64,000 nucleotides of DNA from Albimonas donghaensis (GTDB taxonomy: Bacteria > Pseudomonadota > Alphaproteobacteria > Rhodobacterales > Rhodobacteraceae). A program made the position numbers and the translations under genes. Under the pieces are notes generated by a model. It worked only from the letters and a program-made list of their open reading frames with translations, searched no databases and was not told the origin of the DNA. Positions within the stretch are counted from its first letter, which is position 1; each line of letters starts with the position of its first letter. Below, piece by piece: positions 1 through 64,000 of the stretch. The stretch is from positions 744,001 through 808,000 of the forward strand of contig NZ_FNMZ01000001.1 of the NCBI RefSeq assembly GCF_900106695.1, given 5' to 3'.

Positions 1-631
1 GGGGGGCGGAGACCAGCCCGGCCAGCGCCGCCATGCCCAGCGTCGCGCCGCGCCAGCCGAAGGCCGCGTCCAGCGCGGACACGGTGGGGAAGGCGACCAG
101 CGTGGCGAAGCCCGCGACCAGCGTCACCGCGGTGATCGCCTTGCGCGCGCCCATGCCGCGGGCGCGGGTCAGCAGGGCGAAGCAGGGCTCGTAGAGGCAG
201 AAGGACGAGGCCGCGCCGACCAGCGCCCAGAGCGCGAAAAAGCTCCACAGGTTCTCGACCCGGCTCAGCATCGCCAGCGCCGCCGCGCCGACCAGCGCGC
301 CGGCGGGCATCATCCAGGGCGCGCGGCCCCGGTCGATCCAGGCGCCCGAGGTCGGCGCGCAGAGCGCGGTGGCGGCGAGGCACAGGCTCAGCCCCAGCGC
401 CGGCGAGGGGCCCTGGCCGGCGAAGGCGTCCTCGTAGCGGGCGAGCTGGGCGGGGAAGGTGTAGAACAGCGCCGACCAGCCCGCGACCTGCCCGAAGGCC
501 AGCAGCATCACCGAGCGGAACCGCGGCGGCCGGCCGGAGGGCGGGCCGGAAGCCGGCGCGGAAGCCGGGTTGGGGGAGGGGTTGGCGGACGGGATGGGGG
601 ACGGGCCCGCCGCGGGCGGCGATCCGGTCAT
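1..631 (-). CDS. MFS transporter, N-terminal part (runs off the window's left edge)
   Basis: Reading the minus strand from an ATG at 631 gives about 210 codons with no stop before the window edge. After a Pro/Ser/Ala-rich leader of about 35 residues come successive hydrophobic segments (beginning VMLLAFGQVAGW), separated by short charged loops, including an Arg-rich loop (WIDRGRAPW) of the kind found between TM2 and TM3 of major facilitator superfamily proteins. The gene is divergent from rpiA. The substrate cannot be inferred from this fragment. The true start may be an internal ATG near 511 that skips the low-complexity leader. The MFS call rests on the TM pattern and loop composition only. 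Confidence 0.7.
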   Translation of the reverse strand, partial: MTGSPPAAGPSPIPSANPSPNPASAPASGPPSGRPPRFRSVMLLAFGQVAGWSALFYTFPAQLARYEDAFAGQGPSPALGLSLCLAATALCAPTSGAWIDRGRAPWMMPAGALVGAAALAMLSRVENLWSFFALWALVGAASSFCLYEPCFALLTRARGMGARKAITAVTLVAGFATLVAFPTVSALDAAFGWRGATLGMAALAGLVSAP

Positions 632-993
632 GTGCGCGCGCCCGAAGCGCAGGGCGCCCGCCCCGCCCGCCCCGTCCGCCCCGCCCGCCCCGTCCGCCCG
701 GCCTGCGCAGCCTCCGCCGCCGCGCCGACGCGCCCGCGCGCCCGTTTCCGGTGATGCCCGACATCCATGATCCGCGTCCCTCCCGACCGCGCCGCTCTCC
801 GGCGTCTTCGCGCCGTGCGCCCCCCTGCTTGTCCGGGGGCGGCGGCGTGGCGCGGACGGTGGTCTCGCGCTCCGAACCGTATTAAACGGAACCCGAGTCG
901 GCCAAGGGCCGCTCCCGCCCCCGGACCGGTCCGCGCTGTCGCGCCCCGGACCGCACCGCCAGGGCGGCGCGAGGCGTCAGGAGGAGCCCGGCC
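632..993. other. Intergenic region between divergent MFS gene and rpiA
   Basis: About 360 bases with no convincing gene. It contains a perfect tandem duplication of an 18-bp C-rich unit (CCCCGCCCGCCCCGTCCG, 661-678 and 679-696). A slightly AT-richer patch around 880-892 could hold the rpiA promoter, but I cannot define -35 and -10 boxes. The rpiA Shine-Dalgarno (AGGAGG) lies at about 979-984. Confidence 0.5.
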
Positions 994-1740
994 ATGAGTC
1001 TCGATCGCAAGGAAATCGCCAAGCGCGCGGCCGCCGCGGCCGCCGTGGCGCTGGTGGAGGACGGCCACCGGCTGGGCCTCGGCACCGGCTCCACCGCCAA
1101 GTGGTTCGTCGAACTGCTGGCCGAGCGCGCCAAGGCCGAGGGGCTGGACCTGGTCTGCGTGCCGACCTCGCTGCGCACCGCGCGCCAGGCGCAGGCGGCG
1201 GGCCTCAAGGTGGTGACGCTGGACGAGGCCGGCTGGCTCGACCTCACCATCGACGGCGCCGACGAATTCGACCCCGACCTGAACCTGATCAAGGGCGGCG
1301 GCGGCGCGCTCCTGCAGGAGAAGATCGTGGCCACCGCCTCGGACCGGATGGTGGTGATCTCCGACGCCTCCAAGCAGGTCGAGCATCTGGGCGTGTTCCC
1401 GCTGCCGGTGGAGATCGCGACCTTCGGCTGGGAGACCACCAAGGCCATCGTCGAGGAAACGCTCGAGGACATGGACGTGGAGGGCAAGATCGCCACCCTG
1501 CGCATGGACAAGGACGAGCCCTACATCACCGATAACGGTAATTTCATCATCGACTGCCACCTGCGTCGTCTCGGCGATGCGGAGGAGCTGGCGCTGGCGC
1601 TGAACATGATCCCCGGCGTGGTGGAGACGGGGCTGTTCGTCGACATCGCCGACAGCGTGATCATAGGCTACGAGGATGGAACCACGGAAATCCTGTCGCT
1701 GGACGACGAGGATGACGAGGACGAGGCCGGCTTCGACTGA
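994..1740 (+). CDS. rpiA: Ribose-5-phosphate isomerase A
   Basis: Interconverts ribose 5-phosphate and ribulose 5-phosphate in the non-oxidative pentose phosphate pathway (cytosol). The 248-residue protein has the RpiA hallmarks in order: GTGSTA phosphate-binding loop near residue 30, the TIDGADE acidic motif near residue 85, and KGGGGALLQEK with the catalytic-region Lys near residue 100. An AGGAGG ribosome site sits about 9 bases before the ATG. Length fits the family (about 220-260) except for a very acidic C-terminal tail of Asp and Glu (ends DDEDEAGFD), which is unlikely to be part of the catalytic fold. It stands alone, with a strong hairpin 16 bases after its stop. Confidence 0.96.
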   Translation: MSLDRKEIAKRAAAAAAVALVEDGHRLGLGTGSTAKWFVELLAERAKAEGLDLVCVPTSLRTARQAQAAGLKVVTLDEAGWLDLTIDGADEFDPDLNLIKGGGGALLQEKIVATASDRMVVISDASKQVEHLGVFPLPVEIATFGWETTKAIVEETLEDMDVEGKIATLRMDKDEPYITDNGNFIIDCHLRRLGDAEELALALNMIPGVVETGLFVDIADSVIIGYEDGTTEILSLDDEDDEDEAGFD

Positions 1741-1755
1741 GGCCTCCCCTGGGCG

Positions 1756-1788
1756 GGCCGGGGGCGGGCCGGGCGCCCGCCCCCGGCC
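1756..1788 (+). terminator. GC-rich hairpin after rpiA
   Basis: A perfect 14-bp inverted repeat (1756-1769 with 1775-1788, 5-base loop) follows the rpiA stop. No T-run follows it, so it may act as a 3' stability element or a weak terminator rather than a canonical intrinsic terminator. Confidence 0.45.
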
Positions 1789-2021
1789 GCAGAAGCGGGC
1801 GCCAAGACGGCGCGTCGGCGCCGAAATCGCGGCGCCTCGGGTGACAATCGCGGCCCCGCGCCCCATGTGGGACGGGAGACGCGCTCCCCCCGATCGCGCA
1901 GGCCCCCGCGCGGGTCCACGGGTTCGGGAGCCGGGGTTCCGGGGCCGGGGTCTCGGGCTCCGGGCCGCAGGGCGCGAGGTTGAGGGGAGCCGCCCCGCAA
2001 GCCGCCAACAGGAGAGGGCGC

Positions 2022-3413
2022 ATGACCTACGACTACGACCTTTTCGTGATCGGCGGAGGCTCCGGCGGGGTCCGCGCCGCGCGCATGGCCGCCCAGACCG
2101 GCGCCCGGGTGGCCTCGGCCGAGGAGCACCGCTTCGGCGGCACCTGCGTGATCCGCGGCTGCGTGCCGAAAAAGCTGATGGTCTACGCCTCGGCCTTCTC
2201 CGAGGCCTTCGAGGACGCCGCCGGCTTCGGCTGGACGGTGGGCGAGCGGTCCTTCGACTGGTCCGCCTTCATGGCCGCCAAGAACGCCGAGATCGCCCGG
2301 CTGGAGGGCATCTACGCCCGTAACCTGGAGGGCGCGGGGGTCGAGCTGCACCGCACCCGCGCCACCGTCGCCGGCCCGCATTCGGTGCGGCTGGAGGATC
2401 ACGGCCGGGAGGTCACCGCGAAGCACATCCTGATCGCGGTCGGCGGCGCGCCCTTCGTGCCGGATTTCCCCGGCTCCCAGCACGCCATCACCTCGAACGA
2501 GCTGTTCGAGCTTCAGACCATGCCCCGACGGGTGGTGATCGTGGGCGGCGGCTACATCGCCTCCGAGTTCGCCGGCATCCTCAACGGGCTGGGCGCGCAG
2601 GTCACCCAGCTTTACCGCGGCGCGCGCATCCTGCGCGGCTTCGACGGGGAGACCGCGCAGTTCGTCCAGGACGAGATGATCCGCAAGGGCGTGGAGATCC
2701 GGCTCAACGCCGATGTCGCCGCCATTGAAAAGCCCGAGGTCGGCGGCCTGGTCGCGCTGCTCGACAGCGGCGAGCGGATCGAGGCCGACGCCGTGCTCTA
2801 CGCCACCGGGCGCTGGCCCAACACCACGGGCCTGGGGCTGGAGACGGCGGGGGTCGAGCTCGGCCCCAAGGGCGAGGTGAAGGTGGACCGGTATTCGGCC
2901 ACGTCCTGCCCCTCGATCCACGCGGTGGGCGACGTGACCGACCGGGTGGCGCTGACCCCCGTGGCGATCCGCGAGGGCGCGGCCTTCGTGCGCACGGTGT
3001 TCGAGGGCGAGCCGACCGCGGCGGACCATGAGCAGATCCCCACGGCGGTGTTCACCCAGCCCGAGATCGGCACCTGCGGCGAGAGCGAGGAAGCGGCCGC
3101 GGCGCGCGAGACGGTGGAGATCTACCGCGCCGCCTTCCGCCCGACCCTGCACACCCTGTCGGGCCGGGACGAGAAGATGCTGATGAAGCTCGTGGTCTCC
3201 AAGTCGAGCCGCAAGGTGCTGGGCTGCCATGTCGTGGGGCACGCGGCGGGGGAGATGATCCAGCTCGCCGGCGTGGCCATCAAGATGGGCGCGACCAAGG
3301 AGGATTTCGACCGCACCGTCGCCGTCCATCCCACCGCGGCGGAGGAGCTGGTGACGATGCGCGAGCCGTCGCGCACGGTCGGGCCCAGGGCCTCGATGGC
3401 CGCCGGGTCTTGA
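2022..3413 (+). CDS. gor: Glutathione-disulfide reductase
   Basis: FAD-dependent, NADPH-using reductase that regenerates glutathione in the cytosol. The 463-residue protein starts MTYDYDLFVIGGGSGG (FAD-binding GxGxxG). It has the redox-active disulfide in GGTCVIRGCVPKK (Cys42 and Cys47), a second Rossmann motif (VVIVGGGYIASE) for NADPH, and the C-terminal catalytic His in VAVHPTAAEE. The CVIRGC active site and the VNxGC-free pattern match glutathione reductases rather than lipoamide dehydrogenases. The start at 2022 is chosen because CAGGAG precedes it and the GxGxxG motif then sits at the N-terminus. An upstream in-frame ATG would add 14 unlikely residues. It is typically a housekeeping oxidative-stress gene. 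Confidence 0.95.
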   Translation: MTYDYDLFVIGGGSGGVRAARMAAQTGARVASAEEHRFGGTCVIRGCVPKKLMVYASAFSEAFEDAAGFGWTVGERSFDWSAFMAAKNAEIARLEGIYARNLEGAGVELHRTRATVAGPHSVRLEDHGREVTAKHILIAVGGAPFVPDFPGSQHAITSNELFELQTMPRRVVIVGGGYIASEFAGILNGLGAQVTQLYRGARILRGFDGETAQFVQDEMIRKGVEIRLNADVAAIEKPEVGGLVALLDSGERIEADAVLYATGRWPNTTGLGLETAGVELGPKGEVKVDRYSATSCPSIHAVGDVTDRVALTPVAIREGAAFVRTVFEGEPTAADHEQIPTAVFTQPEIGTCGESEEAAAARETVEIYRAAFRPTLHTLSGRDEKMLMKLVVSKSSRKVLGCHVVGHAAGEMIQLAGVAIKMGATKEDFDRTVAVHPTAAEELVTMREPSRTVGPRASMAAGS

Positions 3414-3629
3414 CCGCGGCGCCCTGACGCGCATGGTTCGTAGGCCGCCGACGCCCGAGGGCGCAGGCGCTGAATTTCCGGGGGCGCGGGACGCGCCGCC
3501 GACGAGATGAGGTCCGGGGGCGCACGCGCCGCGGACCAGGGAACGTCCGGCGGCGCGCGGCGCCCCGGACAAGCGATGATCGGCGGCGCTTCGCGCGGTC
3601 GAGACCAATCCGGGAGGACGATCAAAGAT

Positions 3630-4829
3630 ATGCCCTTCAGCAACAACTCCGGCGGCCCGTGGGGCGGTGGGGGCAAGGACAAGAATTCGGGCTCGGGCGA
3701 CCGCGGTCCCTGGGGCGGCGGCGGCAGAGGCGGCGGCGGCGGCGGGAATGGCGGCGGCGATCAGGGTCCGGACATGGACGAGCTCCTGCGCCAGGGCCGC
3801 GATCGGCTGAAGGTCATCTTCGGCGGCGGCGGTCAGGGCGGCGGCGGCAATCGCGGCGGCGGCGGGGGCTCCGGCCTTCCCGAGGGCATCGGCCGCGGCG
3901 GCTGGATCATCGCGATCATCGCCGCCACCGGCGCCTGGCTCGCGGCCTCGCTCTACACCGTCGACACCTCCGAGCAGTCGGTGGAGCTGCGGCTCGGCGA
4001 ATTCGCCGGGATCGGGAACGAGGGCCTGAACCTCGCGCCCTGGCCGCTCTATACCTACGAAGTCCTGCCGGTCACCCGCGAGAACGTCATCAACATCGGC
4101 CAGAACGCGGTCCGCTCCTCCGGCGGGTCCCGGCAGTCCGACATGGGGCTGATGCTGACGGGCGACGAGAACATCGTCGACGTCGACTACCAGGTGGTGT
4201 GGAACATTGCGGACCCCGCGCGGTTCCTGTTCAACCTGGCCGAGCCTGAGGCGACCATCCGCGCGGTGTCGGAAGCGGCGATGCGCGAGGTCATCGGCAA
4301 GTCCGAGCTCGCGCCCATCCTCAACCGCGACCGCGCCATCGTCTCCCAGGACGTGCAGGCGCTGATCCAGTCGACGCTGGAAGGCTACGAGGCCGGCGTG
4401 AACATCGTCCGGGTCAACTTCGACAAGGCCGACCCCCCGCGTGAGGTCATCGACGCCTTCCGCGACGTGCAGGCGGCGGGGCAGGACCGGGTCCGGTCCG
4501 AGAACACCGCCGAGGCCTACGCCAACCGCGCGCTGGCCGAGGCCCGCGGCCAGTCGGCCCAGCTGGTGCAGGAGGCCGAGGCCTACAACGCCCAGACCGT
4601 CAACGACGCGCAGGGCGACGCGGCCCGCTTCCTCGCCATCCTGGCCGAGTACCGCAACGCCGAGGACGTGACCCGCAAGCGTCTCTATCTCGAAACCATG
4701 GAGAAGGTGCTGGGCGACGTCGACAAGATCGTGATCGAGGACGGCGTGTCCGGCTCGGGCTCCGGCGGGGGAGGCGGCGTGCTGCCCTATCTGCCGCTCG
4801 ACCAGCTTCGCAAGGGAGGGAACCAGTGA
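3630..4829 (+). CDS. hflK: FtsH protease modulator HflK (SPFH/band-7 protein)
   Basis: Membrane-anchored SPFH protein that with HflC forms the periplasmic HflKC cage around FtsH. The 399-residue product has a long Gly/Asn-rich cytoplasmic N-terminus (residues about 7-85, many GGGG tracts), one transmembrane helix at about 89-110, then the band-7 domain (SVELRLGEFAG onward) and an Ala/Glu-rich coiled coil (residues about 285-340). It ends in a short Gly/Ser tail. GGGAGG precedes the ATG at 3630, and further in-frame upstream ATGs lack this. The stop codon overlaps the hflC start (TGATG), indicating translational coupling. Confidence 0.94.
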   Translation: MPFSNNSGGPWGGGGKDKNSGSGDRGPWGGGGRGGGGGGNGGGDQGPDMDELLRQGRDRLKVIFGGGGQGGGGNRGGGGGSGLPEGIGRGGWIIAIIAATGAWLAASLYTVDTSEQSVELRLGEFAGIGNEGLNLAPWPLYTYEVLPVTRENVINIGQNAVRSSGGSRQSDMGLMLTGDENIVDVDYQVVWNIADPARFLFNLAEPEATIRAVSEAAMREVIGKSELAPILNRDRAIVSQDVQALIQSTLEGYEAGVNIVRVNFDKADPPREVIDAFRDVQAAGQDRVRSENTAEAYANRALAEARGQSAQLVQEAEAYNAQTVNDAQGDAARFLAILAEYRNAEDVTRKRLYLETMEKVLGDVDKIVIEDGVSGSGSGGGGGVLPYLPLDQLRKGGNQ

Positions 4830-5722
4830 TGCGGAAACTTCCGATCCTGCTCGTCGCCCTCGCGGTGGCGATCTTCGTGCTGATCAATTCGGTGTTCATC
4901 GTCGACGAACGTCAGCAGGCCCTGAAGCTCCAGTTCGGCCAGGTGGTCGGCGAGACGCAGGGCTACCGGGAACCCGGGCTCTACTTCAAGATCCCGCTGG
5001 TCCAGAACGTGACCTACTACGAGGACCGCATCCTGCCGCTGGAAGGCGGGGAGCTCGAGATCACGCCGATCGACGACCGCCGTCTGGTGGTCGACGCCTT
5101 CGCGCGCTGGCGGATCACCGATCCGGTCCGCTTCCGCCAGGCGGTGTCGAACGAGCTGGCCGCGCTGCCGCGGCTGGAGCGCGTGCTCAACGCCTCGCTG
5201 CGCGAGGTTCTGGGCTCGGTCACGTCGGACACCATCCTGTCGGACGAGCGTTCCGACCTGATGACCCGGATCCGCGACACGGCGCGGGCGCAGACCCTGA
5301 ACCTGGGCGTTCAGATCGTCGACGTGCGTCTTCGCCGGGTGGACCTGCCGCAGCAGAACCTGCAGGCCACCTTCCAGCGGATGCAGGCCGAGCGTGAGCG
5401 CGAAGCCGCGGACGAGCGGGCCCGAGGCGAGGAAGCCGGCCAGCGGATCCGCGCCAACGCCGACCGTCAGGCGATCGAGCTGGTCTCCCAGGCCCGCAAG
5501 GAGAGCGAGATCATCCGAGGCGAGGCCGACGCGGAGCGCAACAAGGTCTTCGCCGAGGCCTTCGGGCAGGACGAGGAGTTCTTCGCCTTCTACCGGAGCC
5601 TCCGGGCCTATGAGAGCGCGATGAAGGGGACGAACACCTCGCTGGTGATCTCTCCCAACAGCGAGTTCTTCCGCTACTTCCTGCCCGGCGGCGCCGACGC
5701 GCCGGCGGCGGGCGACCAGTAA
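4829..5722 (+). CDS. hflC: FtsH protease modulator HflC (SPFH/band-7 protein)
   Basis: Partner of HflK in the inner-membrane HflKC complex that regulates FtsH proteolysis. The 297-residue product has a single N-terminal transmembrane helix (about residues 4-24, LPILLVALAVAIFVLINSVF), the band-7 domain with the typical VDERQQALKLQFG opening, and a charged coiled-coil stretch with many Arg/Glu/Ala (about 185-240). The ATG at 4829 is preferred: GGGAGGG lies 8 bases upstream. A GTG one codon earlier is the alternative. Part of the hflK-hflC-DUF2065-degP run. Confidence 0.95.
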   Translation: MRKLPILLVALAVAIFVLINSVFIVDERQQALKLQFGQVVGETQGYREPGLYFKIPLVQNVTYYEDRILPLEGGELEITPIDDRRLVVDAFARWRITDPVRFRQAVSNELAALPRLERVLNASLREVLGSVTSDTILSDERSDLMTRIRDTARAQTLNLGVQIVDVRLRRVDLPQQNLQATFQRMQAEREREAADERARGEEAGQRIRANADRQAIELVSQARKESEIIRGEADAERNKVFAEAFGQDEEFFAFYRSLRAYESAMKGTNTSLVISPNSEFFRYFLPGGADAPAAGDQ

Positions 5723-5737
5723 GGAGGGCGCGCAGGA

Positions 5738-5920
5738 ATGCGCGACCTCATCTTCGCCCTCGGCGCCATCCTGGCCGCCGAGGGCTTTCTGCTCGCCATC
5801 GCGCCGGACCGGATGGAACGGCTGATGGAGACCATGCGCCTGATGGGGCCGGAGCGGCTGCGCTATGCGGGCCTGCTCGCCGCGGCGCTCGGCGTCGGGC
5901 TGCTCGCCCTGGCGCACTGA
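5738..5920 (+). CDS. DUF2065 family small membrane protein
   Basis: A 60-residue protein with two hydrophobic segments (residues about 2-20 and 42-58), separated by a short charged loop containing APDRMERLMETM. This matches the YjeT/DUF2065 family, which very often follows hflKC; its biochemical role is not known. It starts 15 bases after hflC with AAGGAGG upstream of the ATG, so it is clearly in the operon. The family association suggests membrane proteostasis, but that is inference from context. Confidence 0.88.
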   Translation: MRDLIFALGAILAAEGFLLAIAPDRMERLMETMRLMGPERLRYAGLLAAALGVGLLALAH

Positions 5921-6229
5921 GGCTTCGGCCCGCCCCGCGCTCGCCTCCTCCGGCTCGCTCGCGTCGATGTCCCGTCGGTCTCCGGGGGGGATTCCCGGGG
6001 GGGTGTTTGCGGGCCGCGCCGCGCCCGACGCGAAAATTCCCATCCCCGCGCTCTCGACGTTGTGACGGCGCTGAAGCGCGCTATGGTTGCGTGGTGGCGA
6101 AAACACCACATCTACGGCGCGGACCTGATCGACCGGACGCGCCCCGCGCCCCGCCCCGCCCCCCTCGCGCGTTGCGCGCAGGGACAGGGGCCGCGCAGAG
6201 GCCGCCGGACCAGCTGGAGGACCGAAGAC
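5921..6229 (+). other. Intergenic leader upstream of the Do protease
   Basis: 309 bases without a convincing gene; an in-frame ATG at 6062 opens a reading frame into the protease but gives an Arg/Pro-rich, non-signal-like N-terminus. A sigma-70-like pair, TTGTGA at 6060-6065 and TATGGT at 6082-6087 (16-base spacing), could drive degP with a leader of about 135 bases. Transcription reading in from hflKC is equally possible. Confidence 0.35.
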
Positions 6230-7765
<1,536 letters not shown>

Positions 7766-7804
7766 CGCCCGCCTGAGCCGCCGGGCGCGCCCGGCCCCGC
7801 CGCA

Positions 7805-7836
7805 ACGCCGTCCCCGGTCCGCCGGGGGCGGCGTTT
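7805..7836 (+). terminator. Intrinsic terminator after the Do protease
   Basis: 13-bp stem (7805-7817 with 7822-7834, one G-T pair) with a TCCG loop, followed by TTTCG. It lies 40 bases after the protease stop and closes the hflKC-degP transcription unit. Confidence 0.65.
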
Positions 7837-7923
7837 CGCGTTCGGGGTGCGTGGCGGCCTGCTTGCCCGGGGCGCGTGTCCGGGGGATGCTCCGCGCCTG
7901 ACGGACGCAGGGGAGGGGCGGGG

Positions 7924-9309
7924 ATGGCTGGAACGGATGCGGGCGCGCGGGGGTTTCTCCAGGCGATCCGGGCGGCGCTGGGGGGCGACCCGGATGCCGA
8001 CGCGGCGGTGACGTTCGAGGGGGAAGGGGCGCTGCGCTCCTGCCTTCCGGTGACGGATCTCGCGGCGGGGTCGGTGGCGGCGGCGTGCCTGGCGGCGGCG
8101 GAGTATCGCGCAGCTTCGGGCGGGCCCCCGCCGGCGGTCCGGGTGGATCGGCGGCTGGCCTCGCTGTGGTTCCGCGCCTCGGTCCGGCCGGGATGGGATG
8201 CGCCGCCGGCCTGGGATTCGCTGGCGGGCGACTACGCGACGGCCGATGGCTGGATCAAGCTGCACACCAACGCCCCCCATCACCGCGCCGCCGCCCTGCG
8301 CGCCCTCGGGCTCGGGTCGGAGGGCACGCGCGAGGCGGTGGCGGAGGCGGTCGCCGGCTGGCGGGCCGAGGCGCTGGAGGCGGCGGTGGTCGGGCAGGGC
8401 GGCTGCGCGGCGGAGATGCGTGGACTGGAGGCCTGGCGCGCCCATCCGCAGGGCGCGGCGGTGCGGGCCGCGCCGCTGGTCCTGCTGGACCGGGGCGAGG
8501 CCGGCCCCGCCTTGCCGCCCATGGCAGACGCCGCGCGCCCGCTGGCGGGGCTGCGGGTGCTGGACCTGACGCGCATTCTCGCCGGTCCGGTCGCCACCCG
8601 CTTCCTCGCCGGGCTGGGCGCGGAGGTCCTGCGCATCGATCCGCCGGACTGGGAGGAGCCGTCGCTGGAACCCGAAGTGACGCTGGGCAAGCGCTGCGCC
8701 CGGCTCGATCTGCGGACGGAGCCGGGGCGGGCGCGGTTCCTCGCGCTGTTGTCCGGCGCGGACATGATCCTTCACGGCTACCGCCCCGGCGCGCTGGAGG
8801 GGCTGGGGCTGGGGCCCGAGGTCCGCGCCGCCGCGCGGCCGGGTCTGGTGGACGTCTCGCTGTGCGCCTACGGGTTTTCCGGGCCCTGGGCGGGGCGGCG
8901 GGGCTTCGACAGCCTTGTGCAGCTTTCCTCCGGAATCGCCGCGCTGGAGATGGCGGCGGCGGGGCTGGAGCGGCCCGGCGCGCTTCCGGTGCAGGCGCTG
9001 GACCATGCCGCCGGCTATATCCTCGCCGCCGCCGCGCTGCGCGGGCTGACGGGGCGGCGGACGGATGGACGGAGGATGCGGGCGCGGACCTCGCTGGCCC
9101 GCTGCGCGGCGCTGCTGACCGAGGGCGGGGCGGGGCCGGTGCGCGGCGACCTGGGCGCGGCGGAGGCGGCGGACCACGCCCCCGCGCCCGAGCGCACGGT
9201 CTGGGGAGAGGCCCTGCGTCTGCGCCCGCCGGCCTTGATCGAGGGCGCGCCCCTGGCCTGGGACCGGCCGGCGGGGCCGTTGGGGACGTCGCCGGCCGCA
9301 TGGCTTTGA
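7924..9309 (+). CDS. CaiB/BaiF (class III) CoA-transferase family protein
   Basis: A 461-residue protein whose C-terminal 260 residues carry the family III CoA-transferase pattern: LAGLRVLDLTRILAGPVATRFLAGLGAEVLRID, then LDLRTEPGRA, then HGYRPGALEGLGLG. Asp360 in ALDHAAG aligns with the catalytic Asp of formyl-CoA transferase (by motif). The N-terminal about 190 residues resemble the family's small domain (AGDYATADGWIKLHT), so the order looks rearranged compared with a classical CaiB. Substrates cannot be inferred. GGGAGGGGCGGGG precedes the ATG at 7924; an ATG 16 codons upstream is less likely. It is monocistronic and convergent with accC. Confidence 0.82.
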   Translation: MAGTDAGARGFLQAIRAALGGDPDADAAVTFEGEGALRSCLPVTDLAAGSVAAACLAAAEYRAASGGPPPAVRVDRRLASLWFRASVRPGWDAPPAWDSLAGDYATADGWIKLHTNAPHHRAAALRALGLGSEGTREAVAEAVAGWRAEALEAAVVGQGGCAAEMRGLEAWRAHPQGAAVRAAPLVLLDRGEAGPALPPMADAARPLAGLRVLDLTRILAGPVATRFLAGLGAEVLRIDPPDWEEPSLEPEVTLGKRCARLDLRTEPGRARFLALLSGADMILHGYRPGALEGLGLGPEVRAAARPGLVDVSLCAYGFSGPWAGRRGFDSLVQLSSGIAALEMAAAGLERPGALPVQALDHAAGYILAAAALRGLTGRRTDGRRMRARTSLARCAALLTEGGAGPVRGDLGAAEAADHAPAPERTVWGEALRLRPPALIEGAPLAWDRPAGPLGTSPAAWL

Positions 9310-9449
9310 GCGCGACGGCGCGGCGCGGATCCAGGGACGGCTAAGCGCCCGGACGCACGACCCGTGGGCTCGCCCTGCGCCTGCGCGGAGCGGGCCAGCG
9401 GCCTGAATGTTCGGGGGCGGAGGGAATGTGCGGGGGCGGCGGGAATGGG

Positions 9450-9479
9450 CGGGCTCCCGTCGCGAGGGACGGAAGCCCG
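9450..9479. terminator. Possible shared hairpin between CoA-transferase gene and accC
   Basis: Imperfect inverted repeat (CGGGCT at 9450-9455 with AGCCCG at 9474-9479, continued by CCGTC/GACGG after one mismatch) sits just beyond the accC stop between convergent genes. There is no T-run on either strand, so function as a terminator is uncertain. Confidence 0.3.
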
Positions 9480-9484
9480 GTCGG

Positions 9485-10831
9485 TCAGCGCGCGGCGCCG
9501 GCCAGCCATTTCTCCAGCCAGTGGATGTCGTAATTCCCGGCTTCCACGTCCGGGTCGCGGGTCAGCGCGTCGAACAGGGGCAGCGTGGTGTCGATGCCGT
9601 CCACGATCATCTCCGACAACGCGCGGCGCAGGCGGGCGATGGCGGTGGGACGGTCCTCGGCATGCACGATCAGCTTGCCGATCAGGCTGTCATAGTAAGG
9701 CGGGATCCGGTAGCCGCGATAGATGGCGCTGTCCATGCGCACGCCCAGCCCGCCGGGGGCGTGATAGGCGGTGATCTCACCCGGGCAGGGGGCGAAGTCG
9801 GGCAGACGCTCGGCGTTCAGGCGGCATTCGATGGCGTGGCCTTCGGGGCGCAGCGTGGCCTGGTCGAAGGACATGGGCAGGCCGGCGGCGACGCGGATCT
9901 GCTCCTTCACCAGGTCGACGCGCCAGACGGCCTCGGTCACCGGGTGCTCGACCTGAAGGCGGGTGTTCATTTCGATGAAATAGAACTCCCCGTTCTCCCA
10001 CAGGAATTCGATGGTGCCGGCGCCGCGGTAGTTCATCGCCGCGATGGCCTCGGCGCAGGTGGCGCCGATGCGGGCGCGGTCGGCCTCCAGCAGCACCGGA
10101 GAGGGGCATTCCTCGAACACCTTCTGGTGGCGGCGCTGGAGGGAGCAGTCGCGTTCGCCAAGATGCACCGCGCGGCCCTTGCCGTCGCCGAACACCTGGA
10201 TCTCGATATGCCGGGGCGCGCCCAGGTATTTCTCCAGGTAGACGGCGTCGTCGCCGAAGGCGGCCCGCGCCTCGGAGCGGGCGGAAGCGAAGGCGTTGGG
10301 CAGTTCGGCGGCGGTGCGCGCCACCTTCATGCCGCGGCCGCCGCCCCCCGCGCTGGCCTTGACCAGCACCGGAAAGCCGATGTCGGCGGCGACGTCCATC
10401 GCCTCCTCGGCCGTGGTCACGGCGCCGTCGGAGCCGGGCACGCAGGGCACGCCCAGGGCCTTCATGGTGTCCTTGGCGGCGATCTTGTCGCCCATCACCC
10501 GGATATGCTCGGCGGTCGGGCCGATGAAGGCGAGCCCGTGATCCTCCACCACCTGCACGAAGGTGGCGTTCTCGGAGAGGAAGCCGTAGCCGGGATGGAT
10601 CGCCTCTGCCCCGGTGATCTCGCAGGCCGAGATCAGGGCGGGCATGTTGAGATAGGATTGCGTCGCCGAGGGCGGGCCGATGCACACGCTCTCATCGGCC
10701 ATGCGGACATGCATGGCGTCGGCGTCGGCGGTGGAATGCACCGCGACGGTGGCGATGCCCAGCTCGCGGCACGCGCGGTGGATCCGCAGCGCGATCTCGC
10801 CGCGATTGGCGATCAGGACCTTGTTGAACAT
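9485..10831 (-). CDS. accC: Acetyl-CoA carboxylase, biotin carboxylase subunit
   Basis: ATP-dependent carboxylation of the biotin on BCCP, the first half-reaction of malonyl-CoA synthesis. The 448-residue product begins [16 protein letters not shown], has the ATP-grasp glycine-rich loop ([13 protein letters not shown]), the [19 protein letters not shown] motif and the catalytic [13 protein letters not shown] segment. Length equals the usual 445-450. It lies 39 bases downstream of accB in the standard accBC order. The carboxyltransferase genes accA and accD are not in this window. Confidence 0.98.
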
Positions 10832-10870
10832 CCGATTATCCCCGGACCAGCCTTGCAGAGACCCGGCGGG

Positions 10871-11362
10871 TCACTCGATGATCATCATCGGCGCGCCGAA
10901 TTCGACCGGCGAGCCGTCTTCGACCAGGATCCGCTTCACCGTCCCGGCCCGCGGGCTGGGGATCTGGTTCATGGTCTTCATCGCCTCGATGATCAGCAGG
11001 GTCTGCCCCTCCGTCACCGCGTCGCCGACCTTGACGAAGGCGGGCGAGCCGGGTTCGGCCTGGAGGTAGACGGTGCCGACCATGGGCGAGGCCACCGCGC
11101 CGGGATGGCGGGCCAGCGCGTCGGCGGCGTCGCCGGCGTCGGCCTCGGCCGTCGGCATGGCGACGGGGGCCGCGGCGGGGGCGGCGTAGGTCACGGGCGC
11201 GGGCGGCGGCGTCGGGGCGGCGAGCTGACGGGTGACGCGCACGCGCAGCTGGTCGTCCTCGCCATATTCGCGCGCGACCTCGATCTCGCTGAGCTCGGTC
11301 TCCCGAAGCAGTTCGGCGAGCTGGCGGATGAAGGCGATGTCGGCGTCGTGATGCTTGGTCAT
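10871..11362 (-). CDS. accB: Acetyl-CoA carboxylase biotin carboxyl carrier protein
   Basis: Carries the covalently attached biotin between AccC and the carboxyltransferase. The 163-residue protein has an N-terminal helical region (HHDADIAFIRQLAELLRE), a Pro/Ala-rich linker (about residues 55-85) and a C-terminal biotinyl domain with EAMKTMNQI. Lys129 is the biotinylation site, and this variant of the usual AMKM has Thr after the Lys. Start at 11362 was chosen because the canonical BCCP N-terminus begins there; in-frame upstream ATGs would add more than 80 Arg/Pro-rich residues. Confidence 0.96.
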   Translation of the reverse strand: MTKHHDADIAFIRQLAELLRETELSEIEVAREYGEDDQLRVRVTRQLAAPTPPPAPVTYAAPAAAPVAMPTAEADAGDAADALARHPGAVASPMVGTVYLQAEPGSPAFVKVGDAVTEGQTLLIIEAMKTMNQIPSPRAGTVKRILVEDGSPVEFGAPMMIIE

Positions 11363-11441
11363 TCGGGGTCGCTGCTCTTGCGAGGCCTGACGGTCGCGGC
11401 CGATCTGACGGCGCGGGGCCCCCGGGTGCGTCATCGGGGCG

Positions 11442-11469
11442 TTTACACGTGCGAGGGGGGCGTTGCCAA
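11442..11469 (-). promoter_or_regulatory. Candidate accBC promoter
   Basis: On the minus strand, TTGGCA (11469-11464) and TGTAAA (11447-11442) are separated by 16 bases, a reasonable sigma-70-type pair. Transcription would start near 11435, giving a leader of about 70 bases to accB. Confidence 0.4.
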
Positions 11470-11549
11470 GGGGCGTCTGCCACGCCGCCGGGTCGGGAGC
11501 GTGACAGGAGGCGCGGCAAGCGGGCGGGGAGCGGTCCCCCCGCGCCGGA

Positions 11550-12386
11550 TCAGCCCTTGCGTTCGCGGGTTTCGGCCACGGTTTCGCGCAGACGGTCGAG
11601 CGGCACATAGCCCCGCACGATGCTGTCGCCGATCACGAAGGTCGGCGTGCCCTCGATCTTGAGCACCTTGGCCAGCGAATAGGTGGCCTCGATGGCGCGC
11701 TGGATGTCGGGGTCCTTCGAATCCGCCTTGAGCCGGGCGATATCCAGCCCGGCCTCGGCGGCCAGCGCCCAGACGTCGCCGTCCGAGAGCCCGCCCTTGT
11801 GATTCATCAGCGCGTCGTTGAAGGCCATGTAGCGCCGGCCCTCGTCCTGTTCGCGCGCCGCCAGCGCGGCCCGCGCGGCGGTGACCGAGCTCGGCCCGAG
11901 GATCGGGAATTCCTTGACCACGTAGCGCAGGCCGGGATCGGTCTCCACCAGCTTGCGCACGTCGTCATGGGCCTTCTTGCAGTAGCCGCAGTTGTAATCG
12001 ATGAACTCGACCACGGTCACGTCGCCGTCGGGATTGCCGGCGACATGGGAATAGCCGTCCTCGAACAGCGCCGCGGCGTTGCGGGCCACCAGGTCGCGGC
12101 CTTCGGATTCGGAGGCGATGCGGCGGCGATCCTCGAGCACCTGGATCGCCTCCATGATCACCTCGGGATTGTCGAGCAGGTAGCTCCGGATCTCGGCGCG
12201 CAGCGCGGCGCGGTCCTCGGGGCTGAACGCGGACGAGGGCGCGGAGAGCGGCGCGGCGGTCTGGGCCGGGGAGGGCGCCGGGATCAGCGCGGGCAGGGCG
12301 GCCAGCGCCAGCGCCGGCAGCAGCGCGCGCAGGGCGGCGCGCAGCGGGCGGGCGGCGAGAGGGGCGGGCTGGGGAATCGCGGTCAT
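11550..12386 (-). CDS. DsbA-family thiol:disulfide protein
   Basis: Secreted thioredoxin-fold protein of 278 residues. The start at 12386 (MTAIPQPAPLAAR) gives a signal peptide with Arg-rich n-region, a long Ala/Leu core and an APSPAQ-type cleavage region near residue 37. The active site is CGYC (Cys133-Cys136) in FIDYNCGYCKKAH, followed by a cis-Pro loop in GTPTFVIG. This CGYC class in alphaproteobacteria includes Com1/ScsC-like disulfide oxidoreductases or isomerases; oxidase and isomerase roles cannot be separated by sequence alone. It is co-oriented with the upstream M48 protease (167-base gap), suggesting joint work on envelope protein folding. Confidence 0.88.
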   Translation of the reverse strand: MTAIPQPAPLAARPLRAALRALLPALALAALPALIPAPSPAQTAAPLSAPSSAFSPEDRAALRAEIRSYLLDNPEVIMEAIQVLEDRRRIASESEGRDLVARNAAALFEDGYSHVAGNPDGDVTVVEFIDYNCGYCKKAHDDVRKLVETDPGLRYVVKEFPILGPSSVTAARAALAAREQDEGRRYMAFNDALMNHKGGLSDGDVWALAAEAGLDIARLKADSKDPDIQRAIEATYSLAKVLKIEGTPTFVIGDSIVRGYVPLDRLRETVAETRERKG

Positions 12387-12553
12387 GTGCGTCTGGGCTC
12401 CGTGGTGTGGGGCGCGGGTGTAAGGGGCGCGGGCGCGGAGGCCGTGCCGGGCAAGCGAGGCGCGCGCGGACCCGTCGGGCGCGCGCGGGTTCGAGGCGGA
12501 CGCGGCGCAGGCGGGGGCGGATGCGGCGCAGGCCGGGGCGGGGGCGGCGCGGG

Positions 12554-13930
12554 TCATCGCAGGGCCGCCTCGACGCTGGCCACGATGTCGTCGGCGCGCA
12601 GCCATTCGGGGCTGCCATGGGGCAGCAGGTCCTTGGCGCGTTCGGCCATGCGGCGGGCGTCGCGGCCCTGGCCGGTCATCGCCAGACGCTCGGCCGTGGT
12701 CAGGGCGGCGCGTCCCTCCTGGCCGGTGCGGGCATAGGCGAAGGCGAGGTCGCGCAGCAGGCCCGGGCCGCCGCCGCGGGAATCGCGCGCGCCCCGCTCC
12801 AGCGCCGCCAGCGCCTCGCGGTCGCTCTGCGGCGTGCCGATCGACAGCAGCGCCCGCCCCAGCCCGCCGAGGATCAGCGGCTCGTCCGGGGCCAGCGCCA
12901 CCGCGCGGCGATAGGGGGCCACCGCCTGCGCGCCGCGCCCGCTCTCCAGCAGGATCTGGCCCTTGAGCTCCTCGTAATAGGGGTCGTCGGGGCGGATCGC
13001 GAGCAGCCGGTCCACCTCCTTCACCGCCCGGTCCGGATCGGGCGACAGATGCAGCGCCACCGCCCGGCGCAGGGTGGTCAGCTCGGAATGGTCGTCGGGA
13101 TCGAGCCGGCTCAGCGTGGCCGAGGGCGTGTCGATGAACGCTTCCAGCTTGGCCTTCATCCGCTCGGTCCAGTAGACCAGCTCCCGCTCCGGCCCCTTGC
13201 CGAGCGCGGGCGATTTCGCCGCCCGCCGCTCCATCGCCGAGAGCCGGTCCGCCGACATCGGGTGGGTCAGCGTGTAGGGGTCGCGATAGCGGTCGGAGAA
13301 CACCTCCTGCCCGCGGAACCCCTCCAGCACCCGGCGCATGCCGCTGGGATCGATGCCGGCGCGTTCCAGATAGGTCAGCCCGGCCTGGTCGGCGGCGGAT
13401 TCCTCGGCGCGGTTGTAGGTGAGGAAGGCGCGCGAGATCGCGCTCTGCCCGCCGATGGCGATCCCCGTGCCCAGCCCCGCCCCGGCGGAGGAGCCCGCGG
13501 CCCCGGCGGCGGCGGCGGCGGCGATGCCCAGGATCAGGGCCGCGATGGCCGGGCCCTGCAGGTTGCCGGCCGCGATCTCGCGCCGGGCGAGGTGCCCGCC
13601 GGTGATATGGCCTGTCTCATGGGCGATCACGCCGCGCAGTTCGTCGGGCTTGGCGTAGCGGCGCAGCATCCCGGTGGAGAACACCATGTTGCGCCCCGCG
13701 AAGACGAAGGCGTTCGGGGCCGGCTGGTCGAGGATCATGATGTTCACGCTGTCGGGCGCGATGCCCGCGGCGCGGAAGATAGGGTTGGAGAGCTTGGCGA
13801 GCACGTGCTCGATCTCCGCGTCGCGCACGAAGCCGGCGGCGGCGGCGGGCAGGGGGACGGCCAGGGCCGCGGCCAGCGCCAGCGCGCGGGGGACGAGCGC
13901 GAGCGCGCGGCCAAGGGGCGACCGCCCCAT
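12554..13930 (-). CDS. Periplasmic M48 metalloprotease with TPR repeats (BepA/YfgC-like)
   Basis: Zinc protease thought from its relatives to help outer-membrane protein assembly or remove failed intermediates. The product of about 458 residues has a signal peptide (RALALAAALAVPLPAAAA), the zinc-binding HETGH (His104, Glu105, His108), a downstream Glu region (NRAEESAADQAG), an Ala/Gly-rich hydrophobic stretch between them, and TPR-like helices over the last 150 residues. The start is uncertain: ATG at 13930 gives a clean signal peptide, ATG at 13966 adds 12 residues, and neither has a clear ribosome site. It is divergent from the aminotransferase gene. Confidence 0.9.
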   Translation of the reverse strand: MGRSPLGRALALVPRALALAAALAVPLPAAAAGFVRDAEIEHVLAKLSNPIFRAAGIAPDSVNIMILDQPAPNAFVFAGRNMVFSTGMLRRYAKPDELRGVIAHETGHITGGHLARREIAAGNLQGPAIAALILGIAAAAAAGAAGSSAGAGLGTGIAIGGQSAISRAFLTYNRAEESAADQAGLTYLERAGIDPSGMRRVLEGFRGQEVFSDRYRDPYTLTHPMSADRLSAMERRAAKSPALGKGPERELVYWTERMKAKLEAFIDTPSATLSRLDPDDHSELTTLRRAVALHLSPDPDRAVKEVDRLLAIRPDDPYYEELKGQILLESGRGAQAVAPYRRAVALAPDEPLILGGLGRALLSIGTPQSDREALAALERGARDSRGGGPGLLRDLAFAYARTGQEGRAALTTAERLAMTGQGRDARRMAERAKDLLPHGSPEWLRADDIVASVEAALR

Positions 13931-14312
13931 GCGGCCCGGCGCAGGCGCGCGGCCCGGCGCCGACATGTCGGGGGCGGCCGCGGAAACGGCGCGGCGGGCG
14001 GAGCGGAGGGCGGTTCGCAGGGTCACGGCTGGGATCTCGGCTCGGCTTTCGCAGGGCGCGGCGGGGGCCGCTGTTGCAGGCTCGCGGCCGGGGCCGCTCG
14101 ATCCGGACGCCCCGCGCCCGGTTCGGAGCGCAGGACGCGAAAGGCGCGGCGCGGACCGGCCGCAAGGTGAGCGCCGCGACGCCCGGGCGCAAGGCCCGTC
14201 GGCGCAAGCGCCGCATGGGGGCGCCCGCGCCCGCGCCGGCCTGGCCGCTTGACCGACCGCCGCCCAGCCCCGAGGGTCGCGATCCTCAGCCCCCCGATAG
14301 GAGCCGGAACCG
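13931..14312. other. Intergenic region between divergent M48 protease and aminotransferase genes
   Basis: About 380 GC-rich bases. The only clear element is TAGGAG at about 14297, the ribosome site for the aminotransferase. No clear promoter boxes, hairpins or conserved small gene could be recognised. Reading frames here are Arg/Pro/Ala-rich and look non-coding. Confidence 0.4.
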
Positions 14313-15467
14313 ATGAAAACTTCAAGGCGAAGCGCCGTCGATCCTTTCATCGTGATGGACGTGATGGAGGCCGCCCGCACGGCCGAGGCCGAGGGCCGCG
14401 ACATCATTCACATGGAGGTCGGCCAGCCCGCGACCTCCGCCCCCGCCCGCGCGCTGGAGGCCGCCTCCCGCGCCATGCGGGAGGGGCCGATGGGCTACAC
14501 GGTGGCGCTCGGCCTGCCGGAACTGCGCGAGGGCATCGCCGATCTCTATCGCCGGCGTCACGGGCTGTCGCTGGATCCGCGGCGGGTGGTGGTGACGGCC
14601 GGGTCGTCGGGCGCGTTCACGCTGGCTTTCCTCGCCACGCTGGAGGCGGGGGAGCGGATGGCGCTCGGCGATCCCAGCTACCCGTCCTATCGCAACATCC
14701 TCAAGGCGCTCGGCGTGGAGACCCTGCGCCTGGAGACCGGGGAGGCGGATCGCTGGCAGCCGACCGCAGCCGCGCTGACCGCGCCGGGAACGCCGGACTG
14801 GGGGGCGCTGCTGGTCGCCTCTCCGGCCAATCCCACGGGAGCGATGCTGGACCGCGCCCGGCTGGCGGACCTGGCCGCCGCGTGCCGGAGCCGGGAGGCG
14901 TGGCTGATCTCCGACGAGATCTATCACGGCCTGACCTATGGCGCGCCCGCGGTCTCGGCGCTGGAAGTCGATGACGAGGCCATCGTGATCAACTCCTTCT
15001 CCAAGTATTGGTCGATGACCGGATGGCGGATCGGCTGGATGGTCGTGCCCGAGCGGATGATCCGCGTAATTGAACGGCTCGCTCAGAACATGTTCATTTG
15101 TCCGCCGCATGTGAGCCAGGTCGCGGCGCTGGCCGCATTGGGGGCGGAGGAGGAATGCGAGGCGAATCGTCTTCGATTCGAACGGAACCGCGAAATTCTG
15201 CTCGACGCGCTGCCTCGCGCCGGCTTCGACAGGCTCGCGCCGCCGGACGGGGCCTTCTATCTTTACGCGGACGTTGCGGAATTCACCGATGACAGCCGGA
15301 ATTTCTGCGCCCGGATGCTGTCCGAAGCCGGGGTCGCCGCCACGCCCGGCGTGGATTTCGACCCGGTTCGTGGGGACAATACGGTGCGTTTCAGCTTCGC
15401 GAGGTCTGAATCGGAGATTATCGAAGGCGCCCGGCGGCTTGCCGCCTGGGCCGGGGCGGGTATGTGA
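14313..15467 (+). CDS. PLP-dependent aminotransferase, class I/II (aspartate aminotransferase superfamily)
   Basis: A 384-residue fold-type I aminotransferase. Visible motifs are MEVGQPATSAP near the N-terminus, substrate-loop GYTVALGLPELREGIADLY, ASPANPTG, ISDEIYHGL, and the PLP-binding Lys231 in NSFSKYWSMTGWRIGW, then RFSFARS with the carboxylate-binding Arg near the C-terminus. These are typical of the aspartate/tyrosine/methionine aminotransferase subgroup; the exact amino donor cannot be read from sequence. TAGGAGC precedes the ATG. No operon partner: the next gene is the unrelated secreted protein. Confidence 0.9.
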   Translation: MKTSRRSAVDPFIVMDVMEAARTAEAEGRDIIHMEVGQPATSAPARALEAASRAMREGPMGYTVALGLPELREGIADLYRRRHGLSLDPRRVVVTAGSSGAFTLAFLATLEAGERMALGDPSYPSYRNILKALGVETLRLETGEADRWQPTAAALTAPGTPDWGALLVASPANPTGAMLDRARLADLAAACRSREAWLISDEIYHGLTYGAPAVSALEVDDEAIVINSFSKYWSMTGWRIGWMVVPERMIRVIERLAQNMFICPPHVSQVAALAALGAEEECEANRLRFERNREILLDALPRAGFDRLAPPDGAFYLYADVAEFTDDSRNFCARMLSEAGVAATPGVDFDPVRGDNTVRFSFARSESEIIEGARRLAAWAGAGM

Positions 15468-15658
15468 CGCCGCCGGTTCGCCCCAGTGGTGCGTTGCGGA
15501 ATTTAGTTGGCCGAATGTGAACGTCGCTGTTCCAAACTCTGAAGAAACGCGTTACAAAGAACATGAACGAGATTGACGGGGCGACTCGGGTTCGCCTGCC
15601 TTCCGCTTTCGCGGGGCTCCGGTATCTCGGAAATGGGGAAACGAATCTGGAGATGGAT

Positions 15659-16333
15659 ATGTTTAGGGTTACATTCGGATCGCTGGCGGCATTGGCGCTG
15701 ACGACGGTCGCAGCCAGCGCCGCGACGTTCAACGCGGTGGGCACCTCCAGCGGCGCGATCAGTGGCGATGGGACCGTCACTGTCACCGTCTCTGAGTTCG
15801 ACCCGTCGTGGGGCACGCTGGACAGCGTGTCGCTCCTGGTCTTCTCGACGGCCTCGACCGCGTCGATCGTGATCACGAACAACGGCGGGACCACCGAAAC
15901 GTCGACCGTGAAGCTCAACAGCTCGCTGACGATCGCCGACAATGACGGCCTGATCGACTCGATCTTCCCGGCCTCGCCGTATGCCTCGTCCGACTCCACC
16001 GGTGCGGTTGAGCTCGATCCGAGCGAAAGCTCGGGCTCGCTGCCGCTGTCGACCGCCTCGTCGGTCGGGTCGTCCTACCTCATCTCGCTGGTGGACGAGT
16101 CGAACTTCGTGGGCGTCGGCACCTACAGCTTCGGGTTCACCTTCGACACCGGCTTCGAGACTGAGACCGGTTCGAACTTCACCGTCGCCGGTAGCTCGCT
16201 GAGCGATGCGAACGTCACGGTGCAGTACAACTACACCGCGCCGCCGTCGGCCGTGCCTGTTCCGGCCGCTCTGCCGCTGCTCGGTGGTGGTCTGGCGCTG
16301 ATGGGCTTCGTCGCCCGTCGTCGTCGCGGCTGA
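15659..16333 (+). CDS. Secreted protein with VPLPA-type CTERM sorting signal
   Basis: A 224-residue exported protein of unknown role. The N-terminal signal peptide (MFRVTFGSLAALAL, cleavage after SAA near residue 21) is followed by a Ser/Thr/Gly/Val-rich beta-type region and a C-terminal tripartite sorting signal: VPVPAALPLL, a hydrophobic helix and a terminal ARRRRG. That matches VPLPA-CTERM signals processed by exosortases in Rhodobacterales; no exosortase is in this window. GGAG lies 6 bases before ATG 15659; ATG 15653 is an alternative. It has few Lys/Arg and almost no Cys in the mature region. It ends in a strong terminator, so it is its own transcription unit. Confidence 0.82.
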   Translation: MFRVTFGSLAALALTTVAASAATFNAVGTSSGAISGDGTVTVTVSEFDPSWGTLDSVSLLVFSTASTASIVITNNGGTTETSTVKLNSSLTIADNDGLIDSIFPASPYASSDSTGAVELDPSESSGSLPLSTASSVGSSYLISLVDESNFVGVGTYSFGFTFDTGFETETGSNFTVAGSSLSDANVTVQYNYTAPPSAVPVPAALPLLGGGLALMGFVARRRRG

Positions 16334-16357
16334 GACCACTCGGTCAGATCTGAATTC

Positions 16358-16382
16358 GGGCGGCCTTCGGGCCGCCCTTTTT
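16358..16382 (+). terminator. Intrinsic terminator of the CTERM protein gene
   Basis: Perfect 8-bp GC stem (GGGCGGCC 16358-16365 with GGCCGCCC 16370-16377) closed by a TTCG tetraloop and followed by TTTTT. Confidence 0.88.
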
Positions 16383-16691
16383 CGTTTAAGGGGGGGCGTG
16401 CGCTTTCGTGGCCCGGACGCTGGCGGGGCTCGGGGCGAGGGGGGCGTGGGGCCTGTCCAGCCATTCGGGTCAGCCAGGCGCCCTCCGGTGTGGTTTTTAA
16501 GGGGAAGGGGCGGGTCGAAGCTCGCCGCGATGCGGCGCCGAGGCGACCGCCCGTCAGGTCCGCGGCGTCGGTAGGCCGAGCTTCCCGCCGGAGTAGGCCA
16601 GGGCCGTGGCCGCGACGAGATCGTGTCGGTGGCTGAGACGCCGCGCATGGCGGCGACGCAGCTCCGCGGACGAGGTGTCGGCACGGGAATG

Positions 16692-16726
16692 AAAAAGGCC
16701 CCGGACCTTGCGGTCCGGGGCCTTTT
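16692..16726 (-). terminator. Bidirectional-looking terminator after rne
   Basis: 11-bp stem (GGCCCCGGACC 16697-16707 with GGTCCGGGGCC 16712-16722) flanked by AAAAA on the left and TTTT on the right. It reads as an intrinsic terminator for rne on the minus strand, about 25 bases after its stop. Confidence 0.85.
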
Positions 16727-16748
16727 CTTCAGGCGAAGTCGCCGCGCG

Positions 16749-19700
16749 TCAGCGGCTGAAAGCCCACCATCCGCGCTTCTTCGGACGGCCCTCTTCGCCG
16801 CTCTGCGGGGTTGCCGCAGGCTGCTCGGCCATCGCGGGGCTGGTCGCGGCCTCCGGCTCGGGCTCGGGTTCCGGCTGAGGCTCGGGTTCCGGCTGCGGGG
16901 CAGGGGTCTCGGCCAGCTCGGGCGCCGGTTCGGGCGCGGCCTCGACGGTCGCCTCCGGCTCGGGCTCGGGCTCCGGCTCGGGCTGGGGCGTCGGGACCTC
17001 CGCGGCGGCTTCCGGCTCCGGCGCGGGCTCGACGACGGGCGCTTCGGGCGCCGAAACCGGTTCGGCTTCGGGCGTCGCCTGGGCGGCGTCCGCATCCTCG
17101 GCCCGCGGCTTGCGCCGGCGGCGGGTGCGCTTGGGCGCGGGGATCGCGGCGTCGACTTCAGGGGAGGCGTCAGCCGTCGCGACGGGCGCCTCCGCTTCCG
17201 GAGCCTCCGCCGTCACGGCCTCGGCCTGGCCCTGCTCATCGCCGGCCGCGGCCTCGTCATCCCGTCCGCCTCGCCGGCGGCGACGACCGCCGCGGCGACC
17301 GCGACGACGGCGCGACGCGTCGTCGTCATCCTCGGCCCCGTCATCGGGCGCGGCCGCACGGGCGCGCGGCGCGGGCTTTTCGGCCGCCTCCGGGGACGCC
17401 GACGCTTCCGCCACGGCGGCGGGCGTCTCCGCCACCGGCTCGATCACCTCGGCCTCTTCGACCTGATCGTAGTCCTCCAGATCCGGCGGCGCGACCGACA
17501 GCGCGGTCACCGCGGCCACCTGGGCCGGCCGGCGGGTCTGGGTCTTCACCTTCTCGATATGGAATTCGGGCGAGAACAGCGCCGGGTCGGGCTGCACCCG
17601 CACCACCACGTCATGCTGCGCCTCGATCGCCGAGAGGTGATCCCGCTTGTCGTTGAGCAGGTAGGCCGCGGCCCCCATCGGAGCGTGGATCAGCAGCTCC
17701 GGCGCGCGGGCGCGGGCCGCCTCGCCTTCCAGCTGACGCAGGATGGCCAGGGCCAGGGAGGAATCCGCCCGCACGATGCCGGTGCCGTGGCAATGGGCGC
17801 AGGGGGCGGTCGTCGCCTCCAGCACGCCGGGACGCAGGCGCTGGCGCGACATCTCCATCAGCCCGAAGGCCGAGATGCGGCCGACCTGGATCCGCGCCCG
17901 GTCGATCTTCAGCTTCTCCTTCATCCGCTTCTCGACGGCCCGGTTGTTGCGCGGGTCCTCCATGTCGATGAAGTCGATGACGATCAGCCCGGCGAGGTCG
18001 CGCAGACGCAGCTGGCGCGAGATCTCGTCCGCCGCCTCCAGGTTGGTCTTCAGGGCGGTGTCCTCGATGGACCCTTCCTTGGTCGACTTGCCGGAGTTGA
18101 TGTCGATGGCCACCAGCGCCTCGGTGATGCCGATGACGATGTAGCCGCCGGATTTCAGCTGGACCACCGGGTGGATCAGCGAGGTCAGCTCCTGCTCCAC
18201 GCCATGCTTGGCGAAGAGCGGCGCGCCGCCCTCATGCAGCACCACGTTGCGGGCATGGCCCGGCATCAGCATGGAGATGTAGTCGCGGGCCTCGCGCCAG
18301 CCCTCTTCGCCGGCGACGACGATCTGGTCGATGCCGGTGGCGTAGAGGTCGCGGATCACCCGTTTGATGAGCGAACCTTCCTCGTAGATCAGGCTGGGCG
18401 CCACCGACTTGAGGGTGATGGAGCGCACCTGCTCCCACTGGCGCAGGAGGTATTCGTAGTCGCGCTCGATCTCCGCGCGGGTGCGCTTGGCGCCGGCGGT
18501 GCGGATGATCAGGCCCATGCCCTTGGGCACCTCGAACTCCGAGGCGATGTCCTTGAGCTTCTTGCGATCCGCCGCGTTGGTGATCTTGCGGGAGATGCCG
18601 CCGCCGCGGGCGGTGTTGGGCATCAGCACGCAGTAGCGGCCGGCGAGGGAGAGATAGGTGGTCAGCGCGGCGCCCTTGTTGCCGCGCTCCTCCTTAACGA
18701 CCTGGACCAGCAGGATCTGCCGGACCTTGATCACTTCCTGGATCTTGTAGCGGCGCTGGAAGATGCGACGGACCGAGATTTCGGCCATCTCGTCGCCGCC
18801 ATCGCCCTGGTCGTCGTCGACATCGCCCGAGACGGTCTCGGCCTGCGGCGCGTCCTCGTCCGACGCGTCCCGGGTGCGGGAGCGCGAGCGGCGGGCGCGA
18901 CGGGGCCGGGGCTCGGCCTCGGCGTCCGCTTCGGGCTCGGCCGGGTCGGCTTCGGCGGTGGCGTCGCCCTCGGTCTCGGTCTCGTCGGCGCGGGCGCGGC
19001 CGCGGCGGGACCGGCGGGACCGGCCGCCGCGACGGGAGCGGCGGCGGCGGCGGTCGCCGTCCTCTTCGCTCTCCTCGGCGGTCGAGTCGCCTTCGGAGGC
19101 GGCGTCGCCCTCGGCGGTCGCCGTTTCGGCGGAGGCGGCGTCGGTCGCCTCGGCGGTGGTTTCCGTGGTGGTTTCGGCGCTCGCTTCCGCATTCGCGTCG
19201 GAGGCGGCGTCCGTCGCGGTTTCAGCGGGGGCCTCGGCTTCGGAAGCTTCGGTCGCCGGAGCGTCGGTCACGGCCGGCTCGGCGGCCGGGGTTTCGGCGG
19301 CGGCTTCCGTCTCCGACGGGGCCTCCGCTTCCGCTTCGGGGGCAGGGGTCTCGGCCTCGGTCACGGTTTCCGCGGTCTCGACTTCCGCGGGGGCGTCGGC
19401 TTCGGCCGGGGTTTCGGCGACCGGCTCGGCCTCGGTCCCGGCGTCCGCAGCGGCCTCGGGGGCCGGTTCGGGCGCGGGCTCGGCGGAGGTCTCGTCCTCC
19501 TCCCGCTTGCGCTCGGCGGCGGGGGCGTAGTCTTCCTCAACCCGGTCGTCGTCGCCGGTCCCGGCGCTCTCGGCGATGGAGCTCGGCGGCTTGGCGTCGG
19601 GATCGACCTCTTCGATATCGGGGTCGGCCGACGGGGCGGCGTCCGTCTCCTCAGGGGTCTTGGCGGTCGTTTCGGCGGGGGTTTCGGGCGCGGCCTCGGC

Positions 19701-20324
19701 CGTTTCCGGCGCGGTTTCGGTCTCGGCTTCGGGGGCCGCGGCCTGTTCGATCGCGGGGGCGGCTTCGGCTTCGACCTTCTCCGCGTCCGGCTCGGCTTCG
19801 GCGGTGTCCGCCGTCGAGGTTTCGCCATCGGCCGCGTCGCTGTCGGCTTCGTCGCCGTCATTGTCGGAGTCGGAATCGTCGACATCCTCGACCATCATCG
19901 AGTCGTCGTCGTTCTCCTGATCCTCGTCGCCGGTCTCCTGGTCGTCCTCGACCTCGGCCTCCTCGGCGGCGCGGCGCGCGCCCCGGCCCTTGCGACGGCC
20001 ACGGCCGCCGTCCTCGGCCGCGGCGCGCTTGCGGGCCTCGGCTTCCTCCTCGGCCATCAGCGCCTCACGGTCGGCCCGCGGGATCTGGTAATAGTCGGGA
20101 TGGATCTCGGAGAAGGCGAGAAATCCGTGCCGGTTGCCGCCGTATTCGACAAAGGCGGCCTGCAGCGACGGCTCAACGCGCGTCACCTTGGCGAGATAGA
20201 TGTTGCCGGCGATCTGCTTCTTGGCGATCGACTCGAAATCGAAGTCGTCTACCTTGTTTCCGTCCGCGACGACGACCCGGGTTTCTTCCGGGTGGGTCGC
20301 GTCGATGAGCATCTTCTTGGCCAT
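16749..20324 (-). CDS. rne: Ribonuclease E, with very large insertion in the S1 domain
   Basis: Endonuclease that scaffolds the RNA degradosome and processes rRNA, tRNA and mRNA. The 1191-residue protein starts [19 protein letters not shown] (CAGGAG upstream). The S1 RNA-binding domain begins at about residue 37 but is interrupted after [16 protein letters not shown] (about residue 85) by roughly 430 Glu/Ala/Asp/Arg-rich residues, resuming at about 513 (EISVRRIFQ). The catalytic part has the Asp motifs [10 protein letters not shown] and [11 protein letters not shown], and the zinc-link CAHCHG near residue 840. A second disordered arm of about 230 residues, rich in Pro/Glu with an Arg patch, ends GWWAFSR. 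Insertions here are known in alphaproteobacterial RNase E; this one is long. Confidence 0.95.
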
Positions 20325-20852
20325 GGTCTCCTGACCCGGCGCGCCGCCTCCGGCGCCGACCGACCCGGAGGGGCGGGCGGATGAAGACGCGCGTCGGTTG
20401 ATACTGGGGCGAGTGCCGCCGCGGTCCGGGCGCGCGGAAGGGCCGGCGCCGTGGCGCGGTCTCCTTCGTCGCTGAACCGGGTGTGGGCGCGCATCGCGTT
20501 CTGATCTCCTGGCAGGTCCGGCGAAGGGCGCCGTCCGGCCGCAGTCGGGGAGGGGCGAGGGCACGTGAGCCTGGCCCCGATCTCGGCGCCGCGCCGGCGG
20601 ACGAGATCGCTGCACGGGGCGGGCCTTGGCCCTGTCCGCTGCGAGGTCGTCCCTTGGATCCGGGGCGTCGTCCGAAAAACTTTCGGTTCGTCGCTGCGCC
20701 GTGGCTCGTGCGCGCAGGGCGCGTCCCGAACTGGCGGCAGCCTTGACACTATAGCCGTCGGGGCGGCCTGTTGACAATCGCTATCGCACTTGCGCGTCGC
20801 AATGTATTCGCGCCCGCAGCGACAGGGCGAAACGACAGGGAAACAAGGGGTT
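20325..20852. other. Divergent regulatory region between rne and the amidase gene
   Basis: 528 bases with no convincing gene. It includes the rne promoter (20748-20777) and its leader of about 415 bases. Two direct copies of TTGACA (20743-20748 and 20771-20776) lie on the plus strand, but neither has a well-placed -10 for the amidase gene. The last 80 bases before the amidase ATG hold AAGGGG as ribosome site. Confidence 0.5.
20748..20777 (-). promoter_or_regulatory. Candidate rne promoter
   Basis: On the minus strand TTGTCA (20777-20772) and TATAGT (20753-20748) are separated by 18 bases, a strong sigma-70-like match in an otherwise GC-rich region. Transcription would start near 20740, leaving a leader of about 415 bases before the rne ATG. 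A long leader is the hallmark of rne autoregulation in enterobacteria; here that is inference. Confidence 0.6.
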
Positions 20853-22349
20853 ATGCGGATGGCCTGGCGGAGCGGCGCGGTGGGGGCCCATGCAATTCGC
20901 GGCATTCGCCGGGCGGCCGGCGCGGCGGTGCTGGTCGCGGCGGGGGCCGGCGCGGCGCTGGGGCCGGGGGCGGGGGGCGCGGCGACGCCGCCGCCCGCGC
21001 CCCGATCGTCGCCGCCCGGCGTCGATGCGCCGCCGGCGCGCCCGCAGCCGATCTCGCAACTGGACGAGGCCGCCGCCGCCCTGGCGTTGGCCGGCGAGGC
21101 CCGTCTGATCGGGATGCGCCACCATGACGGCCGCACCCGGCTGGCGCTGTCGCTGCCCGGGCCGGGGCCGTGGCGGGTGTTCGCGCTGGACGGGCCGCCG
21201 CGGCTGATCGTGGACGTCGCGGCCGGAGGCTGGACCGGGCGCCGGGCGCCGCCGCCGCCCGACGGGCTGATCGCGGGCCTGCGCGCCGGGATGGCCGAGG
21301 CCGGCCGCGCCCGGCTGGCGCTCGACCTGGCCGGCCCCGCCCGGCTGGAGGAGGCGGTGATGACCCCGCTGGAGGGCGGCGGCGCCCGGTTGCGGGTGAT
21401 CCTCGGCCCGGAAACGCAGGCGCGCTTCGCCGAGACCGCCGGCTGGCCGCCCGGCGCGCGGGCCTCGGGCGGGCCGGGGCGGTTCTCGGTGGATCTGCGC
21501 GGCGCTCCGGACCCGCGGGCCGAAACCCGGCCGCTGGTGATGGTCGACGCCGGTCATGGCGGCTTCGACCCCGGCGCCATCCGCGGCGATGCGGTGGAGA
21601 AGACGCTGGCGCTCGACTTCGCCCGCGACCTCGCCCGCGCCTTGCAGGAGACCGGGCGCTGGCGGGCTGAGCTGACCCGCACCGACGACCGCTACCTGGG
21701 GCTGGACGCGCGGGTGGAGCTGGCCGAGGCCGCCGGCGCTTCGGCTTTCGTCTCGATCCACGCCAACACCGTGGCGCGGGGGGAGGCGCTGGGGGCCTCG
21801 GTGTTCAGCCTCGCCTCGCGCGCCACCGACGCCGAGACCGGGGCGCTCGCCAGTTCCGAGAACCAGGCCGACCTGCGCGGCCCCGAGGGCCATGACGGCG
21901 ACGCCGATGGGGATGCCGGAGCGGTCGGCGCGGGCCTGCGCGGCGGCGACGACATCGCCGCCATCATCGAGCAGATCGGGCGCGGCCCCGCGACGCTCGC
22001 CTCCCGCGGGCTGGCGGAGGCGCTGGCCGACAATCTCGACGCTGTGACGCCGATGCTGCGCGGGCGGGCCCATGCCCAGGCCCGGTTCCGGGTGCTGCGC
22101 TCGACCCGCATGGCCTCGACGCTGGTGGAGCTGGGGTTCCTGTCCAACCCCGCCGACCTCGCCCGGATGCGCGACCCGGCCTGGCGGCGGCTGGCGGCGC
22201 GGGCGCTGGCCGCGGGGCTCGACGAATGGCGGGAGGCGGGGGCGGCGCGGGCCTACGCCTCGGCGCCGGAGCCGGGATCTGGCGGCGGTCTCCCCTCCGG
22301 ACCGGATTCGCGCGGACCGGCGCCGGCGTCGGCGTCGGCGGAGAACTGA
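20853..22349 (+). CDS. N-acetylmuramoyl-L-alanine amidase (AmiC-type)
   Basis: Periplasmic amidase that cleaves the stem peptide from MurNAc during septal peptidoglycan splitting. The 498-residue product has an Ala-rich signal region (about residues 10-45), an AMIN-like domain (about 70-210, LPGPGPWRVFALDGPPRLIVDV) that targets the septum, and an Amidase_3 catalytic domain from about 228 (MVDAGHGGFDPGA, zinc ligand His235; later SIHAN with the third ligand). An Asp/Gly/Ala-rich insert (near residue 350) interrupts the domain near the usual autoinhibitory helix. AAGGGG precedes ATG 20853. Gene order rne < > amidase > PBP1A is conserved in the group. Confidence 0.92.
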   Translation: MRMAWRSGAVGAHAIRGIRRAAGAAVLVAAGAGAALGPGAGGAATPPPAPRSSPPGVDAPPARPQPISQLDEAAAALALAGEARLIGMRHHDGRTRLALSLPGPGPWRVFALDGPPRLIVDVAAGGWTGRRAPPPPDGLIAGLRAGMAEAGRARLALDLAGPARLEEAVMTPLEGGGARLRVILGPETQARFAETAGWPPGARASGGPGRFSVDLRGAPDPRAETRPLVMVDAGHGGFDPGAIRGDAVEKTLALDFARDLARALQETGRWRAELTRTDDRYLGLDARVELAEAAGASAFVSIHANTVARGEALGASVFSLASRATDAETGALASSENQADLRGPEGHDGDADGDAGAVGAGLRGGDDIAAIIEQIGRGPATLASRGLAEALADNLDAVTPMLRGRAHAQARFRVLRSTRMASTLVELGFLSNPADLARMRDPAWRRLAARALAAGLDEWREAGAARAYASAPEPGSGGGLPSGPDSRGPAPASASAEN

Positions 22350-22642
22350 CGGCGCGGGCTCCCGGGATCGCGCCGCGCGGCGCCGGGCGCGGCATGTCGC
22401 GCATCCGGATCGGCCTTGTTCATCAGGCGGATGAACGGCTTCGCGCGCGCGCCTGCGCCGGTCCGCGGAGGCGCCGCTTGGGCGCAACGTCGCGGCCTTC
22501 GTCGCATTCCGCCGCAAGCTTGCCCTGTCCGCGCCAAGCGCGCCGCACTATGTAGGCGCTCAGGACCGGGATCACCGACCGGCCCGATACCCGGCGCCCC
22601 GCCTGCGGGCGCATATTGCACGCAACGGAGCGACCCTACGGC

Positions 22643-25279
22643 ATGATGCGATTTCTCGCCTGGATGTTCAGCATCGCCTCCATCGGCGCGATCTTCGGGC
22701 TCGGCGCCATGGCGGCGCTGGTCTGGCATTACGGGCGCGACCTTCCCGATTACGACGCGCTGAAAAGCTACCAGCCGGCGACCATCTCGCGCGTTTACGA
22801 CCGCGACGGCGCGATCATGGCCGAATACCTGACCGAGCGCCGGGTCTTCGCCCCGATCGACGAGGTGCCGGACCTGGTGAAGAACGCCTTCATCGCCGCC
22901 GAGGACCGCAATTTCTACGAACATGCCGGCTTCGACGCGCTGGGCATCGTCGGCGCGGTGGTGGACTACGCCCGCGGCGGGCGGCTGCGCGGGGCCTCGA
23001 CCATCACCCAGCAGGTGATGAAGAACTTCCTGCTGACCAACGAACGGTCCTTCGAGCGCAAGTTCAAGGAGATCATCCTGGCCACCCGCCTCGAGCAGGT
23101 GCTGACCAAGGACCAGATCCTCGAACTCTATCTCAACGAGATCTATCTCGGCGCGCGGGCCTACGGGGTGGCGGCGGCGGCCGACAACTATTTCGGCAAG
23201 GCGCTGGAGAACCTGACGCCGGCCGAGGCCGCCTATCTCGCGGCGCTGCCCAAGGCGCCCTCCAACCTGCACCCGGTGCGCGACCACGACATCGCCGTGG
23301 CGCGGCGCGGCTACGTGCTGGATCAGATGCTGCGGGCGGGGTTCCTGACCCAGGCCGAGTTCGAGGAGGCCGACGCGGCTCCGCTGGCCACGGTGCTCGA
23401 CGGCTCGGTGGAGCCGGAGCTGCCGCCGGTGCCGCCGCGGGACTATTTCTCCGAGGAGATCCGCCGCCAGCTGGTCGGCCAGTTCGGTGAAGAGGCGGTC
23501 GAAGGCGGGGGGCTGACCATCCGCGCGACGCTCGACCCCGAGCTGCAGCGCGCGGCCGGCGACGCCCTGCGCGCCCGGCTGGTGAAGTGGGACAAGGAGC
23601 GTCAGGGCTGGCGCGGACCTCTCACGCGTATAGAGCCGGCGGCGCTGACCGGCGACGACGGGGCCCCGAGCGAGGACGCCTGGCGCGAGGCGCTGGCCGC
23701 CACCCGCGCGCCCGGCGACATTCCCGGCTGGCGCCCGGCCGTGGTGCTGAAGGTCGGCGATACGACCGCGCGCATCGGCATCCAGGGCGTGCCCGAGGAC
23801 GCGGACGGCCATTACATCGGCGTGGGCGACGCCGGCTGGGCCAAGCCCGAGCTGGAGCGCGGCGGCGTCGGGCGCGCCCCGCGCAAGCCCGCCGACATCT
23901 TCGCCGTGGGCGACGTGATCATGGTCGCCGGCGAAACCGAGGACGGGTCCGAAATCCGCGATGTCCCCGGCGACGCGCTCGTCGACGCGGGGCTGGCGCG
24001 CTGGTCGCTTCGCCAGATCCCCGAATTGCAGGGCGCCTTCATGGCCATGGACCCGGTCACCGGCCGCGTGCTGGCGATGCAGGGCGGCTTCAGCTTCGAG
24101 ACCTCGGTGTTCAACCGCGCGACCCAGGCCAAACGCCAGCCGGGCTCGGCCTTCAAGCCCTTCGTCTACGCCGCGGCGCTGGACAACGGCTACACGCCCT
24201 CCACCGTGATCCTCGACGCCCCGATCTCCATCGACACCGGCGCGGCGGAGCTGTGGCGGCCCACCAACTCGTCCAACAGGTTCTACGGCCCCTCGCCCAT
24301 GCGGGTCGGCATCGAGCAGTCGCGCAACGTGATGACCGTGCGGCTCGCGCAGGATGTGGGCATGGACCTGGTCGCGGAATACGCCGAGCGCTTCGGGGTC
24401 TATTCCGACATGCCGCACCATCTCAGCTACGCGCTGGGGGCGGGAGAGACGACGCTCTACCAGATGGTCGGGGCCTACGCGATGTTCGCCAATGGCGGCT
24501 GGCGGGTGTCGCCGACGCTGGTCGACCGGGTGCAGGACCGCTGGGGCGAGACCATTTTCCGCCAGGACGACCGGCTGTGCCCCGACTGCCGCCAGGACTG
24601 GCGGTCGGGGGAGCTGGAGCCGGTGCTGCAGCCCAATTCGCAGCTGATCATGGACCCGGTGACGGCGTTCCAGCTGACCTCGATGATGCGCGGCGTGGTG
24701 GAGCGGGGGACCGCGACCCGGCTGCAGAGCCTCGGGTTGCCGCTGGCCGGCAAGACCGGCACCACCAACGAGGCCAAGGACGCCTGGTTCATCGGCTTCA
24801 CCCCCAACATGGTGGCGGGCTGCTTCATCGGCTACGACAACCCGCGCCCGATGGGGCGGGGGGCCTTCGGCGGCACGCTTTGCGCGCCGGTCTTCGAGGA
24901 CTTCATGGAGATCGCCATGAAGGACCGTCCGAAGCTGGACTTCCCGTTCCCGCCGCATGCGGTGATGGCCAAGATCGACCGCTCCACCGGGCGGCGGCTG
25001 TCGGACGACGCGTCGGGCGCCGGCGTGGCGCTTGAGGCGTTCCGCCTGGGCGAGGCGCCGGCCGTCGGCGAATATTCCGGCGGCGCGGTCATCGAAGGCC
25101 GGTTCGACATGTTCGCCGGCGGCGATCTGCCGATGCGGCTGGAGCAGGACGAGCCCTCGTCCGGCCCCGCGTCCGGCCCCGCGTCTGGCGGCGCGCCCGC
25201 GGATGGCGGGGGGGGAGGCGGCCAGGCCCCGGCCCCGCCCTCGCCTTCGGGCGGCTTCGGGTCCGGCGGACTTTACTGA
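22643..25279 (+). CDS. mrcA: Class A penicillin-binding protein (PBP1A), glycosyltransferase/transpeptidase
   Basis: Bifunctional peptidoglycan synthase anchored in the inner membrane. The 878-residue product has an N-terminal TM helix (about residues 5-28), a GT51 transglycosylase domain with catalytic Glu87 in EDRNFYEHAGFD and the TITQQVMKN motif, an OB-like insert (about 320-440), and a penicillin-binding transpeptidase domain with Ser502-x-x-Lys505 (PGSAFKPF), the SSN-type motif (TNSSNR) and KTGTT at Lys704. It ends in a Gly/Pro/Ala-rich tail. ATG 22643 or the adjacent ATG 22646 is the start. Upstream, 293 bases separate it from the amidase; a TATGTA at about 22552 may belong to its promoter. 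Confidence 0.96.
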   Translation: MMRFLAWMFSIASIGAIFGLGAMAALVWHYGRDLPDYDALKSYQPATISRVYDRDGAIMAEYLTERRVFAPIDEVPDLVKNAFIAAEDRNFYEHAGFDALGIVGAVVDYARGGRLRGASTITQQVMKNFLLTNERSFERKFKEIILATRLEQVLTKDQILELYLNEIYLGARAYGVAAAADNYFGKALENLTPAEAAYLAALPKAPSNLHPVRDHDIAVARRGYVLDQMLRAGFLTQAEFEEADAAPLATVLDGSVEPELPPVPPRDYFSEEIRRQLVGQFGEEAVEGGGLTIRATLDPELQRAAGDALRARLVKWDKERQGWRGPLTRIEPAALTGDDGAPSEDAWREALAATRAPGDIPGWRPAVVLKVGDTTARIGIQGVPEDADGHYIGVGDAGWAKPELERGGVGRAPRKPADIFAVGDVIMVAGETEDGSEIRDVPGDALVDAGLARWSLRQIPELQGAFMAMDPVTGRVLAMQGGFSFETSVFNRATQAKRQPGSAFKPFVYAAALDNGYTPSTVILDAPISIDTGAAELWRPTNSSNRFYGPSPMRVGIEQSRNVMTVRLAQDVGMDLVAEYAERFGVYSDMPHHLSYALGAGETTLYQMVGAYAMFANGGWRVSPTLVDRVQDRWGETIFRQDDRLCPDCRQDWRSGELEPVLQPNSQLIMDPVTAFQLTSMMRGVVERGTATRLQSLGLPLAGKTGTTNEAKDAWFIGFTPNMVAGCFIGYDNPRPMGRGAFGGTLCAPVFEDFMEIAMKDRPKLDFPFPPHAVMAKIDRSTGRRLSDDASGAGVALEAFRLGEAPAVGEYSGGAVIEGRFDMFAGGDLPMRLEQDEPSSGPASGPASGGAPADGGGGGGQAPAPPSPSGGFGSGGLY

Positions 25280-25461
25280 TCCGACGGGGCGGTACGGGGG
25301 GCGCGGGGGCCTTCGGACTCCCGCCGCCCCCCGCCGCCGCATCCCTGCTGCGTTCCATCACTTGAGCCGCGCGCCGCGCCGGTCTATGTCCCCCGGATGC
25401 GGTTTCGCGCCCCTTCCGGGCGCGTGCGGCCCCCAGACCCGACCAAGGAGCTCCTCGTCCC

Positions 25462-26589
25462 ATGCGTGCGGAGACCCAGAACCTCATCGCCGAAATCGAG
25501 AAGTCGGTGACCCTGCTGCGCCAGCGCGTGGGCTGGGAGACCGCGGAGCACCGGTTGGAGGAGCTCAACGCCCGGGTCGAGGACCCGACGCTGTGGGACG
25601 ACTCCGTCCAGGCGCAGAAGGTGATGCGCGACCGCCAGCAGCTCGCCGACAAATACGAGCAGGCCAAGTCGCTGGGCCAGGAGCTGACCGACAATATCGA
25701 GCTGATCGAGATGGGCGAGGCCGAGGGAGACGCCGAGGTGGTGTCCGAGGCCGAGGCCGCGCTGTCGGCCCTGCGCGACCGCGCCGCCCAGGCCGAGATC
25801 GAGGCGCTGCTGGACGGGGAGGCCGACGGCTCGGACACCTTCCTGGAGATCAACGCCGGCGCCGGCGGCACCGAGTCCTGCGACTGGGCCCAGATGCTGG
25901 CGCGCATGTATACCCGCTGGGCCGAGGCCAAGGGCTACAAGGTCGAGCTGATGTCCGAGAGCGCCGGCGAAGAGGCGGGCATCAAGTCGGCCTCCTACAA
26001 GATCACCGGGCCGAACGCCTACGGCTGGCTGAAATCGGAATCGGGCGTGCACCGGCTGGTGCGCATCTCGCCCTTCGACAGCGCGGCGCGGCGGCAGACC
26101 TCGTTCTCCTCGGTCTGGGTCTATCCGGTGGTGGATGACTCGATCGAGATCGAGATCAAGCCGAACGAGATCCGGGTGGACACCTACCGGTCCTCGGGCG
26201 CGGGCGGGCAGCACGTCAACACCACCGACTCGGCCGTGCGGATCACCCATATCCCGACCAATATCGTGGTGACGTCCTCGGAGAAGTCGCAGCATCAGAA
26301 CCGGGCCAACGCTATGGCGGCGCTGAAGTCGCGGCTCTACGAGATCGAGCTGCGCAAGCGCACCCAGGCCATCCAGGACGCCCATGACGCCAAGGGCGAG
26401 ATCGGCTGGGGCAACCAGATCCGCTCCTACGTCCTGCAGCCCTACCAGATGGTCAAGGATCTGCGCACCAACGTGGAGACCTCGGACACCGGCGGCGTGC
26501 TGGACGGGGATCTGGACCGGTTCATGGCCGCGGCGCTGGCGATGGAGGTCACCGGCAAGACCCGGGCCGAGGCGATGGCCGAGGACTGA
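25462..26589 (+). CDS. prfB: Peptide chain release factor 2
   Basis: Ends translation at UGA and UAA. The 375-residue RF2 shows the anticodon-like SPF tripeptide (Ser203-Pro204-Phe205 in [12 protein letters not shown]) and the peptidyl-transferase GGQ (Gly248-Gly249-Gln250 in GAGGQHVN). There is an N-terminal helical domain. The frame is uninterrupted from [13 protein letters not shown], so the autoregulatory +1 frameshift of enterobacterial prfB is absent, as in many alphaproteobacteria. AAGGAG lies upstream of the ATG. A 13-bp hairpin follows about 55 bases after the stop. Confidence 0.97.
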
Positions 26590-26893
26590 TCGCGGGCCCT
26601 GCGACGGGGCTTTTCAGGCGACCATGACCAGGACCAGGACCGAAACCGCCGGGCGCAGCGATGCGCCCGGCGGTTCGCGTTCGGGCGCCCGCCGCGCCGC
26701 GCTTCCCCCCCCCGCAAGCGGGGAGGGGGGGCGCCCCGAGCCCCGCGCCGGGGGACTATCCTTTCGGATAGGTCGCCGCGCCATCCGCGCCGGCGAACCC
26801 GCCCTTCGCTATGTCGCGCGGCGGCTCGGATTTTCGTAGAACTCTCCCTGCAAGCAACGAGGCGCGAAACGGCGCCGCACAGGAGAGCCCGCC
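26590..26893. other. Intergenic region after prfB
   Basis: About 304 bases. It holds the prfB hairpin (26645-26674), a second C-run/G-run inverted repeat around 26703-26733, and CAGGAG before the next small gene. No other gene is evident. Confidence 0.45.
26645..26674 (+). terminator. Hairpin terminator after prfB
   Basis: Perfect 13-bp inverted repeat (26645-26657 with 26662-26674) capped by GCGA, a GNRA-type tetraloop. It is followed by TCGCGTTC, so the U-tract is poor; likely terminator or 3' end protector. Confidence 0.6.
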
Positions 26894-27229
26894 ATGACCG
26901 CCATCGAGATCCACCGGAACGCCCCGTCCCGCGACGACGCCCCCCGCGCCGGTTTCCCGATGGCGCTGCTGTTCTGGGCTCATGCGGCGGGGGTCTCCGC
27001 GGGGATCGCGGCCGGGGTCGGGGGGGGCTTCGGCGTCTTCGCCTCGCTGGGCATCGCCTGGGCGACCGCCGTGGCGCTGACCCTGACCCTGCCGTTCCTG
27101 CCGCTGATCGGCGCCGGGTTCCGCAACGCCGCCGGCGCGAAGGACGTGGACGCCGACCTGGCCGCCTGGGCCGAGGACCTGGAGGCCGAGCGCGCCGCCG
27201 CCGAGGCCCGCAACCGCCGCGCGGCCTGA
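26894..27229 (+). CDS. Small two-helix membrane protein, unknown function
   Basis: A 111-residue protein I do not recognise. CAGGAGAG lies just before the ATG, and codon usage matches the neighbours. Residues about 22-48 (FPMALLFWAHAAGV, Gly-rich) and 52-73 (WATAVALTLTLPFLPLIGAGF) form two likely membrane helices. The C-terminal 35 residues are an Ala/Glu/Arg-rich charged helix. It stands alone between two hairpins, so context gives no clue to its job. Confidence 0.7.
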   Translation: MTAIEIHRNAPSRDDAPRAGFPMALLFWAHAAGVSAGIAAGVGGGFGVFASLGIAWATAVALTLTLPFLPLIGAGFRNAAGAKDVDADLAAWAEDLEAERAAAEARNRRAA

Positions 27230-27388
27230 GATCGCGCCGCTCCTCCCGCCGGAGCGGCGCCCCGAGACGGCCCCGGCCGCGTTGCGGCCGCCCCCTTCGT
27301 TCTCACCCCCGAAGCCGGGGCGACGACGACGGCCGGGGCCGGTTCAGGGCGGAGAGGCGACGCCCGCCGACATCGCCGTCGCCCCGAG

Positions 27389-27416
27389 CGCCCCGGAGCC
27401 CCGCTCCGGGGCGTTT
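27389..27416 (+). terminator. Intrinsic terminator of the small membrane protein gene
   Basis: Perfect 10-bp stem (CGCCCCGGAG 27389-27398 with CTCCGGGGCG 27404-27413), 5-base loop, followed by TTTCG. Confidence 0.55.
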
Positions 27417-27452
27417 CGCATTGCGGAGGCGGGCCGGGCGCCCCCGGAGACG

Positions 27453-27488
27453 CGAAACGCGGGCCCCGTCGCCGGGACCCGCGTTTCG
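27453..27488 (-). terminator. Inverted repeat after the bactofilin gene
   Basis: Perfect 11-bp arms (CGAAACGCGGG 27453-27463 with CCCGCGTTTCG 27478-27488) around a 14-base loop, about 50 bases after the bactofilin stop on the minus strand. The T-run is absent, so termination is only probable. Confidence 0.4.
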
Positions 27489-27535
27489 AATGTCAGGCAT
27501 GACGGCGGATGGGCCGCCCTGCGCAGGAGGAAAGC

Positions 27536-28057
27536 TCAGCCCTCGGAGCCGTTGGTGGAACCGGCGGGGGGCGAGGAGATCACCGGGGCCGACTTGCCGC
27601 CATCCGACAGCGGGTCGTCGTTGCGCTGGACCGAACCCTCGAAATGGGCGCCGCTCTCGATCGCGATGGTCTTGTGGATGATGTCGCCCTCGACCTTCGC
27701 GGAGGAGGTCAGGCGCACCTTCACGCCGCGGACCCGGCCGACGACCCGGCCGTTGACCACCACGTCGTCGGCGACGATTTCGCCGCGGATCGTGGCGCTT
27801 TCGCCCACGGTCAGCAGGTGGGCGCGGATGTCGCCGTCCACGGCGCCCTCGACCTGGATGTCGCCGGTGGTCCGCAGGTTGCCGGTCACCGTGAGGTCGG
27901 AGCTGAGGATCGACGGCGGCGCCTTGGGCTTCGCAGGGGCCGACGGCGAAGGCGAACCGGTGCGCGGCGGCGCGGCCGGCGCCGGCGCGGCGGGCCGCGA
28001 CCCGGAGTCTTCGGCCTTGGTGTCGATCGGATCGTTGATCTTCGACTTAGAGAACAT
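27536..28057 (-). CDS. Bactofilin (polymer-forming cytoskeletal protein)
   Basis: Bactofilins self-assemble without nucleotides into filaments that position cell-wall enzymes. The 173-residue protein has a Pro/Ala/Ser-rich N-terminal tail (about residues 8-48), a central domain of short beta-helix repeats (about 50-150: ILSSDLTVTGNLRTTGDIQ and following, with the usual GDI, GEI and GRV turns) and a short disordered C-terminus. Its start lies inside the end of the upstream M23 peptidase gene (11-base overlap), so the two are co-translated. Bactofilin paired with an M23 peptidase is a known arrangement linked to cell shape. Confidence 0.93.
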   Translation of the reverse strand: MFSKSKINDPIDTKAEDSGSRPAAPAPAAPPRTGSPSPSAPAKPKAPPSILSSDLTVTGNLRTTGDIQVEGAVDGDIRAHLLTVGESATIRGEIVADDVVVNGRVVGRVRGVKVRLTSSAKVEGDIIHKTIAIESGAHFEGSVQRNDDPLSDGGKSAPVISSPPAGSTNGSEG

Positions 28058-29486
28058 TGCGCGCGGCCTCGATGTACTTCATGGGGTTGAGCGGCTTCCC
28101 GTTCAGGCGGATCTCGTAGTGGAGATGCGACCCGGTCGAGCGTCCCGAGTTACCCATATCGCCGATCCGGTCATTGCGCGCAACCCGCTGCCCCACCTTG
28201 ACGCGGGTGGCGTTGAGATGCGCGTAGACCGTCTCGAAGCCGAAGGCGTGGCGGATCTTGATGACCCGGCCGTAGCCCGACTGCCAGCCGGCGAAGGTCA
28301 CGACCCCGTCGGCGGTGGTGTGGATCGGCGTGCCGCGGGCGGCGGCGAAGTCGGTGCCCGCATGCATGCGCGAGCGGCCGTTCTTGGGATCGCGCCGGAC
28401 CCCGAAGCCGGAGGTGAAGCGGAAGGCCGCGTGCACCGGCTTGGCCAGCGGCAGCTTGGCGGCGGCGACCTGCATCAGGCTCGCCCGCTCCAGCCCGCCG
28501 AGCAGGTTGGCCACCCGCTCCGCATCCTCGGAGACCAGCAGCGGCGAGGCGCTCTCATCCACCGGCAGGAAGGGTCCGCCCTCGCCCGAATAGTCGCGGC
28601 GCAGTTCGGCGACGACCTGGTCGGGGTTCACGCCGGCGGCGTCGAGCGCCTTCTCCAGCCCGCCGAGCCCGGCGTCGACCGCGTCCTCAAGCTGGGAGAA
28701 CAGGCGGGCGCGGGCCTCGGCGGCGCGGCCGCGCTCTGATTCCAGCGTCTCCAGCCGGTCGGCCAGGGCGGCCTGCATCATCACCGCGGCGTCGCGTTCG
28801 CGGGTGGTGTCCTCCAGCGCGGCGGTGACGCCTTCGATGGCGGAGGTCCACTCGTCCTCGGCCGCGTCGGCGGCGGCATGGTCGGCGTTCAGCGCCTCCG
28901 CCCGGGCGGCGAGCGCCATGCGGGCGCGCTCCGCCTCGTCGCGGGCGGCGACGGCGTCGGCCAGCTTGGCGCGCAGGCTTTCGAGCGCGAGCGTCAGTTC
29001 GGATTCCGCGTCCGCGGCCGCGACCAGCGAGGCCTGGCGACGGGCGAGCTCACGGCTCATGACGTCGAGCCGGGCCAGCGCGTCGGAGGCCTGTTCGGCG
29101 GCGAGGTCCCGCTGCGCCTCCAGCGCCGCGACCTCGGCGTCGCGGTCCTCGGTCAGCGCGGCGAGCCGGGCGTCGCGATCGGCCTCCAGCGCGGCGAGGT
29201 CGGCGACGCGGCGCGCCTCGGCCTCGGCCACCGCGTCGGCGGATCCGCTCTCATAGGCCGCGACGCGGGCGGCGAGCGCCTCGCGTTCGGCATGGTTCAG
29301 AAGCAGCGATACCGTGGCGAAGCCGGTCCAGCCCAGGAGGGCCGTGACGCAGGCCGCCGCGAGAAGACCGCCGCGCGTGGAGACGCGGATATGCCGCGCA
29401 TCGTCGCCTTTCCGGATGGTGAGCCGCCAATCAGGCAAACCACCAACGGCACGCGGTTCCTCCGCGCGGCCATTCGGGCTTGTCAT
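28047..29486 (-). CDS. Membrane-anchored M23 family peptidase with long coiled coil
   Basis: Probable peptidoglycan endopeptidase or amidase activator. The 479-residue product has a cytoplasmic N-terminus of about 40 residues, one TM helix (about 42-64), a long Ala/Glu/Arg coiled coil (about 68-265) and a C-terminal M23 LytM domain. Zinc ligands His375 and Asp379 (MHAGTDF) and His456 with His454 (SHLHYE) are all present, so the enzyme should be active, unlike degenerate EnvC/NlpD regulators. It overlaps the bactofilin gene and probably is localised by it. A CtrA-like motif lies about 230 bases upstream. Confidence 0.92.
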   Translation of the reverse strand: MTSPNGRAEEPRAVGGLPDWRLTIRKGDDARHIRVSTRGGLLAAACVTALLGWTGFATVSLLLNHAEREALAARVAAYESGSADAVAEAEARRVADLAALEADRDARLAALTEDRDAEVAALEAQRDLAAEQASDALARLDVMSRELARRQASLVAAADAESELTLALESLRAKLADAVAARDEAERARMALAARAEALNADHAAADAAEDEWTSAIEGVTAALEDTTRERDAAVMMQAALADRLETLESERGRAAEARARLFSQLEDAVDAGLGGLEKALDAAGVNPDQVVAELRRDYSGEGGPFLPVDESASPLLVSEDAERVANLLGGLERASLMQVAAAKLPLAKPVHAAFRFTSGFGVRRDPKNGRSRMHAGTDFAAARGTPIHTTADGVVTFAGWQSGYGRVIKIRHAFGFETVYAHLNATRVKVGQRVARNDRIGDMGNSGRSTGSHLHYEIRLNGKPLNPMKYIEAARNVL

Positions 29487-29903
29487 CCGTGTCCCTCGGT
29501 GCCTTGCGTCGGGATGTCCTGTCCCTTCGCGTTTTTCGCGTCTTGTTGTGTTTCTGCATCGTTACCCGATGCGCTGCCCGGTGATCAACACGTTTCGAAC
29601 GGCGGTGATACAGCTGCCCATCGGCAGCCCTGGGCCGAAACGGTCCTGAGGCGACCCCTGCGAGTGGAATCACCCGCTTCTGGAGTGATCGCCGGCTAGA
29701 GCCTAAATGGGGAAAGATTAAGGCGGGATTAGCGCGCATCCGGGCCGAGGCGTATCCGCCGTTGGGGAAAGCCGCGCGCTCCGCGTCGCCGCGCCGCGCG
29801 GCGATGCTGCGTCAGCGCGCCGCAGACAGGTTCCCGCGTCGCGGGCCGGGGATCGGCGCGCCCCGCCAGGGACTTCGACGGGGCGCGCCGACCGGTCGCA
29901 GGA
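29487..29903. other. Intergenic region upstream of the M23/bactofilin operon
   Basis: About 417 bases, with an AT-richer patch at 29695-29735. That patch contains TTAA-N7-TTAG (29718-29732), resembling a CtrA recognition site. No gene is convincing; the bcp stop is at the right border. Confidence 0.4.
29718..29732. promoter_or_regulatory. CtrA-like motif
   Basis: TTAA (29718-29721), 7 bases, TTAG (29729-29732). This is one base off the TTAA-N7-TTAA core recognised by the alphaproteobacterial cell-cycle regulator CtrA. A single occurrence; assignment is tentative. Confidence 0.25.
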
Positions 29904-30392
29904 TCAGGCGATCTCGCGCAGGGCGGCGAGGACGTCGTCGGCATGGCCCTTCACCTTGACCTTGCGCCATATCCGAACCAGCCGCCCGTCCGCCCCGATC
30001 AGGAAGGTGGAGCGGTCGATGCCCATGTATTTCTTGCCGTACATGCTCTTCTCCACCCAGGCGCCGTAGGCCTGGCAGACCGCGCAGTCCTCGTCCGACA
30101 GCAGGGTCACGCCGAGATCATGCTTGGCCTTGAACTTGTCGTGGCTGGCGGGGGTGTCCTTGGAGACGCCCAGCACCACGGCCCCGGCGGCGGCGAACTC
30201 GGCGCCCAGCGCGGTGAAGTCCAGCGCCTCGGTGGTGCAGCCGGGCGTGTCGTCGCGCGGGTAGAAATAGAGCACGACCGGCTTGCCCTTCAGCTCGGAC
30301 AGCGACAGCGCGCCGCCGCCGTCGCGGGGGAGGGAGAAGTCGGGGGCCGGGTCGCCGACGGAGATCTCGGGGGCGGTTGCGGGGTCGGTCAT
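29904..30392 (-). CDS. bcp: Thioredoxin-dependent thiol peroxidase (Bcp/PrxQ)
   Basis: Reduces hydrogen peroxide and organic peroxides in the cytosol. The 162-residue protein has the peroxidatic Cys52 in DDTPGCTTEAL, with the downstream Arg/Trp framework (RIWRKVKVKGH). The classical resolving Cys five residues later is replaced by Leu, so the within-helix disulfide of PrxQ cannot form. Instead a CxxC pair (Cys103-Cys106, EDCAVC) sits further on and could resolve the sulfenic acid, or the enzyme may work as a 1-Cys peroxiredoxin. Divergent from the AsmA-like gene. Confidence 0.93.
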   Translation of the reverse strand: MTDPATAPEISVGDPAPDFSLPRDGGGALSLSELKGKPVVLYFYPRDDTPGCTTEALDFTALGAEFAAAGAVVLGVSKDTPASHDKFKAKHDLGVTLLSDEDCAVCQAYGAWVEKSMYGKKYMGIDRSTFLIGADGRLVRIWRKVKVKGHADDVLAALREIA

Positions 30393-30704
30393 GGGCGCGC
30401 GTCTCCTGCGAAGTGGAAGGGGGCTGGGGAACGGTCTAGTTTCATCGCGACCGAGGGCAAGTCCGAAACCCGGCCGGGCCCGTCGAAGGACGCCGTGTCG
30501 GGGCGCCGTGCCGGGCGCCGTGCCGGGGCGACGTGACGGGCGCCATCACGGGGCGCCCCGCGCCATCGCGCGGCATGGCGGCGGCGGGGCGCCGCGGGGC
30601 AAGGTCCGAGGCGGAAGGCGCGCCGGTCGGGCGAGCGACGTTGGCCCGCGGCGGAACGCGGGCGGGGGCAGGGCCTGGCCGGGCGCGACGGGCACGGGAG
30701 CGAC
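30393..30704. other. Intergenic region between divergent bcp and AsmA-like gene
   Basis: About 312 bases. Degenerate tandem repeats of a 12-13 base unit (GGGCGCCGTGCC-like) run from about 30499 to 30556. No promoter boxes are clear. CGGGAG before 30705 serves the AsmA-like gene. Confidence 0.4.
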
Positions 30705-33700
30705 ATGCATCGCAGGCATCTGCACCACCAGCGCGAAGCGGCCGCCGGCCGTCGACGCCACGCGCGCCGCGACGCGCGGCGCGGCGGCGCGGCGGCGCGG
30801 CATCTCAACCGGCTGGGCTCGGTCATCGCGGGGGCGCTGCTGCTGACCCTCGCGGCGCTGGCCGTGGGCCATCAGCGCCTGCGCGAGGGGCCGGTGTCGC
30901 TCGGGCCCCTGACCACGGTGATCGCGGACCGGCTGGCCGCGGCCTCGGACGGGCTGCGCTTTTCGATCGGGCAGGCGGTGTTCGCGCTGGGCGAGCCGGG
31001 GGAGGTCTCGGGCCTGCGGCTGGGCGACGTGCGGGTGGTCGACGCCGAGGGGCTGGAGATCGCGGCGGCGCCCGAGCTGTCCATGCGCTTCCATCTGTGG
31101 GACCTGGCCTTCGGGCTGCTGGCCCCGACCGAGATCCACGCGGCCGGCATCTCGGCCGTGATCGAGCGCGACGCGCAGGGCCGCCTGCGGCTGCCGGGCG
31201 CGGCGCGGCCGGAAGAGGCGCGGGCGGCGGCCACCCCGGCGGAGCTCGCGGCCCAGGCCAGCGTGAGCCAGAGCGACGCGGCCTCGGCGCTGGTGGCGCT
31301 GCTGGCGGGGCAGGGGCCGGGCGACGGCCCGCTGGGCCGCCTGCGCAAGGTCACCGCCGAGAATGTGGACGTCTCCTACCGCGATCATTTCACCGGCCAG
31401 AACTGGCGGCTGATCGACGCCGAGCTTTCGGTCGAGCGGCTGGAGGATCGCGATGTGGGCCGGCTCGCCGGTCGGGTGGCGCCGCCGCCGCGGGCGGTGG
31501 GCGCGCTGGCCGATCCGGGAGGGGAGCTGGAGGACTGGTCGAATGACGCGGCGGGCCGCGCCGACGACCCGGGCCAGGCGGCCGAGGACTTCGCCGGCCC
31601 CGACCTGCTGGCCCTGGAGGCGGAGGGCGACGGCCCCGCCGAGGCGCGCTTCGCGGCGGAGGGCGAGCGGCGCCATGACGACGGCGAGGTGTCGTTCCGC
31701 GCCCGGCTCGGCGGCCTGCCGATCGCGCATCTGGCGCTCGCCGCCGGGGCGCCCCTGTCGGAGGCCGCGACTTTCGGCGACCTGCGCGCCGGCGTGCGGG
31801 CCCGGGCGAGGCTGTCACGAGAAGGGGCGCCGATCTCCTTCCGCGGCAGCGTGCGCGTCGGCCCCGGCACGCTGGCCGGCGTGCCCGACCCCTTCGGTCG
31901 GATCGAGCGGCTGGACCTGCGGCTCGAGGGCGACGAGGGGGCGCCGGGCCAGGTCCGGGTGCGGGGGCTGCGGCTGACCGGCCCGGCGGGCGCGTTGCAG
32001 GCCGCCGGCGTGCTGGAGCGGTGGCGGTCGGGGGAGGGCATGTCCCTGTCGCTCGACCTCGACCGGGTGGAGATCAGTCCCGAAGCCGGGTTCGCCAGCG
32101 CGCAGACCTATGACGACGGCCGCCTGAGGGCGCATTTCATCCCCGGCGCCGGGCGGATCGAGCTGGAGACGATCCAGCTGGAGAGCGAGGCCGTGACGCT
32201 GGCCGCGCAGGGGGCGGCGGAATGGGGGCCGGAGGGGCCGGAACTGGCGGTCGGCTTCGCCACCGGGCCGATGTCGCTGGCCACGCTCCTGGCCGCCTGG
32301 CCGGTGACGGCGGGGCCCAACGCCCGGACCTGGGTGGCCGAACATCTGTCGGTTCCTCCGGACCCCGCGGCGGCGGCGGCCGAAGATCAGCCCGATGACG
32401 GGGCGGAGGCGGCGGCTCCCGCCGACAGGGGCGTCGAGACGGATCGCGAGGCCCCGGCCGGCGCCGAGGCCGCGCGGGCGGTGGAGGCGTCGCTGGCGCG
32501 GGCCGCGTCGCGGGCCGCCGCGGCGAGCAGGGGGACGGGTGGGGAGACGGCCGGCGAGACGGGCGGGGGCGCGGGCGGCGCGTCCGAGGTCGCCGCCGCC
32601 TCCGCCATGCCGGGGATCACCGCGGCGCGCGGCCGGTTCTGGACCGCCCCGGGCCAGCCGCCGGAGCTGACCCTCGACTTCGCCTTCCAGGGCCTGCGGG
32701 GCGAGGTGCTGGCCGGCATGCCCGCGATCACCGGCGCCGCCGGGCGCGGGCGGGTCGGGCTGGACCGCTTCGACGTGGCGCTGACCCGGGGCGTGACGAC
32801 GCCGCCCGGAGGGCGGGCCATCGACCTCGCCGGCTCCAGCTTCTCCGCGCCCGACCTGACCGCGAAGATCCCCCACGGCATTCCGGTGGTGCGGGCCGAG
32901 GGTCGGGTTTCGGACGTGCTGGCCGTGCTCGACCAGCCGCCGCTGGAGCTGATCCGGAAATTCTCCATGGACCTCAGCTCCGTCACCGGCGAGGCCAGCA
33001 CCGTGGCGCGCCTGTCCTTCCCGCTGATCCGGGGCCTGCGGCTGGACCAGCTGCAGGTCGGGGCGCGCTCGACGATCCGCGGGGCCTCGGCCCCGGCGCC
33101 GGGCGGGCATGGGCGGGTCACCGCGGACAGCCTGTCGCTGGAAGTCGACGCGACCGGCCTGCGCCTCAGCGGGGCGGCCCGGATCGACGGGACCCCGGCG
33201 CGGATCTCGTGGCGGGAGCGGTTCGCGGGCGGTGACGCCGCCGATCCGCGCCGGGCGGTGGAGCTGCGCGGGGCGCTGGACGCGGCCATGCTGGAGAAAT
33301 TCGGCGTCGCCGGCATCGAGATCGGAGAGGCCGCGGCCCCGCTGCGCCTCAGTCTCGGCGCGCAGGGGCCGAACGACCCCGACCGGTTCACGCTCACCGC
33401 CGATCTGGGGCCGGCGGCTTTGTCGCTGCCGATCTTCCAGTGGTCCAAGCCGGCGGGATCGCCCGGCGGGATCGAGGTCTCGGGCCGGTTCGCCGATAAC
33501 GGCGCCATCGAGGTGGAGCGGATGAGCGGCGAGGCCGGGGACCTGTCCTTCGCCGGCGCCGCCCGGATCGGGCCGGAGGGCGACCTGCGCCGCCTCAAGC
33601 TCGACCGTCTGGTGCTGGGCGACCTGCTGGATGTCGGCGTGGAGCTGCGCGACCTGCGGGAGGGGCGGATCGTGGCCTCGGTGGAGGGCGCCTTCATCGA

Positions 33701-34706
33701 TCTGGGCGAGCTTTGGCGCCGCGCCGAGGAGGCGGGCGAGGGCGATGACGCGGGGCTGCTGGCCGCTGTCAACGGCGCGGACGACGAGGATGAGGCGCCG
33801 GCGCCGGCCGGCGACCCCGCGGGGCCCGGCGGCGCGAGCCGGGACGTGGACCAGAGCCGCGCCTTCGCGCTGGACGTCAAGCTGGCGCAGGCGAGGCTGG
33901 TCGACGGGATCGAGCTGACCGCGGTCAACGGGCGCGCCACCCGCGGCGACGGCATCACCCGGGCGACGCTGTCGGGCGAGGTCAATGGCGGGCAGCGGGC
34001 CGATCTGCGCTATCGCCGCGGCCGGAGGGGCGGCGGGGGGCTGACGCTGGACAGCGCCGATGCGGGGGCGCTGATCCGCGACCTGGGCCTGTCGGACGAG
34101 GTGTCGGGCGGGGTGCTGAAGGTCCGCGGGCGGCTGCCGCCGGGCTCGGACGCGCTGGTCGGCGTGGCCGAAGCCGACGGCATCCGGGTCGGCGGGCGCG
34201 AGGCGCTGTCGGGCGTGCTGGACCGCGCCGCGCGCCGCGGGCTGCTCGCCAATCCCGACCCCGCGCGTCCGGGCGTCGAGGGCGCCCCGGCGGTCGAGGG
34301 CGGCTATGTCTTCGACACCGTGCGCGCGCCGTTCCGTTACGAGGGGCGGCGGATCCGGCTGACCGATGCGCTCGCCACCGGGCCGATGCTGGCGCTGAAG
34401 GTGTCGGGGGACTATGATTTCGGAGCCGGCGCGCTGGACCTGGACGGCGTGCTGACGCCGGCCTACGCGATCAACGGCATCCTCAACGACCTGCCCCTGG
34501 TCGGCTTCCTGCTGGGGGGCGAGGGCGAGGGGCTGCTGGCGATGAATTTCTCGGTCGCCGGGAACGCCTCGGACCCGGAAATCTCGATCAATCCGTTCTC
34601 GATCCTGACGCCGGGGATCCTGCGGGACCTGTTCTCGGGCTTCGAGTCGCGGGGCGACGCGGCCCCGATCCCGCCGAGCGACCGGCCGGAGGAGCCGGGG
34701 CGCTGA
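30705..34706 (+). CDS. Giant AsmA-like/YhdP-type envelope protein
   Basis: A 1333-residue protein with an Arg/His-rich cytoplasmic N-terminus, one TM helix at about 38-55, and a very long periplasmic part of repetitive beta-rich segments (LRLEGDEGAPGQVRVRGLRLTG-like). It ends in a hydrophobic AsmA-like C-terminal region (LDGVLTPAYAINGILNDLPLVGFLLGG). This layout fits the AsmA/TamB/YhdP superfamily, proposed to bridge the envelope and move phospholipid to the outer membrane. An Ala/Glu/Gly-rich low-complexity linker spans about residues 545-632. The gene is monocistronic, convergent with tyrS. The lipid-transfer role is from family knowledge only. Confidence 0.83.
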   Translation: MHRRHLHHQREAAAGRRRHARRDARRGGAAARHLNRLGSVIAGALLLTLAALAVGHQRLREGPVSLGPLTTVIADRLAAASDGLRFSIGQAVFALGEPGEVSGLRLGDVRVVDAEGLEIAAAPELSMRFHLWDLAFGLLAPTEIHAAGISAVIERDAQGRLRLPGAARPEEARAAATPAELAAQASVSQSDAASALVALLAGQGPGDGPLGRLRKVTAENVDVSYRDHFTGQNWRLIDAELSVERLEDRDVGRLAGRVAPPPRAVGALADPGGELEDWSNDAAGRADDPGQAAEDFAGPDLLALEAEGDGPAEARFAAEGERRHDDGEVSFRARLGGLPIAHLALAAGAPLSEAATFGDLRAGVRARARLSREGAPISFRGSVRVGPGTLAGVPDPFGRIERLDLRLEGDEGAPGQVRVRGLRLTGPAGALQAAGVLERWRSGEGMSLSLDLDRVEISPEAGFASAQTYDDGRLRAHFIPGAGRIELETIQLESEAVTLAAQGAAEWGPEGPELAVGFATGPMSLATLLAAWPVTAGPNARTWVAEHLSVPPDPAAAAAEDQPDDGAEAAAPADRGVETDREAPAGAEAARAVEASLARAASRAAAASRGTGGETAGETGGGAGGASEVAAASAMPGITAARGRFWTAPGQPPELTLDFAFQGLRGEVLAGMPAITGAAGRGRVGLDRFDVALTRGVTTPPGGRAIDLAGSSFSAPDLTAKIPHGIPVVRAEGRVSDVLAVLDQPPLELIRKFSMDLSSVTGEASTVARLSFPLIRGLRLDQLQVGARSTIRGASAPAPGGHGRVTADSLSLEVDATGLRLSGAARIDGTPARISWRERFAGGDAADPRRAVELRGALDAAMLEKFGVAGIEIGEAAAPLRLSLGAQGPNDPDRFTLTADLGPAALSLPIFQWSKPAGSPGGIEVSGRFADNGAIEVERMSGEAGDLSFAGAARIGPEGDLRRLKLDRLVLGDLLDVGVELRDLREGRIVASVEGAFIDLGELWRRAEEAGEGDDAGLLAAVNGADDEDEAPAPAGDPAGPGGASRDVDQSRAFALDVKLAQARLVDGIELTAVNGRATRGDGITRATLSGEVNGGQRADLRYRRGRRGGGGLTLDSADAGALIRDLGLSDEVSGGVLKVRGRLPPGSDALVGVAEADGIRVGGREALSGVLDRAARRGLLANPDPARPGVEGAPAVEGGYVFDTVRAPFRYEGRRIRLTDALATGPMLALKVSGDYDFGAGALDLDGVLTPAYAINGILNDLPLVGFLLGGEGEGLLAMNFSVAGNASDPEISINPFSILTPGILRDLFSGFESRGDAAPIPPSDRPEEPGR

Positions 34707-34783
34707 GGGGGACTGAGGGGCGCGGGGGGGGGCGCGGGGCGATCCCCGTGGCCCCGCATCCCGACCCCCGCCGCCTGAAACGC

Positions 34784-34813
34784 GGAAGGGGAGCGGCGCG
34801 CCGCTCCCCTTCC
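34784..34813. terminator. Shared terminator hairpin between convergent AsmA-like gene and tyrS
   Basis: Perfect 13-bp inverted repeat (34784-34796 with 34801-34813) with a CGCG loop between two convergent stops. No T-run, but position and stability suggest bidirectional termination. Confidence 0.6.
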
Positions 34814-34842
34814 CGACTGTCGGCGATGACGGCGGGCCGGGC

Positions 34843-36096
34843 TCAGCCCAGCCGCACCAGCGCGTGCCGCTTCTTGCCTGCCGAGAGCTTCACGGGACCG
34901 CCGGCGAAAGCGTCGGCCCCGATCATCTGGCCCGCATCCGTCACCGGCGCGTCGGCGAGCCGGGCGCCCCCCTCCGCGATCAGCCGCTTGGCGTCCTTGC
35001 CGGATTTCGCCAGCCCGGCCCGCACGAATAGCTGGGCGACGGAGACGCCGGCGCCGACTTCCTCGGCGGTGAGGTCGAAACCGGGCAGGTCCTCCCCGGC
35101 GCCGCCCTGCTCGAACACCTCGCGGGCGGTGGCCTCGGCCGCCTCGGCGGCGGCGCGGCCGCGGGCGAGCGCGGTGACCTCATTGGCCAGGATGATCTTG
35201 GCGGCGTTGACCTCCGACCCCTCCAGCGCGCCGAGCCGCTCGCATTCGTCCAGCGGCAGCTCGGTGAACAGCTTGAGGAACCGGCCCACGTCGGCGTCGG
35301 GCACGTTGCGCCAGAACTGCCAGAACTCGAACGCGCCGAGCCGCGCCTCGTTCAGCCACACCGCGCCCGCCGCCGTCTTGCCCATCTTGGAGCCGTCGGC
35401 CTTGGTGATCAGCGGCGTGGTGAGCCCGTAGACCTCCTTGCCATGCAGGCGGCGGGTCAGGTCGATGCCGTTGACGATGTTGCCCCACTGGTCGGAGCCG
35501 CCCATCTGCAGGCGCACGCCGTGCCGGCCGAACAGCTCCTGGAAGTCATAGGCCTGGAGCAGCATGTAGTTGAATTCGAGGAAGGTCAGCGGCTGCTCGC
35601 GGTCAAGCCGCAGGCGCACCGAATCAAAGGTCAGCATCCGGTTGATGGTGAAATGCCGGCCGATGTCGCGCAGGAAGTCGATGTAGCTGAGCGCGTCGAG
35701 CCACTCGGCGTTGTTGGGCTGAAGCGCGTCGGTCGGGCCGTCGCCGAAGGTCAGGTAGGCGTCGAAGACGCTGCGGATGCCGGCCATGTTGGCCCCGATG
35801 ATCTCGGGCGTCAGCAACTGGCGGGCCTCGTCCTTGCCGGACGGGTCGCCGATGCGGGTGGTGCCGCCGCCCATCAGGGCCACGGGCTTGTGCCCGGTCT
35901 TCTGCAGCCAGCGCAGCATCATGATCTGGACGAGGCTGCCGACATGCAGGCTGTCCGCCGTGCAGTCGAAGCCGATATAGCCCGGCACGACCCCCGCCAT
36001 GAGAGCGTCGTCGAGACCCTCCAGGTCGGTGCAGTCCTGCATGAAGCCGCGGGCGATCATGGTGTGCAGGAACTCGGATTTGGGCGCGTAGGTCAT
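34843..36096 (-). CDS. tyrS: Tyrosyl-tRNA synthetase
   Basis: Charges tRNA-Tyr. The 417-residue class Ic synthetase starts [18 protein letters not shown], with the HIGH-type motif HVGS (His51, in [14 protein letters not shown]), the tyrosine-binding MLLQAYDFQ and [10 protein letters not shown] segments, and a KMSKS-type KMGKT (Lys237-Thr241). It closes with a C-terminal S4 RNA-binding domain ([22 protein letters not shown]). AAGGA precedes the chosen ATG; the frame upstream is open but Arg/Pro-rich and lacks family similarity. Divergent from anmK, a common order in the group. Confidence 0.97.
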
Positions 36097-36291
36097 GTCC
36101 GTGTCCTTGGGCGAGTTTGGTCGGGGCTCTATGCCGCGGGCGGGCGCGGAAGGGAAGGGCGGGGGAGGGATTCGGCGCCCGCGCGGCGGGCATTCCCTCG
36201 TCTCCGGGCGCTGGCGCGCCCTTCGCGCCGCCCTTGACCCGGGAGAGCGCGCCCGCCCTGATGCGCGGCGTCTGGCGGAAGGAGCATGCGG

Positions 36292-37422
36292 ATGGAGCCG
36301 GTCTGGGCCCTGGGGCTGATGTCGGGGACCTCGTTCGACGGGGTGGACGCGGCATGTCTGCTGACCGATGGGGAGACGGTGTCGGGCTTCGGCCCCGGCG
36401 CCGAGTTCCCCTATGCGCCGGGAGAGATGGACGCCGCCCGCGCGGTGCATCGCGACTGGCGGCCGTATCGGGCCGGAACGGGGGAGGCCGCGGCGCTGCT
36501 GGCCCGCGCCGAGGCCGAGGTGACCGAGGCCCATGCCGCCGCCGCCGCCCGCCTGCTGGCCCGGGAAGGCGCGCCCGCGGTGGAGATCGCGGGATTTCAC
36601 GGCCAGACGGTCGCCCATGCGCCGGAGGCGGGCTGGACCTGGCAGCTTGGCCGCGGCGATCTGCTGGCCCGGGGGCTGGGGCGCGAGGTCGCCTGGGACT
36701 TCCGCAGCGCCGACATGAAGGCCGGCGGGCAGGGCGCGCCGCTGGTCCCATTCTTCCATCACGCGCTGGCGCGGGGAATGGCGGATGCGGACGGGCCTGT
36801 ATGCTTTCTCAATCTCGGCGGCGTGGGGAATGTGAGCTGGGTGGACCCCGCGTCCGAGCGCCCCGAGACGCCGGGAACGCTGGTCGGCTTCGACACCGGC
36901 CCGGCCAATGCGCCGATCGACGACTGGATGCAGGCGAAGTTCGGGAAGTCCTGCGATTTCAACGGCGAAGCGGCGGCGGCTGGGCGCGTGCATGAAGATC
37001 TGCTGGCGCGCAACTCGGTCGCCGAATGGATCTCAAGAAAGCCGCCCAAGTCCCTGGACCGGAACGATTTCGCGCAGGTTTTGGCGGGGATGGAGGGGCT
37101 GTCGCCCGAAGACGGCGCGGCGACCCTGACCGCGCTCGCGGCGCGCTGCGCGGCGGGGGCGGCGGCGCATCTGCCCCGGCCCGCGGCGCGCTGGATCCTG
37201 TGCGGGGGCGGGCGGCGCAACCCGACGCTCGCGCGCATGATCGCGGAGCGGGTCGAGGCGGAGGTGATCCCGGCCGAGGCCGCCGGGCTCGACGGCGGCC
37301 TGATGGAGGCGCAGGCCTTCGCCTGGCTGGCGGTGCGGGTGAAACGGGGGCTGCCGCTGACCTCGCCCGAGACCACGGGCTGCCATGCGCCGACGCCGGG
37401 CGGGCGGCTCAGCCGGCCTTAG
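36292..37422 (+). CDS. anmK: Anhydro-N-acetylmuramic acid kinase
   Basis: Phosphorylates and opens 1,6-anhydroMurNAc to MurNAc-6-phosphate during cell-wall recycling. The 376-residue ASKHA-fold protein has [13 protein letters not shown] at the N-terminus (nucleotide and catalytic Asp region), [31 protein letters not shown] and a C-terminal [10 protein letters not shown] motif. ATG 36292 is preferred because AAGGAG lies 7 bases before it, while the ATG at 36286 would be only one base from that site. Its stop overlaps the convergent map gene by 4 bases. Confidence 0.95.
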
Positions 37423-38132
37423 CCGGGCAGGGTGAGCACTTCGGCCCCGCGGGCGGTGGCGACCACGGTATGTTCGAACTGCACCACCGGGGCGGCGGGA
37501 GCGGCGTAGAGGGTCCAGCCGTCGTCGCCTTCCTCGGCCAGGCGGCCGCCGAGCGACAGGAACGGCTCCACCGTCAGGACCAGGCCCTTCTCGATCCGCC
37601 GCCGGTCCCGGTTGGGCCAGGTCGCGATCTCCTCGGGATATTCGTGGAGCGAGCGGCCGACGCCGTGGCTGGCGAGGTTCTCGATCAGGGTGTAGCCGCG
37701 TTTCGCGGCGAACCGCCCCACCGCCTGTCCGATGCCCGCCAGCGGCCGTCCGGCCGCGACCTGCGCCACGCCGATCCGCGCCGCCTTCTCGCCATCCGCC
37801 AGCAGGCGCGCGACCGAGGGCGCGACGGGCCCGAGCCGGAAGCTCGCGCCGGTATCCGCGAAGAAGCCGTTCTTCGACGCCGACACGTCGATATTCACCA
37901 GATCGCCCTCCGCCAGCACCCGCGCGCCGGGGATGCCGTGGGCGATCTCCTCGTTCACGGAAATGCAGGTGGCGCCGGGGAAGTCGTAGCAGCTGCGGGG
38001 GGCGGAGACCGCGCCCTCGCGCGCCAGCAGCGACTCGCCCAGCGCGTCGAGCTCGGCGGTGGTCATCCCGGGCGCCATGGCCCGGGACATGGCCTGCACG
38101 ACATTGGCGACGATGCGCCCGATGTCGCGCAT
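37419..38132 (-). CDS. map: Type I methionine aminopeptidase
   Basis: Removes the N-terminal Met from nascent proteins. The 237-residue frame from the first ATG has all five metal-ligand regions: VNIDVSASKNGFFADTG (two Asp), SHGVGRSLHE (His), LTVEPF (Glu) and VVQFEHTVV (Glu). The first ATG removes the start of the conserved N-terminal helix. The frame stays open upstream, reading TLTRQSELEAMRDIGRIV, and begins at a CTG (38165-38163) that overlaps the hydrolase stop as CTGA and has GAGGA six bases upstream. A non-canonical CTG start is therefore likely. Co-transcribed with the upstream hydrolase. Confidence 0.93.
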   Translation of the reverse strand: MRDIGRIVANVVQAMSRAMAPGMTTAELDALGESLLAREGAVSAPRSCYDFPGATCISVNEEIAHGIPGARVLAEGDLVNIDVSASKNGFFADTGASFRLGPVAPSVARLLADGEKAARIGVAQVAAGRPLAGIGQAVGRFAAKRGYTLIENLASHGVGRSLHEYPEEIATWPNRDRRRIEKGLVLTVEPFLSLGGRLAEEGDDGWTLYAAPAAPVVQFEHTVVATARGAEVLTLPG

Positions 38133-38161
38133 CGCCTCCAGCTCGGATTGCCGGGTAAGCG

Positions 38162-38815
38162 TCAGGACGCGTCCTCGACCGCAGTGCGCGACTGCACGTA
38201 GCGCTCCACCTTGCCGGTCATCTCCTCGAGCTGCTTGTCGAAGAAATGGCCCGCGCCGGGGATCACGTCATGGGTGATCTCGATCCCGCGCTGGGTCTTG
38301 AGCTTGTCCACCAGCTTGAGCACGTCCGACGGGGGCGCGACGCGGTCGGCCTCGCCGTTGATGACCAGCCCCGAGGACGGGCAGGGCGCGAGGAAGGAGA
38401 AGTCATACATGTTGGCCGGCGGGGCGACCGAGACGAAGCCCGAGATCTCCGGCCGCCGCATCAGCAGCTGCATCCCGATCCAGGCCCCGAAGGAGAAGCC
38501 GGCCACCCAGCTCTGCCGCGCGTTCGGGTTGAGCACCTGGAGATAGTCGAGCGCCGCGGCGGCGTCCGAAAGCTCCCCGATGCCCTGGTCGAACTCGCCC
38601 TGGGAGCGGCCGACGCCGCGGAAGTTGAAGCGCAGCACCGCGAAGCCCAGACGATGAAAGGCGTAGTGCAGGTTATACACCACCTTGTTGTTCATCGTCC
38701 CCCCGAACTGGGGGTGAGGGTGCAGGATCAGCGCCAGCGGCGCGTCCTTGGCCTTCTGCGGATGGTAGCGACCTTCCAGACGTCCGTCCGGTCCGGGAAA
38801 GATCACTTCTGGCAT
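38162..38815 (-). CDS. Alpha/beta hydrolase (COG2945-like)
   Basis: A 217-residue cytosolic hydrolase, MPEVIFPGPDGRLEGRYH at the start. It has HPHPQFGGTMNNKVV near the oxyanion region, RFNFRGVGRSQG, nucleophile elbow GFSFG (Ser in G-x-S-x-G), an acid in INGEADRVAPP, and His in GAGHFF. Substrate unknown; the family is often listed as putative esterases. ATG 38815 begins the conserved domain, and a longer upstream frame has no such features. Its stop overlaps the probable CTG start of map, so the two are translationally coupled. Confidence 0.87.
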   Translation of the reverse strand: MPEVIFPGPDGRLEGRYHPQKAKDAPLALILHPHPQFGGTMNNKVVYNLHYAFHRLGFAVLRFNFRGVGRSQGEFDQGIGELSDAAAALDYLQVLNPNARQSWVAGFSFGAWIGMQLLMRRPEISGFVSVAPPANMYDFSFLAPCPSSGLVINGEADRVAPPSDVLKLVDKLKTQRGIEITHDVIPGAGHFFDKQLEEMTGKVERYVQSRTAVEDAS

Positions 38816-38893
38816 TCGGGGGGCCCTCGCGCTGGTCGACACAGGCCCGGGATGAGCGGCCGGCGCGTCTTCCCTTCGCAGGGGCGGCCAAGC

Positions 38894-38922
38894 TTGACTC
38901 AATTCCTCGGGCAATCTAGAAC
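38894..38922 (+). promoter_or_regulatory. Candidate promoter of the iscR-suf operon
   Basis: TTGACT (38894-38899) and TAGAAC (38917-38922) with 17-base spacing. The -10 box lies within the palindromic Irr-type element, so a protein bound there would block RNA polymerase. Confidence 0.65.
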
Positions 38923-38931
38923 TGTTCTAAA
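38915..38931. promoter_or_regulatory. Irr-box / iron control element (ICE)
   Basis: TCTAGAACTGTTCTAAA matches the published ICE consensus TTTAGAA-YNR-TTCTAAA at all but one position and contains the perfect palindrome TAGAACTGTTCTA (38917-38929). Irr is a heme-responsive iron regulator of alphaproteobacteria that represses or activates iron genes through this site. Location over the -10 suggests repression under iron limitation. Confidence 0.7.
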
Positions 38932-39223
38932 CTTGCTTCCGGCCGCGGCCGGTTGCGTTGCAGGTAGTCGCCGACAGGTCCCGCGTCAACCGACGGCGGG
39001 CGTTTCGCGACGAACGGATGTCCCGAAGGGTCCTCCGTCTCCGCTTTCGGGCGGCCGCCACGACCTCTCGGCAGGTCGCAGCTCCAGGGTTTCGCCGGCC
39101 GCGCGTGCGCGGGCGCGGAGCAAGCAGCACCGGGAGGCCGGAGGAGCGGAAGGGACCGCGCCGCCGCTCAGCCCCCCGATCAGGACCATGCAGGCGCATC
39201 GCGCGACCGAGGGAGACGAAGGC

Positions 39224-39697
39224 ATGAAGCTCAGCACCAAGGGGCGCTACGCGGTGACCGCGCTGGCCGACATCGCGTTGCAGCCGCGCGAGGCGCTGGT
39301 CTCGCTGTCCGAGATCGCCGAGCGTCAGGACATCTCGCTGGCCTATCTGGAGCAGCTCTTCGCCCGCCTGCGCCGCGCCGGACTGGTGGAGAGCGTGCGC
39401 GGCCCCGGCGGCGGCTACCGCCTGGCCCGCGCCCCGAGCGAGGTGCCCATCGCCGAGATCATGGCCGCCGTCGACGAACGGCTCAACGCCATGGGCTGCG
39501 GCGGGGAGAAGGAGAAGGGCTGCGGCGGCTCCCAGGCGCATTGCCTGACGCATAACCTGTGGGAGCAGCTCTCGGCCCATGTCCACGTGTTCCTCAGCCG
39601 GACCACGCTGGCCGACGTGGTGGCCGACAAGATGGTGCCGTGCCCGGCGGTCCCCGATTTCGCGCAGCTTCTGGACGAGGACGCCGCCAGCGCATGA
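39224..39697 (+). CDS. iscR: Rrf2-family iron-sulfur cluster regulator IscR
   Basis: DNA-binding regulator that senses Fe-S supply and controls the downstream suf genes. The 157-residue protein starts MKLSTKGRYAVTALADIA (Rrf2 winged helix; recognition helix about residues 28-50). Cluster ligands are visible as Cys92, Cys100, Cys107 and His110. The Cys spacing (7 and 6 residues) is wider than the 5 and 5 of E. coli IscR, because of a Gly/Lys/Glu insertion (GGEKEKG). The stop overlaps the desulfurase start as ATGA. First gene of the operon, preceded by a long leader. Confidence 0.94.
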   Translation: MKLSTKGRYAVTALADIALQPREALVSLSEIAERQDISLAYLEQLFARLRRAGLVESVRGPGGGYRLARAPSEVPIAEIMAAVDERLNAMGCGGEKEKGCGGSQAHCLTHNLWEQLSAHVHVFLSRTTLADVVADKMVPCPAVPDFAQLLDEDAASA

Positions 39698-40761
39698 GCC
39701 CGCGCCCCAGCGCATATTCGCAGAAGCGCCCCCGCGCCTATCTGGACTGGAACGCCTCGGCCCCCCTGCGGGCGGAGGCGCGCTCCGCCGCGCTCGCGGC
39801 GCTGGACCTGGGCGGCAACCCGTCCTCGGTCCATGCCGAAGGGCGGGCGGCGCGGGCGATGCTGGAGCGCGCGCGGGCGCAGGTCGCGGCGCTGGTCGGC
39901 TGCGCGGCGGAGGAAGTGGTCTTCGCCTCCGGCGCCACGGAGGCGGCGGGGATCCTCGCGCAGCTGCCCGAAGGGGTGGTGGAGGTCGAGCCGGGTTCGC
40001 ATCCCTGCCTGCTCGAACAGGCGCGGACGGGCGAGGCGCCGGGGCGGGTGCTGGCCATGACCCCGGGCAACAACGAGACCGGGATGCTGACCCCGATCCC
40101 CGCCGCGGCGCCCGGAACCCGGGTGCTGGCCGACGTGACCCAGCTGGTCGGGCGCGCGGAGTTCGACTTCGCCGCCAGCGGCGCGGATTTCGCGATCCTG
40201 TCGGGCCACAAGATCGGCGGCCCCAAGGGCGTCGGCGCGCTGATCGTGCGGGGCGCGAGCCTCGACGGCGCCGTGCTCGCCCCCGGCGGCGGGCAGGAGA
40301 CGCGCCGGCGGGCGGGCACCGAGAACCTGCCCGGCATCGCCGGTTTCGGCGCGGCGGCGGAAGCCGCGGCCGCCGAGCGCGAGGCGGGGGCATGGGACCG
40401 GGTCGCCATCCTGCGGGATCGGCTGGAGGGGCGCCTTGAAAGCCTCCCCCATGCGCCCGAGATCGTGGGGCGGGGCGCCCCGCGCCTGCCCAACACCACG
40501 CTGATCCTCGCCCGCGGCTGGCGGGGCGAGACGCAGGCCATGCAGATGGACCTCGCCGGCTACGCGGTCAGCTCCGGCTCCGCCTGCGCGTCCGGCAAGA
40601 CGGCGCCGAGCACCGTGCTCGCCGCGCTGGGTTATTCGCCCGAGGACGCGGCCTGCGGGCTGCGCGTCTCGATCGGGCCCGCGACGACGGAGGCCGAGAT
40701 CGACGGCTTCGCCGACGCCTGGGCCGAGAAACACGCCCGCGCCACCGCGCGGGCCGCCTGA
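39694..40761 (+). CDS. Class I cysteine desulfurase (IscS/NifS-like)
   Basis: PLP enzyme releasing persulfide sulfur from cysteine. The 355-residue protein has [12 protein letters not shown] and [14 protein letters not shown] at the N-terminus, PLP Lys173 in [10 protein letters not shown], and the mobile persulfide Cys298 in [10 protein letters not shown], the IscS-type catalytic loop. It is shorter than E. coli IscS (404) and lacks a visible IscU partner nearby. It overlaps iscR by 4 bases. Presence together with a class II SufS later in the same operon raises the question whether it feeds SufBCD or a different acceptor. Confidence 0.9.
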
Positions 40762-40810
40762 ACCCCCTTCGCGCCGCCCAACGGGGCGCGCGCGCGACAA
40801 GGAGACCGAC

Positions 40811-42346
<1,536 letters not shown>

Positions 42347-42383
42347 GGCGGGCATGAACCCCTGGGATCGGAAAGGCGCCGGA

Positions 42384-42710
42384 ATGATCGTGAGCACCAC
42401 CAACAGCCTCGAAGGCCATCGCATCTCCGCCTATCGCGGGGTGGTGGTCGGGGAGGCGATCATGGGCGCGAATTTCGTGCGCGATATCTTCGCCTCGATC
42501 ACCGACATCGTCGGCGGCCGTTCGGGCGCCTATGAGAGCAAGCTCGCCGACGCCCGCGAGGTCGCCTTCCGCGAGCTGGAGGAGAACGCCGCCCGGCTCG
42601 GGGCCAACGCGGTGGTCGGCGTCGACATCGACTATGAGGTCGTGGGCAAGGACGGATCCATGCTCATGGTCTCGGTCTCGGGCACCGCGGTGGTGGTCGA
42701 GCAGGGCTGA
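42384..42710 (+). CDS. YbjQ/UPF0145 family protein
   Basis: A 108-residue protein of the UPF0145 (heavy-metal-binding-like) family: [19 protein letters not shown] at the start, [18 protein letters not shown] in the middle, [13 protein letters not shown] and a C-terminal GTAVVVE strand. Members form pentamers but their function is unknown. I start it at 42384, where family members begin and GGAAAGG lies upstream; ATG 42354 would add ten residues. It sits inside the suf operon between sufB and sufC. Confidence 0.88.
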
Positions 42711-42821
42711 CCCCCAACAATTCCCGGCGCTTGCGCGCCGAACTTCAGACACTGGCGCAACGGCGCCGGACCCGGAACAACGCGGCCGCGCCCGGCGCGC
42801 CGCAGAGACAGGAGCCACGAC

Positions 42822-43577
42822 ATGCTTGCGATCAAGAACCTCCATGTGAAGCTTGAGGAAGAGGACAAGGTCATCCTCAAGGGCGTCGACCTGACCGTGG
42901 AAGCGGGCAAGGTGCACGCCATCATGGGGCCCAACGGCTCGGGCAAGTCCACGCTGAGCTACGTGCTCTCGGGCCGCGACGGCTACGAGGTGACGGAGGG
43001 CGAGGCCAGCCTCGACGGCGAGGACCTGCTGGACATGGACCCCGAGGACCGCGCCGCCGCCGGTCTGTTCCTGGCCTTCCAGTATCCGGTGGAGATCCCC
43101 GGCGTCGGCAACATGACCTTCCTGCGCACCGCGCTGAACGCCCAGCGCAAGGCGCGCGGCGAGGCGGAGATGTCGGCCGCCGAATTCCTCAAGTTCGTCC
43201 GTGAGAAAGCGGCCGATCTCGAGATCTCCCCGGAGATGTTGAAGCGCTCGGTCAACGTCGGCTTCTCGGGCGGTGAGAAGAAGCGCAACGAGATCCTCCA
43301 GATGGCGGTTCTGGCGCCGAAAATGTGCATCCTGGACGAGACCGACTCGGGTCTCGACGTGGACGCGATGAAGCTGGTCGCCGATGGCGTGAACGCGCTG
43401 CGCGACGCGGGCCGGGGCTTCCTGGTCATCACCCACTATCAGCGCCTGCTGGACCATATCAAACCGGACGTGGTGCACATCATGGCCGATGGCCGGATCA
43501 TCAAGACCGGCGGTCCCGAGCTCGCCCTGGAAGTTGAGAAGAACGGCTATGCCGACCTTCTCAAGGAGGCCGTGTAA
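42822..43577 (+). CDS. sufC: Suf complex ATPase SufC
   Basis: ABC-type ATPase powering the SufBCD scaffold. The 251-residue protein has Walker A GPNGSGKST (residues 36-44), Q-loop FQYPVEIPG, the ABC signature FSGGEKKR and the SufC-type Walker B ILDETDSGLD (where most ABC ATPases have DEP), then a switch His in VITHYQR. CAGGAG precedes the ATG. sufD follows directly, its ATG next to the sufC stop with AAGGAGG inside sufC. Confidence 0.98.
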   Translation: MLAIKNLHVKLEEEDKVILKGVDLTVEAGKVHAIMGPNGSGKSTLSYVLSGRDGYEVTEGEASLDGEDLLDMDPEDRAAAGLFLAFQYPVEIPGVGNMTFLRTALNAQRKARGEAEMSAAEFLKFVREKAADLEISPEMLKRSVNVGFSGGEKKRNEILQMAVLAPKMCILDETDSGLDVDAMKLVADGVNALRDAGRGFLVITHYQRLLDHIKPDVVHIMADGRIIKTGGPELALEVEKNGYADLLKEAV

Positions 43578-44855
43578 ATGGCGGTTCCCGCTCGCAAGAT
43601 CGACATGGCCGAGGCGCTGCTGGCGGCGCATCCGGCCCCTGGGGGAGAGGCCGGCTGGGCCGCTTCCGCCCGCGCCGCCGCGGCGTCGCGCCTGCGCGCC
43701 TCGGGCGCGCCGGTTCGCCGGGACGAATACTGGCGCTGGACCGACCCCGCCTCGCTGACCGCCCCCGCGCCGACCCCCGCGCCGCTGCCCGAGGCGACCG
43801 CCCCGGTCTTCGCCGGCGTCGACGCGCTGGAGGTGGTGATCGAGGATGGCCGCATCGTCTCCGCCCCCGAGGGGATGGAGGGCGTGGAGATCGCGACCCT
43901 GGCCGACGCCATGTCCAGGGATATCCACTGGGCCAAGGACTTGTTCGGCGTTCTTGAGGCGAACGGGCAGGTTCCGGTGACCCGTCCGCTGGCCGCGCTG
44001 AACACCGCCGTGGCCACCGAGGGGCTCGCCATCCGGGTGACCGGCAAGGCCCCGCGCCCGATCCTGCTGCGCGGCCGGCGCAAGAGCGACTCCGCCGACG
44101 CGGTGCTGCACCATGTGATCCGGCTGGAGCCCGGCGCCGAGCTGACGGTGCTGGAGGACGGCGGCCCCGGCGCGCGGGTCAACGCGCTGATCGAGGCCGA
44201 TGTGGCCGACGACGCCGCCCTGCACCTGATCCGCGCCAGCGGACCGGAGGCCGAGCGGCGCGGCGTGTGGCAGCTCTTCGCCCGTCTGGGACGTGAGAGC
44301 GCGCTGAAGGCCTTCGCCATCGCCGCCGGCGGCCGGCTGACCCGCACCGAGCAGGTGGTGGAGCTGACCGGCGACGACGCCGCCGTGCATCTCGCGGGCG
44401 CCTGCCTGGGCGACGGCGACGACTTCACCCATGACGACACCGTCTTCGTGATCCATGACGCGGAGCGCTGCGAATCCCGCCAGGTGTTCAAGAAGGTGCT
44501 GCGCGGGACCGCCAAGGGCGTCTTTCAGGGCAAGATCCTGGTGAAGGAGGGCGCGCAGAAGACCGACGGCTACCAGATCTCCCAGGGTCTGCTGCTGGAC
44601 GAGCGCGCCGAGTTCCTCGCCAAGCCGGAGCTGGAGATCTACGCCGACGACGTGATCTGCTCGCATGGGTCGACCTGCGGGGCGGCGGACGAGAACGCGC
44701 TCTACTACCTGCGCGCCCGCGGCATCCCCAAGCGGGAGGCCGAGTCGCTGCTGGTCCTGTCCTTCCTCGGCGAAGCGATCGAGGAGATCGAGGACGAGGA
44801 CCTGGCCGAGATCCTGCGCGAGCAGACCGCCGCCTGGGTGAAGGCCGGCGCGTGA
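43578..44855 (+). CDS. sufD: Fe-S cluster assembly protein SufD
   Basis: Structural partner of SufB in the SufBC2D scaffold. The 425-residue protein has a variable Ala-rich N-terminus (DEYWRWTDPASL typical), a central right-handed beta-helix, and the conserved C-terminal block DGYQISQGLLLDERAEFLAKPELEIYADDVICSHGSTCG with the His and Cys equivalents used at the SufB-SufD interface, then YYLRARGIPKREAESLLVLSF. Start codon adjoins the sufC stop; its own stop overlaps the next gene as GTGA. Confidence 0.97.
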   Translation: MAVPARKIDMAEALLAAHPAPGGEAGWAASARAAAASRLRASGAPVRRDEYWRWTDPASLTAPAPTPAPLPEATAPVFAGVDALEVVIEDGRIVSAPEGMEGVEIATLADAMSRDIHWAKDLFGVLEANGQVPVTRPLAALNTAVATEGLAIRVTGKAPRPILLRGRRKSDSADAVLHHVIRLEPGAELTVLEDGGPGARVNALIEADVADDAALHLIRASGPEAERRGVWQLFARLGRESALKAFAIAAGGRLTRTEQVVELTGDDAAVHLAGACLGDGDDFTHDDTVFVIHDAERCESRQVFKKVLRGTAKGVFQGKILVKEGAQKTDGYQISQGLLLDERAEFLAKPELEIYADDVICSHGSTCGAADENALYYLRARGIPKREAESLLVLSFLGEAIEEIEDEDLAEILREQTAAWVKAGA

Positions 44856-45469
44856 CGGCCCCCTCGGCCCCTGAAGGCGCGGCGTCCGGCCGTGCGGAGG
44901 CCAGCCCTCCGCGCGGCCTGATCGCCCGCATGGCCGAGGCCTACCGGGCCGGCCCGCGGGCCTCGGCGGCGCGGGAGCTGGCCTCGGACGCGCCCGAGAG
45001 CCGGATCCTCGCCTACGGGGTCGGGGCCTGCATGGTTCAGGGTCTGGTGACCGCGGCCGGCGACCCGGAGAAGTTCGGGGGCGAGGACGCGGCGGGGCAG
45101 GTGGCGGGCGCCATCGTCGCCTCGGTGTTCTTCGCGCCGCTGTTCCTTTACGGCGTCGCGGCGCTGCTGCGGATCGTCCTGCGCGCCGTGGGCGGGACCG
45201 GCGGCTGGAAGGCCACGCGGCATGTGGTGTTCTGGGCCTCCTTCGCCGCCACGCCGGTCTACCTGCTGGCCGCGGTCGTCGAGGCCTGGCGCGGCGCCGC
45301 CGGGCTGACGGCGATTCCGCCCGGGGCCGCGGGCCTGGCGGCGGGCGCCGTGGCGCTGTGGTTCTGGTGCGGCGGCCTGGCCGAGGCGCATGGCTTCCGC
45401 CGGGCCTGGCCGGGCTTCGCGCTCGCCGTGGCGGTGGGGGCGCTGCTGTCGCTCGGAGGCGCGGTATGA
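44852..45469 (+). CDS. YIP1-family integral membrane protein (first of three)
   Basis: A 205-residue protein from a GTG start that overlaps the sufD stop (GTGA). The N-terminal 45 residues are polar (contains RMAEAYRAGPRASARREL-like charged helix), then about five hydrophobic segments with the Yip1 pattern of short loops. The last helices contain LWFWCGGLAEAHGFRRAW. The same L/W-x-W and EAHGF region recurs in the next two genes, so the three are diverged tandem paralogs. Function unknown; translational coupling to sufD says it is made with the Suf machinery. Confidence 0.78.
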   Translation: MTAPSAPEGAASGRAEASPPRGLIARMAEAYRAGPRASAARELASDAPESRILAYGVGACMVQGLVTAAGDPEKFGGEDAAGQVAGAIVASVFFAPLFLYGVAALLRIVLRAVGGTGGWKATRHVVFWASFAATPVYLLAAVVEAWRGAAGLTAIPPGAAGLAAGAVALWFWCGGLAEAHGFRRAWPGFALAVAVGALLSLGGAV

Positions 45470-45556
45470 CCCCGAACCTCCTTCCGCGAAACATCTTGTT
45501 CACATTCGCTTCATCCTCCCCTATCCTCTCCCGGATTGCGAGTGGAGTGCAGGCGT

Positions 45557-46189
45557 ATGGCGTATGTTACCGGGTCGAGACTGGACGAGGATCTTCCTCC
45601 GTCACTGGGGGAGCGGGTGCTCGAAGGCTGGCGCGACATGCGCGCCTCCACGAAGCGGCTGATCGCCGAGGCCCCGTCGGAGGGGCGCCTGCTGTTCTAC
45701 GTCGTGATCTCGGACATGGTGTTCTTCCTGTCCTGGACCATGAAGACCGTGCTCGCGCCCACCGCGGCGGCCCAGGGGCAGATGCCGCTGGAGATGGGCG
45801 CCTATATGGTGATCGCCTTCCTGATGCGCACCGCCGTGCTCTACGTCTTCGCGGCCGGGGCCTATGCGCTCTGCGCGCTCGTCGGCGGATCGGGAAGCTG
45901 GAAGGACACGCGCATCGCGATTTTCTGGGGCACGCTGGTTTCGGCCCCGTTCGGGCTGCTGGCGGCGTCCCTGACCGTGGGGCTCAGCCTGGGCGAGCGG
46001 TCGATCCCGGCGCTCGGCGATCCGATTCTGGCGCTGCCGACCTATTACGTGGGGCTGGTGCCGTTCCTGTGGTTCATCTCGGCGGGGCTGGCCGCGGCGC
46101 ATGGCTGGGTCAAAACCTCGTGGCCCTTCCTGGCGTTGAGCGCGGGGACGGTGGCGTTGAGCGTTCTGGCCGTCTATCTCTCCGCCTGA
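45557..46189 (+). CDS. YIP1-family integral membrane protein (second of three)
   Basis: A 210-residue membrane protein. It has a polar N-terminal helix (GERVLEGWRDMRASTKRLIAEAPSEGR) followed by about five TM segments. The late segment FLWFISAGLAAAHGWVKTSW corresponds to the EAHGF segment of its two neighbours. GGAG lies about 10 bases before ATG 45557. An 87-base gap separates it from the first copy. Unknown function. Confidence 0.75.
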   Translation: MAYVTGSRLDEDLPPSLGERVLEGWRDMRASTKRLIAEAPSEGRLLFYVVISDMVFFLSWTMKTVLAPTAAAQGQMPLEMGAYMVIAFLMRTAVLYVFAAGAYALCALVGGSGSWKDTRIAIFWGTLVSAPFGLLAASLTVGLSLGERSIPALGDPILALPTYYVGLVPFLWFISAGLAAAHGWVKTSWPFLALSAGTVALSVLAVYLSA

Positions 46190-46256
46190 CGGCGTTCCGG
46201 CGCGCGCACGGGGCGCGGGCCGCGCGGCGCGCGTCCGACGCCGGAGAGCGCCGCGC

Positions 46257-46853
46257 ATGATCCGCGCCTTCTTGCAGAACCTGGCGGAGGCCTACACGGT
46301 CCCCCGTCAGTCGGCCCGCCGCATCCTGGCGGCCGATCCTTCCATGTCCGACTGCGCGCTTATGGTGGTGCTGTCCTTCCTGGTTCAGTCCTGTTTCGGC
46401 GTCGCCGCGGGACTGATCGCGGGGGATGTCGCGGGGTTCGCGGCGCTCGGCGCCCGGCTCAGCGAACTGGCCCTGCAATTCGTGCTGTTCGCCGCCCTGA
46501 CCGCGGGCGCCTTCGCCATCGGCAAGCGGTTCGGCGGCCGGGCCTCGCCCCAGCAGATGGCGCAGGTGATCGGCTGGCACTATCTCGCCACCGCCTTCCT
46601 CGCGCCGGCCAACCTGATCGGCGCCTCCTCCATGGGCGACATGACCACGGGCGAGGGGCCGGGGGGGCTGTTCCTGCTGATTCCCCTGTCGCTGGGCGTG
46701 TCGATCTGGATGTTCGCCGCCTTCGTGGCCGAGGCCCACGGCTTCAAGCGCATGGGCGGCGTGGTTGCGGCCTCGGTCGCCGGTTTCCTGGCGCTGGGGA
46801 TGCTGACCATGATCCTGGTCGCCGCCTTCTCGCTGGGGCCGGCGCCCGTTTGA
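46257..46853 (+). CDS. YIP1-family integral membrane protein (third of three)
   Basis: A 198-residue membrane protein with N-terminal amphipathic region (FLQNLAEAYTVPRQSARRIL), about five TM segments and the paralog-typical IWMFAAFVAEAHGFKRMGG before the last helix. CGGAGAG precedes the ATG at about the right distance. It lies 67 bases after the second copy and 40 bases before sufS. Substrate or partner unknown. Confidence 0.77.
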   Translation: MIRAFLQNLAEAYTVPRQSARRILAADPSMSDCALMVVLSFLVQSCFGVAAGLIAGDVAGFAALGARLSELALQFVLFAALTAGAFAIGKRFGGRASPQQMAQVIGWHYLATAFLAPANLIGASSMGDMTTGEGPGGLFLLIPLSLGVSIWMFAAFVAEAHGFKRMGGVVAASVAGFLALGMLTMILVAAFSLGPAPV

Positions 46854-46893
46854 TCCGGGCCTGACCCCGTCTCCGCCCTTTGGGAGAGCTCCG

Positions 46894-48114
<1,221 letters not shown>

Positions 48115-48151
48115 CAGGTTCGATTTCCGAAGCGATCCGGGGGATGACAGG

Positions 48152-48334
48152 ATGGACGAACGCACGCAGCCGGGGCGCGAGGCGCCGCGCGCCGACGTAT
48201 TCGGGTTCTCGGCCGGGCATGTCTCGGGGCAGGGGATGCGCAACCTGATGGCGATGATGACGCTGCCCTGGGCGATGATCTGGATGATCCAGTCCGAGAT
48301 GGTCGCCGAGACCCTGCGCCGGTTCGGCGACTGA
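48152..48334 (+). CDS. 60-residue protein of unknown function ending the suf operon
   Basis: I do not recognise this protein. It starts MDERTQPGREAPR with GGGGGATGACAGG upstream. The first 25 residues are polar. Residues about 29-50 (MRNLMAMMTLPWAMIWMIQ) are Met/Trp-rich and amphipathic or membrane-associated, then a short charged end (ETLRRFGD). It starts 37 bases after sufS and is followed by a strong terminator, so it belongs to the suf transcript, in the place where sufT and sufA are usually found in related genomes. Confidence 0.6.
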   Translation: MDERTQPGREAPRADVFGFSAGHVSGQGMRNLMAMMTLPWAMIWMIQSEMVAETLRRFGD

Positions 48335-48385
48335 GCCGCCGGCCGCCGGGCCCGCGCAGGGCGGCGGCGGTGGGACCGCCGCATG

Positions 48386-48417
48386 AAAAAGGCCGGGACA
48401 TGCGTCCCGGCCTTTTT
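48386..48417 (+). terminator. Terminator of the iscR-suf operon (bidirectional)
   Basis: Perfect 9-bp stem GGCCGGGAC/GTCCCGGCC (48391-48399 and 48404-48412) with ATGC loop, AAAAA on the left and TTTTT on the right. It serves the suf operon and the convergent marR gene. Confidence 0.92.
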
Positions 48418-48480
48418 CGTCGCCTGCTTCGGCCCGCAGGTCGCGATCCCGTCGCGCCCTCCGCCCGAGGGCGCGGGGGA

Positions 48481-49011
48481 TCAGCCGTCGCGGCGGGCGT
48501 CGGCGAGATTGTCGTGCAGATGCTCCAGCACCCGGCGGAAAGCCAGCACGTCGGCCTCCGACAGGCCTTCGAGCGCCTTGTTGATCGTGTGCCGGGCCAT
48601 CGGCATGATCGTGCCGATCGCGGCCTCGGCGTCCGGAGTGGGCATGATCCGCTTGGCGCGCTTGTCGTCCGGATGCGGCTGGCGCGACACGAGGCCCCGC
48701 TTCTCCAGCCGGTCGACATAGCCGCACAGGGTCATCGGCTCGACGCCCATGCGCTCGGCGATCTCGGTCTGGCGCGCGCCGGCGGCGGCGACGGCGTGGA
48801 CCAGGGCCCGGGCCTCGCCGGTGGTCAGCTCCAGCCCGGCCTGCGCCACGCGCTTGCCGAATTCGGAGCGCAGAAGCCGGGCGGTGTCCTGCATCAGGAA
48901 GCCGAGCGAACGCACGTTCACGCTGGCGTCGTCCGCGGTCGGCGCGCTGTAGGCGGGGGCGTCCCCCTCGCCTGCGGCCGACGGCGACATCGCGCTGTTC
49001 GGTCGGTTCAT
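48481..49011 (-). CDS. MarR-family transcriptional regulator
   Basis: A 176-residue winged-helix repressor. The first 35 residues are polar. Then come a dimerisation helix (LGFLMQDTARLLRSEFGKRV) and the wHTH (LTTGEARALVHAVAAAGARQTEIAERMGVEPMTLCGYVDRLEKRGLVSRQPHPDDKRAKRI) with the MarR wing signature DDKRAKRI, and a C-terminal dimer helix. The ligand is unknown. Shares an upstream region with the liv operon, which is divergent, but 400 bases apart. Inverted half-sites upstream could be its own operator. Confidence 0.9.
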   Translation of the reverse strand: MNRPNSAMSPSAAGEGDAPAYSAPTADDASVNVRSLGFLMQDTARLLRSEFGKRVAQAGLELTTGEARALVHAVAAAGARQTEIAERMGVEPMTLCGYVDRLEKRGLVSRQPHPDDKRAKRIMPTPDAEAAIGTIMPMARHTINKALEGLSEADVLAFRRVLEHLHDNLADARRDG

Positions 49012-49425
49012 CTGTGCTCCCTCCGCTGATCTGTGATCATGCTTATCATGGGGAGACAGTAAGGGAATCTGATTGATAAGGAAACCCAGTCTCGTTCCGC
49101 CACGCGGACCCGGAGACCGCTGTTTTCACCCGGCGCCGGCAGGGGGCGGTCCACCCCGTGTCGAGAGCGCGGGGGCGGCGCGGGGACCGGGCGGGGGCCG
49201 CGCCGGGGCGACGCGGATCGCGGGCCATGACGGGCTCCGACGCACTCTTGCACGCCGCGCGCGCGATTGACAGGCCGGGCGTCAGCGGACACGGATAGAT
49301 CGGGTCGCGCCGGGCGGGCGGCCGCGCCATCCATCCCGGGGCCCATGGCCTCGCGGGGCCTCTCCCATCGAGGCGGATCGGCGCGCATGTCCCCGGCGGC
49401 GACTCGGACCGACAGGGAGACGACC
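49012..49425. other. Intergenic region between divergent marR and liv operon
   Basis: About 414 bases. The marR end has an AT-richer stretch with inverted half-sites (49042-49080). Further right, TTGACA (49265-49270) has no -10 at a usable distance. GGGAGA at about 49414-49419 is the livJ ribosome site. No gene is convincing. Confidence 0.4.
49042..49080. promoter_or_regulatory. Possible MarR operator (inverted half-sites)
   Basis: CTTATCA (49042-49048) and TGATAAG (49074-49080) form a perfect 7-bp inverted repeat, 25 bases apart, immediately upstream of the marR start in the only AT-rich stretch of the region. Spacing is wide for one MarR dimer, so the two may be separate half-sites. Confidence 0.3.
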
Positions 49426-50622
49426 ATGAGACGAACCCTTCTCGCCTCCGCCGCCATGGCGCTGGGGCTCGCCGCCGCCGCCACCGCAGCCAGGGCCGAC
49501 GAGATCAAGATCGGCGTGCTGCTGGGCTATACCGGGCCCATCGAGTCGCTGACCCCCGGCATGGCCGACAGCGCCGAACTGGCCATGTCCGAGGTCAACG
49601 CCGCGGGCGGCGTGCTGGGCGGCGCCACGCTTACCGGCGTGCGGGCGGATTCGACCTGCGTCGACGCCGCCGCCGCCACCGCCGCCGCCGAGCGGCTGGT
49701 GACCTCCGAGGGCGTCGCCGCGATCATGGGCGCCGACTGCTCGGGCGTGACCATCGCCACGCTCAACAACGTCGCCGTGCCCAACGGGCTGGTGATGATC
49801 TCGCCCTCGGCGACCTCTCCGGCGCTGACCGACATCGAGGACCAGGGGCTGTTCTTCCGCACCGCCCCCTCCGACGCCCGCCAGGGCGAGGTGCTCGCCT
49901 CCATTCTCGCGGACCGGGGCGTGACCGAGATCGCGGTCACCTACACCAACAACGACTATGGCAAGGGCCTGTCCGACAGCTTCCAGGCGGCCTTCGAGGC
50001 CAAGGGCGGCGCGGTCCTGATCTCCGCCGCGCATGAGGACGGCAAGGCCGACTATTCGGCCGAGGTCGCGGCGCTGTCGGCCTCGGGCGCCGAGTGGCTG
50101 GCGGTGCTGGGCTATGCCGACCAGGGCGGCGTGGGCGTCATCCGCGCCGCGGTCGACACCGGCGGCTTCGAGAAGTTCGCGCTGGGCGACGGCATGTTCG
50201 CCGAGAGCCTGATCGACGCCATCGGCTCCGACCTGAACGGGACCGTCGGCTCGGTGCCGTGGTCCGAGGGCGAGGGCGCCGACGCCTTCGTGAAGCTGGC
50301 CGAGGATTCGGGCGTGGATCCCGACGGCTCCTTCCGCCGTGAGAGCTACGACGCCGCCGCCCTGATCGCGCTGGCGATCCAGGCCGCGGGCTCGGCCGAT
50401 CCGGCGGAGTTCAAGGCCAAGGTGCTGGATGTGGCCAACGCGCCGGGCGAGAAGATCCTGCCGGGCGAGCTGGGCAAGGCGCTCAAGATCCTCGCGGATG
50501 GCGGCGACGTCGATTATGTCGGCGCCACCAACGTGGAGCTGATCGGCCCGGGCGAGGCCGCCGGCACCTATCGCGAATACGAGGTCAAGGACGGCGCCTA
50601 CGAGACCGTGACCTTCCGCTGA
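49426..50622 (+). CDS. livJ: Branched-chain amino acid ABC transporter, substrate-binding protein
   Basis: Periplasmic binding protein of a LivJ/HAAT-type ABC importer. The 398-residue precursor has a signal peptide (MRRTLLASAAMALGLAAA, cleavage after ARA near residue 24) and the type I periplasmic-binding fold: IKIGVLLGYTGPIESL, NAAGG near residue 63, GADCSGVTIA, and the hinge segments of the second lobe. GGGAGA precedes the ATG. A strong terminator separates it from livG, allowing higher expression of the binding protein than of the membrane parts. Actual ligand may be Leu/Ile/Val or another amino acid or amide. Confidence 0.9.
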   Translation: MRRTLLASAAMALGLAAAATAARADEIKIGVLLGYTGPIESLTPGMADSAELAMSEVNAAGGVLGGATLTGVRADSTCVDAAAATAAAERLVTSEGVAAIMGADCSGVTIATLNNVAVPNGLVMISPSATSPALTDIEDQGLFFRTAPSDARQGEVLASILADRGVTEIAVTYTNNDYGKGLSDSFQAAFEAKGGAVLISAAHEDGKADYSAEVAALSASGAEWLAVLGYADQGGVGVIRAAVDTGGFEKFALGDGMFAESLIDAIGSDLNGTVGSVPWSEGEGADAFVKLAEDSGVDPDGSFRRESYDAAALIALAIQAAGSADPAEFKAKVLDVANAPGEKILPGELGKALKILADGGDVDYVGATNVELIGPGEAAGTYREYEVKDGAYETVTFR

Positions 50623-50636
50623 CCCACGCGCCTTCG

Positions 50637-50670
50637 CGGCCCGGCGCAACCCTTGCGCCGGGCCGTTTTT
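50637..50670 (+). terminator. Intrinsic terminator or attenuating hairpin between livJ and livG
   Basis: Perfect 13-bp stem (50637-50649 with 50653-50665), CCC loop, then TTTTT (50666-50670). It would let livJ accumulate independent of the downstream genes. Confidence 0.88.
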
Positions 50671-50729
50671 CGTTTATGCCGCGCGTCGATCGCCATCCCA
50701 CAGCCCCCTGAACGCCGGAGCCTCCGCGC

Positions 50730-51514
<785 letters not shown>

Positions 51515-51518
<4 letters not shown>

Positions 51519-52240
51519 GCGGGCAGGACACGGGCGGCCCCCTCCTGTCGGGGCGCGGCATGATCGGCGGCTATGGCGGCGCCGACATCCTGCATGGCGT
51601 GAATATCGAGGCCCATGCCGGCGAGATCGTGGTGATCGTCGGCCCCAACGGCGCGGGCAAGTCCACCGCCATGAAGGCGCTGTTCGGCATGATGCCCCTG
51701 CGCGAGGGGCGCGTGACCCTGCGCGGCGCGGACATCACCGCGCTGTCTCCGCAGGACCGGGTCAAGGCGGGCATGGGCTTCGTGCCCCAGACCGGCAACG
51801 TCTTCGCCTCCATGTCGGTGGAGGAGAACCTGGAGATGGGCGGCTTCCTGCGCGAGGACGACGTGTCGGAGACCATGGAGATGGTGTTCTCCCTGTTCCC
51901 GATCCTGAAGGAAAAGCGCCGCCAGCCCGCGGGCGAGCTGTCCGGGGGCCAGCGCCAGCAGGTCGCCGTGGGGCGCGCGCTGATGACCCGGCCCGAGGCG
52001 CTGATGCTGGACGAGCCCACGGCGGGGGTCTCTCCGATCGTGATGGACGAGCTGTTCGACAAGATCCTCGACATCGCCGCCACCGGCCCGGCCATCCTGA
52101 TGGTCGAGCAAAACGCCCGCCAGGCGCTCAACATCGCCGATCGCGGCTATGTGCTGGCGCAGGGCGAAAACCGCTACGAGGGCACGGGGGCCGATCTGAT
52201 GGCCGACCCGGAGGTCCGCCGATCCTTCCTGGGGGGCTGA
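51515..52240 (+). CDS. livF: Branched-chain amino acid ABC transporter, ATPase LivF
   Basis: Second ATPase of the importer. The 241-residue product has Walker A GPNGAGKST, VPQTGNVFASMSVEENLEMGGF (LivF Q-loop region), signature LSGGQRQQVAVGRALM, Walker B LMLDEPTAGVSP, and switch His replaced in VEQNARQ as usual for LivF. Start codon overlaps the livG stop. Confidence 0.95.
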
Positions 52241-52244
52241 GGCG

Positions 52245-53258
52245 ATGACCGACATCCTCAACGCGCTCGTGCTGTTCATGAACTTCGTCGGCGTGCCGGC
52301 GCTGGCCTACGGGTCGCAACTGGCGCTGGGGGCGCTGGGGGTGACGCTGATCTTCGGCGTGCTGCGCTTCGCCTTCTTCGCCCATGGCGACCTGATGGCG
52401 TTCGGGACCATGGTCACGATCCTCGCCACCTGGGGGCTGCAGGCGATGGGGGTGAGCCTGGGCGTGCTGCCCACCGCGCTGCTGGCGCTGCCCTTCGGGG
52501 CCGCCGCCGCGGTGCTGGCGGCGCTGAGCGCGGACAAGGCGGTGTTCGCCTTCTACCGCAAGCAACGCGCGAAGCCGGTCGTGTTCTTCATCGCTTCGGT
52601 CGGGGTCATGTTCGTGCTCAACGGGCTGGTGCGCATCATCATAGGGCCCGATGACCAGCGCTTCGCCGACGGGGGGCGGTTCCTGTTCAAGGTCGGCGAG
52701 TTCCGCGACTGGTCGGGCCTGTCCGAGGGGCTGGCGATCCGCACCACGCAGGCGTTGACGGTGGTGGCGGCGCTGATCGTCATGGTGGCGCTGTTCCGCT
52801 TTCTGGAGCGGACCAAGATGGGCAAGGCCATGCGCGCCTATTCCGACAACGAGGACCTGGCGCTGCTGTCGGGCGTGGACCCGGCGCGGGTGGTGCGCTG
52901 GACCTGGGTGATCGCGGCGGTGCTGGCGACGCTGGCCGGCGTGCTCTACGGGCTCGACAAATCCTTCAAGCCCTTCACCTATTTCCAGCTTCTGCTGCCG
53001 ATCTTCGCCGCCGCGATCCTGGGCGGCATCGGCTCTCCCAAGGGCGCGGTGGTCGGGGCTTACATCGTGGCCTTCTCGGAGGTCATGGTGACCTACGCCT
53101 ATCGCAAGTTCGCCATGTATCTCGGCCCGCAGGACTGGGCGCCGGAGGGGCTGCTGCAACTGCTGTCCACGGAATACAAGTTCTCGGTCAGCTTCCTGAT
53201 CCTGGTCGCCGTGCTGGTGACGCGCCCCACGGGCCTGTTCAAGGGGAAGGTGTTTTGA
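52245..53258 (+). CDS. livH: Branched-chain amino acid ABC transporter, permease LivH
   Basis: Inner-membrane permease with about eight TM helices in 337 residues. LivH hallmarks are an early LALGALGVTLIFGVLRFAFFAHGDLMAFG, and the ABC-interacting loop NEDLALLSGVDPARV followed by WVIAAVLATLAGVLYG and a C-terminal AAILGGIGSPKGAVVGAYI. It starts 4 bases after livF and its stop overlaps livM (TTGA). Confidence 0.94.
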   Translation: MTDILNALVLFMNFVGVPALAYGSQLALGALGVTLIFGVLRFAFFAHGDLMAFGTMVTILATWGLQAMGVSLGVLPTALLALPFGAAAAVLAALSADKAVFAFYRKQRAKPVVFFIASVGVMFVLNGLVRIIIGPDDQRFADGGRFLFKVGEFRDWSGLSEGLAIRTTQALTVVAALIVMVALFRFLERTKMGKAMRAYSDNEDLALLSGVDPARVVRWTWVIAAVLATLAGVLYGLDKSFKPFTYFQLLLPIFAAAILGGIGSPKGAVVGAYIVAFSEVMVTYAYRKFAMYLGPQDWAPEGLLQLLSTEYKFSVSFLILVAVLVTRPTGLFKGKVF

Positions 53259-54598
53259 GCGCGGGAACCAGAATCGCCGCCGCCCCGGCCTCTCTCTGGC
53301 GGGGGCCGCTGCTTTACGCCGGCATGGCGGCGCTGCTGATCGGCGTGGGCGTGCTGCAGGGCTGGAACGTGGCCCTGTCGATCCTGTGCTTCGGGCTGAT
53401 CTCGGCGATCATGGCGCTGGGGGTGAACATCGCCTGGGGCTATGCGGGGATCTTCAATGTCGGGGTGATGGGCTTCGCCGCGCTCGGCGGGCTGGCCGCG
53501 GTGCTGGTCGCCCAGCCGCCGGTGGCCGAGGCCTGGGCGGCCGGCGGCGCGGGGCTCGGCCTCAGCCTTCTGGCCGTGGCGGTCACGGTCGCGATCATCG
53601 TGCTGGTCCGCGCCCGCATGGCGCGGGGCGCGGCGCGGGGCTGGGTGACCGCGGCGCTGATCGGGGCGGGCTACGCCGCCGCGCGCGCGGCCTTCGACCC
53701 GGCCGTGGACGCGATCGAGGCGGTGAACCCCGCCTCTCAGGGCTATCTGGGCGGGCTGGCGGCTCCCATCGTGCTGGCCTGGCCGGCGGGCGGGCTGCTC
53801 GCGGCCCTCGCCGCCTGGGGGATCGGCAAGACCGCGCTCGGCCTGCGCTCGGACTATCTCGCCATCGCCACGCTGGGGATCTCGGAGATCGTCATCGCGG
53901 TCCTGAAGAACGAGGACTGGCTGAGCCGCGGCGTGAAGAACGTCACCGGCCTGCCGCGGCCGGTTCCCTACGAGATCGACCTCCAGGCCTCCGCCGACTT
54001 CGTGGCGCGCGCCGCGGCGCTGGGGCTGGACCCGGGCGAGGCTTCGGGGATCGCGGTCAAGGGGCTGTACGCGCTGATGTTCGCCGTTGTGCTGGGCGTG
54101 CTGATCTGGCTGGCGGAGCGGGCGCTGAACTCGCCCTGGGGCCGGATGATGCGCGCGATCCGCGATAACGAGACCGCGGCGGCGGCGATGGGCAAGAACA
54201 TCACCCGCCGGCATCTGGAGACCTTCGTGCTCGGCTCCGCCCTGGTGGGGATCGCCGGGGCGATGATGGTGACCTTCGACGGTCAGTTCACGCCGGCGAG
54301 CTACAACCCGCTGCGCTTCACCTTCCTGATCTGGGTGATGGTGATCGTGGGCGGCTCTGGGTCCAACTGGGGCTCGGTGCTGGGCGGGTTCCTGATCTGG
54401 TTCGCCTGGGTGGAGGCCGAGCCGCTGGGCCTGTGGCTGGCCGGCGGCGTGGTGGCGCTGCTGCCCGAGGGCTCGGCCGCCGCCGATCACGTGCAGGCGG
54501 GCGCGCCGCATATGCGGATGATCTTCATGGGGGTGATCCTGCTGACCGCCATGCGTTTCGCCCCGCGCGGGCTGATCCCCGAACGCACGGGACGCTGA
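53255..54598 (+). CDS. livM: Branched-chain amino acid ABC transporter, permease LivM
   Basis: Partner permease of LivH, 447 residues from a TTG start overlapping the livH stop; AAGGGGAAGG lies upstream. TM helices include SILCFGLISAIMALGVNIAWGYAGIFNVGVMGFAALGG. The coupling loop IRDNETAAAAMGKNITRRHLETFVLGSALVGIAGAM and IVGGSGSNWGSVLGG are LivM-typical. An extra membrane region (about residues 100-190) makes it longer than E. coli LivM core. Completes a J-G-F-H-M transporter. Confidence 0.94.
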   Translation: MSAGTRIAAAPASLWRGPLLYAGMAALLIGVGVLQGWNVALSILCFGLISAIMALGVNIAWGYAGIFNVGVMGFAALGGLAAVLVAQPPVAEAWAAGGAGLGLSLLAVAVTVAIIVLVRARMARGAARGWVTAALIGAGYAAARAAFDPAVDAIEAVNPASQGYLGGLAAPIVLAWPAGGLLAALAAWGIGKTALGLRSDYLAIATLGISEIVIAVLKNEDWLSRGVKNVTGLPRPVPYEIDLQASADFVARAAALGLDPGEASGIAVKGLYALMFAVVLGVLIWLAERALNSPWGRMMRAIRDNETAAAAMGKNITRRHLETFVLGSALVGIAGAMMVTFDGQFTPASYNPLRFTFLIWVMVIVGGSGSNWGSVLGGFLIWFAWVEAEPLGLWLAGGVVALLPEGSAAADHVQAGAPHMRMIFMGVILLTAMRFAPRGLIPERTGR

Positions 54599-54617
54599 GC
54601 GGACGGGACGCCGAGCG

Positions 54618-54639
54618 GGCGGGCGCCTACTCGCCCGCC
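54618..54639. terminator. Hairpin at the livM/methyltransferase convergence
   Basis: 8-bp inverted repeat (54618-54625 with 54632-54639), loop CCTACT, straddling the methyltransferase stop and 20 bases after the livM stop. Without a T-run its role is uncertain. Confidence 0.3.
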
Positions 54640-55499
54640 TTCTCCCCGGCCCGCAGTTCCGGCACCCCCAGCGCATCGGCGAGCCGCGTGGTGGCCGAGC
54701 CCGGTCGCTTGGGCTGCGGCTGGTCGGGGCCGGGCGACCAGCCGGTCAGGGTCACGATTTCGAAGGTCGCGCTGATGCGCTCGGGGTCTCCGGGGGCCGG
54801 GAAGCGCGCGGCGTAGATCTCGCAGGCCCGCGCGAGGGTGGCGCGGCGCAGCGGCGTGCGGCGGCGCTGCGCGAGGGCGTTGGTCTCGCCCATGGCGCGC
54901 AGGTCGCGCATCAGCGCCAGCGGATCGGCGTAGGTCACTTCCAGACGATCCGAATCGACCACCGGCAGCGCCAGCCCGGCGCGCTGCGCGAGCCCGCCGA
55001 GCGCCCGGATCTCGCCCATCGGGGAGACGCGGGGCGACAGCCCTCCCTCCACCTCCGCCTCGGCCTCGGCGAAGGCGGCGCGGAGTTCGGCCAGCGTCTC
55101 TCCGCCGAAGCCGCAGGCGATCAGCAGCCCGTCGGGGCGCAGCGCCCGGCGCATCTGGATCAGGGCGCCCACGGGGTCGTCCACCCAGTGCAGGGTCAGG
55201 CCGAGGATGGCGAGGTCATGGGCTCCGGGCGCGGCGTCGAGGGTCTCGTCCACGGGGGGCGCGATCTCGGTCAGCCGGCCGATCTTGGGATGGGCGGCGA
55301 GGGTCTCGGCCCAGTCCGGCGCGCCGGGCCAGACGAGCAGCGCGTCGGGGAAGTCGCGGGCGACGGCGTCCAGGCGCTCCGCCACGGCCTCGGCGGCGGC
55401 GGCGTGCAGGAAGCGGGCGTCGGGCGCGGGCAGCGCGCGGCGGGCGCGACGGGAGAGCCAGAGCGCGCGGTCGAAAAGGCGCGGGGGGGCGTCGGTCAT
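54627..55499 (-). CDS. SAM-dependent methyltransferase (BioC/NDUFAF5-like)
   Basis: A 290-residue class I methyltransferase. It begins MTDAPPRLFDRALWLSRRARR, the start pattern of the family containing human NDUFAF5 and the biotin-related BioC. The motif LLVWPGAP lies where the SAM-binding GxGxG normally does but is degenerate. Post-motif I is TEIAPPVDE; motif DLAILGLTLHWVDDPVGALIQMRRALRPDGLLIACGFG follows. In NDUFAF5 the reaction is an arginine hydroxylation, so methyl transfer is not certain. It is divergent from comF, as in relatives. Confidence 0.8.
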   Translation of the reverse strand: MTDAPPRLFDRALWLSRRARRALPAPDARFLHAAAAEAVAERLDAVARDFPDALLVWPGAPDWAETLAAHPKIGRLTEIAPPVDETLDAAPGAHDLAILGLTLHWVDDPVGALIQMRRALRPDGLLIACGFGGETLAELRAAFAEAEAEVEGGLSPRVSPMGEIRALGGLAQRAGLALPVVDSDRLEVTYADPLALMRDLRAMGETNALAQRRRTPLRRATLARACEIYAARFPAPGDPERISATFEIVTLTGWSPGPDQPQPKRPGSATTRLADALGVPELRAGEKAGE

Positions 55500-56123
55500 C
55501 GGCGGGGCCTCGGCTGGCGGGGGCGTGCGGGCGGAACATCGGGGCGCATCGCGGCGCTGGCGCGGGAGCGCGGGGCCTGTATAGTCGGGGGCGGGACACA
55601 GGGGAAGGAGGCCGGCTTTGACCGCGACCCGCATCCTGTTGTCCGTTTGCATCCCGTTTTTCATCCGCCGTTGCGGTTTCCCACCCGCCGCGCCTGCGGG
55701 CCGGTCGGAGGCGCCGCGTCGAGGGCGCGAGGGCGGCGCGGTTCCGCCCGCGGCGCGCGGCGATGGCGTGCGGGTGGCCCCGGCCGCCCGGGGGACGGCG
55801 CGGGCGGAATTGGCGGGCGGGGCGCGGGCGGAGGCCGTCGGGCCGGGCCTGCGTCAGCGTGAGGCGCGGGAAGCAGGCCGGCGCGCGCAGCTTCCGCGGC
55901 CCCGCGCCGCGCCGGAGCGCGAAGACGTCCCGCGGCGCCCATGGAGCGGCGATGCGGGGCAGGGCGGAGGCGCCCGCGAAGCCGCGGGCTTCGTGGTGAC
56001 GGGGCCGCACGCGGAGACGGCGGGCGCGGCGGGTTCGACCGCGCCCCCGCCGTGTCGCTTCGCCCTGGCGGCGAGCACGACGGCGAGCATGGCGGCGAGC
56101 ATGGCGGCGGGAGGCCCGGCGGG
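55500..56123 (+). other. Intergenic region upstream of comF
   Basis: About 624 very GC-rich bases between divergent methyltransferase and comF genes. It contains a weak candidate gene (55618-56127) with a strong ribosome site, a TATAGT hexamer at about 55576 with no clear partner, and a 12-base repeat (GGCGAGCAYGRC-like, about four copies) at 56068-56105. Nothing here is certain. Confidence 0.35.
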
Positions 56124-56127
56124 ATGA
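55618..56127 (+). CDS. Doubtful small gene before comF
   Basis: A 169-residue frame from TTG 55618 with GGAAGGAGG six bases upstream, and a stop that overlaps the chosen comF start as ATGA. In favour: ribosome site, coupling geometry and high third-position GC. Against: a composition dominated by Arg, Ala, Gly and Pro, no recognisable domain, and competing frames of similar length on both strands. A short hydrophobic N-terminus (ILLSVCIPFFI) might be a signal anchor. Not recognised. Confidence 0.2.
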   Translation: MTATRILLSVCIPFFIRRCGFPPAAPAGRSEAPRRGREGGAVPPAARGDGVRVAPAARGTARAELAGGARAEAVGPGLRQREAREAGRRAQLPRPRAAPEREDVPRRPWSGDAGQGGGAREAAGFVVTGPHAETAGAAGSTAPPPCRFALAASTTASMAASMAAGGPAG

Positions 56128-57374
56128 ACTGGTTCGCGAAACGGCGCGCGCAGCCGGACGGCCGGGGCGGGGACCGCGGGGCGGATGCTGTCGGCGAAGG
56201 CGGCCGGGCCAAGCCTCCGGACCGATGTCATGCGGGTTCTTCTTGCGGGGGACGCGATGCCGAGGCGGCGTCGGAGGCGGGGGTCCCGGCGATGGCCGGG
56301 TTCGTGGCCGGGGACGGGGAGACGTGTCCGCCCGGCGCCCGGTTTCCGCGCGCCGCGGGCGGGACGGCGCAGGCCGCGGGCGCGGGACGCGGCGCCCCCG
56401 ACGCCTGCGGTCGGGCGGTCGGAGAGGGCTTTCGCGAAACGCAGGCAGCGGCGCCGACCCGGCCGCGGTCTGATGCGGGCGGGCATGGCGATGACGGCGC
56501 GCAGGCCGCGCACGCCGACCGCGCCCCCGCCGAACCGGCGCCCGACCCGCTCGCGCCCGACCCTCGCGACACCGATCCGCCCGAGGCGCCGGCCCCCCGC
56601 GCCTCCCTCTCCGACCACCTGAGGCGCGTCCGGCTCGCCGCCGCCGACCTGCTCTATCCGCCGCTCTGCACCTGGTGCCGGGCGGAGGTGATGGACCCTC
56701 ACGCGCTCTGTCCCGCCTGCTGGCGCGAGACCCATTACATCGCCCACCCGCTCTGCGATCGCTGCGGCGCGCCGCTCTCGGGTTCCGAGGACGCGCCGTT
56801 CTGCGACCATTGCCTCAACCGTCCGCTCGCCTTCCGCCGCGCCCGCGCCGCGGTGCTGTACGAGGGGGTGGGGCGGGATCTGACGCTGGCCTTCAAGCAT
56901 GGCGACCGGCTCGACATCGCGCGCCCGGCGTCCACCTGGATGCGCCGCATCGGGCGCGACCTGCTGGACGAGGCCGACTGGGTGACCCCCGTCCCCCTCC
57001 ACTGGACCCGCCTGCTCAAGCGTCGCTTCAACCAGTCCGCCGAACTCGCCCGCCGCGTGGCCCGCGACGCCGGCCGGCCCTATTGCGGCGACCTCCTGCG
57101 CCGGAACCGCGCCACGCCGTCCCAGGGCGGGCTCGGCCGGGACGAACGCCGCGCCAATCTGGAAGGCGCCTTCGCCGTGCGTCGCCCGGACCGGGTGCGC
57201 GGCGCGCGCATTCTGCTGGTCGACGACGTCTACACCTCCGGCGCCACGCTCTCGGTCTGCGCCGCGACGCTTCTTGCCGCAGGGGCGCGGCAGGTCGAGG
57301 CGCTTTGCCTCGCCCGCGTTGCGCCCGAAGCCGACGGGCCTATATTCTCGCGTATCGAGGAAGAGGATCCGTGA
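56124..57374 (+). CDS. comF: ComF-family phosphoribosyltransferase-like protein
   Basis: ComF relatives take part in DNA uptake or nucleotide salvage; the role here is not known. The well-supported part (from about residue 165 to 416) has zinc-ribbon-like cysteines (LCTWC, LCPACW, LCDRCG, FCDHC) and a PRTase domain with ILLVDDVYTSGAT near residue 363. The N-terminal about 165 residues are Gly/Ala/Arg/Pro-rich with no domain. The start at 56124 has GGGAGG upstream, but ATG 56292 is possible and no good start exists close to the domain. Overlaps grxC by one base (TGATG). Confidence 0.82.
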   Translation: MNWFAKRRAQPDGRGGDRGADAVGEGGRAKPPDRCHAGSSCGGRDAEAASEAGVPAMAGFVAGDGETCPPGARFPRAAGGTAQAAGAGRGAPDACGRAVGEGFRETQAAAPTRPRSDAGGHGDDGAQAAHADRAPAEPAPDPLAPDPRDTDPPEAPAPRASLSDHLRRVRLAAADLLYPPLCTWCRAEVMDPHALCPACWRETHYIAHPLCDRCGAPLSGSEDAPFCDHCLNRPLAFRRARAAVLYEGVGRDLTLAFKHGDRLDIARPASTWMRRIGRDLLDEADWVTPVPLHWTRLLKRRFNQSAELARRVARDAGRPYCGDLLRRNRATPSQGGLGRDERRANLEGAFAVRRPDRVRGARILLVDDVYTSGATLSVCAATLLAAGARQVEALCLARVAPEADGPIFSRIEEEDP

Positions 57375-57631
57375 TGAAACAGGTGGAGATCTATACCAGC
57401 CCGATCTGCGGCTTCTGCGTGCGCGCCAAGCGCCTGCTGGATGCCAAGGGCGTGGCCTATGTGGAGCACGACGTGTTCTCCGAGCCCGGCGCCCGCGCCG
57501 AGATGGCCGAGCGCAATCCCGGCGCCCGCACCGTGCCGCAGATCTTCATCGGCGGCGCCGCGATCGGCGGCTGCGACGAGCTGCATGCGCTGGAGAGGAC
57601 CGGCGAGCTCGACGGGATGCTGGCGGCGTGA
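57374..57631 (+). CDS. grxC: Glutaredoxin 3
   Basis: Glutathione-dependent dithiol oxidoreductase of 85 residues. Active site is Cys12-Gly-Phe-Cys15 (SPICGFC) instead of CPYC, a variant seen in alphaproteobacteria. The cis-Pro loop RTVPQIFIGG and GGCDELHALE glutathione-binding region are intact. Start and stop overlap with neighbours by 1 and 4 bases, so comF, grxC and the nitrilase are co-translated. Functionally linked to the glutathione reductase gene elsewhere in this window. Confidence 0.95.
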   Translation: MKQVEIYTSPICGFCVRAKRLLDAKGVAYVEHDVFSEPGARAEMAERNPGARTVPQIFIGGAAIGGCDELHALERTGELDGMLAA

Positions 57632-58488
57632 GCGTGCTGCGCGCAGGCCTCATCCAGACCTGCGCGGGCGACGTGCCGGCGGAGAACCTCGCGCAGACCT
57701 CGGCCCTGATCCGCGAGGCGGCGGCCGAGGGCGCGCAGCTCTGCCTCACGCCCGAAGTGACCAACATCGTCACCTTCTCGCGCAGGCTGCAGGCCGAGAT
57801 CCTGCGGACCGAGGACGAGGACCCGAGCCTCGCCGCCTATCGCGACCTGGCCGCCGAGCTTGGGCGCTGGCTGCTGATCGGCTCGCTGGCGCTGAAGGCG
57901 GAGGACGATCCGGGACAGGCGCGGCCGCGCTTCGTGAACCGGTCCTTTCTCATCGACGCGTCGGGCGGAATCGTCGCGCGCTACGACAAGATCCACATGT
58001 TCGACGTGGAGGTGGGGGAGGGCGAGAGCTACCGCGAATCCGCCGCCTACCGTCCCGGCGAACGGGCCGTGGTCGCCGACACCCCCTGGGGGCGGATCGG
58101 CATGACCATTTGCTACGACCTGCGCTTCCCCGCGCTCTACCGCGCGCTGGCCGAGGCGGGGGCGGAGATCCTGACCATCCCCTCCGCCTTCACCCGGCCC
58201 ACCGGCGCCGCGCACTGGCATGCGCTTTTGCGGGCGCGCGCCATCGAGACCGGCTGCTTCGTGCTGGCCCCGGCCTCCACCGGCGAACATCCGGTGATCG
58301 CGGCCGCGGGCGGGCGCGTGCGGCAGACCTACGGGCACGCGCTGGCGGTCGATCCCTGGGGGGCGATCCTGTCCGATAGCGGCGAATCGGTCGGGGCGAG
58401 TCTGGTCGATCTGGATCTGTCCGAGGTTGCGAAGACCCGGGCGCGCATCCCCTCGCTGGCCAATGCCCGAGGGTTCGCCGCGCCTTGA
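57628..58488 (+). CDS. Carbon-nitrogen hydrolase (nitrilase/NIT2 family)
   Basis: A 286-residue omega-amidase-like hydrolase from GTG 57628, overlapping grxC (GTGA). The catalytic triad is visible: Glu43 (CLTPEVTN), Lys121 (RYDKIHMFD) and Cys162 (TICYDLRFP). The YDKIHMFDV and CYDLRFP signatures are those of the NIT1/NIT2 branch, whose known substrates are deaminated glutathione or alpha-ketoglutaramate. Sitting next to grxC, a deaminated-glutathione amidase role fits, but that is inference. Confidence 0.9.
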   Translation: MSVLRAGLIQTCAGDVPAENLAQTSALIREAAAEGAQLCLTPEVTNIVTFSRRLQAEILRTEDEDPSLAAYRDLAAELGRWLLIGSLALKAEDDPGQARPRFVNRSFLIDASGGIVARYDKIHMFDVEVGEGESYRESAAYRPGERAVVADTPWGRIGMTICYDLRFPALYRALAEAGAEILTIPSAFTRPTGAAHWHALLRARAIETGCFVLAPASTGEHPVIAAAGGRVRQTYGHALAVDPWGAILSDSGESVGASLVDLDLSEVAKTRARIPSLANARGFAAP

Positions 58489-58629
58489 CGCAACGGCCTC
58501 AAGGACGGGCGCGGATGTTCCGTTTTGAAACGGAGCCGTTGTCGACAGAAATCCGGATGACGTGAACGGAACCTGCGTTTCGCATGCCGAAATTGTTGAC
58601 AATGGCGCTTCTGACTCTCATGTTAATCA

Positions 58630-58834
58630 TAAGGCGTTCATAGGAAGGGCGGCATACCCAGCCCCGGCTCCCCAGGCCACATCCCTTCCATTGAGCGTCG
58701 TCGCAATCTCCTGGTGTTCAGCCAGGGCTGCGTGGTGCGTAGGGACAGCCGGTTCGCCGGCGCGTGTGTTCAAGTCCCAGACGGTGCAAACCGTTCGGCC
58801 GCGGGGGCGCCCCACCCCCGCGGTCTTGCATTTT
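58630..58834 (+). ncRNA. Candidate structured non-coding RNA
   Basis: About 200 bases with dense secondary structure and an intrinsic terminator. Helices seen: GGAAGGG/CCCTTCC (58643-58649 with 58683-58689); CCTGG/CCAGG (58710-58714 with 58722-58726); GGGAC/GTCCC (58742-58746 with 58774-58778) enclosing GCCGG-TTCG-CCGGC (58748-58761); ACGGT-GCAA-ACCGT (58781-58794); then the terminator. A TTGACA at 58596 lies at the right distance upstream, though the -10 is weak. I tested it by eye against 4.5S, 6S, tmRNA, RNase P RNA and tRNA patterns and found no match, so the family is unknown. The 5' end is approximate. Confidence 0.45.
58799..58834 (+). terminator. Intrinsic terminator of the ncRNA candidate
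   Basis: Perfect 9-bp stem CCGCGGGGG/CCCCCGCGG (58799-58807 with 58815-58823), 7-base loop, then TCTTGCATTTT. It is too far (over 300 bases) from the nitrilase stop to be an obvious terminator for that gene. Confidence 0.75.
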
Positions 58835-58938
58835 CGGGGACCCTTCCAGCCGCATCCCTTGACCTGCACGCGTGGACCAGCCGGGCCTCACGCGCCCGCG
58901 GGGCGGCGTCGGTATTCCCGCATCGCATCGCTCGGGGC

Positions 58939-58969
58939 TTGACCTTCCCGTGACTGGAACCCCTATCTC
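58939..58969 (+). promoter_or_regulatory. CueR-controlled copA promoter
   Basis: TTGACC (58939-58944) and TATCTC (58964-58969) are 19 bases apart, the overlong spacing diagnostic of MerR-family activated promoters. The spacer holds the dyad ACCTTCC-N7-GGAA, close to the CueR operator. The regulator gene is encoded at the end of the same operon. Confidence 0.85.
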
Positions 58970-58995
58970 GGGGGCGTCAGTCACAGGAGCGCGCC

Positions 58996-61484
<2,489 letters not shown>

Positions 61485-61488
<4 letters not shown>

Positions 61489-61886
61489 ACATCAAGGACG
61501 CCGCCGCGGCCTCCGGCCTGCCGGCCAAGACCATCCGCTACTACGAGGAGATCGGGCTGATCCGCCCGGTCCGGTCGGAGAACGGATACCGGGATTTCTC
61601 GGAGGCCGACGCGCACAAGCTGACCTTCCTGGCCCGGGCCCGCGGCCTCGGCTTCGCCATCGAGGATTGCCGGGCGCTGCTGGCGCTATGGGAGGACCGG
61701 GACCGCGCCTCGGCGGATGTGAAGCGGCTGGCGGAGGCGCATCTGGACGAGATCGACCGCAAGATCGCCCAGCTGACCGGCCTGCGCGCCAGCCTCTCGG
61801 ACCTGGTGAGACGCTGCCATGGCGACGGGCGGCCCGACTGCCCGATTCTCACCGACCTGGCGCGCATGGGGACCGGCGCGTCCTGA
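61485..61886 (+). CDS. cueR: MerR-family copper regulator CueR
   Basis: Cu(I)-sensing transcription activator, 133 residues. N-terminal MerR wHTH (MNIKDAAAASGLPAKTIRYYEEIGLI), a dimerisation helix, and the metal-binding pair Cys111 and Cys119 (CHGDGRPDC, seven residues between), equal to Cys112 and Cys120 of E. coli CueR and with no third Cys, which fits a +1 ion sensor. The ATG overlaps the copA stop by 4 bases, so regulator and pump are co-expressed from the promoter it controls. Confidence 0.94.
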
Positions 61887-62029
61887 CCTCGACGGCGTGG
61901 GCCGGGGCCGACCCTGGGCGAAATTGCCATTGAACGCGGGTCGCGAGGCGCAATCACAGGTTGATTATCCTGCGCAGGAGGGGCGAAGCTGGGACGATGC
62001 GTGCGGACGGTGTAATGTTATACTATCCC

Positions 62030-62047
62030 ATGTCATTGAAATTTCAC
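62030..62047 (+). promoter_or_regulatory. Pho-box-like site upstream of phoA
   Basis: Two 7-base direct half-sites, ATGTCAT (62030-62036) and ATTTCAC (62041-62047), separated by 4 bases, so the half-sites recur every 11 bases as in PhoB boxes (CTGTCAT-N4-CTGTCAT). About 60 bases upstream of the phoA ATG. TATCGG at 62071 may be the -10, although 23 bases from the box is wider than usual. Confidence 0.55.
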
Positions 62048-62108
62048 GCCTCTTCCGGTCGCCTCGCTGCTATCGGAGCCTCATCTTATTCCGGATCGGG
62101 AGAGCGAA

Positions 62109-63596
62109 ATGCTCCGCAACACCGCCGCTTTCGCCCTGGCGCTCACCGCGCTCGGCGCCTCCGCCAATGCGCAGACCGCCGATCTGCCCCAGGCCGGCAG
62201 CGCCTGGTTCGCCGACGGCAAGTCGGTCATCGACGCGCGCCTGGCCCAGCAGCCGATCGCCAAGCGCGCGAAGAACGTGATCCTCTTCGTCGCCGACGGC
62301 ATGGGGGTGGGCACCAACTTCGCCATCCGCGTCTTCGACGGCCAGCAGAAGGGCATGCTGGGCGAGGAGAACGTCCTCCCCTATGAGACCTTCCCCAACG
62401 TGGCGCTGGTCAAGACCTACAACATCAACGCCCAGACGCCGGATTCCGCCCCCACCGCCGGCGCCATGAACACCGGCGTGAAGCAGCGCTTCAACCTGAT
62501 CAACCTCGGTGAGAACGCCATCACCAAGGACTGCTCCACCGAGGCCGACAACGCGCTCACCACCTTCGGCGAGATCGTGCACGACATGGACAAGTCGGTG
62601 GGCATCATCTCCACCGCCCGTCTGACCCACGCCACCCCCGCCGCGGTCTACGCCAAGACCGCCTATCGCAACTGGGAGGACTCCGCGCCCGAGGGCTGCA
62701 TGGACATCGCCTCCCAGCTCGCCGCCGCGATGAATTCGGGACTGATCGACGTGGCGCTCGGCGGCGGTCGCCGGCACTTCCTGCCCAAGGAGACCACCGA
62801 CCCCGAGGGCAAGACCGGCCGCCGCAAGGACGGCAAGGACCTGGTGGCCGAGATCACCGCCGGCGGCGCCCAGTATGTCTATGACGACGAAACCGCCCGG
62901 GCCGCGAAGCTCGACGGCACGCCGCTGCTGGGGCTCTTCGAGTCGAGCCACATGAAGTACGAATACGACCGCACCGGCGAGCCCTCGCTGGCCGAGATGA
63001 CCGAAATGGCCATCACGTCGCTGTCGACCAACGCGAACGGCTATTACCTCGAGATCGAGGGCGGCCGGGTCGATCACGCCAACCACGCCGGCAACGCCTT
63101 CCGCACCGTGACCGACGGCGTGGCCTTCGCCGAGGCCGTGGCCAAGGCCATCGAGATGACCGATGAGCAGGAGACCCTGATCATCGTCACCGCCGATCAC
63201 GAGCATTCGATCGCCTTCAACGGCTATTGCGGCCGCGGCACCCCGATCACCGGCCTGTGCTACGGGGTGGATGACCAGGGCGTGAAGCATTCGGACGAGC
63301 TGGTGACGGCCGACGATGGCAAGCCCTATCCGGTGATCGGCTACCTGAACGGCCCGGGCTCGGTGCTGGTGAAGCAGGAAGACGGCTCCTACAAGGGCGA
63401 GCGGCCGGACCTGACCCAGGAGCAGGCGATGGACCCGGAATACGTGCAGCAGGCGCTGCTGCCCAAGTCCTCCGAGTCGCATTCGGCCGAGGACGTGGTG
63501 GCCTGGGCCAAGGGCCCCTACGCGCACCTGCTGGGCGGCACCATCGAGCAGAACGTGATCTTCCACATCATGATGCACGCCGTCACCGCCGAGTGA
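62109..63596 (+). CDS. phoA: Alkaline phosphatase
   Basis: Periplasmic phosphomonoesterase for phosphate scavenging. The 495-residue precursor has a signal peptide (MLRNTAAFALALTALGA, cleavage after ANA near residue 21). The mature enzyme has NVILFVADGMGVG (metal Asp), nucleophile Ser113 in the Asp-Ser-Ala motif (TPDSAPTAGAMNTG), EGGRVDHANHAGN, TADHEHSI, and a C-terminal metal His in ESHSAEDV. GGGAGAG precedes the ATG. A Pho-box-like site upstream indicates induction by phosphate starvation. Monocistronic, ended by a 12-bp hairpin. Confidence 0.95.
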   Translation: MLRNTAAFALALTALGASANAQTADLPQAGSAWFADGKSVIDARLAQQPIAKRAKNVILFVADGMGVGTNFAIRVFDGQQKGMLGEENVLPYETFPNVALVKTYNINAQTPDSAPTAGAMNTGVKQRFNLINLGENAITKDCSTEADNALTTFGEIVHDMDKSVGIISTARLTHATPAAVYAKTAYRNWEDSAPEGCMDIASQLAAAMNSGLIDVALGGGRRHFLPKETTDPEGKTGRRKDGKDLVAEITAGGAQYVYDDETARAAKLDGTPLLGLFESSHMKYEYDRTGEPSLAEMTEMAITSLSTNANGYYLEIEGGRVDHANHAGNAFRTVTDGVAFAEAVAKAIEMTDEQETLIIVTADHEHSIAFNGYCGRGTPITGLCYGVDDQGVKHSDELVTADDGKPYPVIGYLNGPGSVLVKQEDGSYKGERPDLTQEQAMDPEYVQQALLPKSSESHSAEDVVAWAKGPYAHLLGGTIEQNVIFHIMMHAVTAE

Positions 63597-63612
63597 TCGC
63601 GGCCCGACCTGC

Positions 63613-63641
63613 CGGAGGGCCGCGCCGCGCGGCCCTCCGTT
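63613..63641 (+). terminator. Terminator hairpin after phoA
   Basis: Perfect 12-bp stem (63613-63624 with 63628-63639) with CCG loop, followed by TTGTCC, 17 bases after the phoA stop. Confidence 0.6.
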
Positions 63642-63681
63642 GTCCGTTCCCGGATCCGACCCGACCCCGCCGGAGACCCGC

Positions 63682-64000
63682 ATGATCGACCGCCGCCGCC
63701 TTCTCGTCCTGCTCGCCATCGCCGCGGTGTCCCCGGCGTTGCGGGCGCGGGCGGCGGAGACGCTGCGGATGCGGGATCTCTATGAGAAGGACCTCAGTTT
63801 CTCCGCCCTGGCGCGGGAGCTGGAGGGGGCGCGGGTCGAGGTCTCGGGCTTCATGGCGCCGCCGCTGAAGGCGCAGAGCCGGTTCTTCGTGCTGACCAAG
63901 CGCCCCATGGCCGTCTGCCCCTTCTGCGAGAGCGAGGCCGAGTGGCCCGACGACATCCTCGCGGTCTTCGCCAGCCGGGTTGTGGACGCGATCCCCTTCA
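63682..64000 (+). CDS. Exported protein with CPFC motif, N-terminal part (cut by window edge)
   Basis: 106 codons from ATG 63682 with no stop before the edge. The N-terminus MIDRRRLLVLLAIAAVSPALRARA is a short signal sequence with three Arg, possibly Tat-type. The mature part reads like a periplasmic protein with an OB-like beta region (VEVSGFMAPPLKAQSRFFVLT) and a CPFC pair (Cys at about residue 79 and 82) that could bind metal or be redox active. The family is not named here; in content it resembles small periplasmic partners of metal or envelope transporters, but the gene context lies outside the window. Confidence 0.65.
   Translation, partial: MIDRRRLLVLLAIAAVSPALRARAAETLRMRDLYEKDLSFSALARELEGARVEVSGFMAPPLKAQSRFFVLTKRPMAVCPFCESEAEWPDDILAVFASRVVDAIPF

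Follow-up and report, generated by a model that had tools for sequence, protein, structure and literature searches.

The interval 58630-58834 of the window, which is the whole 64-kb stretch of DNA analysed here, is best read as a putative sRNA gene, intergenic and independent, about 204 nt long and confined to the species or its lineage, and we consider this reading rather probable. It is preferred because the predicted fold is strand-specific, the terminator-like hairpin is directional, a -35 element is well placed, the sequence is non-coding, and the gene downstream appears to have a promoter of its own. The preliminary description of this DNA had also proposed an independent sRNA, and in that respect it stands on the fold, the terminator-like hairpin and the -35 element, whereas the weight it placed on tetraloops is unsupported. 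The intergenic region (58489-58995) follows the 3' end of a nitrilase-type carbon-nitrogen hydrolase gene, whose stop is at 58488, and precedes a copper-type P-type ATPase gene and then a MerR-family regulator gene (Pfam assignments). We take the ATPase gene to be copA and presume the name CueR, or CueR box, for the motif at 58938-58969. The putative RNA lies on the same strand (+) as the nitrilase gene, and about 160 nt separate its terminator-like hairpin from copA, also on that strand. The features of the locus are the following.

58596-58624, + strand: putative promoter, predicted from the sequence, with -35 TTGACA (58596-58601), a 17-bp spacer and a weak -10 CATGTT (58619-58624)
58631-58834, + strand: putative sRNA of about 204 nt, with a strand-specific fold (z -3.25) and non-coding composition
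58633-58699, + strand: 5' domain, a closing helix of 8 bp and 7 bp bearing two short hairpins with C-rich loops (z -4.41)
58702-58732, + strand: second hairpin of the predicted fold, loop GUUCA (z -1.73)
58742-58777, + strand: third helix of the predicted fold, GGGAC/GUCCC around a GCCGG-UUCG-CCGGC hairpin (z -1.52)
58780-58795, + strand: GACGGU-GCAA-ACCGUU hairpin of the predicted fold (z -2.85)
58797-58834, + strand: intrinsic terminator-like hairpin, 11-bp stem (one G-U), 7-nt loop, tail TTGCATTTT (-25.2 kcal/mol)
58938-58969, + strand: CueR-type promoter motif of copA, outside the RNA

Fold and boundaries of the candidate RNA

The minimum-free-energy fold of 58630-58834 has an energy of -97.4 kcal/mol and a z of -3.25, a value equalled by 1 of 200 shuffled sequences, and the signal belongs to one strand (z -3.38 on the + strand versus -0.44 on the - strand, 100 shuffles each). 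Most of this signal is due to the 5' domain and the terminator hairpin. The 5' domain, taken as 58630-58702, gives z -4.14 on the + strand and -0.45 on the - strand (the value of -4.41 listed above stems from separate domain-by-domain scoring), removal of the terminator (58630-58796) leaves z -2.04, and the middle region 58700-58796, which holds the UUCG and GCAA hairpins, reaches only -1.35 by itself. Therefore, these two hairpins are not the unusual part of the structure. All five helices named in the preliminary description are present in the minimum-free-energy fold, but its characterization of the tetraloops as exceptionally stable does not hold, since the UUCG loop is closed by G-C and the GCAA loop by U-A; the extra-stable context of UUCG is C(UUCG)G. 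Two loops of the 5' domain are almost entirely open in the fold, AUACCCA (58654-58660) with an unpaired probability of 0.97 and CCCCA (58670-58674) with one of 0.99, and in the modelled structure they are the likely seed regions of the putative sRNA. Further unpaired stretches of at least four nucleotides are ACAT, GUUCA, UUCG and GCAA.

The background for these values was drawn from 205-nt stretches taken every 200 bases on both strands of the window, with 40 shuffles each. A z below -3.25 was found in 9 of the 437 stretches scored (638 were planned), and in 3 of 202 stretches between 43601 and the end of the window, a set that may overlap slightly with the 437. About 2% of local stretches thus fold as strikingly, so the structure is suggestive and not proof: the candidate lies in roughly the top 2% locally, which is notable and not exceptional.

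At the 5' side, the perfect -35 hexamer TTGACA has four occurrences on the + strand of the 64-kb window and one on the - strand, and CATGTT, at a spacing of 17 bp, shares three of the six consensus bases of a -10 element. From the position of the -35, the start would be expected near 58631, just 5' of the first helix. A consensus pattern scan of the region returned no sigma-70 promoter at its threshold. The GC content dips to 0.48 over 58550-58649, with surroundings of about 0.7, and the TTGACA in AT-rich upstream sequence that was described previously is indeed found there. The word TTGTYGACA is present in twin copies at a distance of 54 bp, 58539-58547 and 58593-58601, and the latter copy overlaps with the -35 box. 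An inverted repeat, TCCGTTTTGAAACGGA (58519-58534), with 7-bp arms, a 2-bp centre and no T tail, lies in the interval from the nitrilase gene to the putative promoter and could be an operator.

At the 3' side, the stem of the terminator-like hairpin spans 58797-58825. It had been described as a 9-bp terminator with a T-rich tail; the stem is borne out, with 11 pairs including the one G-U, but the tail is interrupted. The intrinsic terminator of the putative sRNA itself is recognizable by sequence pattern only. Three places in the window, 16696 (on both strands), 50636 and 58797, have an uninterrupted stem of at least 11 pairs (G-U allowed) with a T-rich tail; six single strands obtained by shuffling the window have none. 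A permissive terminator scan of 58400-59050 gave one site, where shuffled sequences average 0.6; it is by stem length only that the hairpin stands out. Elsewhere in the window, 16695-16724 forms a strong bidirectional terminator-like hairpin with a stem of 12-13 bp and T-rich tails on both strands.

Coding capacity, known RNA families and distribution

The protein-coding reading of 58630-58834 is rejected on codon-position GC and family searches. In all six frames GC by codon position is flat (0.60-0.71), compared with values of 0.71/0.54/0.91 for the nitrilase gene and 0.78/0.57/0.94 for copA, and six ORFs in or around the region lack any Pfam match at E <= 1. Searched against 60 other genomes, the - strand ORF of 80 aa gave nothing at E <= 0.01. 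For the 126-aa ORF on the + strand, weak local matches appear in 8 of these 60 genomes (E 1.5e-4 to 0.0097, 23-51% identity), one of them (E 0.004) in the congener G002; they cover different stretches of the query, three of the eight contain internal stops, and they are taken as chance or composition matches, so this ORF is not regarded as a gene.

Nor does the region belong to a known RNA family. The covariance-model comparison with Rfam that the preliminary description had proposed (Rfam 15, 4227 models, scores at or above gathering) gave no match in the window, the RNase P RNA and SRP RNA models included; a permissive search of 58490-58990 yielded three matches at E 5.9-9, which are taken as chance; and ARAGORN found no tRNA or tmRNA gene in the window. 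The riboswitch and known-family readings are rejected accordingly. Three of the earlier statements are confirmed by the results of this section and by the motif upstream of copA, namely that the six frames look non-coding, that the RNA fits none of 4.5S, 6S, tmRNA, RNase P RNA or tRNA, and that the next gene has its own promoter. The suggestion of a housekeeping RNA is not sustained, as searches of two congeners and of the family, order and class samples found no homologue, and the tmRNA and a 6S-like RNA of the same genome lie elsewhere. The alpha_tmRNA is at C16:1162984-1163360. The 6S-like RNA (L088, genome G000, C12:711072-711229) is matched over the full length of the model with 42.7 bits (E 5.2e-7), which is 3.7 bits under the Rfam cut-off of 46.4, and judged by its sequence it is the probable 6S RNA of this genome. 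Given this full-length match below the cut-off, the Rfam 6S model possibly performs poorly in this group.

The distribution of the sequence was followed in four genome samples (relatives, family, class and order), which overlap and each include the genome of the window; in the last three, two first-look candidates were scored per genome. Among 61 relatives the DNA search found the window itself and a 22-nt match in G060; among 385 genomes of the class (E <= 1e-4) and 390 genomes of the order (E <= 5e-4) it found the window itself only. At E <= 0.001 there is one copy in the window genome itself. A one-sequence covariance model reaches little further than BLAST. Such a model (R1), made solely of two overlapping rows of the window sequence, recovered from 61 genomes its own copy and, at E 0.018, the same place in G060; this place belongs to an open frame of 540 codons whose GC by position resembles that of coding sequence, and the match is rejected as chance.

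In the family sample, matches at E <= 0.1 occur in 101 of 394 genomes (own genome included), nearly all shorter than 45 nt and the longest about 70, the best besides the window having an E of 0.00228. Several fall on a word around AGGGCGGCATACCCAGCC, for which 15 places were inspected, 12 fetched from the family search and three from earlier loci. Thirteen gave the match again (L102 and L107 gave none at E 0.05), and 11 of the 13 lie in long open frames: five share one recurrent protein frame (L096, L097, L098, L104 and L106) and six belong to other open frames, 255-576 codons long (L040, L044, L099, L100, L101 and L103). L047 looks intergenic and has an ordinary fold (z +0.93), and L105 is of neither kind for certain. 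In view of the open frames and the ordinary fold, these short matches are rejected as homologues and regarded as chance words. A pattern scan of a genome collection gave two matches, L033 and L034 (the latter judged coding by eye), and one of viral contigs gave none, both among records that may leave out those very near the window genome; the same reservation applies to the 72,556 plasmid and 50,697 phage records, which held no match.

Genomic setting and rival readings

The setting was compared with that in two congeners (G001 and G002). Both have the nitrilase gene, at 78 and 79% identity, and by eye both retain the glutaredoxin and ComF-like genes upstream of it, whereas the gene after it differs from that of the window. 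Their copA, at 70% identity, is located on a contig other than that of the nitrilase gene and, by eye, follows a different upstream gene, while sharing the CueR-type promoter motif with the window. Nitrilase gene and copA thus adjoin in the window genome and not in these two congeners, and the putative RNA sits within the junction. Nitrilase downstream sequence was read at ten loci (L004-L013) besides that of the window and copA upstream sequence at six (L057-L062); the RNA sequence is absent from the nitrilase 3' regions and the copA upstream regions of both congeners. The CueR-type motif is found at the expected position and strand in 8 of the 11 copA-homologue loci tested, which indicates that copA is probably promoted separately. 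The first 13 nt of this motif (58938-58950) are repeated with 85% identity at 58858-58870, 80 bp upstream. Within copA, 60586-60621 is a perfect sixfold GACGGC repeat coding for (Asp-Gly)6, a possible slippage site; runs of at least four GD or DG units are absent from the 11 copA-homologue loci of other genomes (L057-L067).

What else could this sequence be? It could be the 3' UTR and terminator of a glutaredoxin-nitrilase operon, possibly giving rise to a processed 3'-UTR-derived sRNA. The nitrilase gene lies on the same strand, no stem with 8 or more pairs and a T-rich tail intervenes between its stop (58488) and 58797, and 3'-UTR sRNAs with an RNase E-made 5' end and a 3' terminator are reported for Rhodobacter sphaeroides in the available part of PMC8625941. 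Such a UTR would have to be about 345 nt long, though, the TTGACA and the AT-rich stretch stand directly upstream of the RNA, and the nitrilase gene of both congeners does without such a 3' region, and we regard this origin as unlikely. We give a similarly low probability to non-functional intergenic sequence at a rearrangement junction, with a chance fold and only the terminator real. The want of a convincing homologue in any sample searched, the separate contigs of nitrilase gene and copA in both congeners and the local stretches that fold equally well agree with it; against it speak the strand bias, the z below -4 of the 5' domain, and a terminator and -35 that are correctly ordered and spaced.

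A cis-acting leader or attenuator of copA, in which read-through of the terminator would add copA expression from an upstream promoter, would suit a terminator-like hairpin some 160 nt upstream on the same strand. It is very improbable, as the CueR-type promoter motif of copA lies downstream of the terminator, the RNA sequence is missing upstream of copA in both congeners, and no Rfam riboswitch matches.

Known sRNAs and a possible mode of action

In the available parts of the two published accounts, 8 of 16 confirmed sRNAs of Paracoccus denitrificans are conserved in other alphaproteobacteria and the other half are without sequence conservation in related bacteria (PMC5107571), and 38 of 79 sRNAs of Rhodobacter sphaeroides are classed as orphan by genomic origin, with 20% coming from 3' UTRs (PMC8625941). 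By its sequence the window organism appears to be close to both genera, and as far as these portions go, a species-restricted intergenic sRNA is therefore ordinary in the group. The candidate resembles the orphan sRNAs presented there (StsR of Rhodobacter sphaeroides, PMC8625941; those of Paracoccus denitrificans, PMC5107571) in intergenic position, predicted structure and terminator, and, as is often the case for such RNAs outside close relatives, it has no homologue in the samples searched. It differs in being known from sequence alone: the likeness is one of description, sequence comparison having been made with Rfam, where it has no match. UdsB, UdsC and other 3'-UTR sRNAs of Rhodobacter sphaeroides, in the same part of PMC8625941, likewise lie downstream of a same-strand gene and end in a 3' terminator, whereas the candidate has a promoter-like -35 directly upstream.

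On the side of the loops, the candidate shares accessible C-rich hairpin loops with another group of RNAs. Certain alphaproteobacterial sRNAs carry a C-rich motif of the CCUCCUCCC type in loops, which pairs with ribosome-binding sites, and C-rich loops are typical anti-Shine-Dalgarno seeds. The loops of the candidate are AUACCCA and CCCCA and not CCUCCUCCC, and no homology to sRNAs of that type was found.

The most likely reading of the putative RNA is that of a trans-acting sRNA. Transcription would run from the sigma-70-like promoter (58596-58624) to the intrinsic terminator (58797-58834), and in the resulting RNA the two C-rich loops would be exposed by the rigid 5' domain; these could pair with G-rich stretches such as the Shine-Dalgarno regions of target mRNAs. 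Such pairing, probably with Hfq, would alter the translation or stability of the targets. No convincing target emerged when duplex energies were computed for nine start regions of the window, in a test of low power for which the starts were hand-picked, some of them uncertain, and accessibility was ignored. The best ranks, perm1 (5%) and ABC1 (7%), are unremarkable among nine tests. A link to copper through pairing with the copA start is rejected on the same test, in which 93% of shuffled sequences pair at least as well with that region.

Nothing about the candidate suggests an RNA of a new class. It is quite improbable that the compact twin-seed 5' domain, in which a stem of 8 and 7 bp carries side by side two hairpins with loops of the CCCA type, is a new architecture of a recently arisen lineage-specific regulatory RNA born where copA was joined to the nitrilase operon in this species. 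The sRNA is plausible, and it is not remarkable until a transcript is seen. If it is transcribed, it would add one more species-specific sRNA and might be a useful example of an sRNA born recently where an intergenic junction was rearranged, because both congeners keep the neighbouring genes without the RNA sequence.
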